Assembly: GCF_021390645.1 (NCBI RefSeq)
Contig: NZ_JAJEJT010000005.1
Coordinates: 434,001-498,000 of the forward strand
From: Paraburkholderia flagellata
Lineage (GTDB): Bacteria; Pseudomonadota; Gammaproteobacteria; Burkholderiales; Burkholderiaceae
Length of the DNA: 64,000 bases
Direction: 5' to 3'
Shown here: positions 1 to 64,000 of the stretch, one piece after another
Layout of the letters: each line of letters starts with the position of its first letter
Position numbering within the stretch: position 1 is the stretch's first letter
Program-made: the position numbers and the translations under genes
Notes under the pieces: generated by a model
What the model was told of the DNA's origin: nothing
The model's input: the letters and a program-made list of their open reading frames with translations, nothing else
The model's database searches: none

Positions 1-535
1 GGGCGATTTCATAGCGCTCGGACTTCTTCATGCCCGCGACTTCCAGACCGTATGAGATGTTGTCGAGCACCGTGCGATTCGGCAGCAGCGCAAACGACTG
101 GAACACCATCGCCATCTTCTTGCGGCGCACCTCACGCAGTTCCGGCGTGGACATTGGCGCGATATCGCGGCCTTCGAGCACGACCTGGCCGGACGTCGGC
201 TCGATCAGGCGGTTGAGCAGGCGCACAAGCGTCGACTTGCCGGAACCCGAGAGCCCCATGATGACGAAGATCTCACCGGCCCTTACGTTGAGGCTGACGT
301 TGTTGACCGCCACCATGTTGCCGGTACGCTTGAAGACTTCATCGCGACCCAGGCCCTGCTTCACCAGTTGCGCAGCAATCTCGGGCTTCGGGCCGAAGAT
401 CTTCGACAGGTTCCTGACCGTCAGAATGTCGGTTCCTGATATGGCGATGGGCCGGGCCACCGAAGGCGTACCCGCTGTGTTGATTGCGCCTGGCGGCATT
501 GCGTCGCCCGGTGCGAACGTCAGATGAGGGGCCAT
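1..535 (-). CDS. proV: Quaternary-amine (glycine betaine/proline-type) ABC transporter ATP-binding protein, 3' part outside window
   Basis: The visible 178 N-terminal residues contain a Walker A motif (GLSGSGKST) preceded by the long amino-terminal extension typical of ProV/OpuAA (FGPKPEIAAQLVKQG, then VAVNNVSLNV). A Q-loop follows (MVFQSFALLPNRTVLDN). The family energises import of glycine betaine, choline, carnitine or proline betaine with ProW/ProX partners, which would lie left of the window. The ATG at 535 is the most upstream start, because an in-frame stop sits at 541-539; an internal ATG at 499 is also possible. It lies downstream of, and on the same strand as, a betaine-demethylase-like pair, which suggests uptake coupled to catabolism. 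The exact substrate is not determinable. Confidence 0.85.
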   Translation of the reverse strand, partial: MAPHLTFAPGDAMPPGAINTAGTPSVARPIAISGTDILTVRNLSKIFGPKPEIAAQLVKQGLGRDEVFKRTGNMVAVNNVSLNVRAGEIFVIMGLSGSGKSTLVRLLNRLIEPTSGQVVLEGRDIAPMSTPELREVRRKKMAMVFQSFALLPNRTVLDNISYGLEVAGMKKSERYEIA

Positions 536-1056
536 TTGTCATCCCAACTGGCTGGTTCAGAAAATTGACGCTGGCGAACTCCAGTACGACAAGGGGTTCT
601 AGCGTGGCGATTCAGCTGGCCTCAACATGCACCGGGCGTCGAATCCAATACTTCGTTGAATTTCTGCTCCGGTGCAGCAGTTGATGCAGTGATTGCAGCG
701 TAGCAATCCAAATTGCGCCCTCCAGCTACATTTTCTGGACCCTTTCCCATACCTTTGGTAATGCGTGCGAAGCGCTCTTTGCACAATGAAACGTTTAGCG
801 AATACGCCAACGCCGCGCATTCGCTATACAGGTCGGGGCTTTGCGGGAAATTGAGTGCCGGAAACGGCCTCCCCGGCCAATGCTCGCCCTGAAGGGCGAG
901 CCCTGCCGAACAAGGGAAAGTCCTGGGGGGCGATTTAGTGAGGGAAACTACCAGGAAAAGCGAAAAAAACGCGAGGAAATTGGCGAAAGTTCAGACGATA
1001 AAAGAATTTAACCAGGCTGAATAGCTGCCAAAGCCTTTCAGGTTGAAATCGCCCTG
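536..1056. other. Intergenic region with no gene, containing a multi-hairpin tract
   Basis: This 521-bp gap separates the ABC ATPase gene from the upstream co-oriented gbcB-like gene. I see no credible reading frame. Positions 857-972 hold five successive hairpins (described separately); 536-856 shows nothing I can name. Confidence 0.6.
857..972. other. Cluster of five adjacent hairpins, possible structured RNA or leader
   Basis: Consecutive self-complementary segments on the plus strand are: GCCG-GAAA-CGGC (857-868, a GNRA-type loop); GCTCGCCC/GGGCGAGC (882-889/894-901, loop TGAA); CCCT/AGGG (901-904/913-916); an extended stem TCCTGG + TAGT / ACTA + CCAGGA (921-926, 936-939 / 947-950, 951-956); and GCG/CGC (960-962/970-972) around an A-run. 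The flanking genes are both on the minus strand, so this could be the 5' leader of the ABC ATPase transcript or a separate RNA. No match to a known riboswitch was recognised. Confidence 0.35.
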
Positions 1057-2193
1057 CTACAAATCGAGGACCAGGTTTGAAGTCGGGCGGCTGCAGCACA
1101 TTAACCGCATACCCTTCTCGATCTCACGCGGACGAATGCCGCCATTGTGTTTCATGTCGACGGAGCCTTCGAGCACCTTGGTCTTGCAGGTGCCGCATAT
1201 GCCCTGGCTGCATGACGACGGCAAGGGCACACCGGCCTTGCGCGCCGCGATGAGCACGGTTTGCGAGGCGTCCATCGTGAACGAGCGGCCCGAGCGCGCC
1301 AGTTGCACTGTAAAGCCGGTTTGTGCGGTCGACTCAGCGACCGGCTCCTGGGTGCATTCCACGGTCTGTGCGAAATTGAAGCTTTCCTGGTGATATCGGG
1401 AAGGATCGTGCCCGCCTTGCGCGAGCAGCTTTCTGGAGGCTTCCATATAACCGCCGGGGCCGCAGATGAACACCTCGCGATCGCGGTAGTCAGGCACGTG
1501 CTCCATCAAGAGATCCAGACTGAGACGCCCCACGGGACCCGGCCACGCTGGCTCGCCCCCGAGCGCCTCGCAGATATGAACGACCCGCAGCTTGTCCGAG
1601 AGCGCGCACAAATGCGAAAGCTCGTTACGGAAGATGATGTCTTCCGGCGTTCGCGCGCTATGAATGAACACGATGTCGCGGTTCAGCCCTAGGTCGAGCG
1701 CCGCGCGCGTCATGGACATCACCGGCGTGACACCGGATCCCGCTGAAAGATAAAGACTCTTTGCTGCCGGTCCCGACGAAGGCGTGAATACCCCCGACGG
1801 CCCGAAGGCCCTCAACTCGACGCCCTCTCTCATGTTCTCGTGCAGCCAGTTCGACATGGCGCCGCCTGGCACGCGCTTGACCGTAATGGTAAGCGTATAG
1901 GGACGCGTGGGCGGCGAAGAGATTGTGTAGCAACGGCTGACCTCGTTGCCATCGATTTCGGCGGACACCGTGATGAACTGCCCCGGTTCGAAGCTGAAAA
2001 GCTGACCATCGCGTGTGCTGAACACAAATGTCCGCACGTCATGCGTCTCGGCGGACACGCGCGTGCACACAAGCACGCGTTGCTCGTGACTCGGCCACTG
2101 CGCGTCTGCGTGTTCCCACGTGCTCGCACTGCAAAAGCGATCAAGCATTTCCCGACCCTGCCCGATGAAACTTGAATCTGCGGCTACGTTCAT
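1057..2193 (-). CDS. gbcB: Ferredoxin/flavin reductase component of a Rieske demethylase (GbcB-like)
   Basis: This 378-residue protein is a hybrid oxidoreductase: an N-terminal flavin-binding domain (RCYTISSPP, the RxYS-type motif), a NAD(P)H-binding domain (SAGSGVTPVMSM, FICGPGGYM), and a C-terminal plant-type [2Fe-2S] ferredoxin domain with CSQGICGTC plus a later cysteine. The order FAD-NAD-2Fe2S matches GbcB, the reductase that feeds electrons to the GbcA oxygenase for glycine betaine demethylation to dimethylglycine. It starts 7 bp after the oxygenase stop codon, so the two are surely co-transcribed. Related pairs act on stachydrine or carnitine, so the substrate assignment is inferred. 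Confidence 0.85.
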   Translation of the reverse strand: MNVAADSSFIGQGREMLDRFCSASTWEHADAQWPSHEQRVLVCTRVSAETHDVRTFVFSTRDGQLFSFEPGQFITVSAEIDGNEVSRCYTISSPPTRPYTLTITVKRVPGGAMSNWLHENMREGVELRAFGPSGVFTPSSGPAAKSLYLSAGSGVTPVMSMTRAALDLGLNRDIVFIHSARTPEDIIFRNELSHLCALSDKLRVVHICEALGGEPAWPGPVGRLSLDLLMEHVPDYRDREVFICGPGGYMEASRKLLAQGGHDPSRYHQESFNFAQTVECTQEPVAESTAQTGFTVQLARSGRSFTMDASQTVLIAARKAGVPLPSSCSQGICGTCKTKVLEGSVDMKHNGGIRPREIEKGMRLMCCSRPTSNLVLDL

Positions 2194-2200
2194 GGCGACC

Positions 2201-3460
2201 TCAAACTCCGTGCGCCTTCAGCTTCGCGTCGTACCAGCGCGAAAACTGGTCCAGCGCTGCCTCGGTGAAGTTTGAGAAAGGCCCCGGAATATAGGCAGGA
2301 TCCTGCGTTCCCGCATGCGTGTTCCCAACCAGTTCCGCGTCCTGGGTCGTCGTCGCGACCCACACTTCAGTGAGCCTTTTCAGGTCGTAGTCCACGCCTT
2401 CAACTGCGTCTGCATGCACTAACCAGACCGTACGCACAAGCGTCCTGTCGGGCGCAATGGGCAGGCTATAGGCGACCACGGCATGGTCGCTCATCACGTG
2501 AGTCCACGAATGATGACCCCACATGTGCACGTCGCCGAGATCGCGCCGCTCGACGCCACCCAGCAGCTTCGTGCAGGCCACCTTCGTATCGAGCGTCTGC
2601 GATTCGTTTGCGCCGGAGATGACGAGGCGCTGCGTACGGAAGTTGGTATCCACGCTCTCGTCGAGCGCTTCAACCGTGCCGCATACATAGCCGTCTTTTT
2701 CCCAGTTCGCCTGGCATGCCGCATTGCGCTTCAGGTAATCGTCGTAGGCCAGAAGTGATGCTTCGCTCTGGCCGTCCGGACAAAAGCCGAAGTCTTCCGC
2801 AAGAAACGAGTTCGTCAGCTCAGGATGGGTACCCGTGCAGTGGTAGCACTCGCGATTATTTTCCATCACGAGCTTCCAGTTGCCGTTTTCGACGATCTCC
2901 ATTTCATAGGCGATCTTCGTGCGCTTCAGGTCGTACGGCGCGAAGCGCGGAGTCATGACTGTCTCGAGCTTTTCGAAGTCAATGGGTGGCTCGTCGGCGA
3001 GGCAAACGAAGATATGCGCGCCTACCGTCTTCACATGAACCGAAATCAGGCTGTGGCAGCCTGCGTCGAAGTCCTGCCCCATATGCGTCGAATGCTTCAG
3101 GCTGCCGTCCAGATCGTACGTCCACTGATGATATGGGCACACGAGCATTCCAACGCTCGCCTTGCCAGCCTTCTTCATGATGCGCGAGCCGCGATGACGG
3201 CAAACGTTGCGATAAGCACGCACGTTTTCGTCGTCGTCTCGCACGATCATGATCGACGCCTTGCCGATATCCACGGTGTGCACATCGCCCGGCTCCGGCA
3301 CGTCGGCCGTCACGCCGACCAGAATCCACAGCTTGTGAAAGAACACCTCGACGTCCGTTTCGAAGACGTCCTGACGCCCGAACAATTCACCGGGCATGCC
3401 GTGTCCTTTCTTGCGGCTATCGACTAGTTCGCGGTGCGTTTGAATTTGAACTTCAGACAT
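2201..3460 (-). CDS. gbcA: Rieske non-haem iron oxygenase, glycine-betaine-demethylase-type (GbcA-like)
   Basis: This is an aromatic-ring-hydroxylating-dioxygenase-family alpha subunit of 419 residues. It has a Rieske [2Fe-2S] motif (CRHRG ... CPYHQW) and a catalytic-domain mononuclear-iron motif beginning NRECYHCTGTHPEL. The family member GbcA oxidatively removes one methyl from glycine betaine; relatives demethylate proline betaine and carnitine. I chose the ATG at 3460 over the longer frame beginning at 3544, because GAGG lies six bases upstream of it and family members begin close to this point. The neighbouring reductase and betaine-type ABC ATPase support quaternary-amine catabolism. 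A divergent LysR gene probably controls it. Confidence 0.85.
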   Translation of the reverse strand: MSEVQIQTHRELVDSRKKGHGMPGELFGRQDVFETDVEVFFHKLWILVGVTADVPEPGDVHTVDIGKASIMIVRDDDENVRAYRNVCRHRGSRIMKKAGKASVGMLVCPYHQWTYDLDGSLKHSTHMGQDFDAGCHSLISVHVKTVGAHIFVCLADEPPIDFEKLETVMTPRFAPYDLKRTKIAYEMEIVENGNWKLVMENNRECYHCTGTHPELTNSFLAEDFGFCPDGQSEASLLAYDDYLKRNAACQANWEKDGYVCGTVEALDESVDTNFRTQRLVISGANESQTLDTKVACTKLLGGVERRDLGDVHMWGHHSWTHVMSDHAVVAYSLPIAPDRTLVRTVWLVHADAVEGVDYDLKRLTEVWVATTTQDAELVGNTHAGTQDPAYIPGPFSNFTEAALDQFSRWYDAKLKAHGV

Positions 3461-3662
3461 CATGAGCCTCGTGATGAGAACGTTTCGTAGCGCCTGGGAC
3501 AGTGATATGGCGTGAAGTATTGGACCGTCGAAATACACCGTCAACGCGCTTTATATGCCGCTTCACATTCATTTAAATCATGCGAAAATGCCCCGGAACG
3601 AGGTGCCCGAATTGCGCCTCGCGCGCCGATTAGCAGGGATTGTCAGATCAGGGTTTCCGCGA
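3461..3662. promoter_or_regulatory. Divergent promoter region gbcA / lysR
   Basis: About 200 bp separate the chosen starts of the oxygenase and the LysR gene. The region contains the AT-rich palindrome ATTTAAAT at 3571-3578 in an otherwise GC-rich context, consistent with a LysR-type binding or promoter segment. No precise operator can be assigned by eye. Confidence 0.4.
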
Positions 3663-4589
3663 ATGAAGACCACTAGAGCAATGAAAGGCTATCGTCGGAT
3701 CGTTCCCTCGCTTACCGCTCTTGTCGAGTTCGAAGCCGTAGCGCGCCTGGGAAGCTTCACCCATGCAGCGAGCGAACTGGGCGTCACGCAGTCTGCCGCG
3801 AGCAGACAGGTCAAGTTCCTCGAAGAAACACTCGGCGTACAGCTCTTTCACCGGCTGCACCGCTCAATTGAACTGACAAGTGAAGGCGAAGCGCTGTACG
3901 TGGTCGTCGCGGAGTCGATGCAGAAGATCGCAGGCGTGTTCGATCGACTGGTGACCGGAACCGAGCAAAGAGAACTGGTGTTGGCTTCGACCGCTGCGTT
4001 TTCGCAATTGCGGCTCTTGCCGCGGCTCGCGAAGCTGGAGAAGCTCGATCCCCCTTTGCAACTGCGGTTGTCGACCGAGATGTTTACGGCTGACCTTCGG
4101 CATGTCGAAGTCGACGTCGCCGTCCGTTATGGCGATGGCAACTGGCCGGACGGGACCTCGACCTTGCTGTTCGATGTCGAAGTCTTTCCTGTTTGCTCGC
4201 CGCAGTTTCTTCAGGAATACGGCATGCCTCGCTCGCTCGATGACCTGGCGAAGATGGCGCTCGTGGAGTCGGATGCCACGTCGGAAGGATGGATGGTATG
4301 GAACGAATGGTTTCGCGCCGTCGGATATCGGCCCGCGCGCTTGAACACGGTGCTGCGGTGCAGCCTCTACACCGACGCGATTCAGGCAGTGCGGTATGGA
4401 CAGGGAATTACGCTAGGCTGGAACCGCCTCGTCGACGACCTCCTGCGCTCCGGAGACCTGGTCCGCATCGACCTCGCGACGTTGCGCCCCAGCGATGCCT
4501 ATTTTGTCGTGGTGCCTCACGGCCGGACCATCACGCCAGTCATCACGCAGCTCATTGACTGGCTGCGAGGTGACCCGGCGCCGCGCTGA
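3663..4589 (+). CDS. LysR-family transcriptional regulator (GcvA-like)
   Basis: This LTTR of about 308 residues has an N-terminal winged helix-turn-helix (LGSFTHAASELGVTQSAASRQVKFLEETLGVQLFHR, given here only to place the domain in its first 80 residues) and a substrate-binding domain. The frame is open from 3555, but a start at 3663 (MKTTRAM) gives the usual LTTR length and has AGGG upstream; 3681 is also possible. It is transcribed divergently from gbcA/gbcB and is followed on the same strand by the cupin gene, so it may control both. The effector is unknown; a betaine would fit the context. Confidence 0.85.
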   Translation: MKTTRAMKGYRRIVPSLTALVEFEAVARLGSFTHAASELGVTQSAASRQVKFLEETLGVQLFHRLHRSIELTSEGEALYVVVAESMQKIAGVFDRLVTGTEQRELVLASTAAFSQLRLLPRLAKLEKLDPPLQLRLSTEMFTADLRHVEVDVAVRYGDGNWPDGTSTLLFDVEVFPVCSPQFLQEYGMPRSLDDLAKMALVESDATSEGWMVWNEWFRAVGYRPARLNTVLRCSLYTDAIQAVRYGQGITLGWNRLVDDLLRSGDLVRIDLATLRPSDAYFVVVPHGRTITPVITQLIDWLRGDPAPR

Positions 4590-4617
4590 CTTTGCGAGCA
4601 CTATCAGGAGATCAGCT

Positions 4618-4632
4618 ATGTCCGTGGGTTAA
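4618..4632 (+). other. Five-codon mini-ORF with strong ribosome binding site
   Basis: AGGAGA is followed by ATG and, after Ser-Val-Gly, a TAA stop, 49 bp upstream of the cupin start. It could be a leader mini-ORF, or the stump of a gene lost by deletion. It may also be chance. Confidence 0.2.
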
Positions 4633-4681
4633 GCCATTGCGGCCAGCATTCTGCAACGCTTGAGAAATTCCAGGAGCCTCC

Positions 4682-5272
4682 ATGTATCAGCGACACGAGA
4701 ACCTCAAGCAATTCATTCGCGCTGCCCGAAATCTGTTTCAGGTGCAAGCGCTGCCGGATGCGGGACGCGAGTTAGCCGTGAAAGTATTCGAGCGTCTCGA
4801 ACAGCCGTCCGACGACGGTAAGCGTAACAGCGAACGCTATCCCGCCTGTGAGTTCCTCGATTCAGCGCTCGCACCGCTGCTTGACAACACCGCTGGCCTC
4901 GGCGACCTGGCGCGGGCAATCAAGGTGCTTGAACCCACTATAGGCTGGCAACGGCGAACCTCCGGATCGAATGGAAGCAAAGACTACATCGAGAAGCACG
5001 TGAACGGCATGATTTGCGGCCCCGGTGGCATGGAAAGCCGTTACGATATCCAGCTAGGTTTTTCGCTTCTCGCGCCTCACACGCGATACCCCGATCATCA
5101 GCATCCTCCTGAAGAAGCCTATGTTCTGCTCAGCGCGGGGGAATTCCGCCAACGCGATGGAGACTGGTTCGATCCGGGCATCGGCGGCGGCTTGCACAAT
5201 ACACCTAGTAGCCTGCACGCGATGCGCTCGGGAGCAACCCCACTCCTCGCGCTATGGTGTCTCCTGGTATAG
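4682..5272 (+). CDS. Cupin protein of the DMSP-lyase type (DddL/DddQ/DddW/DddK-like)
   Basis: This 196-residue protein has a C-terminal single cupin barrel. The metal-site residues are visible: His139-x-His141, Glu145, Tyr147 and, in the second cupin motif, His179. The Glu-x-Tyr spacing after HxH is what I recall for the catalytic site of cupin DMSP lyases, which cleave dimethylsulfoniopropionate to dimethyl sulfide and acrylate; ordinary cupins lack the tyrosine. The N-terminal 80 residues are helical-looking, as in DddQ/DddL. AGGAG precedes the ATG. Its position after the LysR gene and near a betaine importer fits, because DMSP is a betaine analogue. Many family members are untested, so the activity is a hypothesis. 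Confidence 0.6.
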   Translation: MYQRHENLKQFIRAARNLFQVQALPDAGRELAVKVFERLEQPSDDGKRNSERYPACEFLDSALAPLLDNTAGLGDLARAIKVLEPTIGWQRRTSGSNGSKDYIEKHVNGMICGPGGMESRYDIQLGFSLLAPHTRYPDHQHPPEEAYVLLSAGEFRQRDGDWFDPGIGGGLHNTPSSLHAMRSGATPLLALWCLLV

Positions 5273-5445
5273 GCGCGCATCGGTTAACGGCTGCCCAAGC
5301 AAAGACTCTGCAGCCCGCGACACGAACTGTAGCCGGTCACAACTGCGGCAACGAGCTCGGCTGCAAATACGATTTTCTCCAGATGCGCAAACGCTTGCAG
5401 CCCTGCCTTCAGCGGAATGTCTGCTGCAAGCTGACGGACGGACGG
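5252..5445 (-). pseudogene. Possible frameshifted remnant of an unidentified gene (C-terminal end)
   Basis: On the minus strand one frame reads protein-like text (RQLAADIPLKAGLQAFAHL, then EKIVFAAELVAAVV). After about position 5325 a different frame continues equally plausibly (FVSRAAESLLGQPLTDARLY, then QETP and a TAG stop at 5254-5252). This looks like the carboxyl end of a protein interrupted by a frameshift. The end overlaps the 3' end of the cupin gene on the other strand. I could not name the family, and chance composition cannot be excluded. Confidence 0.3.
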
Positions 5446-5860
5446 TAAGTTGCGAGACACACCATGATGCATCTTACGATCCAAAGTTAACGTAGAAGAA
5501 ATTATCGATCTTTTGGGGCCATATTGTTTACGCCGGTGCATAAACGGTTTCCAATTGCGTCACGTAAATCAGGAACCGTAATTTGGGTACGCCCGTTAAA
5601 ATTGATAAACGCGCTTTATGTGAGCGAGCACCTTCCCGCGCTTCCTGTCGCAGCCGCCGCACCGAACCCGCTCTCGCCCGGGTGGTCGGTACAAGCACCT
5701 CCGTTTATGCGGGCGTAGCTTCGTACTCTGAGCGCTGGGACGAGGCAACGGTTTGGTCTATTCGCGCATCAAGAGAATGGGAAACTACGCCTCAAGGTGG
5801 TCGCAAATGGCGGTTCATAAATTCGCCCTTAGGGACCGCTAACCTCGATGACGCAAAGTG
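5446..5860. other. Intergenic stretch, nothing recognised
   Basis: About 415 bp between the possible remnant and the operator-like segment upstream of the ornithine-cyclodeaminase-family gene. Several short frames exist on both strands, but none has recognisable motifs together with a ribosome binding site. Confidence 0.5.
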
Positions 5861-5904
5861 GCATTAACGCCGACGTTAACAGCAAACTTAGAGGCGGTTA
5901 ACCC
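5861..5904 (+). promoter_or_regulatory. LysR-type operator-like segment A
   Basis: The segment starts GCATTAA and ends GTTAACCC. It contains the perfect inverted repeat TTAACG-N4-CGTTAA (5864-5869/5874-5879) and the element GCAAACTTA (5882-5890). A second segment of nearly identical length with the same boundary words and the same internal GCAAACTTA lies at 7944-7986, in front of the next LysR/MlrC pair. This suggests that one LysR protein binds both. Confidence 0.5.
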
Positions 5905-5964
5905 AATTGCCGCATGGAGCCGCGATACTCGACTTCGCCCCCTGCGACGCCACCCGAGTCCCCT

Positions 5965-6942
5965 ATGAGCGAAACCACGCGACATCAAACCCTGTTGCTT
6001 CTCGACAAGCACGCCGTCGAGTCCCTGCTGACCCAGCAAGACGCACTTGTCGCGACGCGCGAGGCATTCATCCTCCACAGCAAGCGGGAAGGCCGCGTTT
6101 TCCAGGTCGTGCGTGAACGGCTTCGTAGCGGCATCTTCGGAATCAAATCCGGCGATGTCGAGACACAAGCGCTGCTCGGTTTCAAGGCCGCGGGCTTCTG
6201 GCCAGACAACCGGAAGATCGGCGGCGAACCTCATCAGGCCACGATCATGCTGATTGATCCGCTCACGGGGCGTCCCACCTGCGTGATCGACGGCAATGCC
6301 ATCACGACGATGCGCACGGGCGCCGCGGGCGGTTTGGGGCTCGAGCAACTCGCCCGTCCCGACAGTACGAACGTTTGCGTGTTCGGAACCGGCGTGCAGG
6401 CACGCATTCAGTTGACGTTCGCGTTGCGCCTTTTCCCCTCAATCGACCGGGTTCGCTACGTCACTTCGAATGGAGAGGATAACGATTCATTCGAATCACA
6501 ATTCCGCGAGCACTGCGATATCTCGCTCGCGAAGGACAGTAACGTCGCCGTCGAGCAAAGCGATATCGTCATCACGGCAACGGCCGGCAAGGGACCATTG
6601 TTCGATGCCGACGCCGTGCGGCCCGGCACGCATCTCACCTGCGTTGGCGCGGACACGAAGGGCAAGCGAGAACTGCCGGAAGGTCTTCTGAAGCGCGCGC
6701 GCCTTTTCGTCGACGACGCCGACCAGGCGACGGAAATCGGCGAAGCACAATGGGCGCGGGAAACCGAAGCTGTCGAATTCGGCGATGTGTTGAACGGCAA
6801 TGTTCGCGTCGAGCGCCGGCGCGATGACATCACCGTGTTCGATATGACGGGTCTTGCGTTGCAGGACCTGACTCTGGCCAGGTTATTGCGCGAGCGCGCC
6901 GTTCAAACGAACATGGGTATGTCGATTCCGTGGCCGTGGTAG
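5965..6942 (+). CDS. Ornithine cyclodeaminase / mu-crystallin family protein
   Basis: A Rossmann-fold NAD(P)-dependent enzyme of 325 residues from the ATG at 5965 (342 from an ATG at 5914; neither start has a convincing ribosome site). Family signatures include KSGDVETQALLGFKAAGFW, IDGNAITTMRTGAAGGL and the dinucleotide-binding segment VCVFGTGVQARIQL. Members include ornithine cyclodeaminase, ketimine reductase, alanine dehydrogenase and iminosuccinate reductase, so the substrate is open. It lies upstream of a LysR gene and of an operon encoding a D-threonine-aldolase-fold enzyme. The matching operator-like segments suggest it belongs to the same regulon and therefore acts on an amino-acid or imine intermediate of that pathway. 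Confidence 0.85.
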   Translation: MSETTRHQTLLLLDKHAVESLLTQQDALVATREAFILHSKREGRVFQVVRERLRSGIFGIKSGDVETQALLGFKAAGFWPDNRKIGGEPHQATIMLIDPLTGRPTCVIDGNAITTMRTGAAGGLGLEQLARPDSTNVCVFGTGVQARIQLTFALRLFPSIDRVRYVTSNGEDNDSFESQFREHCDISLAKDSNVAVEQSDIVITATAGKGPLFDADAVRPGTHLTCVGADTKGKRELPEGLLKRARLFVDDADQATEIGEAQWARETEAVEFGDVLNGNVRVERRRDDITVFDMTGLALQDLTLARLLRERAVQTNMGMSIPWPW

Positions 6943-6978
6943 AACCACCCCCTCTTCCCGGCGCAGCCCGGTTGCGTT

Positions 6979-7947
6979 TCAACCGCGAGTAGCGCGCGGC
7001 GCTCGCAATGCGCGCGCGCGCTTGTCCTCGCTGCCGCCCGCAGGCAGCCAAGGCGGCGGCGACATCGATGCGCGCAAATACTCGAAGAAGCGCGTCGCCC
7101 GCAGCGAGCGGCCATGTCTGGAGTTGATCAGCGCGACGATATCCGCATCAGGCAACTTCCAGTCCTCGAGCAGGCGCACGAGCGTGCCCGCCTGAAGATG
7201 CCCGGCCACGTCCCATTCTGAACGCACGATGATACCGAGCCCCGCGAGCGCCCAGTCGCGCACCGTGCCGCCGTCATTGCTCGACAGCACCGGCTCGATC
7301 CTGACATTCGCCGCCGCGCCACGACCGCTCGGGCTGAAACGCCACATGGTCACGTCTTCGTCGTTTTCGCGCAGCGCGATGCAGTCGTGCGCGCGCAGGT
7401 CATCCGGATGCTTCGGCTCACCGTGCTGGGCGAGATACTCCGGCGCGGCGCAAAGCACGCGACGATTCGGAGCGAGATACTTGCTGATGAGCGACGAGTC
7501 GCGCATCTCTCCGATGTGGATCATGAGCTCCCACATGTCATCAGAAATACGCGTGGGCCGATCGGAGAGCGTGAGGCTGACCGTCACTTCCGGGTACTGG
7601 CGGCGAAAGCCAGCAATTACGGGGGCGACATAACGCTGCCCGAATCCCAGCGGCGCGATCACACGCAATGCGCCAGCCACCGTGCTTCGCCGGGACGACA
7701 GCATGTCGGTCAGATCGTCGATCTCCCCGCAAATTCTGCGCGCATGCGCCGCGAGCAACTCACCTTCGTCGGTCAGAACGAGACGCCGCCCGGATCGATC
7801 GAGCAAGCGCGTATGAAGCCGCGATTCGAGTTGCTTCAATCGCTGCGTCACGGCTGGCGGCGTGACATCCAGCTTGCGCGACGCGTCGGCCAGCGACGCT
7901 GAAGACGAAAGGACAACGAAGAAACGCAAATCTTCAGTCGAAAGCAT
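6979..7947 (-). CDS. LysR-family transcriptional regulator
   Basis: This 322-residue LTTR has an N-terminal HTH (LSTEDLRFFVVLSSSASLAD, then SRKLDVTPPAVTQRLKQLE) and a substrate-binding domain. The frame stays open far upstream, but the ATG at 7947 places the HTH at the amino terminus as usual. It is divergent from the MlrC operon and faces the 3' end of the cyclodeaminase-family gene. The operator-like segment B (7944-7986) overlaps its own start codon, so autorepression is plausible. Confidence 0.88.
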   Translation of the reverse strand: MLSTEDLRFFVVLSSSASLADASRKLDVTPPAVTQRLKQLESRLHTRLLDRSGRRLVLTDEGELLAAHARRICGEIDDLTDMLSSRRSTVAGALRVIAPLGFGQRYVAPVIAGFRRQYPEVTVSLTLSDRPTRISDDMWELMIHIGEMRDSSLISKYLAPNRRVLCAAPEYLAQHGEPKHPDDLRAHDCIALRENDEDVTMWRFSPSGRGAAANVRIEPVLSSNDGGTVRDWALAGLGIIVRSEWDVAGHLQAGTLVRLLEDWKLPDADIVALINSRHGRSLRATRFFEYLRASMSPPPWLPAGGSEDKRARALRAPRATRG

Positions 7948-7986
7948 TAAGGCAAACTTAACGTAGGAATCACTGCATGTTAACCC
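7944..7986 (+). promoter_or_regulatory. LysR-type operator-like segment B in the divergent promoter
   Basis: It begins GCATTAA, contains GCAAACTTA (7952-7960) and TTAACG, and ends GTTAACCC (7979-7986). Length 43 bp against 44 bp for segment A at 5861-5904. It sits between the LysR start and the MlrC start at 8044. Confidence 0.5.
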
Positions 7987-8043
7987 TGAGTGCTTATTGG
8001 CTACCAATAATTTTTTCACGACGTCCAACTCAGGAGCTACCCG

Positions 8044-9597
8044 ATGAAATCTCCACGCATTGCCGTGCTTGGCTTTGCGATCGAGTCCAACCGCTTCGCT
8101 CCCGTCTCCACGCGCACGGATTTTATGTCGCGCGCGTATTTGAAGGGAGCGGACCTGGTCGCCGACGCCAGACGTGACGCACCAGCCATGACACCCGAAA
8201 TCCCGGCCTTTATCCGCACTCTCGACAGCATCGGGCCGTGGACGCCCGTGCCGGTCCTCTTTGCCAATGCGGAATCGGGCGGCGCCGTCGAGCACGCGTT
8301 CTTCGCCGAAACGTTGGCCGAGTTCGAACGCGGCTTACGCGAGGCGCTGCCGCTCGACGCCGTGTACATCTGCGAACATGGAGCGGCGATCACGACAGAA
8401 GAGGATGATCCAGACGGCGCCGTCTTCGCGCTCGCTCGCAGCATCGTCGGGCCCGGCGTGCCGATTGTCGCCACGGTGGATCTCCATGCGAACGTCTCCG
8501 ATCGAATGGTCGATTCGGTAGACGCGTTGATCTCCTATCGACGCAATCCCCGCACCGATATGGCCGAGCGCGGCGCAGACGCGGCGCGCATACTCAACGA
8601 ACTCGCGAACGGCATGTACACCACCGTCGCCCATGTCCGGCTCCCCGTCTGCTCCCCGCCGACCCAGCTGCTGACCGCCCCCGGCACCGGACCCTACGCG
8701 GAGATGATCCGGCGCGCCGAGGCGATCGACGACCCGCGCGTCGTCAACGTTTCCGTAGTCGGCGGCTTCGCATTCGCGGACACCGCGAAGAACGGGTTGA
8801 CGGTGCTCGTGACCACTCGCAACGATGCGCCGCTTGCAACCCGCATCGCGAACGAACTCGCGTCCTATGGCTGGCAGGAACGCGCGGCATTCGTTCCACA
8901 ACTGACGCGGCTCGACGACGCAATCCGCATCGCCAAAGCGGTTGCCGACGACGCAACCCGCGCGCCGGTACTCCTCGCCGATGTAGCCGACAATCCGGGC
9001 GGCGGCGGACGCGGCAACACACCGTTCATCCTGCGCGCCTTGCTTGAAGCCAAGGTCCACGGCGCGCTTCTCGGTGTCGTGACCGATCCCGAACTCGTAG
9101 CAGACGCCGTGAACGCAGGCGCCGGCGCAACGCTGCTCGCCCGCTTCAATCGCAGCGAAACCACAGTGCATTCCGAGCCGCTCGAGGCTCCCGCCCGCGT
9201 GCTGAAGCGACACAGCGGCAAGGGCGTGGGGCGACGCGGACAGCTTGCGGGATGCCGGTTCGACCTCGGTCCGTCGGTCGCTCTGCAGGTAGGCGGCGTG
9301 ACCGTCATCGTCATCAGCAAGCGACATCAGTGCCACGAACCCATGTTCTTCGAGATGTTCGACATCGACATTGCAAGCGCGCGCGTCGTCGTGCTGAAGT
9401 CCCGCGGCCATTTCCGGGCGGCATTCGACGAGTTCTTTTCGAACGATCGAATCATCAGCGTCGACGCGCCGGGACTGACGTCGCCCATGCTGTCACGGTT
9501 TGATTTCAGGAAGCTGCCGCGTCCGGTCGTGCCACTGGACACGGTATTGGAGTGGCATGCCGATGCTCGCACGGTCATTCCACGGGAGTCCGTATGA
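8044..9597 (+). CDS. M81 family metallopeptidase-like protein (MlrC / DUF1485)
   Basis: A 517-residue member of the M81/MlrC family, named after microcystinase C, the enzyme that degrades linearised microcystin products. Visible family features are FAIESNRFAP near the start, CEHGAA, TVDLHANVSDRMV (Asp and His are metal-ligand candidates) and the glycine-rich DVADNPGGGGRGNTPF in the C-terminal half. GGAG lies upstream of the ATG. Its stop overlaps the start of the next gene (ATGA), so the two are translationally coupled. Most bacterial homologues lie in catabolic operons and their substrates are unknown; hydrolysis of an amide or of a modified amino acid is a reasonable guess from the neighbours. 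Confidence 0.85.
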   Translation: MKSPRIAVLGFAIESNRFAPVSTRTDFMSRAYLKGADLVADARRDAPAMTPEIPAFIRTLDSIGPWTPVPVLFANAESGGAVEHAFFAETLAEFERGLREALPLDAVYICEHGAAITTEEDDPDGAVFALARSIVGPGVPIVATVDLHANVSDRMVDSVDALISYRRNPRTDMAERGADAARILNELANGMYTTVAHVRLPVCSPPTQLLTAPGTGPYAEMIRRAEAIDDPRVVNVSVVGGFAFADTAKNGLTVLVTTRNDAPLATRIANELASYGWQERAAFVPQLTRLDDAIRIAKAVADDATRAPVLLADVADNPGGGGRGNTPFILRALLEAKVHGALLGVVTDPELVADAVNAGAGATLLARFNRSETTVHSEPLEAPARVLKRHSGKGVGRRGQLAGCRFDLGPSVALQVGGVTVIVISKRHQCHEPMFFEMFDIDIASARVVVLKSRGHFRAAFDEFFSNDRIISVDAPGLTSPMLSRFDFRKLPRPVVPLDTVLEWHADARTVIPRESV

Positions 9598-10766
9598 ATC
9601 GAGAAATTCCACTCGACGTCGTGTTGCCGAAGGCGCTCCAGACGCTCGAAACGCCCTGCCTGCTGCTGGATGAGGTGCGCATGGAGCACAACATCAAGCG
9701 TCTGCGCGACCATCTCGACTCACTGGGCGTTGAGCTTCGGCCGCATTTGAAGACGCCCAAATCCATCGAGGTCGCTCAGCGCATTCTGAACGGCGGCCGT
9801 CAATGCGCTGCGGTCTCGACGCTCAAGGAAGCCGAGCTTTTTTTCGAGGCAGGCGTGCGCGACATCCTGTATTGCGTAGGCGTGACGCCGGGCAAGCTCG
9901 ATCGGGTAGCAGGGCTCAGACGCAGCGGCGCCAATCTGTCCGTGATCGTGGATAGCGTCGACGCTGCGCGGGCCGTCGCAGCGAAGTCGCGTGAGGCGCG
10001 CGCTCCCATTCCGACGCTCATCGAGATCGACAGCGACGGTCATCGCGCGGGCGTATCCGTCGAACATACCGAAGCGCTCATCGCAATCGGCCGCGAACTG
10101 CATGACGGTGGCGCGCAATTGCGTGGGGTGCTCACACATGCTGGCGAATCCTACAACTGCAAAAGCGTCGATGCGATAGCAGCAATGGCAGAACGCGAAC
10201 GGGCCGCCGCCGTGGCGGGCGCTCAGGCTTTGCGCGCGGCCGGCTTGCCGTCGCCCGTCGTCAGCGTTGGGTCGACGCCGACCGCTTTGTACGCGCGAGA
10301 CCTCACCGGCGTCACCGAGGTACGCGCCGGCGTATTCGTGTTCTTCGACCTGGTGATGGCGGGCCTCGGCGTTTGTTCGACGGACGATGTCGCGCTGAGC
10401 GTGCTGGCAACGGTTATCGGCCATCAGCGGGACAAGGGCTGGATACTCGTCGACGCTGGCTGGATGGCGATGTCGCGCGATCGCGGAACAGCGAAGCAGC
10501 GCGTCGATCAGGGCTATGGCGTGGCCTGTGACATCAATGGACGCGTATACCCGGACCTGATCATGGTCGAGGCCAATCAGGAGCAAGGCATCCTCGCGCT
10601 ACGCCCGGGCAGCACGGCGACCCTGCCCGACCTGCAGATCGGCGCCCAGGTACGTCTGCTCCCGAACCATGCGTGTGCAACGGGCGCCCAACACGACACC
10701 TATGAGGTGGTGAGGCCCGACAGCCCCGCAGTCGTCGCGCGCTGGCAGCGCTTCAGCGGCTGGTAG
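9594..10766 (+). CDS. PLP enzyme of the D-threonine aldolase / D-serine dehydratase (DSD1) family
   Basis: A 390-residue fold-type III PLP enzyme with an alanine-racemase-like barrel. The candidate Schiff-base lysine is Lys53 in RPHLKTPKS. The C-terminal metal motif is His359-Ala-Cys361 (LLPNHACATG). From memory of the family, eukaryotic-type D-serine dehydratase and D-threo-hydroxyaspartate dehydratase use His-x-Cys, whereas D-threonine aldolase has His-x-Asp. A dehydratase on a D-beta-hydroxy amino acid is therefore somewhat more likely than an aldolase. The start at 9594 overlaps the preceding stop (ATGA). An 11-bp-stem hairpin follows it before the MFS gene. Confidence 0.85.
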   Translation: MNREIPLDVVLPKALQTLETPCLLLDEVRMEHNIKRLRDHLDSLGVELRPHLKTPKSIEVAQRILNGGRQCAAVSTLKEAELFFEAGVRDILYCVGVTPGKLDRVAGLRRSGANLSVIVDSVDAARAVAAKSREARAPIPTLIEIDSDGHRAGVSVEHTEALIAIGRELHDGGAQLRGVLTHAGESYNCKSVDAIAAMAERERAAAVAGAQALRAAGLPSPVVSVGSTPTALYARDLTGVTEVRAGVFVFFDLVMAGLGVCSTDDVALSVLATVIGHQRDKGWILVDAGWMAMSRDRGTAKQRVDQGYGVACDINGRVYPDLIMVEANQEQGILALRPGSTATLPDLQIGAQVRLLPNHACATGAQHDTYEVVRPDSPAVVARWQRFSGW

Positions 10767-10776
10767 GCGCTACCGT

Positions 10777-10811
10777 CCGGCACATGGCGAGAACGATTCA
10801 CCATGTGCCGG
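10777..10811 (+). terminator. Perfect 11-bp inverted repeat between two operon genes
   Basis: CCGGCACATGG at 10777-10787 pairs perfectly with CCATGTGCCGG at 10801-10811 across a 13-nt loop, just after the PLP-enzyme stop. There is no T-run, so it may be an attenuator, an mRNA-processing stem or a weak terminator that lowers expression of the downstream MFS gene. Confidence 0.45.
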
Positions 10812-10908
10812 CAAGCACAGAGACTGAGCCACGCAGGTGCGTGGCAATCCCTCCCGACCGACGCGACGTGTGCGCCGATCTCGAGTCTTGACCTGAGGAG
10901 AAATCGGT

Positions 10909-12255
10909 ATGAATGCGACCGCGGATGCCACCGTGCCCCTGAGTCCGAAGATCGCCCGCAAAGTGGTATGGCGTCTCGCACCTTTGCTGATCCTGCTTTA
11001 CGTCGTCAATCAAATGGACCGGGCGAACGTCGGCTATGCTGCCTTGACGATGAATCGCGAACTCGGCCTTTCAGCCTCTCAATTCGGTCTTGCGGCGGGC
11101 CTCTTTTACGCAGGGTACATACTCGTGGCAGTGCCAAGCAATCTGATGCTGGCGCGCTTCGGCGCGCGCGTGTGGATGACGCGCATTCTCGTAACCTGGG
11201 GTGTGATTGCTTCGCTAACCGCATTCGTCGACAGCGCGCACACGCTGTATCTGTTGCGCTTTCTTCTTGGTATCGCCGAATCGGGCTTTTTCCCTGGCAT
11301 GGTGCTCTACGTGACGTTCTGGCTGCCGCGTCAGGAACGCGTATGGTTGATGTCGCTGCTGTTCCTGTCCATTCCGCTGTCGAATATGCTCGGTGCGCCA
11401 ATTTCGACGTACGTGATGGAGCATGTGCGGATTTTCGGCTGGTCGGGTTGGCGCGCAATGCTATTTCTCGAAGGCTTGCCGGCGATTGCGCTGGGCATCG
11501 TGACCGCGACCTTGATGAAAAACCGGCCAGAGGAAGCCACCTGGCTGACGGCGGCGGAGCGCGATCAGCTTAACCGGGCGCTCGCAGTCGAGCGCGCCGA
11601 AGCGCAACGCCACTCGCCCAGGGGTGTATGGCGCACCCTCGCGGATCGCCGTGTTTTGACTTTCGGGCTCGTCTTCTTTGGCATCAATAGCGGCGTGGTT
11701 GCCCTTGCATTCTTTCTGCCTCAGATCATCGCCGGATTCTCGCAAATGTTCGCGGTCAAATATTCGGTCTCACAGATCGGTCTCATCACCGCGATTCCGT
11801 TTGCCGTATCCGCCATCACATTCGTCTGCTGGGGGCAATATGCGCGCCGCACGACAGTCAGCGCGTGGCATGTCGCGATACCCGCCGCCATCGGTGGCCT
11901 GTCGTTCGCCACAGCGCTCTTTCTTTCGTCGCCCTACGAAGTCATGATTGCCTTTACGCTTGGGGCAGTTGGCATCTATACGCCGCACGCGTCGTTCTGG
12001 CAGTTGCCGCCGCGCTATCTGAGCGGCGAAGCGGCCGCTGCGGGAATCGGGCTCATCAATACGATCGGCACGCTTGCCGGATTCCTTGGGCCCTATGCAA
12101 CGGGCTGGCTGCGCGACGCCACGGGATCGTATCAGGCGCCCATGCTGCTCGTCGCGGCGCTGATGTGTATCTCCGCGATCGTGGTGGTGCTTATCGAACG
12201 CTCGGCTCGCACAGCCTCGAGGCTCGATACGCGGCCTTCTGGCAGCCCGTCATGA
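10909..12255 (+). CDS. MFS transporter, anion:cation symporter (ACS) family
   Basis: A 448-residue protein with about 12 membrane segments and ACS-family signatures (YVVNQMDRANVGYA in the first helix, RFLLGIAESGFFPGM around helix 4-5). ACS permeases import organic anions such as tartrate, phthalate or hexonates. The start at 10909 has AGGAG upstream. It is the third gene after the MlrC and DSD1-family genes, so it probably imports the substrate of that pathway, for example a hydroxy-amino acid or an N-substituted amino acid. Confidence 0.88.
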   Translation: MNATADATVPLSPKIARKVVWRLAPLLILLYVVNQMDRANVGYAALTMNRELGLSASQFGLAAGLFYAGYILVAVPSNLMLARFGARVWMTRILVTWGVIASLTAFVDSAHTLYLLRFLLGIAESGFFPGMVLYVTFWLPRQERVWLMSLLFLSIPLSNMLGAPISTYVMEHVRIFGWSGWRAMLFLEGLPAIALGIVTATLMKNRPEEATWLTAAERDQLNRALAVERAEAQRHSPRGVWRTLADRRVLTFGLVFFGINSGVVALAFFLPQIIAGFSQMFAVKYSVSQIGLITAIPFAVSAITFVCWGQYARRTTVSAWHVAIPAAIGGLSFATALFLSSPYEVMIAFTLGAVGIYTPHASFWQLPPRYLSGEAAAAGIGLINTIGTLAGFLGPYATGWLRDATGSYQAPMLLVAALMCISAIVVVLIERSARTASRLDTRPSGSPS

Positions 12256-12447
12256 AACGGCGACCTCGTTATCAGGCACCATTTCGTCATGCAGAATGTT
12301 GAGCGAACAGCAATCTACCGTTCACGTGCCAGGCCTGCAGCATTTTCTCGTGGCTTGTATGATGACGGCTCCGGTGTGGCGGTAGTGCTGTCTCACGCCG
12401 TCGCCAGTCTTCTCCCTGAAATGCTTGTTGGCTTGTCGGTAATTTTG

Positions 12448-13659
12448 ATGAAACGGTTATCCAGTACCCGTCATTCTGCTTCCGCTTTCATTTCAATCGC
12501 GGTCGCTTTCATGATCAATATGATGGGCACGACACTTCCGACGCCCATTTATCGGTTTTACCAGCAGCAATACGGCTTCACACCGACGTTGATTACCGTG
12601 ATCTACGCGTGCTATGCCCTTGGTGTTCTGGGTGCGCTGCTCACGGTCGGCAACTGGTCGGACCAGCTCGGTCGCCGGCGAATGTTGTTTGTGGGATTGT
12701 GTGCCTCTGCTGCTTCTGCCATTGCGTTCATCACAAGCCACGGGGCAGCCGGTTTGATGATTGGACGTTTGCTGTCCGGGCTTTCCGCAGGCATATTCAC
12801 CAGCACGGCCACCGTCGCCGTGATCGAACTCGCGCCCCCCGCATGGCAGCCGCAGGCGACGCTGGCGGCAACCGCCTCGAACATGTTGGGCCTTGGATTC
12901 GGTCCATTGCTGAGCGGTGTACTCGTCGCCCTGCTCCCGCGGCCGACAATCGTACCTTACGCTGTCCATCTCGTGCTGGTGGCCCTCGCGCTGATCGCTG
13001 TATGGCGCGCGCCCGAAACGGCGCGCCCTGCTACGCGCACGAAGCTGCAATTTCAGCGCATTTCATTGCCCACGGAAGTGCGCGACGCATTCATTCCCGC
13101 TGCGCTCGCCGGCTTTGCGGGATTCGTCGTGGTCGGGTTCTTTGCTGCCGTGGTTCCGCAGTTGATCAGTGCGTTGCTCGGATATCACAGCAGCGTCCTG
13201 ATCGGCGCACTCGTTTTCCTGCTTTTCGCGTGCTCGGCCATCGGACAGATCATCCAGGCCCGCATCGAGGCGCAGCATCGTCTCGCCGCTGGCTGCATTG
13301 GCCTCGCGGTGGGGCTGACCGCGATCGCACTCTGCGTCTTCGACCGCTCGCTGACGACGCTTATCGTCGGCACAGCGATCGCGGGCATCGGCCAAGGTGT
13401 GAGCTTCCGGGCGAGTCTCGGCGATCTGGCTGCGAAGTGCCCGCCAAATCGGCGTGCGGAAGTGACGTCGAGTTTCTTCGTCGTCCTCTATATCGCGATC
13501 TCGCTGCCGGTCATCGGCCTTGGTTTCGCCGTGCAGCGCATCGGTATTGCGCACGCCACTTCGCTATTCGCGATACTGACGACGCTGACAGTGCTCATGG
13601 CACTGTGGCTCATCGTGCGTCGTCAGCGGCGCCCGATCGAATCCGCGACGGGCCGGTAG
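12448..13659 (+). CDS. MFS transporter, drug/metabolite type
   Basis: About 403 residues from the ATG at 12448; the frame extends to 12289 but that extension lacks membrane-protein character. There are twelve predicted hydrophobic segments and an MFS loop 2-3 signature (GNWSDQLGRRRMLF). It resembles DHA1-like exporters, but no substrate can be assigned. No strong ribosome site is seen at any candidate start (12421 is an alternative). It stands alone between the ACS permease and a convergent aldo/keto reductase gene; an inverted repeat GGCCGG/CCGGCC spans its stop codon (13651-13675). Confidence 0.8.
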   Translation: MKRLSSTRHSASAFISIAVAFMINMMGTTLPTPIYRFYQQQYGFTPTLITVIYACYALGVLGALLTVGNWSDQLGRRRMLFVGLCASAASAIAFITSHGAAGLMIGRLLSGLSAGIFTSTATVAVIELAPPAWQPQATLAATASNMLGLGFGPLLSGVLVALLPRPTIVPYAVHLVLVALALIAVWRAPETARPATRTKLQFQRISLPTEVRDAFIPAALAGFAGFVVVGFFAAVVPQLISALLGYHSSVLIGALVFLLFACSAIGQIIQARIEAQHRLAAGCIGLAVGLTAIALCVFDRSLTTLIVGTAIAGIGQGVSFRASLGDLAAKCPPNRRAEVTSSFFVVLYIAISLPVIGLGFAVQRIGIAHATSLFAILTTLTVLMALWLIVRRQRRPIESATGR

Positions 13660-13868
13660 CGGCTATGTGCCGGCCGAGGCATGCGCCCCCTGCGTGCAAC
13701 AGCGGCCCCGTGTCCTTTCTCGTCTGCCAGCAGGCATAAATCCGCACAGCCATAACGTCGCCGGCGGACTCATGGCACGACGCAACTTAGAACGCGTCGA
13801 GCACGAAGCGCATGGCTCCGTGCATACACAAACTCGAAGTGGCGTCGGCCCGCGTTGAGGCAGGCTTG

Positions 13869-14894
13869 CTAGCCTTGCGAGCCGAGCCGTGGAATGCGGC
13901 CAAAAAACGGGTGTTTCGGATCGTTGAAGCCGGGGGTGGACGGGTGGCCACTCACCACGAGCGAGTCGATGAACGCTTCGTCGTCTACGCTCAACTGGTA
14001 GTCCAACGCGGGCAGATACTCGTCCCATTGCGCCTCAGTGCGAGGACCGGCGATCGTGGAAGTCACGTAGCGACTGTTCAGCACCCAGGCAACAGCGAAC
14101 TGTCCGGCACTCAGCCCGCGCGTCTGTGCATGCTCGCGCACGCGCCGCGCGAGATCGAGCGACTCGCGTCGCCATTCGGTCTGCTGAAGCCGGACGTCGC
14201 CTCGACCAGCGCGGCTCTCGGGAGCGGGTTCGGCCTCGGCACCATATTTGCCCGTCAGCACCCCGCGGGCAAGCGGACTGTACGCGATCACGCCGAGGCC
14301 ATATCGGTGAGCTGCGGTCAGTTGTTCGGCTTCAGCCTGCCGATTCGCGATGTTATATAGCGGCTGACTGGCGACCGGCGCCTCCAGGCCGAGCGCCTGT
14401 GCGGTATGGGCAAACTCAGCGATCCGCCAGCCCCGATGATTCGAAAGGCCGTAATACCGGAGCTTTCCTGCCGCCACGAGATCGTTGAGCGCGCGCACAG
14501 TCTCGTCGACCGGCGTTAGCGGGTCCTCCGCATGCAAGTAGAGCAGGTCGATATAGTCGGTATTCAGGCGCTTCAGGCTGGCTTCGACGGACCGCACGAC
14601 GTGCTTGCGCGAAGCCCCCCTGCCATTGACGTCGCCGTCGCAGATCGGGCTGACGAACTTTGTCGCGAGCACCCACCGGTCGCGCCGGTTGGCGATGCAG
14701 CGCCCAACCACACGTTCCGATTCCCCGCGCGAATACGCGTCGGCGGTATCTATCGAGTTAACACCCTGCTCGAACGCCTTGTCTACGATGCGCGCTGCGG
14801 TCACGTCGTCGGTGGACTCGCCGAACATCATGGTGCCCAACGTCAGCGCAGACACCTTGATGCCGCTACGTCCAAGCTGTCGATATTCCATCAT
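13869..14894 (-). CDS. Aldo/keto reductase (AKR), YajO/Tas-like
   Basis: A 341-residue TIM-barrel NADPH-dependent reductase. The AKR tetrad is recognisable: Asp and Tyr in IDTADAYSRGESE, Lys in LATKF, and His in LLYLHAEDP. The C-terminal NADPH-binding region includes STIAGPRTEAQWDE. AGGAAGG precedes the tandem ATG start at 14894. These enzymes reduce aldehydes and ketones; the physiological substrate is unknown. It is monocistronic, facing the upstream MFS gene. Confidence 0.9.
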   Translation of the reverse strand: MMEYRQLGRSGIKVSALTLGTMMFGESTDDVTAARIVDKAFEQGVNSIDTADAYSRGESERVVGRCIANRRDRWVLATKFVSPICDGDVNGRGASRKHVVRSVEASLKRLNTDYIDLLYLHAEDPLTPVDETVRALNDLVAAGKLRYYGLSNHRGWRIAEFAHTAQALGLEAPVASQPLYNIANRQAEAEQLTAAHRYGLGVIAYSPLARGVLTGKYGAEAEPAPESRAGRGDVRLQQTEWRRESLDLARRVREHAQTRGLSAGQFAVAWVLNSRYVTSTIAGPRTEAQWDEYLPALDYQLSVDDEAFIDSLVVSGHPSTPGFNDPKHPFFGRIPRLGSQG

Positions 14895-15052
14895 GGATTG
14901 CCTTCCTGGGATTCAATACTTCCCAGTCCCCTACCAGCGGTTCGCCTTAGAGGACCGGACAATACGTGGAGTTGCTGCCTGCGAAGCGATGCCATGGCAC
15001 ATGACGTCGGGGAGGCAACAGCCGAAGCGTGCGCCGCGTGACTATCACCGCC

Positions 15053-15709
15053 TCATCGCTCGTATTTCTCGACAAACGCCTCTGCGGTGAGGCTACGGAA
15101 GTCGGCTAGCGCCGCGTCGATCCGATCGTGGCTCCAGTCCCACCACGCGAGGCATTGAAGGCGTTCCGCCGTGCGCGCCTCGAAGCGCGGGCGCAGGACG
15201 CGCGCAGGCACGCCAACAACGATCGCGTAAGGCGGCACGTCCTTCGTCACGACGGCGGCTGAACCGATCGCTGCCCCCGTTCCAATCGTCACGCCAGGCA
15301 TCACGATCGCACCGTGCCCAATCCACACGTCATGACCAATTGCAATCCGGTCCTTGGCGCGCCATTCGAAAATGTCGGTATCGTCTTCAAGAGAGAATCC
15401 GTACGAACGCGAGCGATAAGTGAAATGGTGAAGGGTCGCGCGCCATGTGGGATGGTTAGACGGATTGATCCGCACACCCGTCGCGATATTTGCGAATTTC
15501 CCGATTTGCGCATGCGCAATCTGGTTGTCACCCATTGCATAGCCGTAGTCGCCGATCGCCGAATCAGTCACGTGGCTGTGAGGGCCAAGATAGGTGTAGC
15601 TGCCGAACTCGCTTCTGCGAACCACTGACGTAGGGTGAATCTCCGGGTTTTTCGTTAAATCCTGGCCGAGTGTCCACGGATCGACGCCAGCACCATGATC
15701 AATCTTCAT
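15053..15709 (-). CDS. Hexapeptide-repeat acetyltransferase of the phosphonate-metabolism-associated family
   Basis: A 218-residue left-handed beta-helix transferase. Hexapeptide-like repeats run from [20 protein letters not shown] through [20 protein letters not shown] and [11 protein letters not shown], with the family-typical insert [20 protein letters not shown]. The latter matches the transferase family often found in phn gene clusters, and is also chloramphenicol-acetyltransferase-like. The start at 15709 has AAGG upstream; the longer frame is not protein-like. No phosphonate genes are nearby, so a role in phosphonate use is unsupported here; O- or N-acetylation of a small molecule is the safe statement. 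Confidence 0.8.
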
Positions 15710-15961
15710 AACATGCCTTGAATAAATCATTCGGATGACTACATGATGCACGGCGCGATGACTCGTACTCGCTCGACCGTCAGGGTGCGAATTGCCTCGA
15801 ATGTCGTGCCTGCGTGACGGGCATTGTACGAGGGTACGAGTGATAAATTTGTGAACGTTTCCTGTCGCGAAGATTATCATCATGTAAATGACCAGATATC
15901 TATACATCTAGATCATTACGAATACGTGTACATCACCCGATACCACACTCGAAGCAGCACA
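15710..15961. other. AT-rich intergenic segment
   Basis: This gap between the transferase start and the cytochrome stop is clearly richer in A+T than its surroundings. It contains ATCTA-N6-TAGAT around 15895-15912 and no open frame worth calling. It probably holds the transferase promoter. Confidence 0.45.
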
Positions 15962-16591
15962 TTATCGCGGCAGGGTCGACAAATACGCGGCCGCGTCCAC
16001 GATTTGCGCCTCTGACAAGTGCGCTGCCACGGCCGTCATCGTTCCTGGCTTCGCTCCTCCCTGCGCTGCACGCGCCTGGAACTCGTGAAGACGGGAGACG
16101 GTGAAGCTGGCTGGCTGCCCCGCGATGCTGGGAAAACGTGCACCATTCCCCTTGCCCCCCGCTGCGTGGCAACTAAAGCAGGCCGCAACGCCCGCTCCAT
16201 CGCCGAACTGCGCAAGCTGCGCGCCGGCACGGGCTTCATCGGCCTGCGGCTGTTCTTGCGCGACAACGGGGGGATGCTGTGCCGCGAAGTATCCTGCCAC
16301 CGCTTGCATGTCCGCGTCGGAGAGCGTGCGCGCAACCGGCTGCATGATCGGGCTTGCGCGCGTGCCCGCCTTGAACATTGACAGTGCGTGGGCCAGGTAC
16401 TCTGCGTCCTGCCCGGCAAGCCGCGGCGCCGCAACCGCAACGGAACCCTCGCCTTTGGCCCCGTGACAAGCGGCACAGGTAGCGATCAACCCATCACGTG
16501 GGCTGGCCATTGCGGGATCGGCAATCGCAGGAGGAACACGAAGGAGCGCGCCAATCACCAATACCAGCACGTACGCACAGTTCTTTGACAT
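15962..16591 (-). CDS. Dihaem cytochrome c (c4-like), exported
   Basis: A signal peptide (VLVLVIGALLRVPPAIADP) is followed by two class I cytochrome c domains, each with a CxxCH haem site (CAACH near residue 45, CFSCH about 100 residues later) and distal methionine candidates (SPIMQPVAR; PGTMTAV). This is the usual architecture of periplasmic c4-type electron carriers to terminal oxidases or dehydrogenases. The start is at 16591 (MSKNC) or 16606 (MLAQT); neither has a clear ribosome site. It is monocistronic, with no dehydrogenase partner next to it. Confidence 0.88.
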   Translation of the reverse strand: MSKNCAYVLVLVIGALLRVPPAIADPAMASPRDGLIATCAACHGAKGEGSVAVAAPRLAGQDAEYLAHALSMFKAGTRASPIMQPVARTLSDADMQAVAGYFAAQHPPVVAQEQPQADEARAGAQLAQFGDGAGVAACFSCHAAGGKGNGARFPSIAGQPASFTVSRLHEFQARAAQGGAKPGTMTAVAAHLSEAQIVDAAAYLSTLPR

Positions 16592-16724
16592 GGTTTGCGC
16601 CAACATATTATTAACGAGAGGAAATTATTGAGCGCACCAAACTCTCCGGCAAATAGGGACTATGAATCATCGTGATATGCCCTGACTATGGCGCAGCCGA
16701 ATTCGCGAGCGTGCAAAGAGCAAC

Positions 16725-16763
16725 GCCCGTAGGCACGGGCCTTCGCGGGCCCCGCGCATTTTT
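16725..16763 (+). terminator. Intrinsic-terminator-like double hairpin without an upstream gene
   Basis: GCCCGT-AGGC-ACGGGC (16725-16740) is followed by CGCGG-GCC-CCGCG (16744-16756), then CA and five Ts (16759-16763). Read on the plus strand, this is a textbook Rho-independent terminator, yet no plus-strand gene precedes it: the cytochrome gene runs away on the minus strand. A small RNA ending here is possible. Confidence 0.45.
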
Positions 16764-16797
16764 CTATGCCAGGCCCGCATCGCGATCTCACCAGGAA

Positions 16798-16817
16798 AAT
16801 GACGAATTTGTAATCGG
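16798..16817 (+). promoter_or_regulatory. Putative metal/copper response-regulator box, copy 1
   Basis: The word TGACGAATTTGTAATCGG (with two more matching bases upstream) recurs exactly, inverted, at 37980-37999. Its form, a TTGTAAT half-site opposed to TGACGAA, resembles binding boxes of CopR/CusR/IrlR-type OmpR-family regulators. No two-component genes are present in the window. The orientation points towards the region upstream of the OxlT-type gene. Confidence 0.4.
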
Positions 16818-17084
16818 CCCGTCATGATGCGGTTATCCTCCGCGATCGTAAATTCGATGCATCGGAGTAGCAACGTTCAATCTGACGTATTATTCGATTA
16901 GTATTGCGAAATATCTCCGGCAAACTGACCTTGCACCGACTGCATGCGTAGCGCACCAATGCTCCCAACTGCGCACCATCCGCGAGCATGATTGGCGTTT
17001 GAAACCACCGCAGGCGTATCAACCCGATCCCTCCTCCGCGTGCGGTGTAAGACCACGCGGTGCCACCACCTCACTTGTTTTCAC

Positions 17085-17100
17085 TGGCACGATTCTGGCT
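17085..17100 (+). promoter_or_regulatory. Candidate sigma-54 (-24/-12) promoter
   Basis: TGGCACGATTCTGGCT differs at one position from the sigma-54 consensus (TGGCACG-N4-TTGC) and keeps the invariant GG and GC dinucleotides at the exact spacing. It lies about 190 bp upstream of the OxlT-type permease gene on the same strand. Confidence 0.4.
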
Positions 17101-17293
17101 TTTATCAACGACGACGTATGCCGGATTCGCTCGCCAGCAATGACGAGTTCCTCACGCCTATCTACAGGGCCGTTTCGCGAACCCGATAGTTTCCCTGCCG
17201 ACACCTGGCGGCCGCGACCTGGCAGCAACTGACCTCTGGCACGCAAGGACTGCGGGCCGCCCGTGACATATCCTCCGCCCTGGAAATGATGCA

Positions 17294-18571
17294 ATGAACA
17301 CAGTGAACACATCGGCATTCCCCCACGCAAGACTAGCCGAGCGGCACCGGTGGGGGCAGCTCGCACTCGGTCTTGTCTGCATGATGGCCATCTCAAGTCC
17401 GCAGTATGTGTGGACGCTGATGACGAAGCCGCTCATGACCAAGCTTGGTGTTGCGCTGCCCGAACTGCAGGTGACGTTTTCGATTCTCGTGCTACTGCAG
17501 GCGTTTTTCTCGCCTGTGCAGGGAGCACTGATCGACCGGTTCGGCCCGCGCACGCTGATCTCGATCGGTACGGTGCTCACCGGCCTGAGCTGGTTACTCG
17601 CGTCGCACGCGCAGAGTATGCTTGGCCTCTATCTGACGTATGGCGGCGTGGGTGGTATCGGAACCGGTATCGTTTATGTCGGCGTCGTCGGTCTGATGGT
17701 CCGCTGGTTCCCCGATCGCCGCGGCTTTGCCGCCGGCGTCGCGGCGGCAGGTTACGGCATGGGCGCGATCATCACGACGTTCCCGATTTCCGCTTCGATC
17801 GTCACGCGAGGGATCGACGGCACGCTTGAACTCTATGGCTTTCTCTTCGCCGCCGTGGGCCTCGCCGCCTCGCAAGGACTCAGAATGCCGCGCAGCGAAA
17901 GCACCGATTTGCACGACCAAACGGAGGCAGCGACCGGCACAAGACCCGCGCCCGACTACCGGCCCGCGCAAATGTTGCGCACGCCGCTGTTCTGGCTGAT
18001 GTTCGTCATGATGACCTTGATGGCTACCTCGGGCTTGATGGTGACCTCGCAAATGGCGATTTTCTCGGCCGATTTCGGCGTGAGCAAGATGCTCGTATTT
18101 GGGCTCGGGGCGTTGCCTCTGGCGTTGACGATCGATCGCTTTACGAACGGGCTGACGAGACCGCTGTTCGGGTGGATCTCCGATCGGGCTGGACGCGAAA
18201 ACACGATGGCATTTGCGTTCGCTCTTGAAGGAATCGCAATGCTCCTTTGGTTGCTCACGCGCGACGACGCAGTGTTGTTCGTCATCCTTTCCGGCGTGGT
18301 CTTCTTCGGTTGGGGCGAAATCTTCTCGCTCTTCCCCTCCACGCTCACCGACACGTTCGGCACCCGCAACGCCACGGCCAACTACGGTTGGCTTTATCTT
18401 TCGTTCGGCATCGGCTCCATCTTCGGCGGCCCGCTTGCCGCGCTCCTGCATCAGCACACGAACAGCTGGATTCCCGTCTTCGGCTGCGCGATCGCCTTCG
18501 ACATCACGACGGCCGTGCTCGCGATCTTCGTCCTCAAGCCTGCTCGCACGCGCTTTCTCCGTAGACACTAG
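17294..18571 (+). CDS. oxlT: MFS oxalate/formate antiporter-type permease (OxlT family)
   Basis: A 425-residue, 12-helix MFS protein with OFA-family features: WGQLALGLVCMMAISSPQYVW in helix 1 (shown to place it), GALIDRFGPRT in loop 2-3, and a helix-5 region GGVGGIGTGIVY followed by RWFPDRRGFAAG. Members exchange oxalate for formate or transport related monocarboxylates and dicarboxylates. No oxalate decarboxylase genes (frc/oxc) are adjacent, so transport specificity is inferred from family only. A sigma-54-like promoter lies upstream and an imperfect hairpin lies at its 3' end, shared with the convergent RidA gene. Confidence 0.85.
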   Translation: MNTVNTSAFPHARLAERHRWGQLALGLVCMMAISSPQYVWTLMTKPLMTKLGVALPELQVTFSILVLLQAFFSPVQGALIDRFGPRTLISIGTVLTGLSWLLASHAQSMLGLYLTYGGVGGIGTGIVYVGVVGLMVRWFPDRRGFAAGVAAAGYGMGAIITTFPISASIVTRGIDGTLELYGFLFAAVGLAASQGLRMPRSESTDLHDQTEAATGTRPAPDYRPAQMLRTPLFWLMFVMMTLMATSGLMVTSQMAIFSADFGVSKMLVFGLGALPLALTIDRFTNGLTRPLFGWISDRAGRENTMAFAFALEGIAMLLWLLTRDDAVLFVILSGVVFFGWGEIFSLFPSTLTDTFGTRNATANYGWLYLSFGIGSIFGGPLAALLHQHTNSWIPVFGCAIAFDITTAVLAIFVLKPARTRFLRRH

Positions 18572-18591
18572 AGCGCGTCGACAACGCCGGG

Positions 18592-18626
18592 TAGGCACCG
18601 GCTCGCCCTATGGCGACCGGCGCCTA
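18592..18626. terminator. Bidirectional hairpin between convergent genes
   Basis: TAGGC/GCCTA, CCGG/CCGG and CGCC/GGCG stack into one long stem with a CTAT loop, one mismatch and one bulge. It lies between the OxlT stop and the RidA stop and probably serves as a terminator for both. There is no pronounced T-run. Confidence 0.5.
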
Positions 18627-19013
18627 TCGCCGCGCGATGAAATCTATCTCAACGCGCGCGTCTTTCGCAAGTCCGGTGACGCCGATGCAAGTTCGCGCGG
18701 GAAAGCGTCCCGCCTGGAAGTAAGTGCTGTACACCGCATTCATGCGCTCATAGTCCTCACTGAAACGCGTGAGAAAGACGCGCGCACAAACCACATTCGA
18801 CAGATCGAGGCCGCAGCCCGCCAGCACCGTTTTCAGGTTGGCCATGACGGCGTGCGTCTGTGCTTCGATCCCCTCCGGGTATGGACTGTCGATTGAAGAC
18901 CCAGTAAACGGCATCTGCCCGGTGACAAATACCCAGCCGTCGGATTCGACCGCGTGACTGAAGGGTGCGACCGGGTCGGGTGCACCAGCAACCATGTGGA
19001 ACAACGGATTCAT
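18624..19013 (-). CDS. RidA/YjgF family enamine/imine deaminase
   Basis: A 129-residue protein of normal RidA length. The conserved arginine lies in the C-terminal FPARTCIGVTGL segment that binds the carboxylate of imine intermediates, and the first strand carries SDGWVFVTGQMP. RidA proteins hydrolyse reactive enamines and imines released by PLP enzymes, or act in specialised catabolic routes. AAGGAG precedes the ATG. It is last in the series enolase-superfamily enzyme, MFS exporter, RidA on the minus strand. Confidence 0.9.
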   Translation of the reverse strand: MNPLFHMVAGAPDPVAPFSHAVESDGWVFVTGQMPFTGSSIDSPYPEGIEAQTHAVMANLKTVLAGCGLDLSNVVCARVFLTRFSEDYERMNAVYSTYFQAGRFPARTCIGVTGLAKDARVEIDFIARR

Positions 19014-19113
19014 CGAAAGGTCTCCTTCCAGGATATCGAATCAGGGCGCGATACTGTGCTCTTTTGGCGTCGTCGAAAACACTTCATCGCATCCAGCCGC
19101 GACTCGAGACCGT

Positions 19114-20628
19114 TCACTCGGATTGCGGCAACGATCCAGACCAGTCTCCAAAATGGACGCCGACGATACGTCGTGTACAGATCAATGCGGCGACCACCAC
19201 CGCAACGTCGATAGTAAAGCCTATATGGATCGCATGCACGACCGAAGCCCGCTCTCCGCCGTACTGTCCATGGCCGGTAAAGACAACCATGCTCGCGAGC
19301 GTGCGCGACACCAGCGTACCGATGGTGGCCGTGCCCAGCATCCCGCCGACCATTCGCGTCGACTGTATCAACGCAGTAGTAATACCGAAGCGCGCGGGCC
19401 CGCACAACTCCTGGGCAAAGACGTTCAGGTTGTTGAAGATGAGGCCGAGTCCGAACCCCGCAGCACCCATCGATGCGCCACCCAACGCGCTCTGGCTCGC
19501 GACGTCAAGCATCACTGCGCCGAGGCATCCTGTGCCGATCAATGCAAAACCGACTGTGACGACCGTCATCGGCGAGCGCAGGCGCGTCACGATTTGCGTA
19601 TTTGCAAAACTACCAAGCGCAAGGCAAACCGGTAGGGGTGTAACAGCGAGGCCGGCTGCCTGCGGTGTCATGCCGAAACCCGTTTGCAGCAGAAGCGGCA
19701 TATAAAAGAGCAGCGAGAACATCGCGAAGCCAGCGGCAAAAGAAAGCAGGAACAGAAGTATCAGATTGCGATCATTGAAGAGATCGACGGGCAGTATCGG
19801 ATGCGCGTGGCGCTTTTCCCATCTGTACGTCAGCACGCACGAGACGATGGTCGTCGCGGCAAGAGCCAGCGTCGACGGCGTGAATCCCTGGACGGGAAAA
19901 CGTTCAATGCCCATCTGAAGCGACGCGAGCAAGATCGACAGCAATGCTGCGCCGGTCCAATCAATAGTCGATCGCTGGCCGCGATGCTGCTCGATTTTCG
20001 GCAAATAGCATATGACGCAGTAGAGACCCGCAAGCCCGACTGGAAGATTGACGAGAAACGTCGAACGCCAGCCATAGGCATCACTCAGGAAACCACCGAG
20101 AAAAGGCCCGGCCGCCGTGGCGATACCGTAGGAGCCGGCCATCACCACCTGCCAGCGCATTCGAACGCGAGGATCGGGGAACAGATCGGGGATCGCGGCG
20201 AATGCGGTGCCCACCATCATGCCACCCCCGATCCCTTGGAGCGCCCTTGCGAATACGAGGGTCCCAATATTCGGCGCGAGCCCGCATAGTGCGGAAGCGC
20301 CGGTAAACGTAATGATCGAAGCGGTCACGAACCCCTTGCGGCCGAAATAATCGCCGAGCCGGCCGAAGATGGGTACTGATACGACCGATGCAAGCAAATA
20401 GATGCTCGCGATCCAGGCGTAGTATTGTGCGCCCTTGAGATCCGCGACGATGGAAGGCAGTGCAGTGCTGACGACGGTCTGATCGAGTGCGACGAGCATA
20501 TTGACGAGACCGATCCCGAGCATCGCCAGCAGTGATTCACGGAATGGCCGACTAGCCGCCTGATCATGTGACGCATGGCGGCCTTCACCACGCCGCATGC
20601 GCGCCTCCCGGATCCTCATCGATTGCAC
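19114..20628 (-). CDS. MFS transporter, DHA2 (EmrB/QacA) 14-helix family
   Basis: A 504-residue protein with fourteen hydrophobic segments and DHA2 motifs (LDQTVVSTALPSIVADL, GRLGDYFGRKGF, ARALQGIGGGMM, GPFLGGFLSD). The family exports drugs and amphiphiles by proton antiport; some members export metabolites. It starts 24 bp after the enolase-superfamily stop, so it is co-transcribed with a catabolic gene, unusual for a pure drug pump. Internal ATGs at 20619 and 20598 are alternative starts. Confidence 0.88.
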   Translation of the reverse strand: MQSMRIREARMRRGEGRHASHDQAASRPFRESLLAMLGIGLVNMLVALDQTVVSTALPSIVADLKGAQYYAWIASIYLLASVVSVPIFGRLGDYFGRKGFVTASIITFTGASALCGLAPNIGTLVFARALQGIGGGMMVGTAFAAIPDLFPDPRVRMRWQVVMAGSYGIATAAGPFLGGFLSDAYGWRSTFLVNLPVGLAGLYCVICYLPKIEQHRGQRSTIDWTGAALLSILLASLQMGIERFPVQGFTPSTLALAATTIVSCVLTYRWEKRHAHPILPVDLFNDRNLILLFLLSFAAGFAMFSLLFYMPLLLQTGFGMTPQAAGLAVTPLPVCLALGSFANTQIVTRLRSPMTVVTVGFALIGTGCLGAVMLDVASQSALGGASMGAAGFGLGLIFNNLNVFAQELCGPARFGITTALIQSTRMVGGMLGTATIGTLVSRTLASMVVFTGHGQYGGERASVVHAIHIGFTIDVAVVVAALICTRRIVGVHFGDWSGSLPQSE

Positions 20629-20652
20629 GCACCAGGTGAATTGGCCGGCGCC

Positions 20653-21777
20653 TCATCTTACTTCGGTCCACTTACCATACTTCGTCACCGCGTCATCATC
20701 GAACGAAAAGCCCAGCCCAGGCTCTTGATGCAGTGCAATCCGGCCGCCCTTTTGCGTCAGCTGGCGATCGATAAGGCGGCGGAAATTCAATACCTGGTCA
20801 TCCCGGAAGAACTCGACATAGTGCGCATTCGGCGTCGCTGCAACGAGTGGCGCATGCACGTCATGAAACCAGTGCGGGCACATGACGACGCCATAACTGG
20901 CCGCGGTCGCGGCAATACGCCGCCACTCCGAGATGCCTCCACACACCAGCGCATCCGTCTGAAGAATCGCTGCTGCCTCTTTGTCCAGCAACTCCTTGTG
21001 ATACCACCGGCCATAACCGATTTCGCCCGTTGCGATCGGCACGCGCGTCTGCTTCGCGAGACGCGCATGGTTATCCACGTCGTCGGGCGAGAAAGGCTCT
21101 TCGATGAAGTACGGGTCGTACTGTTCGAAACGGCGCACGAACTGAAGCGCCTCCGTGACATCGCGCCATCCATTGTTAATATCGATCATGAGTTCGACAT
21201 CCGGCCCGATCGCTTCGCGTGCGGCGCGCACACGGGCTTCGTCATCGGCTGGCGACAGGCGCCCGGCCTTCATCTTCACCGCCTTGAACCCCATCTCGAC
21301 ATAGCTCGCCATTTCGTCGCCGAGCATCTGGGGCGTCTTGGCATCGAGGTAATAACCACCGCTCGCATAGGCGGGGACCGTATCGAGTTCCACGGCGCCC
21401 AGGTATTTGTGAATCGGCACGCTGTGCGTACGAGCGTTGAGATCCCAGAGCGCCGTGTCCAGAATGCTGATTGCGCGCATGACCGTGCCCGAGCGGCCTT
21501 GCAGAAGGGATTCCCCGTACATTGCCTGCCACAAACCTTCAACGGCGTACGAGTCTTGCCCGATCAGTATGGGAGCGAGCAATTGTTCGACTGCCACGCG
21601 CAGCAGTTCGCCACCCGCGCTGCCGACATAGCAAAACCCGATGCCTTCGACACCATCGCTTGAGCGGACCTTAACGAGACCGTACTCGCGCTTCGACACC
21701 GTGCGTGTGGCGAACGAAGTCACGCGGTCCAGCGGAACGACGGCCACGCAAGTGGCAATTGACTCGATTCGTGGCAT
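20653..21777 (-). CDS. Enolase-superfamily sugar acid dehydratase (mandelate racemase subgroup)
   Basis: 374 residues with a complete mandelate-racemase-type active site: Lys168-x-Lys170 (KMK), metal ligands Asp199, Glu226 and Glu252, and the Asp275/His302 catalytic dyad (TDALVCGG; PHWFHD). Subgroup members dehydrate aldonates or aldarates to 2-keto-3-deoxy acids, or racemise hydroxy acids. The sequence does not reveal which acid is used. It is first in an operon with a DHA2 exporter and RidA, and divergent from a LysR regulator. The surrounding hexuronate/aldarate genes favour a sugar-acid substrate. Confidence 0.85.
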   Translation of the reverse strand: MPRIESIATCVAVVPLDRVTSFATRTVSKREYGLVKVRSSDGVEGIGFCYVGSAGGELLRVAVEQLLAPILIGQDSYAVEGLWQAMYGESLLQGRSGTVMRAISILDTALWDLNARTHSVPIHKYLGAVELDTVPAYASGGYYLDAKTPQMLGDEMASYVEMGFKAVKMKAGRLSPADDEARVRAAREAIGPDVELMIDINNGWRDVTEALQFVRRFEQYDPYFIEEPFSPDDVDNHARLAKQTRVPIATGEIGYGRWYHKELLDKEAAAILQTDALVCGGISEWRRIAATAASYGVVMCPHWFHDVHAPLVAATPNAHYVEFFRDDQVLNFRRLIDRQLTQKGGRIALHQEPGLGFSFDDDAVTKYGKWTEVR

Positions 21778-21904
21778 GTCGGCACTCCTTTATAGAAAGG
21801 CAGATGCATTGTTCAAATCACCGCTGTACGCAATCGAGTGTGCTGGTCCCAGACTATAAAAAACAGTATCCTTTGACTTCTTCACAAGATAAAACTTTTT
21901 ATTG
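21778..21904. promoter_or_regulatory. Divergent promoter of the enolase operon and LysR gene
   Basis: A 127-bp gap whose right half is AT-rich, including a near-palindromic AAAACTTTTT run at about 21892-21901 immediately before the LysR start. Typical location for LTTR operators, but no exact repeat can be singled out. Confidence 0.4.
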
Positions 21905-22831
21905 ATGGACTCGCGCTATCTTCAGAGCTTTGTCTACGTCGTTGAACTCGGATCGATCGCAGAAGCTGCGCGTCGGCTCGATCTGACGCCGGCCGCCGTG
22001 GCCCAGCGCGTCAAGATGCTCGAAACTGAATTAGGAATAAAACTCGTGCGCCGCTCCGGCCGCACGGTCGGAACGACCGAGGCCGGCGAGCGTATTATCA
22101 GCCGCGCACGCGCCGTGCTTCATGAAATACGCGACCTGAAGTCCGATCTGGACGATTCGTCGACACTGGCCGGCCAATTGCGCCTCGGCGGTACGCCCAC
22201 GATGATGACGAGTCTGATTCCTGACGTCCTCGCCAAACTGCTGACGCGTCACCTGCAAATGGATATCTATCTGGAACCCGGCCCTTCGACGGAGCTGTAC
22301 CGCAAGGTAGTGAATGGCCATCTCGACGCCGCAGTCCTCGTGCGGCCGCTTTTCGAACTTCCCAAGAACTGTGACTGGCATACGTTCCGTGAGGAGCCGC
22401 TGGTGCTGTTGACGGCCGCGTCGATGCCGGTCACCGATGTACACCACACGCTGCAAACACAGCCATTTTTGCGCTACGACCGAAATGTCGTCGGGGGGCA
22501 GCTCGCCGACGCCTACTTGCGGCAGCACTGCATCTCGCCGCATCAGCGCTGTGAGCTCGACGGGTTGGATGCGCTCGCCGTACTGACCGATCGCGGGCTC
22601 GGGGTGACGCTCGTTCCCGATTGGCGCATGACCCCCTTTGCGGGCCTTTCGCTGAGAAAGTGGCCACTGCCCCATCCGTTCCCCAAACGGCTCGTTGGGC
22701 TGTTGTGGAACCGTTCATCTGCTCGCGTTCGGCTGGTCCATGCATTTCGCGAGATGGCCATTGAACTACTGCGTGGCACAGAGGCTCGGAAAGAGCAAGC
22801 CGATCCTTCCTCCGGCCAGACGCAAAAATAA
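21905..22831 (+). CDS. LysR-family transcriptional regulator
   Basis: A 308-residue LTTR. The N-terminal HTH (MDSRYLQSFVYVVELGSIAE, then RRLDLTPAAVAQRVKMLETE) begins at the very start, which fixes ATG 21905 (a TTG one codon earlier is unlikely). It is divergent from the enolase-superfamily operon and followed by an ACS-family permease on its own strand. It probably activates both in response to the imported acid. Confidence 0.9.
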   Translation: MDSRYLQSFVYVVELGSIAEAARRLDLTPAAVAQRVKMLETELGIKLVRRSGRTVGTTEAGERIISRARAVLHEIRDLKSDLDDSSTLAGQLRLGGTPTMMTSLIPDVLAKLLTRHLQMDIYLEPGPSTELYRKVVNGHLDAAVLVRPLFELPKNCDWHTFREEPLVLLTAASMPVTDVHHTLQTQPFLRYDRNVVGGQLADAYLRQHCISPHQRCELDGLDALAVLTDRGLGVTLVPDWRMTPFAGLSLRKWPLPHPFPKRLVGLLWNRSSARVRLVHAFREMAIELLRGTEARKEQADPSSGQTQK

Positions 22832-22963
22832 CTGTTGTCTGAAGCAACGGGCGACCGCTTCCTCGATGCGAAACGCCACGCGATACTGCGCTCGCCGCCA
22901 CCGCGTGACTCTTGCGGATCACTTGTGCACTACCTCTAACACCAGGGCGGACAAGGAGACACC

Positions 22964-24271
22964 ATGTTCGTCCGCACTTCTATTGACCACACGTTCGAAG
23001 CCACTGAAACTGACTCACTTTTCAGGCGCGTCGCGTGGCGATTCATGCCGCTGCTGTTCATCGGCTACGTGATCGCATATCTCGACCGCGTGAACGTGGG
23101 TTTCGCAAAGCTGCAGATGGTCAATGCGCTGCACTTCAGCGAAGCGGCGTATGGGCTCGGCGCTGGGCTTTTCTTCGTCGGTTACTTCTTTTTCGAGGTG
23201 CCTAGCAACCTGCTGATGCATCGGCTGGGCGCCCGGCGCTGGATCGCGCGCATCATGGTCACGTGGGGTGCGTTGTCGATCGCCACTGCTTTCGTCCATA
23301 CGGCGACGATGTTTTACGTCATGCGCTTTGTGCTCGGCATTGCGGAAGCGGGCTTCTTCCCCGGCATGGTTCTTTACCTGACCTACTGGTTTCCCTCCCA
23401 CCGGCGGGGCAAGATGGTCGCGCTGCTGATGGCCGGCAATCCTGTCTCTGGACTGTTTGGAGGGCCGCTTTCCGGCTACATCATGCACGCGCTGCACGGT
23501 ACGCTGGGCTTTGGCGGATGGCAGTGGCTCTTCATCATCGAAGCCTTACCCGCTATCGCGCTCGGCATTGTGATCTTTATCTTTCTTGACGACCGTGTTG
23601 CCGACGCGCATTGGCTCCGCCCCGAAGAAAAGCGCATGATTCAGGATGAGATCAATGCGGACGCATCGACGCACACGCACGGTTCGGTGCGGATGGTCTT
23701 CACCTCGTTGCGCGTCTGGCTGCTGTGTCTGATTCTCTTTGGCATTGTAATGGGTTCTTACGCTATCGGCTTCTGGCAGCCGACGATCATTCGAGGCACC
23801 GGTATTCGCGATCCGCTGACGATCGGTTTGCTCACGATGATTCCGTACTCGGCAGCCCTGGTTGCGATGATCGCAGCCGGCCGGAACGCGGACCGCACGC
23901 GCGAGCGCCGACTGCACGTTGCAATACCGGCCGTTGTCGCGGCGTTCGGCTTCGTGATATGCGCGTTCAACGGCGACCATGCGCTGCTGTCGATGATCGG
24001 CCTCACGCTTGCCGCAGGCGGCGTGGTGACGGCGCTGCCGATGTTCTGGGCCCTCCCCACCTCATTCCTCGGCGGCATGGGAGCGGCAGCCGGTATCGCA
24101 CTGATCAACTGCACGGGCAATCTCGCCGGGTTCATCAGCCCGGCCATTATCGGATGGCTGAAGACCGTGACGCATACGTTGACGTCAGGGCTACTGGTTG
24201 TCGCGGCTTCGCTGGTGCTATCTGCGATACTGATTCTCGCGTTGATTCCCGCGCGCCTGGTCAACAAATGA
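22964..24271 (+). CDS. MFS transporter, ACS family (tartrate/galactonate/aldarate-like)
   Basis: 435 residues with ACS-family signatures (YVIAYLDRVNVGFAKLQM in helix 1, RFVLGIAEAGFFPGMVLYLT around helices 4-5). AAGGAG is placed seven bases before the ATG. Homologues import tartrate, galactonate or related hydroxy acids. Its place between a LysR/enolase unit and the aldarate catabolic genes makes it a likely importer for the enolase-superfamily substrate. Confidence 0.88.
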   Translation: MFVRTSIDHTFEATETDSLFRRVAWRFMPLLFIGYVIAYLDRVNVGFAKLQMVNALHFSEAAYGLGAGLFFVGYFFFEVPSNLLMHRLGARRWIARIMVTWGALSIATAFVHTATMFYVMRFVLGIAEAGFFPGMVLYLTYWFPSHRRGKMVALLMAGNPVSGLFGGPLSGYIMHALHGTLGFGGWQWLFIIEALPAIALGIVIFIFLDDRVADAHWLRPEEKRMIQDEINADASTHTHGSVRMVFTSLRVWLLCLILFGIVMGSYAIGFWQPTIIRGTGIRDPLTIGLLTMIPYSAALVAMIAAGRNADRTRERRLHVAIPAVVAAFGFVICAFNGDHALLSMIGLTLAAGGVVTALPMFWALPTSFLGGMGAAAGIALINCTGNLAGFISPAIIGWLKTVTHTLTSGLLVVAASLVLSAILILALIPARLVNK

Positions 24272-24283
24272 CTTTCAACAGGC

Positions 24284-24308
24284 GCTGGCGCGATTGAATC
24301 GCGCCAGC
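24284..24308. terminator. Bidirectional terminator hairpin between convergent genes
   Basis: GCTGGCGCGAT (24284-24294) and ATCGCGCCAGC (24298-24308) form a perfect 11-bp stem with a 3-nt loop. It lies exactly in the 43-bp gap between the ACS permease stop and the stop of the convergent DHDPS-family gene. Confidence 0.65.
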
Positions 24309-24314
24309 CGTCCC

Positions 24315-25253
24315 TCAATTCAGCTCCCGCAGCCGCTTCGTTTGACGCGTCACCAGACGCTCAACGTCGGCGATATCAGCGGCGGACAGGCGGGGACCAG
24401 GCATGCGCAACGTCGGCGAGGCGATCACGCCGCGTTGCGCCATTAAATGCTTCCTCACTGCGAGACCGATGTTCGACTGCTGCTCATATCGGGCAAGCGG
24501 TAAATAGGCGTCGAAAATGTCATGCGCCCGCTCGACGTCGCCGCTCGCATGAGCCGTGCACACACCCACCATCATCTCGGGATAGGCGAACCCGGTCATC
24601 GCGCCGTCTGCGCCGCGTGAAAGCTCCTCCGGCAGGAACAACCCGCCACCGTTGCCGGTCAAGATCGAAACCCGTCTGACATCACCTTTATCGCTTGCTG
24701 CACGGATGGCGGACAGCTTCGCCAGTCCCGGCGAGTCCTCATGCTTCAGCATCACGCAGGTTGGCGAATTCTTCATGATCCGCAGTACTACCGAAGTGGA
24801 CATTTGCACGCCCGTCGACGTGGGATGATCTTGCAGGACCCACGGACAACTGGCGCCAAGTGTTGAAGTCACCATGTCGAAATAAGCGACGATCTGCTCG
24901 TCGGTGCGCAAGGTCGACGCGGGCGCCACCATGACCCCGGAGGCGCCCAACTCCATTACGCCTGACGCCAGCTCACGCATGGGCGCAAATCCCGCTGCCG
25001 ACGCTCCGACCACGACAGGCACCCGCCCTGCCACCTTGTCCAGCACGCGCTTGACGAATGTGCGCGATTCCAGCGCCGTAAGCTTCGTTGCCTCGCCCAG
25101 AATGCCGAGGATCGTGAGCCCCGTCGCGCCGACTTCCAGATAGAAGTCCACCATGCGATCCGTGCTTGCCAGATCGAGCGTGCCGTCGTCGGTAAATGGT
25201 GTCACCGCAAGCACATATACGCCTTTCGCGCTTTCATCAAATAGCCTGGTCAC
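24315..25253 (-). CDS. Dihydrodipicolinate-synthase-family lyase/dehydratase with altered catalytic triad
   Basis: A 312-residue TIM-barrel Schiff-base enzyme (NAL/DHDPS family). The imine lysine is Lys170 in CVMLKHEDSPG, and the substrate-carboxylate loop is LGEATKL. The usual YNxP tyrosine, which relays protons, is replaced: the site reads Gln141-Asp-His-Pro, so the triad is atypical. In hexarate pathways a relative (5-dehydro-4-deoxyglucarate dehydratase) makes alpha-ketoglutarate semialdehyde. That role would fit the upstream GarD/UxaA-type gene, but the motif change makes an aldolase or an unknown reaction equally possible. The GTG start has AGGAG upstream. Confidence 0.8.
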   Translation of the reverse strand: MTRLFDESAKGVYVLAVTPFTDDGTLDLASTDRMVDFYLEVGATGLTILGILGEATKLTALESRTFVKRVLDKVAGRVPVVVGASAAGFAPMRELASGVMELGASGVMVAPASTLRTDEQIVAYFDMVTSTLGASCPWVLQDHPTSTGVQMSTSVVLRIMKNSPTCVMLKHEDSPGLAKLSAIRAASDKGDVRRVSILTGNGGGLFLPEELSRGADGAMTGFAYPEMMVGVCTAHASGDVERAHDIFDAYLPLARYEQQSNIGLAVRKHLMAQRGVIASPTLRMPGPRLSAADIADVERLVTRQTKRLRELN

Positions 25254-25318
25254 AGTCCACTCCTGAATGATCGAGTATGCGGCGGGATGCTAAGGCCCTC
25301 TTGCAGTCGCCGCGCCTG

Positions 25319-26866
25319 TCAACTCATGATGCCGATCTGCCAAGGGACAAATTCGTGATCCCCTAGACCCAGCAGTTCGCTACGCGTGCGCTCACCCGAA
25401 GCAACACGCAGCAGCGCGTCGAAGATCGTGCGCCCCATGGACTCGATCGTGGCCTCGCCGTCGAGTATGGCGCCACAATTCAGGTCCATGTCTTCAGTGA
25501 GCCGTTTGTACATCGGGGTATTCGTTGCAAGCTTGAGCGATGGCACCGGCTTCGCGCCGAACATCGATCCGCGCCCGGTGGTGAACGCGATCAGATTCGC
25601 ACCGCCGGCGATCTGGCCTGTCGCGGAGACGGGATCGAATCCGGGTGTGTCCATGAAGACCAGACCCTTCGCGCGCACGGGCTCCGCATATCGGTACACT
25701 TCCATCAAAGGACCTGTGCCCCCCTTCATCGACGAGCCCAGCGACTTCTCGAAGATGTTTGCGAGGCCGCCCATCTGATTGCCAGGACTCACGTTGCCGT
25801 TGATCTGTACGTCGCGGCCGACCGAATACTCTTCTTTCCACCAGCGCACCCGCTCGATCAGCTTCTCACCGATTTCGCGGCTGGCCGCGCGGCGTGTGAG
25901 CGTATGCTCGACGCCGTAGATCTCCGGTGTCTCCGAGAGAATCGCCGTGCCGCCATGGCGCGTCAGCAAGTCCATTGCCGCACCAAGCGCCGGGTTCGCG
26001 GTGATCGACGAAAAGCCGTCTGAACCGCCGCACTGCAAGCCTATCTTGAGATGTTCTGCGGCCACCGTCTGACGCTTGACGCGGTTTGCTTCCGGCAAGA
26101 GGGCAAGCACCGCTTCGATGCCTGCCGCGATCGTCTTGCGCGTACCGCCGCTTTCCTGCATGACGAACGTGTGCAACCGTTCGTCCGCATTCAACGCTTC
26201 GTCAGCCATGAGCCCCGCAAGCTGGTTGCGCTCGCAGCCGAGACCCACTATCAACGCAGCCGCCAGATTTGCGTGGCGCGCGTAGCCGGCCATCGTCCGG
26301 CGCAACAATGCCATCGGCTCGCCGCTCATTTCCATGCCGCATCCTGAGCCGTGCGTGAACGCTACGACGCCGTCGATGTTCGGGTAGTCAGCTAGCCGCT
26401 CCGGGGTAAACCAGGCCGCGATCTTGTGTGCGACCGTCGCCGAACAATTGACGGTCGACAGAATGCCGATGAAGTTGCGCGTGCCGACTTCTCCGTTTGC
26501 GCGCACGTATCCTTCGAAGCTCGCGCGTTGCGCTGCAGGCACCATTTCCAGCGCCCGGTATTCGCTCGCATGGGCGTAGTCACGCTCGAATTCGCGGAAC
26601 GTCGTGTTGTGGGTATGCACGAGCGTGCCTGGCGCGATGTCCATTGCCGCGAATCCGACGACGACGTTGTATTTGCGGATCGGCTCTCCGGCAGCAATCA
26701 GCGCGGATGCAATCTTGTACCCCGCCGGCACCTGACTGCGGCAGAACAGTTGCGTGGTCCCCAGCTTCGTTCCGATCGCAACGTCGGTGCGGGCAATCAC
26801 CACATTGTCGTCGGGATGAAGGCGAATTACAGGACCATCAATCACCTTGTCGGATGGATTATTCAC
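25319..26866 (-). CDS. garD: Altronate/galactarate dehydratase family protein (UxaA/GarD type)
   Basis: 515 residues with an N-terminal SAF domain (about residues 10-90, IRLHPDDNVVIARTDVAIG) followed by the C-terminal D-galactarate/altronate dehydratase domain (GYVRANGEVGTRNFIGI, FTHGSGCGM, LQCGGSDGFSSITANPALG). Conserved cysteines for the iron site are present (STVNCSATV, GSGCGM, GLGCERN, LQCGGSDG). Galactarate dehydratase gives 5-dehydro-4-deoxyglucarate. It begins with GTG behind GAGG. It lies within a minus-strand run of aldarate genes; whether galactarate, altronate or another acid is used is not fixed by the sequence. Confidence 0.85.
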   Translation of the reverse strand: MNNPSDKVIDGPVIRLHPDDNVVIARTDVAIGTKLGTTQLFCRSQVPAGYKIASALIAAGEPIRKYNVVVGFAAMDIAPGTLVHTHNTTFREFERDYAHASEYRALEMVPAAQRASFEGYVRANGEVGTRNFIGILSTVNCSATVAHKIAAWFTPERLADYPNIDGVVAFTHGSGCGMEMSGEPMALLRRTMAGYARHANLAAALIVGLGCERNQLAGLMADEALNADERLHTFVMQESGGTRKTIAAGIEAVLALLPEANRVKRQTVAAEHLKIGLQCGGSDGFSSITANPALGAAMDLLTRHGGTAILSETPEIYGVEHTLTRRAASREIGEKLIERVRWWKEEYSVGRDVQINGNVSPGNQMGGLANIFEKSLGSSMKGGTGPLMEVYRYAEPVRAKGLVFMDTPGFDPVSATGQIAGGANLIAFTTGRGSMFGAKPVPSLKLATNTPMYKRLTEDMDLNCGAILDGEATIESMGRTIFDALLRVASGERTRSELLGLGDHEFVPWQIGIMS

Positions 26867-26981
26867 AATACCTCGAAGCAGGGATCATTCGACGCTGGCT
26901 TGAATCAATGCGTCGCCTGAAAGAAATTGAAGGCCCGCCGCATGCAAGGTGCGCCGGACCTCTCGCCAAAACGCGGTGGTG

Positions 26982-27689
26982 TTATGACTGACGTCGTTTT
27001 GCAGCTTCGTAACGCGCCTTGTTTTCCTCGTTTGGCGGATAAAGCCCCGGCAAAGATGCGCCCTGCTCCACTTGCTCCATGATCCACCCTTCGAGCCGCT
27101 CCTGTTCCGGTGCAGTGGCGACGATCTCGTCGACAAGCGCAGCAGGGATCACCACCGCGCCGTCTGCATCGACGACGATCAGGTCGTTGGGGAACACCGC
27201 GACGCCGCCGCAGGCAACAGGCTCCTGCCAGTTGGCGAAAGTCAGACCCGCGACCGACGGGGGTGCGGCCGCGCCACGGCTCCAGACGGGCAGTTGAGTC
27301 GCGAGCACGCCACCGACGTCGCGCACGACGCCATCCGTCACGAGCGCCGCAACGCCGCGCTTTTGCATGCGCGCGCAGAGAATGTCGCCGAAGATCCCGG
27401 CGTCCGTCACACCCATCGCGTCCACCACCGCCACGCATCCTTCGGGCATGGCTTCGATGGCAGCACGAGTCGAGCGCGGCGAAGACCAGGATTCCGGCGT
27501 GGCGAGATCTTCCCGGGCAGGTACGAAGCGCAGCGTGAAAGCGCGCCCGACAATCCGCGGCAAGCCTTCCTTGATTGGCCGTGCCCCTCGAATCCACACG
27601 TTGCGCAGGCCCTTTTTCAGCAGCAGCGTGGTCAGCGTCGCCGTCGTGACGCCCGACAAGGTATCGATAATTTCTTGATCAACTGACAT
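26982..27689 (-). CDS. RraA-family protein, class II pyruvate-aldolase-like (HMG/CHA aldolase type)
   Basis: A 235-residue RraA-fold protein. The aldolase signature is present: GDILCARMQKRG followed by DGVVRD (the GD-x4-R and Asp elements that bind substrate and metal in 4-hydroxy-4-methyl-2-oxoglutarate aldolase). Annotation pipelines often call it 'regulator of RNase E activity', but in catabolic clusters it is more likely a metal-dependent lyase or decarboxylase of a 4-hydroxy-2-oxoacid. Downstream of an SDR and upstream of the GarD-like gene, it may cleave the keto-deoxy acid to pyruvate plus an aldehyde. Confidence 0.82.
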   Translation of the reverse strand: MSVDQEIIDTLSGVTTATLTTLLLKKGLRNVWIRGARPIKEGLPRIVGRAFTLRFVPAREDLATPESWSSPRSTRAAIEAMPEGCVAVVDAMGVTDAGIFGDILCARMQKRGVAALVTDGVVRDVGGVLATQLPVWSRGAAAPPSVAGLTFANWQEPVACGGVAVFPNDLIVVDADGAVVIPAALVDEIVATAPEQERLEGWIMEQVEQGASLPGLYPPNEENKARYEAAKRRQS

Positions 27690-27736
27690 GGAAGTCTCTC
27701 ATGCAAAGATTATTGCCAGACGAGGCGCCCGGCAAA

Positions 27737-28522
27737 TCAAATACTCGCGATCAGGCCGCCGTCTACGCGAACGACGCCCCCGGTCATGTACGACGCGCGT
27801 TCGCTCGCAAGGAACGTAACGACGTCTGCGTACTCCTTCGGCTCGCCATATCGCCCGGCAGGAATCGACGATGTGCTCTCAGCCGCAACTGCCTCGACCG
27901 ACCGGCCTTCCCGTTTAGCCTTCGATTCATCGAGGAAACGAATGCGATCGGTCGCCACACGCCCGGGCACGACGACATTCGCGGTAACGCCATCACGTGC
28001 GACCTCTCGCGCCAGCGTCTTCGACCAGCCGACGAGCGACATGCGCAAGGCATTGGACATGCCGAGATTCGGAATCGGGGCAATAACGCCCGATGACGCG
28101 CTAGTGATGACGCGTCCCCACTTGCGCTCGCGCATTCCCGGAAGCACTCTGTCCGTGATCGCAATCACCGAGAGCACCATCAAGCCAAAGTATTTTTGCC
28201 AGGCGTCGGCAGGTTGCCCCGACGCTGTCGTCGGCGGAGGGCCACCCGTATTGTTGACAAGTACATCGACGCCTCCGAAGTGGGCTTCAATCGAGGTGAC
28301 GTGCTTCTCGATTGCCGCCAGGTCGCCGAGATCCCATTGCAGTGACAACGCACGCGCACCGGCTTCTTCAACGCGCTGTGCCGAGCGCTGCAACGCGGCC
28401 TCGTCAACGTCCGCGAGAACGATGTTCGCCCCTTCACGCGCGAGCGATACCGCAATCGCTTGTCCCAAACCACCGCCTGCGCCCATCACCAGCGCGGTCT
28501 TGTTACGCAAACCCAGATCCAT
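27737..28522 (-). CDS. Short-chain dehydrogenase/reductase family protein lacking the canonical Tyr-Lys pair
   Basis: A 261-residue Rossmann protein with an intact cofactor motif (MGAGGGLG at residues 13-20) and the structural NNTG. The active-site serine is present (SASSG, 141-145). Where YxxxK is expected, the sequence reads Ser156-Asn-Ala-Leu-Arg160, so the catalytic tyrosine and lysine are missing. The C-terminal MTGGVVRVDGG is normal. A subset of FabG-like SDRs shares this NALR pattern, so it is a real subfamily rather than decay, but its chemistry is unclear. It lies between the aldarate permease and RraA genes. Confidence 0.85.
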   Translation of the reverse strand: MDLGLRNKTALVMGAGGGLGQAIAVSLAREGANIVLADVDEAALQRSAQRVEEAGARALSLQWDLGDLAAIEKHVTSIEAHFGGVDVLVNNTGGPPPTTASGQPADAWQKYFGLMVLSVIAITDRVLPGMRERKWGRVITSASSGVIAPIPNLGMSNALRMSLVGWSKTLAREVARDGVTANVVVPGRVATDRIRFLDESKAKREGRSVEAVAAESTSSIPAGRYGEPKEYADVVTFLASERASYMTGGVVRVDGGLIASI

Positions 28523-28600
28523 CCTTCTCTCCCGGCCAGACAGCCATTTCAGTGTTGATCAGATGCACGGCTCACCCGCCGTCGCTTCGTTCCTTTGTCG

Positions 28601-29887
28601 TTACATCGTTGCGCCCGAGGCCGCCGGGCGCACGCCGGTGCGGCTACGCACCACGAACGTCATGGCGAGCACGCCGATCAGATCGATCGTCGCGCCCAGT
28701 GCGAATCCGGTGCTATAACCGCCAAAATATTCGACCGCGAGGCCCGTGACCGTCGGACCGACGATTCCCGAGATATTCGCCATCAGATGCACGAAGCCAC
28801 TGACGCCGCCGAGATGCCGGCTCGGAACAAGCTCGTGGACCACAGCCCACACCGCCTGTGACGAAGCCGTAAGAAACAGCACCGCGGCCGCGACCAGTGC
28901 AACGGCGGGCGCCGTGGAGCTGACGAAGCTCACCGCCAGCATCGCGAGGCCGGAGAGCGCGAGCGGCAAAACCGCTGCGATCTTTCGCGCGAGCAACTTG
29001 TTGTCCATTCGCCGGAACAGCACGTCGGCCGCGAGCCCGCCACCGAAATAGCCGATCGCGCCACACGCCCAGGGAATCGCCGTCATCAGGCTCATCTGCG
29101 TCAGGTCGAGATGCAGCGCGTTCGTGAAGTAGCTCGGCAGCCAGGATATGAAGATGAAGAGCGTGTAGTTCACTGCGAAGAGACCAACGCCTAGTGCGAG
29201 CGTGCTCGGCCGAACCAGGTAGGCACGCAGCGGCAAGCCGTCGTCGCCCTCTTCGGCGGGATGAGCCGCGTTGCGGCTGCGCTCGATGAGTTCGCGCTCG
29301 TGCACGTCCACACGCCGGTTCTGCGCAGGTGTGTCGGTCACGAACAACCGCCAGACCGCGATCCACAGCAATCCCAGCAGCGCGACAATCACGAACGACA
29401 CGCGCCAGCCGAAGGCGACGGCCACGAGCCCGACCAGCGGCCCCGCCACCGCATTGCCGAAGGTTTGCCCGGAGAACGTAAAACCGATCATGGTTGCGGT
29501 CTCTTCTCGCGGAAACCAGTTCGTGATCGCGCGGTTCGTGGTCGAATTCATCGGGCCCTCGCCAAACCCGAAGAGCGCTCGCAGGATGAACAGGGAGACG
29601 AAACCCGTCGCCGCCACGGTCATGCCGCATAGCACCGACCACGCCCCCATCGCCCACGAAAACACGCGTGTCGGTCCAAACCTGTCCGCGAGATGGCCGC
29701 CGACGAACGAAAAAATCGAGTAGCCGAAGAAAAAGCTGCTGAAAATCACGCCAAGCTGCGACGGCGACAGGCTCAGGTCTTTGCTGATGATCGGCGCGAC
29801 CACGCCCAGCGCCGCCCGGTCCATGTAGTTGATCATGCCCGCGGCGAACAGCAGTCCGGCCACGGTATATCGATACCTGCCACGCAT
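28601..29887 (-). CDS. MFS hexuronate/aldarate transporter (GudP/GarP/ExuT-like ACS family)
   Basis: 428 residues with twelve helices and ACS motifs close to glucarate/galactarate and hexuronate permeases (GMINYMDRAALGVVAP in helix 1, RALFGFGEGPMNSTTNRAIT, then NWFPREE). The ATG at 29887 is preferred over 29899 because GGAG lies six bases before it. It is embedded in the minus-strand aldarate operon, so uptake of the hexarate or hexuronate degraded by the neighbours is the natural role. Confidence 0.87.
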   Translation of the reverse strand: MRGRYRYTVAGLLFAAGMINYMDRAALGVVAPIISKDLSLSPSQLGVIFSSFFFGYSIFSFVGGHLADRFGPTRVFSWAMGAWSVLCGMTVAATGFVSLFILRALFGFGEGPMNSTTNRAITNWFPREETATMIGFTFSGQTFGNAVAGPLVGLVAVAFGWRVSFVIVALLGLLWIAVWRLFVTDTPAQNRRVDVHERELIERSRNAAHPAEEGDDGLPLRAYLVRPSTLALGVGLFAVNYTLFIFISWLPSYFTNALHLDLTQMSLMTAIPWACGAIGYFGGGLAADVLFRRMDNKLLARKIAAVLPLALSGLAMLAVSFVSSTAPAVALVAAAVLFLTASSQAVWAVVHELVPSRHLGGVSGFVHLMANISGIVGPTVTGLAVEYFGGYSTGFALGATIDLIGVLAMTFVVRSRTGVRPAASGATM

Positions 29888-30010
29888 CTGTGTCTCCATT
29901 TAATTCGGTTTACTAATTACTTTGCAAACGCCTGTATATTCGATTTCAGTTCGATTGCACCAGCAACGCTTCAGACTGAGGTCGTGAGCATGGCCACGAC
30001 GCAGCACCCA

Positions 30011-31012
30011 TCACACGCAAACACCTCGCGCGCGCCGAAATTCCATAACCTGCGGATTGACGATCGTCGACACGGTGCGCCCCTCCAGCGCCGCGATCAG
30101 GTTCTCCGCGGCGCGCCGCGCCATGGCTTCGCGCGTGGCCCGGGTCGCGGAGCCGATATGAGGGAGCGCAACGACGTTCGGCAGTGAATAGAGCGGCGAA
30201 TCTGCCGGCAGTGGCTCGCGCTCAAACACGTCAAGCCCGGCGCCGCGTATTTGCCCCGACTCCAGCGCAGCGATGAGCGCGGTCTCGTCGACGACCGGAC
30301 CTCGCGATGCATTGATCAGGATCGCGTCGCGCTTCATCAGTCCGAGTTCGCGCGCGCCGATCAGATGATGGGTTTCGCTCGACAGCGGCACCATCGCGCA
30401 AACGAAGTCGGATTCCGCCAGCAGCGTGTCGAGTTCGCAGCGTTGCGCTGCCCAGGCCGACTCCGCATGCGGGTTAGGCTGCCGCTTCGTGTAGAGAATA
30501 CGCATGCCAAAACCCTGGGCGGCCCGCCGGGCCACAGCCTCGCCGATACGGCCGAGCCCCACGATGCCGAGCGTGCGTCCATGCACGTCCATGCCAAAGT
30601 AGTGCTCGCTCACACTGCCGCGCCACTCGCCTGCGCGTGCCCAGTTCGCGAGTTCGACCACGCGGCGCGCGCTCGAAAGCAGCAACGCAAACACGAGATC
30701 GGCCGTGGTTTCCGTCACCTCGTCAGGTGTGTTCGTGAGCACGACGCCCCGGCGCGTGAGCGCTTCGACGTCGAAGGCGTCGTAGCCCGCGGAAATTGTC
30801 GAGGCTACTTCCAGTTCAGGCGCCGCGTCCAGCAGCTCGGCGGTGATTTTCAGGGTGTTGCCCATGATGCCGTGCGCCGAGCCCAGCGCTTGAACAAACT
30901 GCGGTCGATTCGCTTCGTTCACCTCATCGAATGCGGTCACGTCGAAGCGCGCTCGCAAACTTTCGAGTACGTCCGCGGGCACCGGCCGATACAGCACAAC
31001 ACGCTTTCTCAT
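30011..31012 (-). CDS. D-isomer-specific 2-hydroxyacid dehydrogenase (GhrB/2-ketogluconate-reductase-like)
   Basis: 333 residues with a NAD(P)-binding motif GIVGLGRIGEAVARRA and the Arg/Glu/His active site (NASRGPVVDETAL, GLDVFEREPL, LPHIGSATRATRE). Such enzymes reduce glyoxylate, hydroxypyruvate or 2-keto-sugar acids with NAD(P)H. It is the first gene of the minus-strand aldarate run and is divergent from the IlvD-type dehydratase; the shared 119-bp gap contains a perfect small inverted repeat. Confidence 0.88.
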   Translation of the reverse strand: MRKRVVLYRPVPADVLESLRARFDVTAFDEVNEANRPQFVQALGSAHGIMGNTLKITAELLDAAPELEVASTISAGYDAFDVEALTRRGVVLTNTPDEVTETTADLVFALLLSSARRVVELANWARAGEWRGSVSEHYFGMDVHGRTLGIVGLGRIGEAVARRAAQGFGMRILYTKRQPNPHAESAWAAQRCELDTLLAESDFVCAMVPLSSETHHLIGARELGLMKRDAILINASRGPVVDETALIAALESGQIRGAGLDVFEREPLPADSPLYSLPNVVALPHIGSATRATREAMARRAAENLIAALEGRTVSTIVNPQVMEFRRARGVCV

Positions 31013-31103
31013 GATGAATCAATCCCTCTCAAACTGGCTCCGGCGCCATGCGCCGACAGGTGACTTGCAGCCCAATATAAAAGTAGATAAGATGGGCGTC
31101 AAG

Positions 31104-31117
31104 GATTATTGATAATC
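31104..31117. promoter_or_regulatory. Inverted repeat GATTAT-N2-ATAATC in the divergent promoter
   Basis: A perfect 6+6 bp inverted repeat 15 bp before the IlvD-type start, in the gap shared with the 2-hydroxyacid dehydrogenase gene. A GntR-family regulator is encoded just downstream, so this is a reasonable operator candidate; placement so near the start codon would suit repression. Confidence 0.45.
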
Positions 31118-31131
31118 TCATCGATGACATT

Positions 31132-32871
31132 ATGGACAAGAAATCAGAGCAATCAGGACTGAAGAAAGGGCTCACCAACTACGGTGACGAAGGCTTTTCG
31201 CTGTTCTTGCGCAAGGCCTTCATCAAAGGGGCGGGCTACACCGACGACGCGCTGTCGCGGCCTATCGTCGGCATCGCGAACACAGGCAGCGGCTATAACC
31301 CGTGCCACGGCAACGCACCGCAACTGATCGAGGCGGTCAAACGCGGCGTGATGCTCGCGGGCGGCCTGCCCATCGAGTTTCCGACGATCTCGATCGCGGA
31401 GAGCTTCTCCCACCCGACGAGCATGTATCTGCGCAATCTGATGTCGATGGACACCGAAGAGATGATCCGCGCGCAGCCAATGGACGCGGTCGTGCTGATC
31501 GGCGGCTGCGACAAGACGGTGCCGGCGCAACTGATGGGCGCAGCGGCGGCCGGTGTGCCGGCGATCCAGCTCGTCACGGGCGCGATGCTCACTGGCTCTC
31601 ACCGCGGCGAACGCGTGGGCGCCTGCACCGATTGCCGCCGGTTCTGGGCGAGATTCCGCGGCGAGGAAATCGAGGCGCACGAAATCGACGAAGTGAACAA
31701 CCAGCTCGTCCCGACGGTCGGCACCTGCTCGGTCATGGGCACAGCGAGCACGATGGCCTGCATTGCCGAGGCGCTTGGCATCATGCTGCCGGGCGGCGCG
31801 AGCGCCCCCGCCGTCACGGCGGACCGCATCCGCATCGCGGAGCGCACCGGCGCGACAGCGGTCGCCATGATCGGGCAGCAGCTCACACCCGAGCGCATCC
31901 TCACGCCAGACGCGTTCGAAAACGCGCTGCGCGTGCTGCTCGCAATCGGCGGGTCGACCAACGGCATCATCCATCTCACGGCGATTGCCGGGCGGCTAGG
32001 CGTGCAGATCGATCTCGGCGAAGTCGACCGCATGGCCCGCGAAACGCCGGTGCTCGTCGATCTGAAGCCATCGGGCAAGCACTACATGGAAGACCTGCAC
32101 AAGGCCGGTGGTCTCACTACGGTGCTGCGCGAACTCAGGCCGCTCCTGCATCTGGACACCCTGACGGTCACCGGCAGAACGCTTGGCGAAGAACTCGATG
32201 CGGCGCCTGCAAGCTTCGCCCAGGAGGTGGTGCGCTCATTCGACAAGCCGATTTATCCGCAAGGCGGCGTTGCCGTGCTGCACGGCAACCTGGCGCCGGG
32301 CGGCGCGATCATCAAGCAGTCGGCGGCCAATCCCGTGTTGATGGAGCACGAGGCGCGCGCCGTGGTATTCGAGAACGCGGAGGACCTCGCCCGGCGCATC
32401 GACGATCCCGAACTCGATGTCGAGGCCGACGACGTGCTCGTGCTCAAGGGAATCGGCCCGATTGGCGCGCCGGGCATGCCGGAAGCGGGCTACATTCCGA
32501 TCCCGAAGAAGCTGGCGAAGCTCGGCGTCAAGGACATGGTGCGCGTGTCGGACGGCCGCATGAGCGGCACGGCGGCAGGCACGATCGTGCTGCACGTGAC
32601 GCCCGAGTCCGCGATCGGCGGCCCGCTTGCACTCGTACAGAACGGCGACCGGATTCGCCTGAGCGTCGCGAATCGCTCGATCGATGTGCTCGTGAGCGAG
32701 GAGGAACTCGCGCGGCGCGCGCAGAAACTGGCGCCCCGCACGCAGGATCCGGCGGCGCGCGGCTACCGCAAACTGTTCCTCACCTCGATTACGCAAGCGG
32801 ACCAGGGCTGCGACTTCGACTTCCTCGCGGCCGCGGAAATGACAGCGAAAGTGCCGAAGCCACGAGGTTGA
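31132..32871 (+). CDS. IlvD/Edd-family sugar acid dehydratase (L-arabonate/D-xylonate/aldonate type)
   Basis: 579 residues with the [2Fe-2S] cysteines at 58 (NPCHGN), 126 (GGCDKT) and 199 (VGTCSV). Lys128 corresponds to the carbamylated magnesium-ligand lysine known from L-arabinonate dehydratase, and the SDGRMSG segment holds the catalytic serine. Spacing agrees with sugar-acid rather than branched-chain dihydroxyacid dehydratases. It converts an aldonate to a 2-keto-3-deoxy acid. It is followed by a GntR regulator, uronate dehydrogenase and lactonase genes on the same strand, so an aldonate or hexarate intermediate is likely. Confidence 0.88.
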   Translation: MDKKSEQSGLKKGLTNYGDEGFSLFLRKAFIKGAGYTDDALSRPIVGIANTGSGYNPCHGNAPQLIEAVKRGVMLAGGLPIEFPTISIAESFSHPTSMYLRNLMSMDTEEMIRAQPMDAVVLIGGCDKTVPAQLMGAAAAGVPAIQLVTGAMLTGSHRGERVGACTDCRRFWARFRGEEIEAHEIDEVNNQLVPTVGTCSVMGTASTMACIAEALGIMLPGGASAPAVTADRIRIAERTGATAVAMIGQQLTPERILTPDAFENALRVLLAIGGSTNGIIHLTAIAGRLGVQIDLGEVDRMARETPVLVDLKPSGKHYMEDLHKAGGLTTVLRELRPLLHLDTLTVTGRTLGEELDAAPASFAQEVVRSFDKPIYPQGGVAVLHGNLAPGGAIIKQSAANPVLMEHEARAVVFENAEDLARRIDDPELDVEADDVLVLKGIGPIGAPGMPEAGYIPIPKKLAKLGVKDMVRVSDGRMSGTAAGTIVLHVTPESAIGGPLALVQNGDRIRLSVANRSIDVLVSEEELARRAQKLAPRTQDPAARGYRKLFLTSITQADQGCDFDFLAAAEMTAKVPKPRG

Positions 32872-33013
32872 AGACGTAATGCGACTCCACCATCGATTGC
32901 GCGGTGCGGCGCGCACCGTTGGCGCGCTGCGAGCGAGAATCCGTGGGCAGAATTGCCGATATACTGCTCGCCTCCTGCGAGTTCACCCGGGTTTCGTAAC
33001 CGAATCTGCTGAC

Positions 33014-33751
33014 ATGAAAAGCATCTCTACTCCCCAGAAAACCCGTGCGCAAACGCAGCCTGCCGTGCGCGACCGCGATATCGACATGAACGTTGCGCGC
33101 GTCTCCGACACGCTCGAAGAGGAGATCGTGCTTGGCGTGCTGCATCCGCGCGAACGGCTCGTGGAAGACGAACTGTGCGAGCGCTTCGCGCTCAAGCGCC
33201 ACGTAGCGCGCCTCGTGCTCGCCGAGCTCGAGCAGCGCGGTCTCATCGAACGCCGCAAGAACGTGGGCGCGCTCGTGAAGTCGTACTCGCCGCGCGAAGT
33301 GATGGAGCTGTATTCGGTTCGCGAAATACTCGAGACGAATGCGGCGCAACGCATCGCGCTGCCAGTCGCGCCTGAGCAACTGGCCGAGCTTGTCGAAATC
33401 CAGAAGGCGCACGATACGGCCGCGCAAGCCGGCAACCTCCGCGACGTGTTCCGCGCGAATATGGATTTTCACCACGCACTGTTTGCGCTTTCCGACAATC
33501 AGGCGCTGACCGAGGCGATTCGCGAGTACGAGCGGCGCACGCATCCCATTCGTTCGGCGTCGCTGCTATTTCCGCACTACCTCGAAAAGGCGCGTACCGA
33601 GCACCACGCGATGCTCGAAGCGCTCGCAGGCGAGGACCAGCTCAAACTAGTCGAGCTGTGCCGTGAGCATCTGGTCCCCGCGCGCGACGCTTACCTCGAG
33701 GCCTATCACCGCCGCAACGCCGCAACCGTCGGCGCGAAAGAGAAGCAATAG
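33014..33751 (+). CDS. GntR-family regulator, FadR/FCD subfamily
   Basis: 245 residues from the ATG at 33014. It has an N-terminal wHTH (LEEEIVLGVLHPRERLVEDE, then LCERFALKRHVARLVLAELEQRG) and a C-terminal all-helical FCD effector domain with metal-binding residues (ANMDFHHALF, EHHAMLEAL, CREHL). FCD regulators in uronate loci respond to hexuronates or aldarates. Its likely targets are the divergent promoter at 31013-31131 and possibly the uronate dehydrogenase gene downstream. Confidence 0.9.
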   Translation: MKSISTPQKTRAQTQPAVRDRDIDMNVARVSDTLEEEIVLGVLHPRERLVEDELCERFALKRHVARLVLAELEQRGLIERRKNVGALVKSYSPREVMELYSVREILETNAAQRIALPVAPEQLAELVEIQKAHDTAAQAGNLRDVFRANMDFHHALFALSDNQALTEAIREYERRTHPIRSASLLFPHYLEKARTEHHAMLEALAGEDQLKLVELCREHLVPARDAYLEAYHRRNAATVGAKEKQ

Positions 33752-33834
33752 GGCTCGCGGCAACCGATCTTCAAGTTTGCGTTGCGCTGTTGAGAAACGG
33801 ATCGCAGCAACGTCATTGAGTCAGGAGAATTGAT

Positions 33835-34644
33835 ATGAAGCGAGTGTTGATTACCGGATCGGCCGGGCACATCGGCCGCGTGTTGCGAGAGGGACTGAAG
33901 AGCCGCTACCCGCTCATCAGGCTTGCCGACATCGCGGCACAAGCGCCCGCGCAAGCCGGCGAGGAAATCGTGAAGGTTGACATTACCGACCCGGCTCAGC
34001 TCGCGCATGCGATGGAAGGCATCGACTGTGTCGTTCACCTCGCCGGTATCGCCGATGAAGACACGTGGGAGCGTATCCACCGGATGAACATCGAAGGCTG
34101 CTACAACGTCTTCGAAGCGGCCCGCGTTGCCGGCGTGAAGCGCGTCATCTTTGCAAGCTCGAATCACGCAGTGGGGTTTCACCGCCGCGACCGCATGATC
34201 GACGATCAGGTCACACCCCGGCCCGACAGCCGGTACGGCGTCTCGAAGGTTTTCGGCGAGGCGGTCGGGCGACTCTATGCCGACAAGTACGGGCTTTCGG
34301 TCGCCTGCCTGCGTATTGGGTCATTCCGCCCAGACGACAAACCCACCGCGCCGCGCCACCTCTACACCTGGATCAGTCATCGCGACACGGTCCAGCTTGT
34401 GCAGCGCGCAATCGACCACCCGGACTATCACTTCGTTGTCGCCTACGGTGTCTCCAACAATGCGCGCAATCGTTGGGACAACTCGAACGCGCGCCTGCTT
34501 GGCTACCGGCCTCAGGACGATGCAGAGCGCTATGCAAGCGAGATCGTCTCGACAGGCGCGCAGGAAGATGAGCGCGAAGCGCTCTTCCATGGCGGCTTCG
34601 GCTGTCTCGTGGAATTCGCCGGCACGGTAGAAGAGATCGACTGA
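33835..34644 (+). CDS. udh: NAD-dependent uronate dehydrogenase
   Basis: A 269-residue extended-SDR protein. It has a cofactor motif ITGSAGHIGRVL, the uronate-dehydrogenase-typical segment FASSNHAVGFHRRDRMID, catalytic Tyr-x3-Lys (RYGVSKVFGE), and the substrate-binding stretch LRIGSFRPDDKPT. The enzyme oxidises D-glucuronate or D-galacturonate to the aldaro-lactone, the first step of the oxidative hexuronate pathway. AGGAG precedes the ATG. The next gene encodes a beta-propeller lactonase, which would open the lactone product. Confidence 0.92.
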   Translation: MKRVLITGSAGHIGRVLREGLKSRYPLIRLADIAAQAPAQAGEEIVKVDITDPAQLAHAMEGIDCVVHLAGIADEDTWERIHRMNIEGCYNVFEAARVAGVKRVIFASSNHAVGFHRRDRMIDDQVTPRPDSRYGVSKVFGEAVGRLYADKYGLSVACLRIGSFRPDDKPTAPRHLYTWISHRDTVQLVQRAIDHPDYHFVVAYGVSNNARNRWDNSNARLLGYRPQDDAERYASEIVSTGAQEDEREALFHGGFGCLVEFAGTVEEID

Positions 34645-34722
34645 TAGCGGGCGAATGGATTCGCGCTATCTGCTGTTATCGGGTGGTTGCCGGCGGCCAC
34701 TCATACATAGAGCGTCAAGGAC

Positions 34723-35799
34723 ATGCTGGAAAACTGCATCGCACTAGTCTCGAACTCCGAAGACGCCGACATTTCGACCTATGGGTTCGGCGCTTCAGCA
34801 CCCACCTTGCGCGCGGGCGAACGGCATCGGGTCGGCGCGCACGTCATGCCGCTCGCGATCAGCGCCGACCGGCAAACCGTTTTCGCGGCCACGCGCGGCG
34901 CCGCGCCATCGCTCGTGAAATGCACGCTCGACACGCTCGCCGGCCGTCTTACGACGGACTATCGGGTTGCAATCGATGCGAGTCTCGTTGCGCTCGCGGT
35001 CGATCGCACAGGCCGCTTCCTGTTCGGCGCGGCATACGGCAGCCATGAAGTCGTTGTGTATAGCGTCGCACGCCTCGATCGCGGCGATCCAAAGCCAGTG
35101 CAAACGCTGCGCGGCGTGCGCAATGCACACTCGGTGGTCGTGACGGACGATAATCGCTTCGCCTATGTCACGTCGCTGGCAAACGACGAAATCCTGTGCT
35201 GTTCGATCAACGAGAACACGGCACAACCGCTTGGCATGATCGAGACGGTAACGCTCGACCGAGGCTTCGGCCCGCGTCATATGCGTCTTTCGCCGGACGG
35301 TAATTGGCTCTACGTCCTGAGCGAATTTCGTGCGACCGTCGCCGTGTTTCGACGCGTTGGCGATAGCGGAAAGCTGATGCTTCACAGTGTATCTGCGCGA
35401 CCCCATGCACTTGCGCACATGTTCGATGGCTTTGTGCGCCCGCCAGCTACCGATCCCCAACCCGATCCCGCGGCTCTCACGTCGCTGATCTGGGCCGCCG
35501 ACATTCACGTACGCCCCGACGGACAATTCGTCTACATTTCGGAGCGCACGACTAACCGAATTTTCGCTTTGCATGTCACGCCCAACGGAGCACTCGAGCA
35601 AGCTGGCGCCTTCGAAACGGAGGCACAACCTCGTGGTTTCTCCATCGACCCTTCCGGCCGCTTTCTTCTTGTATGCGGAGAAAGATCCACGCAAGTCTCT
35701 CTTTACGGGATCGATGCGAAGTCTGGCGCGCTGACACCGCACTCACGCACTCGCGGAGGCAGCGGCGCGAATTGGGTTGAGATCGTGCGTTGCGACTAG
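34723..35799 (+). CDS. Seven-bladed beta-propeller lactonase (6-phosphogluconolactonase-like family)
   Basis: A 358-residue lactonase-family protein with repeated propeller strands: LALAVDRTGRFLFGAAYGSH, VVTDDNRFAYVTSLANDEIL, RLSPDGNWLYVLSE, HVRPDGQFVYISERTTN, SIDPSGRFLLVCGERS. Members hydrolyse sugar lactones. Lying 78 bp after uronate dehydrogenase, it very probably hydrolyses the galactaro- or glucaro-lactone made by that enzyme, delivering aldarate to the dehydratases nearby. No leader peptide is evident, consistent with a cytoplasmic role. Confidence 0.85.
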   Translation: MLENCIALVSNSEDADISTYGFGASAPTLRAGERHRVGAHVMPLAISADRQTVFAATRGAAPSLVKCTLDTLAGRLTTDYRVAIDASLVALAVDRTGRFLFGAAYGSHEVVVYSVARLDRGDPKPVQTLRGVRNAHSVVVTDDNRFAYVTSLANDEILCCSINENTAQPLGMIETVTLDRGFGPRHMRLSPDGNWLYVLSEFRATVAVFRRVGDSGKLMLHSVSARPHALAHMFDGFVRPPATDPQPDPAALTSLIWAADIHVRPDGQFVYISERTTNRIFALHVTPNGALEQAGAFETEAQPRGFSIDPSGRFLLVCGERSTQVSLYGIDAKSGALTPHSRTRGGSGANWVEIVRCD

Positions 35800-35864
35800 A
35801 ACGCGACACCGCGTACAACCGCTGACAGCGGCAATGAACGCATGCACATAAGGGGCTGAAAGCT

Positions 35865-36263
35865 TTGCGATACGCCACGGAAACACATTGCCACGACACG
35901 TATCTCGCGGATAGCAATCCCCGGCAGAAAGCCGACGCTCTCGCGCGGGCGCTGATCGAACAGATTGCCGACAAGTGGACCATTCTTGTGATCGACGCAC
36001 TGGGCACGCGCGGCAAGATGCGCTTTTCAGAGCTACGCGACGGGATTTCCGGGATCAGCCCGAAAATGCTGACGAAAACGTTGCGCCAACTCGAGCGTAC
36101 CGGCCTCCTTACACGCTACGTTCATCCGGTCATACCGCCACACGTCGACTACACGCTAACTCCGCTTGGCCGGAGCCTCCTGGAGAAGATCTGCGGAATG
36201 TGGGACTGGGTCGAAACGCACATGGAAGAGCTCGAGCAGGCGCGGCAACGATTCGCATCGTAG
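35865..36263 (+). CDS. HxlR-family transcriptional regulator
   Basis: 132 residues with the HxlR winged helix (IADKWTILVIDALGTRGKMR, FSELRDGISGISPKMLTKTL, RQLERTGLLTR) and an N-terminal HCHDTYL segment whose cysteine could be a redox or aldehyde sensor, as in some HxlR proteins. There is no in-frame ATG upstream: the frame is closed by a TGA at 35835, so the TTG at 35865, preceded by AAGGGG at suitable distance, is the likely start. Targets are unknown; it could regulate the preceding genes. Confidence 0.85.
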   Translation: MRYATETHCHDTYLADSNPRQKADALARALIEQIADKWTILVIDALGTRGKMRFSELRDGISGISPKMLTKTLRQLERTGLLTRYVHPVIPPHVDYTLTPLGRSLLEKICGMWDWVETHMEELEQARQRFAS

Positions 36264-36355
36264 TCCTCTTTGATCTCACAGCCGTTCGCTCGCGCGTTGA
36301 ACTGCCAGCGCGGATGTGGCAGCAACGATCTCATGGAACGATTTCACGATTCGCG

Positions 36356-37501
36356 CTATCCGCGGCCGCTTCCGCCATGCGCACCCGCGCCCGAATCGCC
36401 GCCCCCGAAATGTCCCATGGCGCTCAAGCCTGAACGTCCTGCGCCGAATGCCGCGTGGCCGAAGCCTGTCTGATGGACGCCCCCAAAGCGGCCACGACCG
36501 GCCCCCAATATCGCGTGGGGTTGCACGCCCGCCTGCAAGGGCGCCGAACGAATAGGCGTGGTCGGCCCGACGAAAGATTCGTGCCCGGAGTACACGCCAT
36601 GTTCGCCGGATGGTCCATGCTGGCCATACAGGCCGTGGTCACCGAAAGATCCCTGCTGGCCCAATGAATCCATGGGATGATTGAAACTGTCGCGGCCATG
36701 CAACTCACGCTCGACGTCCGCGAGACTGCGATCGTGCCACACATATGGGCTGTGATGGAACGTCACCGTCCGGCGATGCCAGTCCGGACTCCAGTGGTGC
36801 CAACCCCATCCGTAGCCACCGGAGTACCCCAATTCGCATCCAGTACCGAACACGATCCCCGGGCCGCCCAGGTAGAGGCTCGTGTACGGATACCAGCCTG
36901 GCCATGCCGCCACCGGCGCGCCATAGACGAGCGATGGGTCGTATTCGGGCACGTACACGACGTCGGGTGCGGCCGGCGCGATGCTGATCAGGTCCCCGTC
37001 GGACGTGACCGTTTGCTGTGCGTTGGCCTGAAGGTTGCCCGCCGCCCGCGCCCGCTGACGCAACGCCTGTATGGCGGCCATCACCTGCTGCGGCTGGCTC
37101 AGGTATGCATCGCCAAGCGACGATGTCCAGACCACGTTCTCATCCATGTTACTCAACACCGCCGGAAATTCGGTGAGCGCCTTGACGCTGGCATCCCAGT
37201 ACTGCTGATCCACCTGGGCGGCCAGTTCGTCGCCTTTCAGTTGCGAATGCGTTTGCATCCAGCGGTTCGCCGAGACCACCTCCGCGAGGTGAGTTGCTGC
37301 CGCAAGGATCTGTGCAACCAGCGTATCGGGATACAGCGCAATGGGCGCGACGAGTTGTTGCAACTCATCGGGGCTGCGTTGCAAGGCGGTGGATGACGAC
37401 ATCGGCGCCGGATTGTCCTGGTCCGCAAACGCATGGCCCACTACTCCGTAGGCGATGCACGGAGACACGAGGAATAAAACGATCCGTTTGGGCAACTTCA
37501 T
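36356..37501 (-). CDS. DUF3300 domain-containing exported protein with Gly/His-rich tail
   Basis: A 381-residue protein with a signal peptide (RIVLFLVSPCIAYGVVGHAFA), then the DUF3300 domain (LQQLVAPIALYPDTLVAQIL, VWTSSLGDAYLSQPQQVMAA, VVYVPEYDPSLVYG), then about 180 residues rich in Gly, His and Trp, ending GGGDSGAGAHGGSGRG. The function of DUF3300 is unknown; such proteins are envelope-associated in beta-proteobacteria. The His-rich tail could bind metal ions. Monocistronic. Confidence 0.85.
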   Translation of the reverse strand: MKLPKRIVLFLVSPCIAYGVVGHAFADQDNPAPMSSSTALQRSPDELQQLVAPIALYPDTLVAQILAAATHLAEVVSANRWMQTHSQLKGDELAAQVDQQYWDASVKALTEFPAVLSNMDENVVWTSSLGDAYLSQPQQVMAAIQALRQRARAAGNLQANAQQTVTSDGDLISIAPAAPDVVYVPEYDPSLVYGAPVAAWPGWYPYTSLYLGGPGIVFGTGCELGYSGGYGWGWHHWSPDWHRRTVTFHHSPYVWHDRSLADVERELHGRDSFNHPMDSLGQQGSFGDHGLYGQHGPSGEHGVYSGHESFVGPTTPIRSAPLQAGVQPHAILGAGRGRFGGVHQTGFGHAAFGAGRSGLSAMGHFGGGDSGAGAHGGSGRG

Positions 37502-37628
37502 GATCTGATCTCGAAATACAGTCCGGTAAGTCCACTATAGGTGAGCGTCCTGTCGGAGAACTGGACTTTCGATGACGACTTGGTCATCTGCTCCCTATAA
37601 CGCGAATGCGAGTGGCTCGCAGGGCGAA

Positions 37629-37820
37629 TCACTCGTAACGCGGAAAAAGACACACAGGTGCTTTGACGTGGACGTTCTGATTCCCGCAGGGCTTTCCCGC
37701 GTAGTCGACCAGAACTTTCGTCGACGCAAGATTGTGTGAGCGGGCACCAAGCGCGTGCGCTTCGCTCGCGCATGCACTCAGAGAAGTTGAAAGCATCAGG
37801 GCAAATAAGAGTCGCTTCAT
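37629..37820 (-). CDS. Small predicted lipoprotein
   Basis: 63 residues beginning MKRLLFALMLSTSLSACASE, a compact signal with a plausible lipobox (LSAC). The mature part is short and ends with GKPCGNQNVHVKAPVCLFPRYE, which has two cysteines. No strong ribosome site is seen, and a GTG at 37835 could also serve. The family was not recognised. A putative response-regulator box lies about 160 bp upstream (37980-37999), in the orientation that would point to this gene. Confidence 0.5.
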   Translation of the reverse strand: MKRLLFALMLSTSLSACASEAHALGARSHNLASTKVLVDYAGKPCGNQNVHVKAPVCLFPRYE

Positions 37821-38270
37821 GGCAATCGTTGTCACTGGCAGGAGAAGTCATTTGCGCTGCTCGGACACGTCTGCGGCAATCAACGGACTGGGTCTGCTCA
37901 CCAGAGGCGAAGAGCGCACCGCCAAACAGTTCGCGTTACATGCATTCTGCAACTCTATTTCCGACTGCAATCTGTCTCCCCGATTACAAATTCGTCATTC
38001 TTAATCGCATATGTGAGAACGTTACAGATTCGATGCACACACAACTATTGCCGTCATTTCAATTTTCAATTGGACACGACGTGGCAGCGTTCGTCTGATT
38101 GATCTGCGTTTTGAGACGTGGATAACGATGCGAAAAAGTGCACGACCCTCTCGTACTTCTACAAGGTCGACGCTGATTACGGCACCCGTCTTTCAGGTGC
38201 AACGCATGCCGATTTACCCCGTGTGAAAACGCTTTCCTCACAACGTTCGGATAACTAACAATCAGAATGA
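37821..38270. other. Intergenic region
   Basis: No gene recognised. It holds the second copy of the putative response-regulator box and ends at the ankyrin remnant. Confidence 0.5.
37980..37999 (-). promoter_or_regulatory. Putative metal/copper response-regulator box, copy 2
   Basis: An exact inverted copy of the 20-bp word at 16798-16817 (read on the minus strand, TGACGAATTTGTAATCGG preceded by AA). On the minus strand it lies upstream of the small lipoprotein gene. Confidence 0.4.
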
Positions 38271-38494
38271 ATTGGCGGCAGTCTGGGCCGCCTGGCCAGA
38301 TTGAACGGCGCTTTATTTGCGGCGCTGTTCGGACGGGCCGATCTGGTGCCGTAACTCGGCGCGCGCGGAGCGAATCCCGAGCATGTCGACGCGCTCGGGA
38401 GCACTGCAATACAGGTCGCAGCACAGCAAGGCAACGTGTCGACTATCGCTGCACTTGAGAAGGCCAGACCTACGGCCCGAAGTACGCGTGACCT

Positions 38495-38498
<4 letters not shown>
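38271..38498 (+). pseudogene. Decayed ankyrin-repeat protein gene (3' fragment)
   Basis: The plus-strand frame reads RLARLNGALFAALFGRADLV, Pro, stop (TAA 38352-38354), then LGARGANPEHVDALGSTAIQ, VAAQQGNVSTIAALEKARP and a final TAG at 38496. The repeat pattern (ALxxAALxGRxDLVxxLLxxGANPxxxDxxGxTAxxxAAxxGNxxxxxxL) is that of ankyrin repeats. With no start and an internal stop, it is a remnant. It slightly overlaps the 3' end of the threonine aldolase gene on the other strand. Confidence 0.6.
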
Positions 38499-39499
<1,001 letters not shown>

Positions 39500-39589
39500 T
39501 TGAAATTCCTTTGAAACATCGCAATCGTGCGTCGCGGAGCGCAGAGCAACTGCGCCGCGACCCTTTCGACACCGACGGCCGGTGTGCGG

Positions 39590-40492
39590 TCAGACGCCCT
39601 CGGGCATACGGCCGAGCCCCGCATCCAGTTGTGCGCAGAGGCCAACCGCGGCCCAGTCATGCTCCGCGCCATAGCCCTGCGCGCGCAACGTGACGAAGCG
39701 ATCGTGAACAAGGTTGGCAAGGGGCATCGGGACGCCAAGTGCCTCCGCGGCAGCCATGATCAGACGATTGTCTTTCTGACCGAGAGGCAGTGCGAATGCG
39801 GCTGGTTGAAATTGGCGTTTTGCGATCAACGATCCGTAAATCCTGAAAGCTGGTGAGTTAAAGGGCGTATTGGTCAGCAATTCGACGAGGTGCGACGGTT
39901 CGATGCCCGCCTTTGCAGCGACCGCGCACGCCTCCCCAAGCATTTCGATAATGCCGGAGAGCATGAAATTGCCAATCAGCTTCACCAGATTAGCGTGAGA
40001 CGGGTCGGTGCCAACAATCCCCACCGACTGGCCGAGCTGTTCGAGCAATGGCACTGCGACCTTCAGATGCTCGTCTGCGCCGGCCGCCATGATGAAGAGC
40101 TTGCGCGCCGCTGCCGCGTCGGGCCTGCCGAATACGGGAGCCGAAACGAACCCGAACCCTGCCTGGCGATGAAAATCGGCAAGCTCGCGCGCTGCAGCCA
40201 CGCTGATCGTGCTCATCGAGATATGTATGGCACCAGGCCGCATTCCCGACGCAATGCCAGTCTCGCCGCGAGTGACGGCGGTGAGCGCCGCATCGTCGGC
40301 CACCATGGAAAACACGACATCCGCCAACCAGGCTGCCTGCGCAGGCGAGGCCGCCACATTTGCTCCGGCCTGACGCAACGACTCGGTGCGCTCGGGACTC
40401 CTGTTAAATACGTGCACGTCATGCCCGGATTCGACGAGATTCTTTGCAATCGCTGAGCCCATCGATCCAAGGCCAATAAATCCAATTCTCAT
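39590..40492 (-). CDS. NAD(P)-dependent beta-hydroxyacid dehydrogenase family protein (HIBADH/GLYR type)
   Basis: 300 residues with an N-terminal GFIGLGSMGSAIAKNL cofactor motif and the catalytic lysine in ANLVKLIGNFMLSG. The substrate loop reads SAPVFGRPDAAAA rather than the DAPVSGG of tartronate-semialdehyde reductases, a pattern shared with imine-reductase-like and plant glyoxylate-reductase-like members. Thus it may reduce an aldehyde or an imine different from the GarR-like enzyme in the same cluster. It lies between an iron alcohol dehydrogenase and the threonine aldolase genes. Confidence 0.87.
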   Translation of the reverse strand: MRIGFIGLGSMGSAIAKNLVESGHDVHVFNRSPERTESLRQAGANVAASPAQAAWLADVVFSMVADDAALTAVTRGETGIASGMRPGAIHISMSTISVAAARELADFHRQAGFGFVSAPVFGRPDAAAARKLFIMAAGADEHLKVAVPLLEQLGQSVGIVGTDPSHANLVKLIGNFMLSGIIEMLGEACAVAAKAGIEPSHLVELLTNTPFNSPAFRIYGSLIAKRQFQPAAFALPLGQKDNRLIMAAAEALGVPMPLANLVHDRFVTLRAQGYGAEHDWAAVGLCAQLDAGLGRMPEGV

Positions 40493-40525
40493 GACAATTC
40501 CAGTAATCGGTTAAACGTGGCAGCT

Positions 40526-41680
40526 TTACGCCGCGAGCTGATAGACACGTCGGCTTACTTCTGGAGTGATATCTCCGTGTTCTCCCAGCGCCGTCATGCC
40601 GTGCTCCATCAGCTTGGCGATCAAGGGCTCGAGCGAACTGCCGTCAATCTGGTAATCGCTCAAGTGCGTCTTGACGGTCATACGTTCAAAGAACTCACGC
40701 GTCGCGCCAATCGCCGCGGTGATGCGGTCGTCCTCACTCCCATCCCTGATATTCCAGACACGCTCGGCGTATTGAAGCAGCTTGTACCGCTTCTCCTCCC
40801 TGCGCACCTCGAGCATGGCAGGCAGCACGATTGCCAGCGTTTGCGCGTGGTCGAGCCCGTGAAGCGCGGTGATTTCGTGACCCAGCATGTGCGTGGCCCA
40901 GTCTTGCGGCACGCCCGCCCCGATCAGCCCGTTCAGTGCAAGCGTGGCCGCCCACATGACATTGGCTCGCACGTCGTAGTCGTGGGGATTCGCCATGGCT
41001 TCTGGGCCCACCTCCTTCAACGTGAGCAACAGACCTTCGGCAAAGCGATCCTGCACCTTCGCTTGAACCGGATAGGTAAGGTATTGCTCGACGACGTGGA
41101 CAAATGCGTCCACCACGCCGTTCGCGATCTGCCTCGGCGGCAGCGAAAAGGTCGTCGTCGGGTCGAGCACTGAAAAACGCGGATAGGTCGCATCGCTGCG
41201 AAACGGCAGCTTGTCCCCTTTCGCGCGATGGCTGATCACGCCTCCGTTGTTCATTTCGGAGCCTGTGGCCGGCAGCGTCAAGACACAACCGAACGGCACC
41301 GCATCGTGCACCGGTACCTGCTTCGCAAGGATGTCCCAGGCCTCGCCGTCGAATTTGAGCGCCGCCGCGATGAATTTCGTTCCGTCGATGACCGATCCGC
41401 CGCCCACCGCGAGCAGGAAATCGACCTTTTTTTCGCGGGCAAGCGCGACGGCTTTCATGAGTGTTTCATACGTGGGGTTCGGCTCGATACCTTCGAATAC
41501 GAAGTGCTTTCGTTCACCGAGTGCGTCTTCCACTTCCTCGAGGACTCCGTTGCGTTTGATGCTGCCGCCACCACTCGTAATCAGCACGGTTGCGTCGCGC
41601 GGGATCTCCGCGTCGAGCGCAGCAATCTGGCCTTCGCCAAAGATGATTCTCGTGGGGTTGTGGTAAGTAAAATGTTCCAT
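40526..41680 (-). CDS. Iron-containing alcohol dehydrogenase (YqhD/BDH-like)
   Basis: 384 residues from ATG 41680 (MEHFTYHNPTRIIFG is the canonical family start, so the longer frame was rejected). The GGGS cofactor motif (LLAVGGGSVIDGTKF) is present, and metal ligands are in NGVVDAFVHVVEQY and in MLGHEITALHGLDHAQTLAI. The YqhD/butanol-dehydrogenase group reduces aldehydes with NADPH. Within this operon it may detoxify or use an aldehyde formed by the molybdenum hydroxylase pathway or by threonine aldolase. Confidence 0.9.
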   Translation of the reverse strand: MEHFTYHNPTRIIFGEGQIAALDAEIPRDATVLITSGGGSIKRNGVLEEVEDALGERKHFVFEGIEPNPTYETLMKAVALAREKKVDFLLAVGGGSVIDGTKFIAAALKFDGEAWDILAKQVPVHDAVPFGCVLTLPATGSEMNNGGVISHRAKGDKLPFRSDATYPRFSVLDPTTTFSLPPRQIANGVVDAFVHVVEQYLTYPVQAKVQDRFAEGLLLTLKEVGPEAMANPHDYDVRANVMWAATLALNGLIGAGVPQDWATHMLGHEITALHGLDHAQTLAIVLPAMLEVRREEKRYKLLQYAERVWNIRDGSEDDRITAAIGATREFFERMTVKTHLSDYQIDGSSLEPLIAKLMEHGMTALGEHGDITPEVSRRVYQLAA

Positions 41681-41768
41681 TGATTCACTGATCCTTAAAT
41701 CGATTTGACTGCTTGCATGCGCCGAGCGGCGATTACAGGGGGCAACGCGAGTGGTGGGTCCTTTTCCT

Positions 41769-42953
41769 TCATGCCGCATCGGCAAACGCCTTTACGACGT
41801 TGACCCAATACGCCGCGCCGATGGCAAGCGCGTCGTCGTTGAAGTCGTAATAGGGGTTGTGGAGGGGCGCACTCGCGGTTTCGCCATCTACGCCAATCCA
41901 GATGTATGCGCCCGGCTTCTCCCGCGCCATATACGCGAAGTCTTCCGACGCCATTGACGGCTGGCAGCCGAAGACCACGGATTCGTTGCCAACGGTCCTG
42001 CGCGCGGCGCAGAGAGCGACCCGTGTGGCACGTGCTGCGTTGACGGTCGCCGGGTAGCCTTCGTGGTACACGAAGGATGCGCGCGCGCCGTGTGCCGTGG
42101 CGGTCGTCGTGCTGATTTCCTCCAGCAAAGCGCAGATCTTCGCCTGAACTTCGCTCGACAGGCAGCGAACGGTACCGCGTATCACGGCACGATCGGGCAG
42201 GACGTTCCACGACTCGCCGCCATGGATCTGTGTGACACTGACCACGGCGGACTCTTTAGGCGACAACCGCCGGCTCACAATCGATTGAAGCGCGACGACA
42301 ATGTGGCTCGCACAAACGAGCGCATCGATTCCCTCCTCCGGCATCGCGGCATGCGAACCCTTGCCTGCAACGTTAATCTCGAACGTGTCGAAGGACGCCA
42401 TCATCGCCGAGTCGTTGATTGCGAATGCGCCCAATGGCAGTCCGGGCCAGTTGTGCATTCCGAAGACGGCATCGCAAGGGAAGCGCTCGAACAAGCCATC
42501 CTCGATCATTACCTTGCCGCCACCCGCCACTTCCTCGGCTGGCTGGAAGATCAGGTGAACCGTGCCGCTCCAGTCCTCGTCGCGCTTGAGCAGCGCCGCG
42601 GCGCCCAGTAGCATCGCCGTGTGACCGTCGTGCCCACACGCGTGCATCTTGCCGGGATTGCGCGATCGATGAGCATAGTCGTTGAGTTCGATCATCGGCA
42701 GCGCATCCATGTCTGCCCGCAACGCGAGCGCGGGGCCGTTGCCGCGTTCAAGCGTGCCGACCACGCCTGTTTTGCCGACTCTTTCGGACACGTCGTAACC
42801 GAGATCCCGCAACACCGATGCCACCAGCGTCGCAGTCGATACTTCCTCGAACGCCGTTTCGGGGTGCGCGTGCAATTTTTGCCGCCACGATTTCATGTCG
42901 GCGACCAGATCGGCATCAACCACCGTTTCATTTGTATCAACTATGAATGTCAT
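41769..42953 (-). CDS. M20 family amidohydrolase (aminoacylase/hippurate-hydrolase-like)
   Basis: 394 residues. It has the metal-binding core HACGHDGHTAMLLGAA, the catalytic glutamate pair in FQPAEEVAGGGK, a dimerisation domain (GKGSHAAMPEEGIDAL) and a C-terminal metal ligand in SEDFAYM. M20D enzymes hydrolyse N-acyl amino acids or amidic side products. In this cluster, a ring-opened amide or N-acyl intermediate made after hydroxylation is a reasonable substrate, but this is inference. Confidence 0.88.
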   Translation of the reverse strand: MTFIVDTNETVVDADLVADMKSWRQKLHAHPETAFEEVSTATLVASVLRDLGYDVSERVGKTGVVGTLERGNGPALALRADMDALPMIELNDYAHRSRNPGKMHACGHDGHTAMLLGAAALLKRDEDWSGTVHLIFQPAEEVAGGGKVMIEDGLFERFPCDAVFGMHNWPGLPLGAFAINDSAMMASFDTFEINVAGKGSHAAMPEEGIDALVCASHIVVALQSIVSRRLSPKESAVVSVTQIHGGESWNVLPDRAVIRGTVRCLSSEVQAKICALLEEISTTTATAHGARASFVYHEGYPATVNAARATRVALCAARRTVGNESVVFGCQPSMASEDFAYMAREKPGAYIWIGVDGETASAPLHNPYYDFNDDALAIGAAYWVNVVKAFADAA

Positions 42954-42974
42954 GATGTGCTCATCCCCGTGTGT

Positions 42975-43286
42975 TCACACTGCCGGACTAAACGGCGCCG
43001 GCGCGAGAAACACCGACTCTTGATGCACGAGATAAGGCAACATGCGCGGCGTAAATGCCAGCCACTCTGGATCGCATGCGAGTTTTGAACGTTGCTCGGC
43101 GCGATGCGCGTAACTGTCGTAAGCCCAGCAGAACACAACGGAGTTCAGCGTGCCTGACTCCTTTGTCCAGCACCCTTGCAGTCGCGCATACAGCGAGATG
43201 ATGTGGAGTCCATTGCGTTCATAAAAGGTGAGAAATTCGGCGACCTTACCGGGCACAATCTGGTATGTGCGCATTTCAACCAACAT
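42975..43286 (-). CDS. NIPSNAP family protein
   Basis: 103 residues of the NIPSNAP/ABM ferredoxin-like fold: MLVEMRTYQIVPGKVAEFLT at the start and a C-terminal half with WLAFTPRMLPYLVHQESVFL. Bacterial members often sit in catabolic operons and may be small enzymes or chaperones; none has an agreed function. AGGAG with ideal spacing precedes the ATG. It lies between the CoxG-like and M20 genes. Confidence 0.87.
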   Translation of the reverse strand: MLVEMRTYQIVPGKVAEFLTFYERNGLHIISLYARLQGCWTKESGTLNSVVFCWAYDSYAHRAEQRSKLACDPEWLAFTPRMLPYLVHQESVFLAPAPFSPAV

Positions 43287-43362
43287 GTTTAATTCTCCTG
43301 AAAGACGCGAGCGGGCTGGGGGCGTGCCAACATCGCGCGTTCACGTCACGCTCGCGACCTGC

Positions 43363-44052
43363 TCAAAACCCGTGTGCGAGTACGAAGCCGATCACCAGAC
43401 CGGCCACACCAGCCGCCACGCCCGTCACAACGTAATTCGCCCACGCTGTACGGGGCGTGCTCGTAGTACTCGACCCAACGCCGCTGCGCGGATCCGCACA
43501 CGCTGTAGTGGTCGTTCGTGCTTGTTCGACGGCAGCGGCGTCGTGCGACGCCGCAGGCAACGCGGCCATCCCGTCAAGCGCTGGGTATTGGACCGATGAG
43601 TCCCTCACGGCGCCTTGTTCGATGTGCGCGCGAAACGCGTCGAAAAACGCTTCGAGTTGCCTCGCCGCGGCCGACTGGATCAGGCGAGCGCCAACGCTCA
43701 TCAATTTCCCTCCCACTTCGACATCGGCATCGTAGATCAGCAGCGTCGCGTCGCCCTGCGCCTCCAGCCTCACGCGTGCATTGACCTTCGCGAAGCCCGC
43801 CGCGCCCGCATTTCCGTGGCCGATAATCGTATAGGCATGCGGCGGCTCCAGATCGGTCAGTTCGACGGCACCGCGAAAGGTCGCGCTTACCGGCCCGACT
43901 CGCGCTTGCACTTTCGCTTCGAAATGACGTTCATCGACCATGTGCAGCGACTCGCAGCCGGGAAGCACGGCCTCCAGAACGCGTGGATCATTCAGTGCCG
44001 CCCAGACCGCAGCCGGGCGCACAGGCAGCATGCACATGTCGGTCAACTTCAT
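43363..44052 (-). CDS. coxG: CoxG-like SRPBCC protein (CO dehydrogenase subunit G family) with C-terminal membrane anchor
   Basis: 229 residues: an SRPBCC/CoxG domain in the first 150 (LPVRPAAVWAALNDPRVLEA, LPGCESL, DADVEVGGKLMSVGARLIQS), a low-complexity linker, and a terminal membrane helix (NYVVTGVAAGVAGLVIGFVL). CoxG anchors the molybdenum CO dehydrogenase to the membrane and is found with other molybdenum hydroxylases. Its ATG overlaps the GarR-like stop (ATGA), so it is translationally coupled. Confidence 0.87.
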   Translation of the reverse strand: MKLTDMCMLPVRPAAVWAALNDPRVLEAVLPGCESLHMVDERHFEAKVQARVGPVSATFRGAVELTDLEPPHAYTIIGHGNAGAAGFAKVNARVRLEAQGDATLLIYDADVEVGGKLMSVGARLIQSAAARQLEAFFDAFRAHIEQGAVRDSSVQYPALDGMAALPAASHDAAAVEQARTTTTACADPRSGVGSSTTSTPRTAWANYVVTGVAAGVAGLVIGFVLAHGF

Positions 44053-44960
44053 TTGAGCGGCTCCGTGTCATACATTCTGGACAGCGCATGGGTTCCCGAG
44101 CGCGCGTGGCCGGCGTCGGCGAGACGCCGGAACATCGAGCGTACGAGTTCCAGGCCCGGCAATTCCCGCCCCATCAGTGCCGCTTCCTCGGCCGCTATGC
44201 GCATGTCCTTGATGAAGTGTTCGATCATGAAGCCCGGTGCATAGTCCCCACGCACGATGCGCGGCCCGAGATTGTTCAACTGGAAGCTACCCGCGGCACC
44301 GCCGCCGATCGAGTTGAGGACCGTCTGTGGATCGAGCCCTGCGCGTGCCGCGTACGCAAGACCCTCGCAAACGCCGAGGAGCGTCGAAGCGATCACAATC
44401 TGATTGCACAGCTTGGTGTGCTGGCCTGCACCCGGGCCGCCTTGCAGCACGACATTCGCACCCAGGTGGCGCAGGATCGGCTCGACGCGCGCCAGCGTCT
44501 CGGCCCTTCCGCCAACCATGATTGCGAGGCGGCCATCGCGCGCGCCGACGTCTCCGCCAGATACGGGTGCGTCGAGCACTTCGACACCGCGCGCGGCGCC
44601 TTTGCCGGCAATCTCGCGCGCCAGTGCGGGGCTGGAAGTCGTCATATCGACCAGCACCGTGCCCGGCCGCGCGTGCTCAATCAAACCATCGCTACCGAGG
44701 TACAGCGCGCGCACATCATCAGGCATGCCAACGATTGTCACGACGACGTCGGATGCCACCGCAACGGAGCCCGGTGTGTCGTGCCATTGAGCGCCGGACG
44801 CCACAAGCGGCTCGGCCTTCTCACGTGAACGGTTGTACAGATGCAGCGAATAGCCCGCCGCGATCAGCCTGCTAGCCATCGCGCCACCCATGATGCCGAG
44901 GCCGATGAATCCAACAGCCGGCAATGTCACGCCTTCTTTCATATCGTTTCGTCCAGTCAT
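44049..44960 (-). CDS. garR: 2-hydroxy-3-oxopropionate (tartronate semialdehyde) reductase-like
   Basis: 303 residues with GFIGLGIMGGAMASRL at the cofactor site, the substrate loop DAPVSGGDVGARDG and the catalytic lysine in GQHTKLCNQI, as in GarR/GlxR. It reduces tartronate semialdehyde to glycerate or a related 3-oxo/3-hydroxy acid. Its start and stop overlap both neighbours by 4 bp (ATGA), which places it firmly within the molybdenum hydroxylase operon rather than with the aldarate genes 10 kb away. Confidence 0.87.
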   Translation of the reverse strand: MTGRNDMKEGVTLPAVGFIGLGIMGGAMASRLIAAGYSLHLYNRSREKAEPLVASGAQWHDTPGSVAVASDVVVTIVGMPDDVRALYLGSDGLIEHARPGTVLVDMTTSSPALAREIAGKGAARGVEVLDAPVSGGDVGARDGRLAIMVGGRAETLARVEPILRHLGANVVLQGGPGAGQHTKLCNQIVIASTLLGVCEGLAYAARAGLDPQTVLNSIGGGAAGSFQLNNLGPRIVRGDYAPGFMIEHFIKDMRIAAEEAALMGRELPGLELVRSMFRRLADAGHARSGTHALSRMYDTEPLK

Positions 44961-47308
44961 ATTGAGTCACGCAACAGCTCGCGTATGAACATCGGCGACA
45001 GCGGGTGCCGGTCGGCGACCACGCCGAATGGCGACATCGCATCATTGAGTGCATTCGTGACGGCGCCGATCGCGCCCATGACGCCGCCTTCAGCCATGCC
45101 CTTGATTCCGGCTGCGGTCGAGCGGCTCGGTGTATGCATCGCGATGATTTCGATATCGGGCAACTCGGCCGAGGTCGCAATCAGATATTCCGCAAGCGAT
45201 CCGGTGGTGTTCTGCCCGGCTTCGTCGTAAATCACCTGCTCGAACAATGCACCCGACAGGCCCATCGCGATCGCGCCGTGTTGCTGGCCCTCCACCACTG
45301 TCGGGTTCAGCAACGTCCCGCAATCTTCAGCGACCACATAACGCACGAGGGTCAACGCACCGGTCGCAATGTCGAGCTCGACTTCGCACGCATGCGCAGA
45401 GTTGGAGTACGTCATCGCCGGCGGGTCGTACGTCAGATGAAACTCGAGGCCTGGCGTCAATCCGTCGGGCAATGAGGTCGGGTCCAGATAGGCCTGGCGC
45501 GCGATGTCGGCCAATGTCACGCCTGTTTCCAGCCAGTTCTCGCCGCACCGGCGTTCGACGCAGCCGTCCACGAGCCGAAGCGCATCAACGGGTTCGCCGA
45601 GCCGGGCAGCTGCGATTGCGAGGACTTTGCGCCGAGCCTGCTGCGCGCAAAGGAACAACGCCCCGCCGCCGGCCGTCGCGCTGCGCGCTCCGCGGCTTCC
45701 CATGCCGTATGGCGCAACGTCCGTGTGTCCCATATGGATCATCACGCGCGAGGGGTCGACGCCGAGACCCTCGGCAACCGCGTTCGCCATCGCGCTTTCG
45801 TAGCCCTGTCCGGTCGGCCCCAGCCCGAGTGACGCGTTGACGACTCCAGTCGGCTCAATCCGTATCCAGCTGGCTTCGTGTCCCGACCCGGGTATGCCGG
45901 CCGCCTTGTAGAACTTCGAGCCGTAGGTCGTCGGTTCGACGACATTGCACAGGCCAAGCCCCAAATGGCGCCCTTTGGCGCGCGCTTCGCGCTGCCGTGC
46001 GCGAAAGCCCTCGTAGCCGATGGCACGCACGAGCGCCTCGAAAGTTTCGGTGGGCGTGATGTCGGACAGCAGTTCTCCCGTCGGTGTCCGCCAGGGCAGC
46101 TCCTGCGGCTTGATGAGGTTGCGGCGCCGCACCTCGACGGGGTCGAGGCACAGCGTTCGCGCTATTGCCTCGATCGTCCCGTCCATCACCCAACTCGTGA
46201 TCGACATCGGCGCGCGCATCGGAGCGTTGCCGCATTTGTGGCTGAGCACGACCTTGACGTCGAACGCGTAGTGCTCAAGCCGGTATGGGCCGCTCAATAT
46301 CATTGCGACCACGCGCGCAAGATAATTCGCGGGGAAGAAGCAATACGCCCCGAAGTCCTCGCGCATTTCGAGCGTCAACGACAGCAAGGTTCCTCGCTCG
46401 TCGACGGCTGCCCGCGTGCGGCAAAAGTCCTCGCGCGAATTCGCGGCCGCACTCAGGTTCTCGAGCCGGTCCTCTCGCCAACGCACAGGCCGGCCAAGAT
46501 GGCGAGCCAGCGCGGCCACGACGAGTTCCTCGCGATACAGGGCGATCTTCTGTCCAAATGCGCCGCCCACGTCCGGTGAGATCACTGTGACCTGGGATTC
46601 GTCGAGCGCGAGACGCGCAGCCAGTTGCGTACGCAACGGATGGGGTACCTGCGAGCCGATATGGAACGTCAGATGTTCGCGGCCCCGGTCCCAGACCGCA
46701 GCGCAACCCCGCGTCTCGATTGGCACGTGAGTCTGGCGCGCCTGTGAGAAGGTCGCCTCGACGACGCGGTAGGCGGTGCGCTCGGCCTCACCCGGATCGC
46801 CATGCGCAAAGGTCTGGTGCGAAATCAGATTGCCGGGAACCATCGGGTCTACCTGAGGCGCATCCGCTTCCAGCGCCCGCCACATGTCGGACACGGCCGG
46901 CAGCGGGTCGAACTCCACGTAGACCTTTTCCGCCGCATCCTCGGCCGCATAACGATCCATCGCTACGACGCACGCTACGGGATCGCCGTGGAAGCGCACC
47001 ACCTCGGTCGGGAGTGCGTCTACCTCGACAGGAAGCAAGCCCTCGATCGGCGGCGCCATGCGCAAAGGCCGTGTCCATTGCACGAGATCGCTGCCGGTGA
47101 CAACTGCGATTACGCCCGGCATCGCAAGCGCTTCGCTCGTATCGATTGACGCGATGCGTGCATGCGCGTGGGGCGAGCGGACAAAGCAGGCGTGCAGCGC
47201 GCCGGGAATGTCGATGTCGTCGACATAGCGGCCGAGGCCGGTCAACAGTCGATAGTCCTCGGTGCGGCGCGCGGGCCGGTTCAGGTAGCGAAATGCACTC
47301 TCAGACAT
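44957..47308 (-). CDS. Molybdenum hydroxylase large (molybdopterin-binding) subunit, xanthine dehydrogenase/CoxL family
   Basis: 783 residues: aldehyde oxidase/xanthine dehydrogenase a/b hammerhead domain (LTGLGRYVDDIDIPGALHAC) then the Mo-binding domain (DVGGAFGQK, AEGGVMGAIGAV with the catalytic glutamate). The active-site loop reads NAPMRAPMSITSW, unlike the CO dehydrogenase form I (AYxCSFR) or form II (AYRGAGR) signatures, so CO oxidation is unlikely; it should hydroxylate an aldehyde or N-heterocycle. The start at 47308 is chosen because GGGAGG lies six bases upstream; it overlaps the small-subunit stop by 8 bp. The substrate is unknown. Confidence 0.88.
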   Translation of the reverse strand: MSESAFRYLNRPARRTEDYRLLTGLGRYVDDIDIPGALHACFVRSPHAHARIASIDTSEALAMPGVIAVVTGSDLVQWTRPLRMAPPIEGLLPVEVDALPTEVVRFHGDPVACVVAMDRYAAEDAAEKVYVEFDPLPAVSDMWRALEADAPQVDPMVPGNLISHQTFAHGDPGEAERTAYRVVEATFSQARQTHVPIETRGCAAVWDRGREHLTFHIGSQVPHPLRTQLAARLALDESQVTVISPDVGGAFGQKIALYREELVVAALARHLGRPVRWREDRLENLSAAANSREDFCRTRAAVDERGTLLSLTLEMREDFGAYCFFPANYLARVVAMILSGPYRLEHYAFDVKVVLSHKCGNAPMRAPMSITSWVMDGTIEAIARTLCLDPVEVRRRNLIKPQELPWRTPTGELLSDITPTETFEALVRAIGYEGFRARQREARAKGRHLGLGLCNVVEPTTYGSKFYKAAGIPGSGHEASWIRIEPTGVVNASLGLGPTGQGYESAMANAVAEGLGVDPSRVMIHMGHTDVAPYGMGSRGARSATAGGGALFLCAQQARRKVLAIAAARLGEPVDALRLVDGCVERRCGENWLETGVTLADIARQAYLDPTSLPDGLTPGLEFHLTYDPPAMTYSNSAHACEVELDIATGALTLVRYVVAEDCGTLLNPTVVEGQQHGAIAMGLSGALFEQVIYDEAGQNTTGSLAEYLIATSAELPDIEIIAMHTPSRSTAAGIKGMAEGGVMGAIGAVTNALNDAMSPFGVVADRHPLSPMFIRELLRDSI

Positions 47309-47789
47309 CGGCGGCCTCCCCACGCAGGCGTTCGGCCGCCAACAGCACCGCGCGCACGATGTTCTGATAGCCGGTGCACCGGCATAGATTGCCGGAGAGC
47401 ACGTCGCGGACCTCGGCTGCGGATGGCTGCGGATTCTCGCGCAGATAGGCGTCGAACGTCATCACGATGCCGGGGGTGCAAAAGCCACACTGCAACGCGT
47501 GCCGCTCGTGGAAGGCCTGCTGAAGCACCGAGAGCCGCGCGCCGGCCGCCATGCCTTCGATCGTTGTGATGCGCGCTTCTTGCGCCTGCACGGCGAACGT
47601 CAGGCACGCTCGCGCAAGCTGTCCGTCGATCTGCACCGTGCATGCGCCGCAGACGCCGTGTTCGCAGCCCACATGCGTGCCGGTCAACCGGCAATCTTCG
47701 CGCAATGCGTCCGAGAGGAGTTTGCGGGATTCGCAATGCACCGCATGCCGCGTGCCGTTGACTTCGAAATGGATCAGCTTCGTTTCCAT
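47301..47789 (-). CDS. Molybdenum hydroxylase small [2Fe-2S] subunit (CoxS family)
   Basis: 162 residues with two [2Fe-2S] clusters: a plant-type cluster (GCEHGVCGACTV plus a later Cys) and the alpha-helical cluster (CGFCTPGIVM ... GNLCRCTGYQNI). These carry electrons from the Mo site to the FAD subunit. The ATG at 47789 (METKLIHFEVNG) gives the family's usual start, 7 bp after the FAD-subunit stop; a start at 47828 would overlap that gene. Confidence 0.9.
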   Translation of the reverse strand: METKLIHFEVNGTRHAVHCESRKLLSDALREDCRLTGTHVGCEHGVCGACTVQIDGQLARACLTFAVQAQEARITTIEGMAAGARLSVLQQAFHERHALQCGFCTPGIVMTFDAYLRENPQPSAAEVRDVLSGNLCRCTGYQNIVRAVLLAAERLRGEAADV

Positions 47790-47796
47790 GGCCGTT

Positions 47797-48681
47797 TCAA
47801 GTGTTATGCGCGGGGCTATGCGCGTCAATTCCGCATGCGCGCGCGAGTGCGCGCGCGGTCAACGCCTCGACAAGATCGCGCCGGTACGCGGCGCTGATCT
47901 GCGGATGGTCGGCAGGCTCGACCGCCGCTGCCGCACGCTTGCCGATACGCGCAACCGTGGCAGCGTCCGCGAGAGCGCCTTCAAAATCGGCCGCCACTTC
48001 GTTGAGCGTGAACGGCACGTCGCTCACGCCACCGATGCCGATGCGCAATGCGCTCAGGCGCCCTGCCTCGACCACTGCTGTCACCGCGCAGGCAGCGATC
48101 GCGAAGTCGCCTTGACGGCGGCTAAATAGCTCGAATCCCTGTTTTTCGCCGGGCCGCGCACACGGGAAGTCAACGGCGGTGACGATCTCGTCCGCATCGA
48201 GCGAGGTAGTCATGGTCGCGAGCAGGAAGTCAGTCGCCTCGATTTCGCGCGTGCCTCCATTCGCGGCCACCTTGATTCGTGCACTCAAGGTGCGTGCGAT
48301 CAACGGCAACTGGGCCGCCGGGTCCGCATTCGCCATGCTCCCGCCGAGCGTGCCCCGCTGGCGGATCGCGAAGTGACCGATCGTGCCTGCGGCTTGCGCA
48401 AGAAGCGGACAAGCGTCTCTCACGAGCCGGTTCGTCGCCAGTTCGTGATGGCGAGTCAGCGCGCCGATCGACAGCGTGTCAGCGGAGCGCGCGATACCGG
48501 TGAGTTCCTCGAGCGCGTTCAGGTCAATGACGTGCGCGGGTTGCGCGAGGCGCATGTTCATCATCGGCACGAGCGACTGCCCCCCGGCGATCACCTTCGC
48601 GTCGAAGCCGTGCTCGGCGAGCAACACCAGCGCTTCGCCGAGCGTGCCCGGCCGATGATAGGAAAAGACAGATGGTTTCAT
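47797..48681 (-). CDS. Molybdenum hydroxylase medium FAD-binding subunit (CoxM family)
   Basis: 294 residues. It has the FAD-binding PCMH fold (KVIAGGQSLVPMMNMRLAQP, ATIGHFAIRQRGTLGGSMANADPAAQ) and the C-terminal CO-dehydrogenase flavoprotein domain (FPCARPGEKQGFELFSRRQG). It passes electrons to a quinone or other acceptor. It is the promoter-proximal gene of the ten-gene minus-strand operon. Two TetR-type operator copies lie 64-77 and 165-196 bp upstream of its start. Confidence 0.9.
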   Translation of the reverse strand: MKPSVFSYHRPGTLGEALVLLAEHGFDAKVIAGGQSLVPMMNMRLAQPAHVIDLNALEELTGIARSADTLSIGALTRHHELATNRLVRDACPLLAQAAGTIGHFAIRQRGTLGGSMANADPAAQLPLIARTLSARIKVAANGGTREIEATDFLLATMTTSLDADEIVTAVDFPCARPGEKQGFELFSRRQGDFAIAACAVTAVVEAGRLSALRIGIGGVSDVPFTLNEVAADFEGALADAATVARIGKRAAAAVEPADHPQISAAYRRDLVEALTARALARACGIDAHSPAHNT

Positions 48682-48744
48682 GAACTCGTTTGCGGCACTT
48701 CAGCCATGCCAGACGGAATCTATTTGTGCCTTTCAGAACGCAAA

Positions 48745-48758
48745 TCGTCAAATGACGA
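48745..48758. promoter_or_regulatory. TetR-type operator copy 1 (TCGTCA-AA-TGACGA)
   Basis: A perfect 6+6 bp inverted repeat with a 2-bp spacer in the promoter region of the molybdenum hydroxylase operon. It is identical in both arms to the sites at 48855-48868 (within the long repeat) and 49868-49881. Confidence 0.65.
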
Positions 48759-48845
48759 CAACATTCCTACGACCTTTCACTCGATTAAATTGGCTGTTTC
48801 GCCGCGTCAATCATTAGCGATGCTTCAGACGAACAATATTCCCAA

Positions 48846-48877
48846 TTGCATAAGTCGTCAACTGACGACTTATGCAA
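48846..48877. promoter_or_regulatory. Long perfect inverted repeat with TetR-type operator core (copy 2)
   Basis: Two perfectly complementary 15-base arms (left arm TTGCATAAGTCGTCA, 48846-48860) flank the central AC; the right arm ends at 48877. The core is the same TCGTCA-N2-TGACGA found at the two other sites. It lies in the 357-bp gap between the TetR gene stop and the first gene of the molybdenum hydroxylase operon. Confidence 0.7.
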
Positions 48878-49038
48878 CGGACAGCTGCACGCGCGGCGGG
48901 ATCGTGGAAACCGCCGAATGTGAGTGCAAAAGGGCGCGCGCTTGCGCACCCTGATGGAGATGTGAAGTTTGTTTAGGGCCGCAGCCAGGCGTGCGGAAGA
49001 ACGGCACTGAATCGCCAGCGCCGTTCGAGCTTCGAGAG

Positions 49039-49827
49039 TCAGGCAGGCGGGAGCGGCGGAAGAAGTGCCGGAACGCTCGCCAGAAACGCGCGCACCGTCA
49101 TTGCGATAACGTCTTCCACCGGCATCGCGTCGTCGTGACCATAGATGCGGCGACGGATCGCAAGGTGCGAAATGGCGCCGTGCAAGATCCAGCCGACCTC
49201 CTTGAGTCCGTCGATAGTTGGCGGGACCGATCGCCCTGCTTCATGAGCGGCCTCTGTCACGACAATCTCGAGTGCATGGGAAATGACTGCGTTCGAGTAT
49301 GCCGGCGCCATGCTCAGGCCAGCCAGTGACGAAAAGAGGAACAGCCGCAACCACCGGCGCGTGAGCAGCGTCTCGTAGTATTCGCGATAGAAAGCGATCA
49401 AACGTGCCTCAATTGGCACGCCCCGATCCTTGAGATTGACGAACCAGATCGCCTTGAACAGGCCGGCTATTTCATGGTTGTAAACTTCTTCGATCAGCGC
49501 TGCCTTGCTCGGAAACAAGCTGTAGAGCAAGCGCTGGGAGACGCCGCATACTTCCGCGATAGCCCTTGTCTGCGCCTCCAACCCGTGCTCGGAGAAGTAG
49601 TCGGCGGCCTTGGCAAGAACGAGCGCCCGGCGCTCGGTGCGCGGCAGGCGCCGCACGATCGTTTGCTTCGGGTGCCTCGCGTGGGTATCGCCCGAAGTTG
49701 CGCGGTCCGCCTGCACATCCTCCTTGTCCTGCATCCCCGCTGCGGGAGCACGCTTGCCTCGCGTAACGCGGTGGCGCGACTCGGCCGCCGGCTGGGCTTT
49801 CGCCGTGCCTTTCATGTTCCCTTTCAT
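49039..49827 (-). CDS. TetR-family transcriptional regulator
   Basis: 262 residues: a basic, low-complexity N-terminal extension of about 60 residues, then the TetR HTH (RRALVLAKAADYFSEHGLEA, QTRAIAEVCGVSQRLLYSLF, PSKAALIEEVY), then a helical ligand domain. The start is 49827 or 49815. It lies upstream of and on the same strand as the molybdenum hydroxylase operon, with one operator copy 41-54 bp before its start (autoregulation) and two before the operon. The ligand is unknown, probably the substrate or an intermediate of that pathway. Confidence 0.9.
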   Translation of the reverse strand: MKGNMKGTAKAQPAAESRHRVTRGKRAPAAGMQDKEDVQADRATSGDTHARHPKQTIVRRLPRTERRALVLAKAADYFSEHGLEAQTRAIAEVCGVSQRLLYSLFPSKAALIEEVYNHEIAGLFKAIWFVNLKDRGVPIEARLIAFYREYYETLLTRRWLRLFLFSSLAGLSMAPAYSNAVISHALEIVVTEAAHEAGRSVPPTIDGLKEVGWILHGAISHLAIRRRIYGHDDAMPVEDVIAMTVRAFLASVPALLPPLPPA

Positions 49828-49867
49828 GCTTCTCTCGCTGGTTTTTCATACTATTATCCAACGAAAG

Positions 49868-49881
49868 TCGTCACTTGACGA
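49868..49881. promoter_or_regulatory. TetR-type operator copy 3 (TCGTCA-CT-TGACGA)
   Basis: A perfect inverted repeat identical in both arms to the copies at 48745 and 48855, placed just upstream of the TetR gene start. Expected site of autoregulation. Confidence 0.65.
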
Positions 49882-49976
49882 TCAGTCGCGGCGAGAATCG
49901 CATGTTGAACCCGCGGAGGGTGCAGTACCGATCGAAAGCATGATTCCTGTCGCAGCGCCCCACAGCGTGGACGGCA

Positions 49977-50105
49977 CTATTGAAGACAAACGCGGTTCAG
50001 TGCCACCGTGCGCCGGTAGACATGCCGGTTGAGCCACGGCACGTACGTATATTCGTCGTAGGCATTGCAGCCAATCACGATCCAGTTGGACAGCACGTTG
50101 CTCAT
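49977..50105 (-). CDS. Small protein of 42 residues with perfect ribosome binding site
   Basis: The frame reads MSNVLSNWIVIGCNAYDEYT, then YVPWLNRHVYRRTVALNRVC, Leu, Gln, stop. AAGGAG sits exactly six bases before the ATG. Composition (Trp, Tyr, Asn; acidic patch then basic tail) looks like a real folded or membrane-peripheral small protein and not a shadow; no larger gene covers it on either strand. Family not recognised. It lies between the TetR gene and the DUF4148 gene. Confidence 0.55.
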   Translation of the reverse strand: MSNVLSNWIVIGCNAYDEYTYVPWLNRHVYRRTVALNRVCLQ

Positions 50106-50376
50106 GGCGGACTCCTTGCACCGGCGTGGATCGGCGGGCGTTCATATCTACGTGAACATGAAACGCATGGCCGTTATTCCAGGTTTGCGCTGCCACTTGC
50201 GCAGAATTATCTGGCATGACCCCGGCATGCCTGGCGTGCTATCCGCTATCGCCCCAGACGAAATTCGATTCATGCTGGAATATTGATCCCCCACGGCCGT
50301 TTGCACGTATGAGAAGCACGGAGGAACGAGCCTTTTCGCTTCTCAACAAGCGCATCTTTTGACTTAGGAGTTCGAA
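50106..50376. other. Intergenic region between the small ORF and the DUF4148 gene
   Basis: Divergent promoter region of about 270 bp. No further gene or repeat recognised. Confidence 0.45.
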
Positions 50377-50730
50377 ATGAATTCACGTATTGCTATCGCA
50401 CTTTCGGTACTCACATTGGCATTTGGGGGTTTTGCCAGCGCCGCTTCTGCGCAGGACCTCACGCGGGCTGAAGTGCACGCGGATCTCGTCCGCGTCGAGC
50501 AAGCCGGCTACAACCCGTCGATCGGCAATGATGCGACCTATCCTGCGGACATTCAGGCGGCCGAGGCCAAAATCGCCGCGCAGGACAATCAGTCTCTGGC
50601 AAACGAAGCCATGGGCGGCACGACAATGAGCGGCATGTCCGCTTCTGGCTCACATTTGCCTGCGCCCAGCGGCACGTCCTCCTCGTGCGTCGGCCCTGCC
50701 AGCTATTGCAATATTTTCTTCGGAAGCTGA
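50377..50730 (+). CDS. DUF4148 domain-containing small exported protein
   Basis: 117 residues: a signal peptide (IALSVLTLAFGGFASAASAQ) followed by the Burkholderia-typical DUF4148 segment (LTRAEVHADLVRVEQAGYNP, ATYPADIQAAEAKIAAQ). The C-terminal part is Ser/Gly-rich with two cysteines (SSCVGPASYCNIFFGS). The function is unknown; such proteins occur in many copies in Burkholderiaceae genomes and are periplasmic. TTAGGAG precedes the ATG with good spacing. Confidence 0.9.
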   Translation: MNSRIAIALSVLTLAFGGFASAASAQDLTRAEVHADLVRVEQAGYNPSIGNDATYPADIQAAEAKIAAQDNQSLANEAMGGTTMSGMSASGSHLPAPSGTSSSCVGPASYCNIFFGS

Positions 50731-51084
50731 CCCGCCTTGGTGCCTGCTTCAAGTGGCCGGGCGCTTCATGCCGCCGCAGCGCGAGCTGCAGGCAAATCGG
50801 GCGTTGGCGCCTGCTGCCGATCGATGCATTGCGCACCGGACAGGCGAACGTGTGCACCAAGGCCGCGCGGCCCCGCTCCCTTCTCTCGAAAGATTGATCA
50901 CTACCGCCATGCGGCGGCGGTTGTCCGCGGCAGCCCACCTCGACATTGACGGACGCGCCTCACGACGCTAGCGGACGATTGCGGCGTGAATGCGGACAGA
51001 GCCTCCAGACCGGCCCGAACATCGCTAACAGATTGTTCGCGTGGCAGTTAAGAGCCCTTCGTCAACTCGTTCAAGGAGAGAGCA
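50731..51084. other. Intergenic region, nothing recognised
   Basis: 354 bp between the DUF4148 and DUF1097 genes. The open frames here have no ribosome sites or recognisable motifs. Confidence 0.5.
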
Positions 51085-51588
51085 ATGAAGCAATCCGAGG
51101 CATACACACTCAGCATCGGCTTCCTCGCCGTGGTCGACACCTGGTTGACCGGCACCGTGCTCCCCGTGCCGGTCTGGGTCACGTTCATCGCATGGGCTTC
51201 GTTCTTCGTGCTGGGCGGCGGCTCGGCGGGCTTCATCAAGAGCATCGCGTCAAACCTCGCCGGCCTGGTCATCAGTGCCCTCACATTGCTCATCATCAAC
51301 GGCACGAGCCAGACGGCACTGGCCATTGCAGTGTGCGTGGGCGTTGGCAGCGCGGCGATGGTGCAGGCGTCGAAAATCAGGCTGCTCGACGTGCTGCCCG
51401 CTATCGTCTGGGGATTCGCCTCGACCGTTGGGACGACCGTCGCCTCAGGCCGCCCGATCACGACGCCCGGACTCGCGAACCCTGCGCTCGTCGCGGCCGC
51501 CGCGCTCGTGACCGGCGCGGTATTCGGCTATGTGTCCGAAATCGCCGGGAGCGCGCTCACCACAAGGCGTGCGGTTGGCGCGAACTGA
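51085..51588 (+). CDS. DUF1097 family integral membrane protein
   Basis: 167 residues with five or so hydrophobic segments (VVDTWLTGTVLPVPVWVTFI, ASFFVLGGGSAGFIKSIASN, LAGLVISALTLLIINGTS, TALAIAVCVGVGSAAMV, ALVAAAALVTGAVFGYVSE). DUF1097 proteins are inner-membrane proteins of unknown role (YcdZ-like). GGAGAG precedes the ATG. Lying 177 bp before the nitrile hydratase activator gene on the same strand, it may be part of, or the transporter for, that operon. Confidence 0.85.
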   Translation: MKQSEAYTLSIGFLAVVDTWLTGTVLPVPVWVTFIAWASFFVLGGGSAGFIKSIASNLAGLVISALTLLIINGTSQTALAIAVCVGVGSAAMVQASKIRLLDVLPAIVWGFASTVGTTVASGRPITTPGLANPALVAAAALVTGAVFGYVSEIAGSALTTRRAVGAN

Positions 51589-51765
51589 GCGACGAGTCGC
51601 GATCTAAACGGCGCAGGCGTGGCCGTCTGGCACCTTTCGAAATAATCCGGACAGCCGAACTGGCGACGCAAGCCGTCGTCGCGACCAAACAGGACGCCAG
51701 CCTCTCAGGCCACGGAAACTTGGCTATTTTCTTGATATATCAGCAAACCCGACACGGAGATTTCC

Positions 51766-52770
51766 ATGCGGATCAGGAAGGTCCCTACGACTGTAATCAC
51801 CGGCTTTCTCGGCGCAGGCAAAACCACCCTCGTCAATCACGTGCTCGACGCCACGCGGCCCATGCCAATCGGCATCGTTGTGAACGAGTTTGGTGAAGTG
51901 GGTATCGACGGCAAGATGATCGTCGCCGAAGAAGAAGCCATTGTGGAGATCAGCAACGGCTGCGTGTGCTGCACTGTGCGCGCCGACCTCGTGACGAGTG
52001 TGCTCGCGCTGCTCGACCGCTTCGGCGACGGGCTGGAACGGCTGCTCGTCGAGACCTCGGGGCTCGCCGACCCGGCGCCCGTCCTGCAGACGTTTCTCGC
52101 CGACCCCGACGTGCGCGAACGCGTCGATCTGGAATCCGTGGTGGTGGTCGTCGACGCGTGTCACGCGCAAGCACAGCTCAGCGACGACATCGCACGCGAG
52201 CAGGTCGTCTTTGCCGATCGCATTGTCGTGAACAAAGCCGATACGGCTACGCCCGAACAGATTGAGTCGCTGCAGGCAACGCTGCGGCAGCTCAATCCGG
52301 CCGCGACGCACGAGTTGGCGACGCACGCCCGGATCGACGTGCCCGTGCTCCTCTCGACGAAGACGTTCTCTGTCGACCATCTGCTCACTCTCGAGCCGGA
52401 CATCCTCGATGACGGCGAGCACGAACACGAACACGATACGAGCATCGAGTCTTTCGGTTTCGTGATTCCCGGCGCACTCGACCCGCTGCGTTTCAACCGC
52501 TGGGCGAACCAGCTTGTGCAGGCGCAAGGCTTATCCTTGCTGCGCATGAAAGGCGTGCTGAACATCGACGGCGAAACGCGCCGTCTCCATTTCCACAGTG
52601 TCCACATGCTGATGGATACGCACTTCGGCAAAGCATGGGCGCGCGACGAAATGCGCGAAAGCCGTTTCGTCGCGATCGGCCGCGGCCTGGATGCGCACGC
52701 GTTGCGCGCCGGTCTGCTGGGTTGTGTCGCCTCGGCATCAGTTGGTACCGCGCCTATGGCAATACCCTGA
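51766..52770 (+). CDS. CobW/P47K-type GTPase, nitrile hydratase activator
   Basis: A 334-residue G3E GTPase. Walker A is TGFLGAGKTTLV, the metal-binding CxCC motif is GCVCCTVRADL, NKAD is the guanine-specificity motif, and a His-rich acidic loop (GEHEHEHDT) could carry the metal. Relatives called P47K are needed for activity of some nitrile hydratases and deliver cobalt or iron. It is followed 52 bp later by the beta-subunit gene, the normal operon context for such an activator. Confidence 0.88.
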   Translation: MRIRKVPTTVITGFLGAGKTTLVNHVLDATRPMPIGIVVNEFGEVGIDGKMIVAEEEAIVEISNGCVCCTVRADLVTSVLALLDRFGDGLERLLVETSGLADPAPVLQTFLADPDVRERVDLESVVVVVDACHAQAQLSDDIAREQVVFADRIVVNKADTATPEQIESLQATLRQLNPAATHELATHARIDVPVLLSTKTFSVDHLLTLEPDILDDGEHEHEHDTSIESFGFVIPGALDPLRFNRWANQLVQAQGLSLLRMKGVLNIDGETRRLHFHSVHMLMDTHFGKAWARDEMRESRFVAIGRGLDAHALRAGLLGCVASASVGTAPMAIP

Positions 52771-52822
52771 GTCTCCCCTTCTCCATAATGGCTCGATCCA
52801 TTTTCAACGATATGGACTCCAA

Positions 52823-53566
52823 ATGAAACTCCAACACCACCTCGGCGGACTCGAAAACCTCGGACCCGTCAACCTGGACACGCGCGTGTTCGCCCAGCCG
52901 TGGGAGCAGCGCATCTTCGGCATCCACACCGCCATGATGGCCGAGAGCGCGCACCTCGACAATGCGCTGCCGGGATATCCCATCAAGACGCTGCCAACCA
53001 CGTTCCGCAGCGACTGGACATGGGCGTCGCTGCGCACCGGTGCAGAGGGCATGCAACCGTTCGAATACTTCAAGTTCCGCTACTACGAGAAATGGCTTGG
53101 CGGCATTGCACAGTTTTTCATCGACGCGGGCTACCTCACTGCACAGGAGCTGGCCGACAAGACCGCGCTCTACCGCAGCCAGCCTGACTCCCCGCTGCCC
53201 CATCGGCCCAACACGGCGCTCGACGCGCAGATCGACGCATACCTTCAGCAAGGCGATTCGCCTCGGCACGCTAGCGGGAAGGCAGCGCGCTTCAAGGTGG
53301 GCCAGCGCGTGCGCGTTGCGGACCCCGAAGCCGTCGATCACACGCGTCTGCCGGGTTATCTGCGCAATAAGACGGGCACTGTAGAGCGCGTTTATCCGGA
53401 CACCTACGCATATTTCGTTTCGACCGGCGTGGACGGCATCGGCGAACCCATGCCGGTCTATCGCATTGCCTTCGAGGCAGTGGACATCTGGGGCACCGGC
53501 AAGAGCGAGGCCAACACGACGATTTACGCCGATCTGTTCGAAGCCTACGTGGCAGCGGTTGCCTGA
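52823..53566 (+). CDS. nthB: Nitrile hydratase subunit beta
   Basis: 247 residues with the N-terminal beta-subunit segment (HHLGGLENLGPVN, FAQPWEQRIFGIHTAM, ALPGYPIKTLPTTFRSDWTW) and the C-terminal SH3-like domain (FKVGQRVRV, HTRLPGYLRNKTGTVERVYP). With the alpha subunit it hydrates nitriles to amides. The start at 52823 is set by family alignment and GGA upstream; the longer frame is not protein-like. Beta precedes alpha here, the reverse of the iron-type operons of Rhodococcus but seen in other cobalt types. Confidence 0.93.
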   Translation: MKLQHHLGGLENLGPVNLDTRVFAQPWEQRIFGIHTAMMAESAHLDNALPGYPIKTLPTTFRSDWTWASLRTGAEGMQPFEYFKFRYYEKWLGGIAQFFIDAGYLTAQELADKTALYRSQPDSPLPHRPNTALDAQIDAYLQQGDSPRHASGKAARFKVGQRVRVADPEAVDHTRLPGYLRNKTGTVERVYPDTYAYFVSTGVDGIGEPMPVYRIAFEAVDIWGTGKSEANTTIYADLFEAYVAAVA

Positions 53567-53596
53567 TTCCGCGCACAACCGACAATGGAGAGAAAC

Positions 53597-54220
53597 ATGA
53601 GCGATATTTTTGCTTTTTCTGACGACCGCGAAACGTCGAGCGCCGCGAAAGTGCGCGCGCTCGAAGCGCTGCTGATCGAAAAGGGCATCATCGGCAGCGA
53701 TTCGGTCGATACGGTGCTGCGCCATTTCGAAACCGTGGCAGGCCCCTTCAACGGCGCAAAAATCGTTGCGCGTGCATGGGTCGATCCAGCCTACAAGGCG
53801 CGCCTGCTCGAAGACACGCCCGCTGCGATCGCCGAACTCGACCTGCCCGTCGGGATGACGGGCGCGGAAGGCGAGCACATGGCCGCGGTGGCCAACAGCG
53901 CCGATGTGCACAACCTCATCATCTGCACGCTGTGCTCGTGCTACCCGTGGCCGGTGCTCGGCCTGCCGCCCTACTGGTACAAGGACCCGGTGTTCCGCGC
54001 GCGCGGCGTGCGCGAGCCACGCGCTGTGCTCAGCGAGTTCGGCGTGGTGGTGCCGGAAGAGAAGGCCGTTAAGGTATGGGACAGCAGCGCGCAGATCCGC
54101 TGGTTTGTCGTGCCCGAGCGTCCAGCGAACACGGAGGGCATGAGCGAAGATGCGCTCGCCGCGCTCGTCACGCCCGAGTCGATGATGGGCGTCGCACTGG
54201 TTGCCGCACCGCAGGCGTAG
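53597..54220 (+). CDS. nthA: Nitrile hydratase subunit alpha, cobalt type
   Basis: 207 residues. The metal-binding claw motif is Cys110-Thr-Leu-Cys113-Ser-Cys115; threonine in the second position is characteristic of cobalt nitrile hydratases (iron enzymes have serine). The cysteines become sulfinic and sulfenic acids in active enzyme. Flanking family features are ARAWVDPAYKARLLEDTPAA and EPRAVLSEFGVVVPEEKAV. GGAGAG precedes the ATG. A cobalt permease gene in the same operon supports the cobalt assignment. Confidence 0.94.
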   Translation: MSDIFAFSDDRETSSAAKVRALEALLIEKGIIGSDSVDTVLRHFETVAGPFNGAKIVARAWVDPAYKARLLEDTPAAIAELDLPVGMTGAEGEHMAAVANSADVHNLIICTLCSCYPWPVLGLPPYWYKDPVFRARGVREPRAVLSEFGVVVPEEKAVKVWDSSAQIRWFVVPERPANTEGMSEDALAALVTPESMMGVALVAAPQA

Positions 54221-54229
54221 GAGCAGACG

Positions 54230-54625
54230 ATGTTCACTCGATTCGAGGAGTACGCCACGGCGTCGATGCTCGGTCACGCCGACTCTCCGCCACGCATCGA
54301 CGGCAAACTGCTGTTCACGAACCGCTGGGAGCGCGACGTGTTTGGCCTTGCGCTTTCGCTGGCGAAGGCCGGCTGCTTCGAGTGGGAGGACTTCCGCCAG
54401 TGCCTGATCGAAGCCATTGGCCGCTGGGAATCACTCGAATGCGCGCACCAGCCGCGCTGGGACTACTACGAACGCTTTTTCGAAGCGCTACTGAACGTAA
54501 TCGAGGCGAGCGGCACGCTCGACGCAGCGGAGTTGACGAGCGCACTCGCGCCACGCCCTGCGAGCCAGTTTGCACACATCGACCTGCAAAATCACGAAGG
54601 AGACACCCATGAGCCTCGCCACTGA
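54230..54625 (+). CDS. Nitrile hydratase accessory protein (P14K-like)
   Basis: 131 residues homologous to the N-terminal part of the beta subunit (FTNRWERDVFGLALSLAKAG, FEWEDFRQCLIEAIGRWES, WDYYERFFEALLNVIE). In cobalt enzymes this small protein acts as a self-subunit-swapping chaperone that brings cobalt-loaded alpha subunit to the holoenzyme. It begins 9 bp after the alpha stop and its 3' end overlaps the cobalt permease start, so translation is coupled. Confidence 0.88.
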   Translation: MFTRFEEYATASMLGHADSPPRIDGKLLFTNRWERDVFGLALSLAKAGCFEWEDFRQCLIEAIGRWESLECAHQPRWDYYERFFEALLNVIEASGTLDAAELTSALAPRPASQFAHIDLQNHEGDTHEPRH

Positions 54626-55658
54626 ACCGCTTCGCCCTCACGCGTCAAGCCGCTCGCGCATCGTCACCATGTACGCCACGCTGGCGCTCGTCAATATTCT
54701 CGCGTGGACCTGGGCGCTTATCGTGCTGCGCACGTCGCCCATGCTGCTCGGCACGGCGTTTCTCGCGTACAGCTTCGGCCTGCGCCACGCAATGGACGCC
54801 GACCACATCGCCGCGATCGACAACGTGACCCGCAAGCTGATGAACGACGGCAAACGGCCTGTGACAGTCGGCTTCTATTTCGCGCTCGGCCATTCGCTCA
54901 CGGTCGTGGTGGGCGCGCTCGTCGTCGCGCTTGCAACCCAGTCGCTTGCGCATCATTTCGAAGCGCTGCGCGAAGCTGGCGCCACAATCGGCACACTCGT
55001 GTCCGCGGTCTTTCTTCTCGCGATCGCAGCGCTCAACGTCGTGCTGCTGATCGATCTCGTGCGCGCCTTTCGCAAGGCCCGCCGCAGCGAGATCGGCGAC
55101 GCGCACAACAACAGCGTTGCCCCCCTTGCGGGCAATCTGCTCGCGCGCATGTTCCGCCCGCTCTTTGGGCTTGTGCGTGCGAGCTGGCTGATGCTTCCGC
55201 TCGGCGTTCTGTTCGGCCTGGGCTTCGAAACCGCCACTGAGGTGGCCCTGCTTGGCACCTCGGCGTCTCAGGCTTCGGCCGGCTTCTCTCTCTGGACGAT
55301 CCTCGCCTTTCCGTGCCTTTTCGCAGCGGGCATGCTCACCGTCGACACGACCGATGGCATCCTCATGCTCGGCGCCTATGGGTGGGCTTTCATCAAGCCT
55401 TTGCGCAAGTTGTACTACAACCTGACGATCACGCTGATATCGACGCTCGTCGCCGCGCTGATCGGGGGTATCGAGGCACTGGGGCTCGCCGCGCAGATGC
55501 TCAATCTCTCCGGCCCGTTCTGGCGCTTCATCGATACCCTCAACGGCAATTTCGGGCTGCTCGGCTACGGCATCGTCGTGATCTTTACGGTTGGCTGGCT
55601 CGCCTCGGCGATGCTATATAAACTGAAGGACTACGAGCGAGGGGCGTCGGCGGCATGA
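54609..55658 (+). CDS. HoxN/NixA/NhlF family nickel/cobalt transporter
   Basis: 349 residues with about eight membrane segments and the NiCoT signatures: RHAMDADHIAAIDN in helix II (metal selectivity), FALGHSLTVV, LGFETATEVALL (commonly FDTATE, here Glu for Asp) and LTVDTTDGILM. These permeases import Co2+ or Ni2+; NhlF accompanies cobalt nitrile hydratase in Rhodococcus. The start at 54609 has AAGGAG upstream. Operon context makes cobalt the likely ion. Confidence 0.9.
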   Translation: MSLATEPLRPHASSRSRIVTMYATLALVNILAWTWALIVLRTSPMLLGTAFLAYSFGLRHAMDADHIAAIDNVTRKLMNDGKRPVTVGFYFALGHSLTVVVGALVVALATQSLAHHFEALREAGATIGTLVSAVFLLAIAALNVVLLIDLVRAFRKARRSEIGDAHNNSVAPLAGNLLARMFRPLFGLVRASWLMLPLGVLFGLGFETATEVALLGTSASQASAGFSLWTILAFPCLFAAGMLTVDTTDGILMLGAYGWAFIKPLRKLYYNLTITLISTLVAALIGGIEALGLAAQMLNLSGPFWRFIDTLNGNFGLLGYGIVVIFTVGWLASAMLYKLKDYERGASAA

Positions 55659-55731
55659 ACAGGAACGGCTTGGCGAGACCGGGGCCGCGGTCGGCCGGCG
55701 GCCTCCCTTCCACTGTCTGCGAGTGAGCGCA

Positions 55732-56769
55732 ATGAACCGCATCAAGGTCGGCATGGTGGTATTCCCGGGATTTCAGTTGCTTGATATTGCGGGCCCACGC
55801 GATGCATTCGCCGAGGTCCGCGTCCTGAGCCGGGGAGAATGCGAGTACGAGATCCTGACGGTCGGCACGACGCGCGGCGCGATCCAGTCGTCGAGCGGCA
55901 TGACGATCGTGCCGGAGCGCACGATTTTCGACGCCTGCCCTGACTTCGACACTGTGATCGTGCCTGGCGGCCTCGGGATCTTCGAGATCTTCGACGACCC
56001 GGCGCTCAGCGAATGGCTGCACGCGCAATACCGGCGTGCACGTCGCGTCTGTGCCATTTGCAACGGTCTTTTCGCTCTGGGCTCCGCGGGCCTGCTCGAC
56101 AACCGCGTGGTCACCACGCATTGGATGGACGTGCCCCGGCTCGCCACGACCTTTCCGAAATCGCGCATCGAGCCCGATCACATCTATGTGAAAGACGGCG
56201 GCATCTACACGACGGCAGGCGTGACAGCGGGGATCGACCTTGCGCTCGCGTTGATTGAGGAAGACTACGGACGCGCGATGGCGCTGGACGTCGCGAAGTA
56301 CCTCATCGTGTACCTGCGGCGAGCCGGCGGTCAGTCGCAGTTCAGCCCGCTGCTGGAATCGCAGGCAGCGCCGCATTCGCAAACCACATCACTGCAGCAA
56401 TACATTCTCGACAACCTGCAAATCGACCACACGGTCGCTTCGCTCGCCGAGCGCGTGCACATGAGCGCGCGCAATCTCGCACGAACATTCAGCAAGGAAT
56501 GCGGCGTCACGCCCATGACATTTCTCGCCAATGCACGCATCGACGCGGCACGGCGCTACCTGGAAGGCACAGATTTGTCCTTGCGGGAGATTGCGAAACG
56601 CTGCGGCTTCGACAGCACCGATGCGCTGCGGCGTGTGTTCGCGCGTCGCCTGCAGATCAATCCTGCGGACTATCGCGCACGCTTTCGCACGGAGCGAACG
56701 ACAGGCATATTGCCTCCGAGGCCGACTAACGGCGAGACGCTTGCAAAGCGCGTTGCGCGCGGCCGCTAA
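55732..56769 (+). CDS. GlxA-type regulator: DJ-1/PfpI-like domain plus AraC HTH
   Basis: 345 residues. The N-terminal class I glutamine-amidotransferase-like domain (MVVFPGFQLLDIAGPRDAFA, VIVPGGLGIFEIF, VCAICNGLFALGSAGLLDN) is a ligand-sensing module, and the C-terminal 100 residues are an AraC HTH pair (LAERVHMSARNLARTFSKEC, LREIAKRCGFDSTDALRRVF). GbdR, ArgR and CdhR, which sense betaines or amino acids, share this layout. It lies on the same strand 73 bp after the cobalt permease and may regulate the nitrile hydratase operon. Confidence 0.9.
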   Translation: MNRIKVGMVVFPGFQLLDIAGPRDAFAEVRVLSRGECEYEILTVGTTRGAIQSSSGMTIVPERTIFDACPDFDTVIVPGGLGIFEIFDDPALSEWLHAQYRRARRVCAICNGLFALGSAGLLDNRVVTTHWMDVPRLATTFPKSRIEPDHIYVKDGGIYTTAGVTAGIDLALALIEEDYGRAMALDVAKYLIVYLRRAGGQSQFSPLLESQAAPHSQTTSLQQYILDNLQIDHTVASLAERVHMSARNLARTFSKECGVTPMTFLANARIDAARRYLEGTDLSLREIAKRCGFDSTDALRRVFARRLQINPADYRARFRTERTTGILPPRPTNGETLAKRVARGR

Positions 56770-56792
56770 GGTGCACCCCCTTACGTCAGCGC

Positions 56793-57263
56793 TCACGCCG
56801 CGACCTGATCGGCACTCCTGACCACGGCTGCCCTCGCGCGTATGCGATCCAGAGCGTCGTAAGCTGTTGCCAGCGCGCCAACCGGAACATACTGGAGCAG
56901 CTTGTCGTAAGCCGTCACGAACGGCGCGAACGCCGCCACTCCGCGTTCGTCAAGGCGCCATTCTCCGGTCCGCTCGGCCCAAGCGAATGAACGCGCCACT
57001 GAGCCATCGGCATCGTCGATCTGCTCCTGGCTCGTGATGCAATAGCCCAGTTCGACCATGTACGCCACAAGACACATGATATCGGCAAGCAAGCGGATGG
57101 ACGACGCACTGCCCTTACCTCGCCGTAGAAGATCCAGCGCAATGTGGGCGCGCAATGCCGTGAAACTGGATGCCGCCCGGGGAAGCGGCAGCAGGCGCGC
57201 CTTCGAATGCTGCGCTTGAGTCGAGCGCACATTGCGCGAGATTCTGTGGTTTGTCTTTGCCAT
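56793..57263 (-). CDS. Hypothetical protein of about 156 residues
   Basis: The frame (MAKTNHRISRNVRSTQAQHS at the start) is basic at the amino end and helical further on (LADIMCLVAYMVELGYCITS, VTAYDKLLQYVPVGALATAY). I do not recognise the family; similar Burkholderia proteins exist by general impression only. An upstream in-frame ATG at 57326 gives 177 residues. It is convergent with the AraC-type regulator gene and co-oriented with the FmdB-type gene. Confidence 0.65.
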   Translation of the reverse strand: MAKTNHRISRNVRSTQAQHSKARLLPLPRAASSFTALRAHIALDLLRRGKGSASSIRLLADIMCLVAYMVELGYCITSQEQIDDADGSVARSFAWAERTGEWRLDERGVAAFAPFVTAYDKLLQYVPVGALATAYDALDRIRARAAVVRSADQVAA

Positions 57264-57505
57264 TGCCTGCAAATATTCAGCTTGGTTCGTTTGCGCACTA
57301 AATCGGGCACGCGGCGCTTCTTCCAATTGAATATGCGCCCGACGCGATTAACGTGATTCGCGGCCGCGAAGGGCGATTGTTTCAACTTCTTGCGCAAGGC
57401 GCCAGCACGTACCTGCTGGAGCCATGCTTACCGGGAGGAAACAAATTGCCAGGGACGGCGAGAGCGGCAGCCATGACCTTAAAGCCAAAATGGACTACCG
57501 CTGCG

Positions 57506-57733
57506 TCAGCGACAACATCGGCATCCACCCCAATGCCGCATTCCGTATGATCCAGCCGCGGCATGGGTATCAGGAGCGTTTCCGTTTGACGTCAGCAAAA
57601 GCGATACCGACGCCTGTATACGGTCCGCCGGCACGCCGCACGTGGAGCAAGGTACGGGGCAATCACGTTCAGCAAGCTTGCGCATCGCCTCAAAGACGCC
57701 GCACGCTTCGCATCGGTAATCGTACAAAGGCAT
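57506..57733 (-). CDS. fmdB: FmdB-family zinc ribbon protein
   Basis: 75 residues: an N-terminal zinc ribbon (MPLYDYRCEACG ... CPVPCSTCG, four cysteines) and a C-terminal cysteine cluster (HWGGCRCCR). FmdB was described with formamidase/acetamidase, where it may regulate or help assemble the amidase. AAGGAGG with 7-base spacing precedes the ATG, so this is a genuine gene. No amidase gene is in the window, but the neighbouring nitrile hydratase makes amides, which suggests a functional link. Confidence 0.85.
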   Translation of the reverse strand: MPLYDYRCEACGVFEAMRKLAERDCPVPCSTCGVPADRIQASVSLLLTSNGNAPDTHAAAGSYGMRHWGGCRCCR

Positions 57734-58181
57734 TTTTAACCTCCTTCAAGCAGGGGTAATGGCATTGCGCACGGCGTCACGGCGAGTTCGTGACAACCAT
57801 TGTCAATTACGCTGCGCTTGCCATCAACACTCGCTATACGTCGATTTCTGCCAAATTCGGCGTAATCCAGGCACATCTGGGAAGGCACCAAGATTCATAG
57901 TTTCCACGAGGAAACAAAGTAATCTGGGAGTAACTTTCCTTAAACACAGTGCGTGGGAAATTCGGCGATCCGAAAGGCCGTTAATAACTCGTAACAAAAG
58001 CGCTCTCTCAATCGCAGGGGCAATCCGACCTTTGTCCGAACCCTCTTTTACTGTCTCATTAAGCCACTGTTTTCCCAATGAAAACCTGGAATCCGAACAC
58101 ACTGACCGCGCCCGATCACCTGGTATGGACAGCCGTTTAATGTGCCATCCTGACGAAATGTCACCAGCAAGAAGTTGATCC
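57734..58181. other. Intergenic region, nothing recognised
   Basis: About 450 bp with lower GC than the flanks and no plausible coding frame on either strand. It separates the FmdB-type gene from the efflux operon. Confidence 0.5.
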
Positions 58182-58198
58182 TTTGTGTACATTCCGGC

Positions 58199-58214
58199 TT
58201 TGTACGTTTGTACG
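58199..58214 (+). repeat. Tandem direct repeat TTTGTACG x2 upstream of the RND operon
   Basis: Two adjacent identical 8-bp units, preceded at 58183-58189 by a related TTGTGTA word. Lies about 210 bp before the RND gene start. Could be a regulator site for the efflux operon; no regulator gene is adjacent. Confidence 0.35.
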
Positions 58215-58421
58215 CGCTTGAGTCACGAAGGACGCACGCATCGCAATGCGCCTTCGCGGACGACTCCAACGTGCCATAGCATCAGACAGCGGCCGCAAGG
58301 AAGGCGTGCCGCTCCCAGCGCGTTGACGAACGCTATCGAAGCAAAGTGCGATGTTCGCCGTGACTCGTTCGGGCGAACGCGCCCGCTTTTCCCAGTAACT
58401 GTGCTTTGCAGGAAAATCCAC

Positions 58422-61400
58422 ATGCTCGGCCTGGTACGTATCGCGCTTCGGCGGCCATACACCTTTGTCGTGCTGGCAATCATCATTTTCATCATCGGAC
58501 CGCTGTCCGCGATGAAAACGCCAACCGACATCTTTCCCGACATCCGCATTCCCGTCATCAGCGTCGTGTGGCAATACACCGGGCTGCCACCGGATCAGAT
58601 GGCGGGTCGAATCACGTCGCCCTTTGAGCGGACAATTACGACCACCGTCAACGACGTCGAACATATCGAAGCTGAATCGGTGGCTGGATTCGGCATTATC
58701 AAGATCTTCTTTCAGCCCGGCGTCAATATCGCCACCGCGAATGCCCAGGTGACCGCAGTCGCACAGACACAGTTGCGGCAATTGCCAGCGGGCACGACAC
58801 CACCGCTGATCCTGAACTACAACGCTTCGACGGTGCCGATCATCCAGCTCGCGCTGTCGGGCAACGGGCTCAGCGAACAGAATCTCGGCGATCTCGGACT
58901 TAACCAGTTGCGTCCGCAACTTGTTACGGTTGCGGGGGCAGCCATACCCTATCCGTTCGGCGGCAAGACGCGCCAGGTCCAGATCGACGTCGATCCGGCG
59001 AAACTACAGGCTCGTGGCCTCTCCGCGCAGGACGTCGCCAACGCACTCGCGATGCAAAACCTGATCACGCCTGTCGGCACCGCAAAAATGGGGGATCACG
59101 AGTACACGCTGCAACTCAACGATGCACCCGCTGCAATACGCGAACTGGGCGACCTGCCCGTCAAGGCCGTGAACGGTACGACCGTCTATATTCGGGACGT
59201 TGCGAACGTGACCGACGGCAGCCCGCCCCAGACTAATATCGTGCACGTGAACGGTCACCGCTCCGTGCTGATGACGGTCCTGAAGAACGGCTCCGTGTCG
59301 ACGCTCGGGATCATCGCAGGAATCAGGCAGCATCTCGCCGATGCACGGGCCGCATTGCCGGACAATCTGCAGGTCGCCGCAATCGGCGACCAGTCGCTGT
59401 TTGTGCGCGCAGCAATCGGCGGCGTGGCGCGCGAGGCGGTGATCGCTGCGGTGCTGACCAGCCTGATGATCCTGCTATTCCTGGGTAGCTGGCGATCCAC
59501 GATCATCATCGCGACATCGATCCCTCTCTCGATTCTCGGCTCCATCGCAGCGCTCTCGGCACTCGGCGAAACGCTGAACATCATGACACTTGGCGGTCTG
59601 GCGCTCGCTGTCGGCATTCTTGTCGACGACGCGACGGTGACGATCGAAAACATCAACTGGCACCTCGAACACGGCAAGCCTGTCGAGACCGCGATTCTCG
59701 ATGGTGCCGCGCAAATCGTCACGCCCGCATTTGTCTCATTGCTTTGCATCTGCATCGTGTTCGTACCCATGTTTTTTCTGAACGGCGTGGCGCGTTTTCT
59801 ATTTGTCCCCATGGCCGAGGCGGTGATCTTCGCGATGGTGTCGTCCTTCATTCTGTCGCGCACGCTGGTCCCGACCATGGCGAACTTCCTGCTGCACCCC
59901 CACGTCGTTGCACACGACGAGCATGACGCCCGGCGGCCTGGCCCACTGGCGCGTTTCCAGAAGGGCTTCGAGGCGCGCTTTGAAAACGTACGCTCGGGGT
60001 ATCGCGGCCTGCTCGAACTGGCGCTTGCAAATCGCAGGACCTTCGTCGGCTGTTTCCTCGGCTTCGTGTTGCTCTCATTTGCACTCCTGCCATTTCTTGG
60101 CCGCAACTTCTTTCCTGCCGTGGACGCGGGCCAGATCCTGCTGCACGTACGTGCGCCTATCGGCGAGCGCGTCGAGAAGACGTCGGAGATCATCGCCGGC
60201 GTCGAAGGCGCCGTGCGTCGGATCGTGCCGCCAGCGGAGCTTGGCACCGTGGTCGATAACATTGGCTTGCCGGTTAGCGGCATCAACACCGCGTACAACA
60301 ACACGGGCATCATCGGTTCCCAGGACGGTGACATCCAGATCGAGCTGAACGAAGGACACAGGCCAACCGCCGAATATGTGCGCGAAATGCGGGAACAGCT
60401 ACCCCGCGCGTTTCCCGGCGTGACGTTCTCATTTCCCCCGGCTGACATCATCAGCCAGATCCTGAATTTCGGGTCGCCGGCTCCCATCGACCTGCAAGTG
60501 CGCGGCAACAATCTCGCAGGCAACTTCGACTACACGAATCTGCTGCTGCGTGACATTCGCCGGGTGCCGGGCGTTGTCGACGCGCGTATCGAGCAGTCGC
60601 GTGCCAACCCGACGTTCAACGTCGATGTCGACCGCACGCGCGCGCAATTGCTCGGCATCACCGAGAGGGACGTGACGAACAGCATGGTTGTGAATCTCGC
60701 GGGTTCGAGCCAGGTCGCTCCGACTTTCTGGCTCAATAACGCCAACGGTGTGTCGTACCCGATCGTGATGCAGACGCCCCAGTACAGTCTCGATACGCTG
60801 TCGTCGTTGCAGAATCTGCCGATAACGTCTTCGACCTCTGCGTTAAGCGGCCCGCAGATTCTCGGCGGCCTGGCCACGTTCGACCGCACGAGCAGCAACT
60901 CGATCGTGAGCCAGTACAACATCCAGCCGATGGTCGAAATCTTCGCGACGACGCAGGACCGCGATCTCGGCGCGGTTGCATCCGATATCCAGAAGGTGGT
61001 CGCGAGTCATGCGAAATCACTGCCGAAAGGCTCGTCAGTCGCTTTGCTCGGCCAGGTGCAAACCATGAACAGCGCCTTCACCGGCATGCTGTTTGGCCTG
61101 ATCGGCGCTGTGGCGCTGATCTATCTGCTGATCGTCGTGAACTTTCAGTCGTGGGCCGACCCGTTCGTGATCGTGTCGGCGCTGCCGGCAGCGCTCGCCG
61201 GCATCGTATGGATGTTGTTCCTGACGCATACCACGCTATCGGTGCCAGCGCTGACCGGAGCGATCATGTGCATGGGTGTCGCGACCGCAAACTCGATTCT
61301 CGTCGTGAGCTTTTGCCGCGAGCGGCTCGCCGCGCACGGCGACCCGCTCAAGGCCGCACTTGAGGCCGGATTTACGCGCTTTCGACCGGTGCTCATGACC

Positions 61401-61622
61401 GCGCTGTCAATGATCATCGGCATGGCGCCGATGGCGCTCGCGCTCGGAGAAGGCGGCGAACAGAATGCGCCACTTGGCCGCGCGGTGATCGGCGGTCTGC
61501 TTTTTGCGACGACGGCGTCGCTCTTTTTCGTCCCCGTCGTTTTCTGCATTATCCACGCGCGCCGCGCTCGCGCGGCGACCCCCGGCTCGTTTGCCTCGGA
61601 AGGTACCGCTCATGTCGTCTGA
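58422..61622 (+). CDS. RND efflux permease (AcrB/MdtB-like inner membrane pump)
   Basis: 1066 residues. It begins MLGLVRIALRRPYTFVVLAI with the first membrane helix, has two large periplasmic loops, and carries the proton-relay aspartate pair in helix 4 (GILVDDATVTIENINWH). The C-terminal half repeats the fold (LIVVNFQSWADPF, then GVATANSILVVSFCRERL). The length is standard for HAE/MFP-type RND pumps. AGGA lies eight bases before the ATG; the longer frame from 58185 is not protein-like. The stop overlaps the adaptor gene start. The substrate is unknown. Confidence 0.93.
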   Translation: MLGLVRIALRRPYTFVVLAIIIFIIGPLSAMKTPTDIFPDIRIPVISVVWQYTGLPPDQMAGRITSPFERTITTTVNDVEHIEAESVAGFGIIKIFFQPGVNIATANAQVTAVAQTQLRQLPAGTTPPLILNYNASTVPIIQLALSGNGLSEQNLGDLGLNQLRPQLVTVAGAAIPYPFGGKTRQVQIDVDPAKLQARGLSAQDVANALAMQNLITPVGTAKMGDHEYTLQLNDAPAAIRELGDLPVKAVNGTTVYIRDVANVTDGSPPQTNIVHVNGHRSVLMTVLKNGSVSTLGIIAGIRQHLADARAALPDNLQVAAIGDQSLFVRAAIGGVAREAVIAAVLTSLMILLFLGSWRSTIIIATSIPLSILGSIAALSALGETLNIMTLGGLALAVGILVDDATVTIENINWHLEHGKPVETAILDGAAQIVTPAFVSLLCICIVFVPMFFLNGVARFLFVPMAEAVIFAMVSSFILSRTLVPTMANFLLHPHVVAHDEHDARRPGPLARFQKGFEARFENVRSGYRGLLELALANRRTFVGCFLGFVLLSFALLPFLGRNFFPAVDAGQILLHVRAPIGERVEKTSEIIAGVEGAVRRIVPPAELGTVVDNIGLPVSGINTAYNNTGIIGSQDGDIQIELNEGHRPTAEYVREMREQLPRAFPGVTFSFPPADIISQILNFGSPAPIDLQVRGNNLAGNFDYTNLLLRDIRRVPGVVDARIEQSRANPTFNVDVDRTRAQLLGITERDVTNSMVVNLAGSSQVAPTFWLNNANGVSYPIVMQTPQYSLDTLSSLQNLPITSSTSALSGPQILGGLATFDRTSSNSIVSQYNIQPMVEIFATTQDRDLGAVASDIQKVVASHAKSLPKGSSVALLGQVQTMNSAFTGMLFGLIGAVALIYLLIVVNFQSWADPFVIVSALPAALAGIVWMLFLTHTTLSVPALTGAIMCMGVATANSILVVSFCRERLAAHGDPLKAALEAGFTRFRPVLMTALSMIIGMAPMALALGEGGEQNAPLGRAVIGGLLFATTASLFFVPVVFCIIHARRARAATPGSFASEGTAHVV

Positions 61623-62826
61623 ACCGATTGAATCCGCCCGCGAGTCCGTTTCTGAGCCCGGCATCGCACGCACGCGAGCACCCCGGCGGCTCGCGGCCGC
61701 GACTCTTGCAGGCGCCGCGATTGTCGTGGTCGCCGTCGTATCGGGTCTCGTGCTGCGCGCCGCGGATGCGCGCAAGCTGAAAGCCTGGACGGATGCACAG
61801 GCCGTGCCGACCGTGAGCGTGATCGCGCCCGCACGCGAAGGAAGCGGCCCCGTGCTCACGCTCCCTTCCGAACTGCAGGCTTACTCGCGCGCACCGATCT
61901 TCGCGCGCGTAAGCGGTTATCTAAAGGCGTGGAATGTCGATATTGGCGCGCACGTGAAGACGGGGCAAACGCTCGCCGAAATCGAAACGCCAGAGCTTGA
62001 CCAGCAACTCGCGCAGGCCAGAGCCGATCTCGACACCGCCAAGGCCAATGCGGCACTGGCGCAGACGACGGCGCAACGCTGGCAGGCGATGCTTGGCACG
62101 GACGCGGTCGCCCAGCAGGACGTCGACCAGCGCACGGGCGACTACGCAGCCAAGAAAGCGATCGTCGCTGCTGCACAAGCGAACGTCGACCGCCTTGTCG
62201 CGATGAAAGGCTTCGCCCGGATCGTTGCGCCGTTCGATGGCGTCGTCACCGCGCGTGACACCGATGTCGGCGCGCTGATCAACGCGGGCAGCGCAGGCGC
62301 GGGGCAGGAACTGTTCGCCGTGTCCGACGTGAAGCAGTTGCGCGTTTATGTGCAGGTGCCGCAGAACTACGTGCCGTTGATCCACGAGGGTACGACCGCC
62401 ACGCTTACCGTGCCTGCATACCCGGACCAGCACTTCACTGCGCAGGTGATTGCATCGGCTGATGCCGTCAACGCGAATTCGGGCTCGACGCTGGTGCAAC
62501 TGCTCGTCGACAACAGCGAAGGCAAACTGCTGCCTGGCGGTTTCGCGAGCCTGCAGTTCAAGCTGCCCGTTCAAGCGAACGCACTGCGCGTGCCGGCAAG
62601 CGCACTGGTGTTCGACAGCCACGGGCTGCGCATTGCCACACTCGACACAGGTGGCCACGTGCGCTTCAAGGACGTAACGATTGCGCGCGACCTGGGCGAC
62701 GCCGTCGAGATCGGTTCGGGTCTCAAGCCGAACGACCGTGTGATCGATATGCCACCCGATGGGCTCGCCAACGGCGACTCTGTCGAAGTCGCGACGGGCG
62801 GCAACAAGGTAAGCGCCCATGGCTAA
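61612..62826 (+). CDS. RND periplasmic adaptor (membrane fusion protein)
   Basis: 404 residues: an N-terminal membrane segment (LAAATLAGAAIVVVAVVSGL), the lipoyl/barrel-sandwich parts (GYLKAWNVDIGAHVKTGQTL, FARIVAPFDGVVTARDTDVG), an alpha-helical hairpin rich in Ala/Gln/Asp, and a C-terminal beta-barrel and membrane-proximal domain. It joins pump and outer membrane channel. Its start overlaps the pump stop by 11 bp, and its own stop overlaps the next start, so all three are translationally coupled. Confidence 0.92.
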   Translation: MSSEPIESARESVSEPGIARTRAPRRLAAATLAGAAIVVVAVVSGLVLRAADARKLKAWTDAQAVPTVSVIAPAREGSGPVLTLPSELQAYSRAPIFARVSGYLKAWNVDIGAHVKTGQTLAEIETPELDQQLAQARADLDTAKANAALAQTTAQRWQAMLGTDAVAQQDVDQRTGDYAAKKAIVAAAQANVDRLVAMKGFARIVAPFDGVVTARDTDVGALINAGSAGAGQELFAVSDVKQLRVYVQVPQNYVPLIHEGTTATLTVPAYPDQHFTAQVIASADAVNANSGSTLVQLLVDNSEGKLLPGGFASLQFKLPVQANALRVPASALVFDSHGLRIATLDTGGHVRFKDVTIARDLGDAVEIGSGLKPNDRVIDMPPDGLANGDSVEVATGGNKVSAHG

Positions 62827-64000
62827 GACTGCAATCCACCCGCGCGCGCGCCGCTTGCCGCGGGCGTTGCCCGCCTTGTTCGCCGGTGCGGCGCTCGTAG
62901 CCGGCTGCTCGCTCGCGCCAGCCTACAAGGTGCCGCCCTCGCCTGTCGCTTCGCAATACCGGACGATGGGCCCGTGGGTCGACGCGAAGCCGTCCGACCA
63001 GTTGAGCCGCGACGGCTGGTGGAAGATGTACGGCGATACGCAGCTTGACGACCTCGAGGCACGGCTCATCGCGAACAACACGGATCTGCGCGTTGCGTTC
63101 GCCCACTATCAGCAAGCCAAGGCGTTCGTCGAGCAGGTGAGTTCCGGTCTCTTCCCTAGCGTCACGGCGGTCGCGATTCCACAACGCAACCGGCAATCCG
63201 CCACACGGCCGCTGCGCGCTGGCGGCCCGGACTTCTACAACTCGGTGACGCTTGGCGGCGAGGTCGACTACGACCTCGATCTGTGGGGGCGCGTGCGCGA
63301 CTCCGTGAAAGCGGGCAAGGACGAGGCACAGGCTACGAAGGACGATCTCGCTTCTGTGCAACTGAGCCTCGAAGTCGAGCTTGCCGACAGCTACGTCAAA
63401 CTGCGTGGCCTCGATCAACAGACCCAACTGCTGCAAGAAACGGTGGTGGCTTATGCGAAGGCGCTCGATCTGACCCAAACACTCCATGGAGGCGGGATCG
63501 TCCCGGGGCTCGACGTATCGCGCGCGCAGGCACAGTTGTCGTCCACGCGATCGATGCTGTCGCAAAACCTGGCGCAACGCGCGCTGCTCGAACACGCGAT
63601 TGCGGTGCTGGTCGGGGCGTCGGCGTCCGAGTTCACACTGCCTGAGGAGACCGCGTCGCTTGCGTTGCCGTCGATCCCGGTCGGCGTGCCTTCCGCGTTG
63701 TTGCAGCGGCGGCCGGACATCGCAGCAGCGGAGCGCCGCGTGGCTGAGGCGAACGAGAAAATTGGCGTCGCGCGCGCCGCGTACTTTCCGTCGATTACGC
63801 TGAGCGCGCAGGCTGGTCTGCAAAGCGCCGCCTATGCGGGCCTCTTCAGTGCGCCTAATCTCTTCTGGACGGTGGGTCCGCAGCTTGTCCAATACGTGTT
63901 CGACGGTGGGTTGCGACGCGGGCAGCTTGATGCCGCAAAGGCCGCAATGGACGCATCGGGCGCGATCTATCGAGGTATCGTGTTGTCCGCCTTCCAGCAG
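62819..64000 (+). CDS. Outer membrane efflux lipoprotein (NodT/OprM family), 3' end outside window
   Basis: The first 394 residues are visible. A signal peptide with lipobox (LFAGAALVAGCSLAP, Cys is the acylated residue) is followed by an OEP repeat (WWKMYGDTQLDDLEARLIAN, then NNTDLRVAFAHYQQAKA) and the second repeat (LPSIPVGVPSALLQRRPDIA, then AAERRVAEANEKIGVARAAYFPSITL). It forms the trimeric channel of the tripartite pump. The last 60-100 residues lie beyond the right edge. Confidence 0.92.
   Translation, partial: MAKTAIHPRARRLPRALPALFAGAALVAGCSLAPAYKVPPSPVASQYRTMGPWVDAKPSDQLSRDGWWKMYGDTQLDDLEARLIANNTDLRVAFAHYQQAKAFVEQVSSGLFPSVTAVAIPQRNRQSATRPLRAGGPDFYNSVTLGGEVDYDLDLWGRVRDSVKAGKDEAQATKDDLASVQLSLEVELADSYVKLRGLDQQTQLLQETVVAYAKALDLTQTLHGGGIVPGLDVSRAQAQLSSTRSMLSQNLAQRALLEHAIAVLVGASASEFTLPEETASLALPSIPVGVPSALLQRRPDIAAAERRVAEANEKIGVARAAYFPSITLSAQAGLQSAAYAGLFSAPNLFWTVGPQLVQYVFDGGLRRGQLDAAKAAMDASGAIYRGIVLSAFQQ

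Follow-up and report, generated by a model that had tools for sequence, protein, structure and literature searches.

Three palindromic sites, very probably TetR operators, at a tetR gene and a molybdenum hydroxylase operon of Paraburkholderia flagellata

Genes of the locus

The window, i.e. the whole 64-kb stretch of P. flagellata DNA that was analysed, carries ten co-directional genes at 38495-48681 on the same strand as the gene of a TetR-family regulator; the original prediction of a ten-gene operon is thus matched by the gene layout (Table 1).

Table 1. Coordinates of genes, probable operators and the predicted operon promoter (window positions)
Feature	Position	Strand	Remarks
L-threonine aldolase, low-specificity	38495..39499	-	Above NCBIfam cut-off; last operon gene
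Second beta-hydroxyacid dehydrogenase-type reductase	39590..40492	-	
Iron-containing alcohol dehydrogenase	40526..41785	-	Start uncertain
M20-family amidohydrolase	41769..42953	-	
NIPSNAP-domain protein	42975..43286	-	
CoxG-like SRPBCC protein	43363..44052	-	
Beta-hydroxyacid dehydrogenase-type reductase	44049..44960	-	2-hydroxy-3-oxopropionate reductase-like, below cut-off
coxL-like molybdopterin subunit	44957..47323	-	Best solved relative quinoline 2-oxidoreductase; without CO-dehydrogenase cysteine loop
coxS-like [2Fe-2S] subunit	47301..47828	-	Start probably ATG near 47789
coxM-like FAD-binding subunit of molybdenum hydroxylase	47797..48681	-	First operon gene
Operator O2	48745..48758	.	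Core TCGTCA-AA-TGACGA; within predicted operon leader
Predicted operon promoter	48833..48861	-	TTGACG (48861-48856), 17 nt, TATTGT (48838-48833); -35 = O1 half-site
Operator O1	48846..48877	.	15-bp arms, 2-nt centre; core TCGTCA-AC-TGACGA at 48855-48868
TetR-family regulator	49039..49827	-	262 aa; HTH residues 71-115
Operator O3	49868..49881	.	Core TCGTCA-CT-TGACGA; 41 bp upstream of tetR

The enzyme encoded by the first three genes has the domains of the xanthine oxidase family: PF00941/PF03450 in the FAD-binding subunit, PF00111/PF01799 in the [2Fe-2S] subunit and PF01315/PF02738/PF20256 in the molybdopterin subunit. Aerobic CO dehydrogenase operons have the subunit order coxM-coxS-coxL, and the window operon shares with them this order, the xanthine-oxidase family domains and a CoxG-like gene. 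Still, CO dehydrogenase was rejected as the operon enzyme. CoxL of aerobic CO dehydrogenase has an active-site loop AYXCSFR with a Cu-binding cysteine, seen as AYRCSFR in the CO dehydrogenase chain 1zxi_B; the window protein has APMRAPMS against VAYRCSFR in this chain, and its scores are far below the CO dehydrogenase cut-offs (474.6 of 991.15 for TIGR02416 and 516.4 of 950 for NF040766). The best solved relative of the large subunit is quinoline 2-oxidoreductase (PDB 1t3q; same length, E 2.5e-139), a likeness by sequence only; the partners in the window operon, namely M20 amidohydrolase, threonine aldolase and reductases, do not suggest quinoline.

The regulator belongs to the TetR family by its TetR_N HTH domain (PF00440, 42.2 bits versus a cut-off of 24); the structure model, with low confidence at residues 1-52, predicts the all-helical TetR fold with a C-terminal ligand and dimer domain. 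The HTH region is largely invariant among relatives. We found 616 homologous proteins at E 1e-40 or better; the 120 of them listed had generic names only, with no named close relative, and no close relative was found among solved chains. Comparison of the model with the PDB gave many tied matches and indicated no single ligand.

Beyond the regulator, on the plus strand, there are genes for a CobW-type GTPase and a nitrile hydratase beta subunit (window 51766-53566); no exact copy of the palindrome described below was found near them.

Copies of the palindrome in the window and in the genome

The palindrome TCGTCA-N2-TGACGA was said to occur in three perfect copies and nowhere else in the window. 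Both statements were confirmed: exact copies of TCGTCANNTGACGA are located at 48745-48758, 48855-48868 and 49868-49881, with no further one within the 64 kb. In 100 dinucleotide-preserving shuffles 0.01 copies were expected, and the maximum was one. Occurrence at random density genome-wide, which would have refuted the prediction, was not seen: the 9.0-Mb genome has four exact copies, versus about 0.4 expected from base composition and none for the pattern read backwards. With up to two mismatches the excess was small, 241 matches versus 183 for the reversed control; weak sites (two mismatches) are not callable because of these counts.

The copies were also described as identical; this holds for the half-sites but not for the central dinucleotide, which is AA, AC or CT. 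Similarly, the ‘32-bp perfect inverted repeat’ at 48846-48877 consists of two perfect 15-nt arms, with the two central bases unpaired (30 of 32 bases symmetric). The centres of O1 and O2 are 110 bp apart, and the same 110 bp was observed in P. heleia (locus L035). We asked whether paired sites keep a fixed helical phase and rejected this: their spacings, about 106 to 312 bp, share no phase, and therefore we make no claim of looping.

The fourth genomic copy (C4:1100632, locus L001) is followed at 58 bp by an ORF whose translation we read as LysR-type. We rejected this copy as a regulon member on two grounds: its flanks are G+C-richer (6 of 16 positions are A or T), and the site is found again in a genome (L116) that has no close copy of the window TetR. 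This copy is probably unrelated to the TetR regulon.

Conservation of the motif beside tetR

We surveyed 144 genomes of the genus. A TetR match at E 1e-20 or lower was returned for 43 of them, and 18 of these, including the window's genome, have copies with at least 65% identity. For the other 17 genomes, all 17 returned loci had the motif with at most one mismatch. By contrast, it was absent from 12 of 12 loci returned for TetR relatives at 35-37% identity, a part of the lower-tier matches.

We then considered 50 loci of the TetR subfamily (44-100% identity): 42 loci scanned in named genomes of Paraburkholderia, Caballeronia, Pararobbsia, Cupriavidus, other Burkholderiales and Alphaproteobacteria, the window itself and seven further loci. 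The motif with at most one mismatch was found beside the TetR gene, i.e. within 300 bp before or 500 bp after the TetR match, in 49 of them, Alpha- and Betaproteobacteria included; the alphaproteobacterial loci with the motif have TetR at 44-54% identity. In the sole exception, L079, an exact copy is located farther from TetR. Absence from orthologous promoters, which would have refuted the prediction, was therefore not what we saw. These loci are related by descent, so that the counts of conservation and co-occurrence are not independent.

A set of 71 sites yielded the 22-bp consensus TA(A/T)(G/A)TCGTCA-N2-TGACGA(C/T)(T/A)TA. Excess symmetry beyond the core was clear for about five positions and weak at the next three. 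The 32-bp length was thus rejected as a conserved feature; the 15-bp arm of the window is the longest among the 71 sites. In the window's genome the O1 core is the sole exact match to this consensus, drawn mostly from relatives; with up to three mismatches O2 alone is added, while O3 and the fourth copy fall short. The suggestion that TetR has its highest affinity for the long repeat is thus plausible given the consensus match and the position on the predicted −35, though the full 15-bp arm length is not conserved.

Co-occurrence of TetR, motif and operon

The exact motif was present in all 18 TetR-bearing genomes of the genus versus 41 of the 126 others (Fisher 1.8e-8, with kinship ignored); the latter number is more than the few found with the reversed control. 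The TetR-bearing genomes have 35 exact sites, of which 34 were examined (one of two in G140 was left out). Thirty of the 34 are intergenic and four are inside called ORFs, by assignments resting on an ORF picker written for this analysis; two of these four calls are doubtful (a 65-codon ORF and an overlong start of a binding-protein gene in L049). Of the exact sites in TetR-bearing genomes, six are flanked by G+C-rich sequence and have no reference genes beside them: the fourth copy of the window's genome and those in L133, L137, L140, L141 and L142. Judged by their surroundings, these six look like chance occurrences.

A CoxL orthologue (at least 78% identity, E at most 1e-200) was found in 13 of the 18 TetR-bearing genomes and in none of the 126 others (Fisher 8e-15, a value that ignores kinship and overstates independence). 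An exact site is situated upstream of 13 of the 14 operon copies. Nine operon copies with an exact site, reached through motif positions alone, are at least 8 kb from tetR or on another contig. For the remaining copy, G030:C98 (L149), the 16 kb read contained no site with at most one mismatch; the ABC transporter part upstream of this operon copy is broken or different.

Promoter layout

A consensus scan placed O1 over the −35 of the predicted operon promoter and O3 over the predicted −35 of a tetR-side promoter, TCGTCA-17-GATAAT; two promoter-like sites were found in the scanned stretch versus 0.6 expected in shuffles. We looked for the same layout at 26 sites downstream of tetR, not every one of which precedes a molybdenum hydroxylase operon. 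Among spacings 8-59 the −10 match peaked at 17 nt (mean 2.88 of 6, the next-best spacing giving 2.46), with a match of at least 4 at 17 nt in 11 of the 26 sites. Ten sites away from tetR were picked by hand, nine of them before operon copies and the tenth before a remnant (L135); each has TATCNT at the 17-nt spacing, a match of 4 of 6. No promoter spacing was clearly conserved at tetR-side sites in relatives, and the −35/−10 layout was not seen at three TonB-receptor-side sites. Since the −35 lies within an O1 half-site and the −10 recurs at 17 nt, repression at the operon would most likely proceed by covering the −35.

Regulatory model and alternatives

The three palindromes are very probably binding sites of the adjacent TetR. 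Autoregulation combined with operon control, as proposed originally, is the best reading, favoured by the co-occurrence of TetR, motif and operon across the genus, with binding itself inferred; we have high confidence that this TetR represses both its own gene and the ten-gene operon by binding the palindrome as a dimer. A dimer would occupy the 22-bp consensus; at O3 it would repress tetR itself, and at O1 and O2 the molybdenum hydroxylase operon. At O1 RNA polymerase would be kept out of the operon −35, while O2, located in the leader, might serve as a roadblock or as a second contact. The repressor would presumably be released by a substrate or intermediate of the pathway.

Binding of the same sites could instead result in activation, as it does for some TetR-family proteins, and among NCBIfam models the HTH region does match that of an activator, FasR, best, at 32.8 bits versus a cut-off of 330. 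Yet activators usually sit upstream of the −35, whereas O1 covers the predicted −35 of the operon, in a layout that recurs in relatives; we consider activation unlikely. That another regulator binds the palindromes, which would then stay near tetR merely through conservation of the locus, is less likely still. Exact sites do occur in 41 of the 126 genomes that lack a close TetR copy, which might be cited in its favour; however, of the 22 such sites returned as loci only two are intergenic, and the 20 inside ORFs look like chance. Moreover, the sites track TetR in spite of differing neighbours (MFS, TonB-receptor and MCP neighbourhoods).

The inverted repeat at 48846-48877 might also be read as an RNA hairpin, a terminator of tetR or an attenuator, rather than an operator. 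Its 15-bp arms are situated ∼160 bp downstream of the tetR stop codon, and a terminator scan picked O3 as a weak terminator-like site (two found, 1.9 expected in shuffles). The long repeat itself, however, was absent from that scan and no T run follows it; the same core is also located upstream of tetR and at unlinked promoters, and in relatives the arm symmetry is weak or absent past about five positions outside the core. Of the readings considered we give this one the least credence. Repression by TetR, on the other hand, makes the result a testable one, with a defined 22-bp operator to set beside its regulator and the layout of the promoter; compounds that release the repressor would offer a direct route to the substrate of a conserved, uncharacterised molybdenum hydroxylase.

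Comparison with known regulators

The system appears to be an autoregulated local TetR repressor, an ordinary type of switch for a catabolic pathway. Like repressors of the TetR, AcrR and QacR type, the regulator has the PF00440 HTH, a predicted all-helical fold and palindromes at its own and the adjacent predicted promoter, traits of the TetR family; unlike them, it has its own operator sequence and targets. In the same genus, the TetR-family protein Bxe_B3018 of P. xenovorans LB400 has an operator at two promoters, its own and another gene's, in a glycine/serine/threonine context that resembles the window's (PMC4349456). The operator given there, C(T/G)AGAA(T/C)GATC(G/A)TTCT(C/A)C, is unlike TCGTCA-N2-TGACGA (PMC4349456).

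A literature search, in the titles and abstracts shown, returned no description of the window TetR, its operator or the operon. The LB400 orthologue of this TetR could be among the regulators of Maity et al. 2012, reportedly a study of TetR and MarR operators of B. xenovorans.

Related loci and a possible wider regulon

Many related operons carry, ahead of coxMSL, genes of a sugar-type ABC transporter (SBP_bac_1, two permeases and a UgpC-like ATPase); after coxMSL come reductase and CoxG, in some cases a porin, and M20. The window operon has no ABC transporter. In some betaproteobacterial loci NIPSNAP, with or without L-serine ammonia-lyase, is divergent from tetR with the operator in between. 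Both genes, L-serine ammonia-lyase and NIPSNAP, are divergent from tetR in L077:8182-9895, L078, L081, L086, L091 and L092, where the operator adjoins tetR. The window operon ends in L-threonine aldolase where loci of the L077 type have L-serine ammonia-lyase.

P. heleia (L035) has lost everything from a point inside coxM up to the alcohol dehydrogenase gene and has kept all three operators; the threonine aldolase there is matched in pieces only. At L035:6088-9130, and also in L058, ∼111 codons of coxM are followed by the iron alcohol dehydrogenase gene, with coxS to M20 not found there.

Exact copies of the motif, often with a one-mismatch partner, were also observed in L130, L131, L132, L135, L136, L143, L146, L054 and L055. 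These copies precede MFS carriers or separate a TonB receptor from a phosphoesterase, which suggests a wider regulon in some Paraburkholderia. We put forward as a tentative idea that the operator marks an undescribed regulon across Alpha- and Betaproteobacteria, with uptake coupled to a molybdenum hydroxylase pathway. Its uptake part might possibly comprise the sugar-type ABC transporter, porin, MFS carriers and the TonB receptor beside the phosphoesterase. The enzyme part, which is equally speculative, might include molybdenum hydroxylase, CoxG, NIPSNAP, M20 and one of two further enzymes, L-serine ammonia-lyase or L-threonine aldolase. Transport and enzyme genes that are not linked would in this way fall into one candidate regulon; such a gene set, if real, would suit breakdown of an amide-linked hydroxyamino-acid compound by a novel pathway.

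One genome, G120 (L041, L042 and L054), has three TetR copies, one of them with an internal stop codon.
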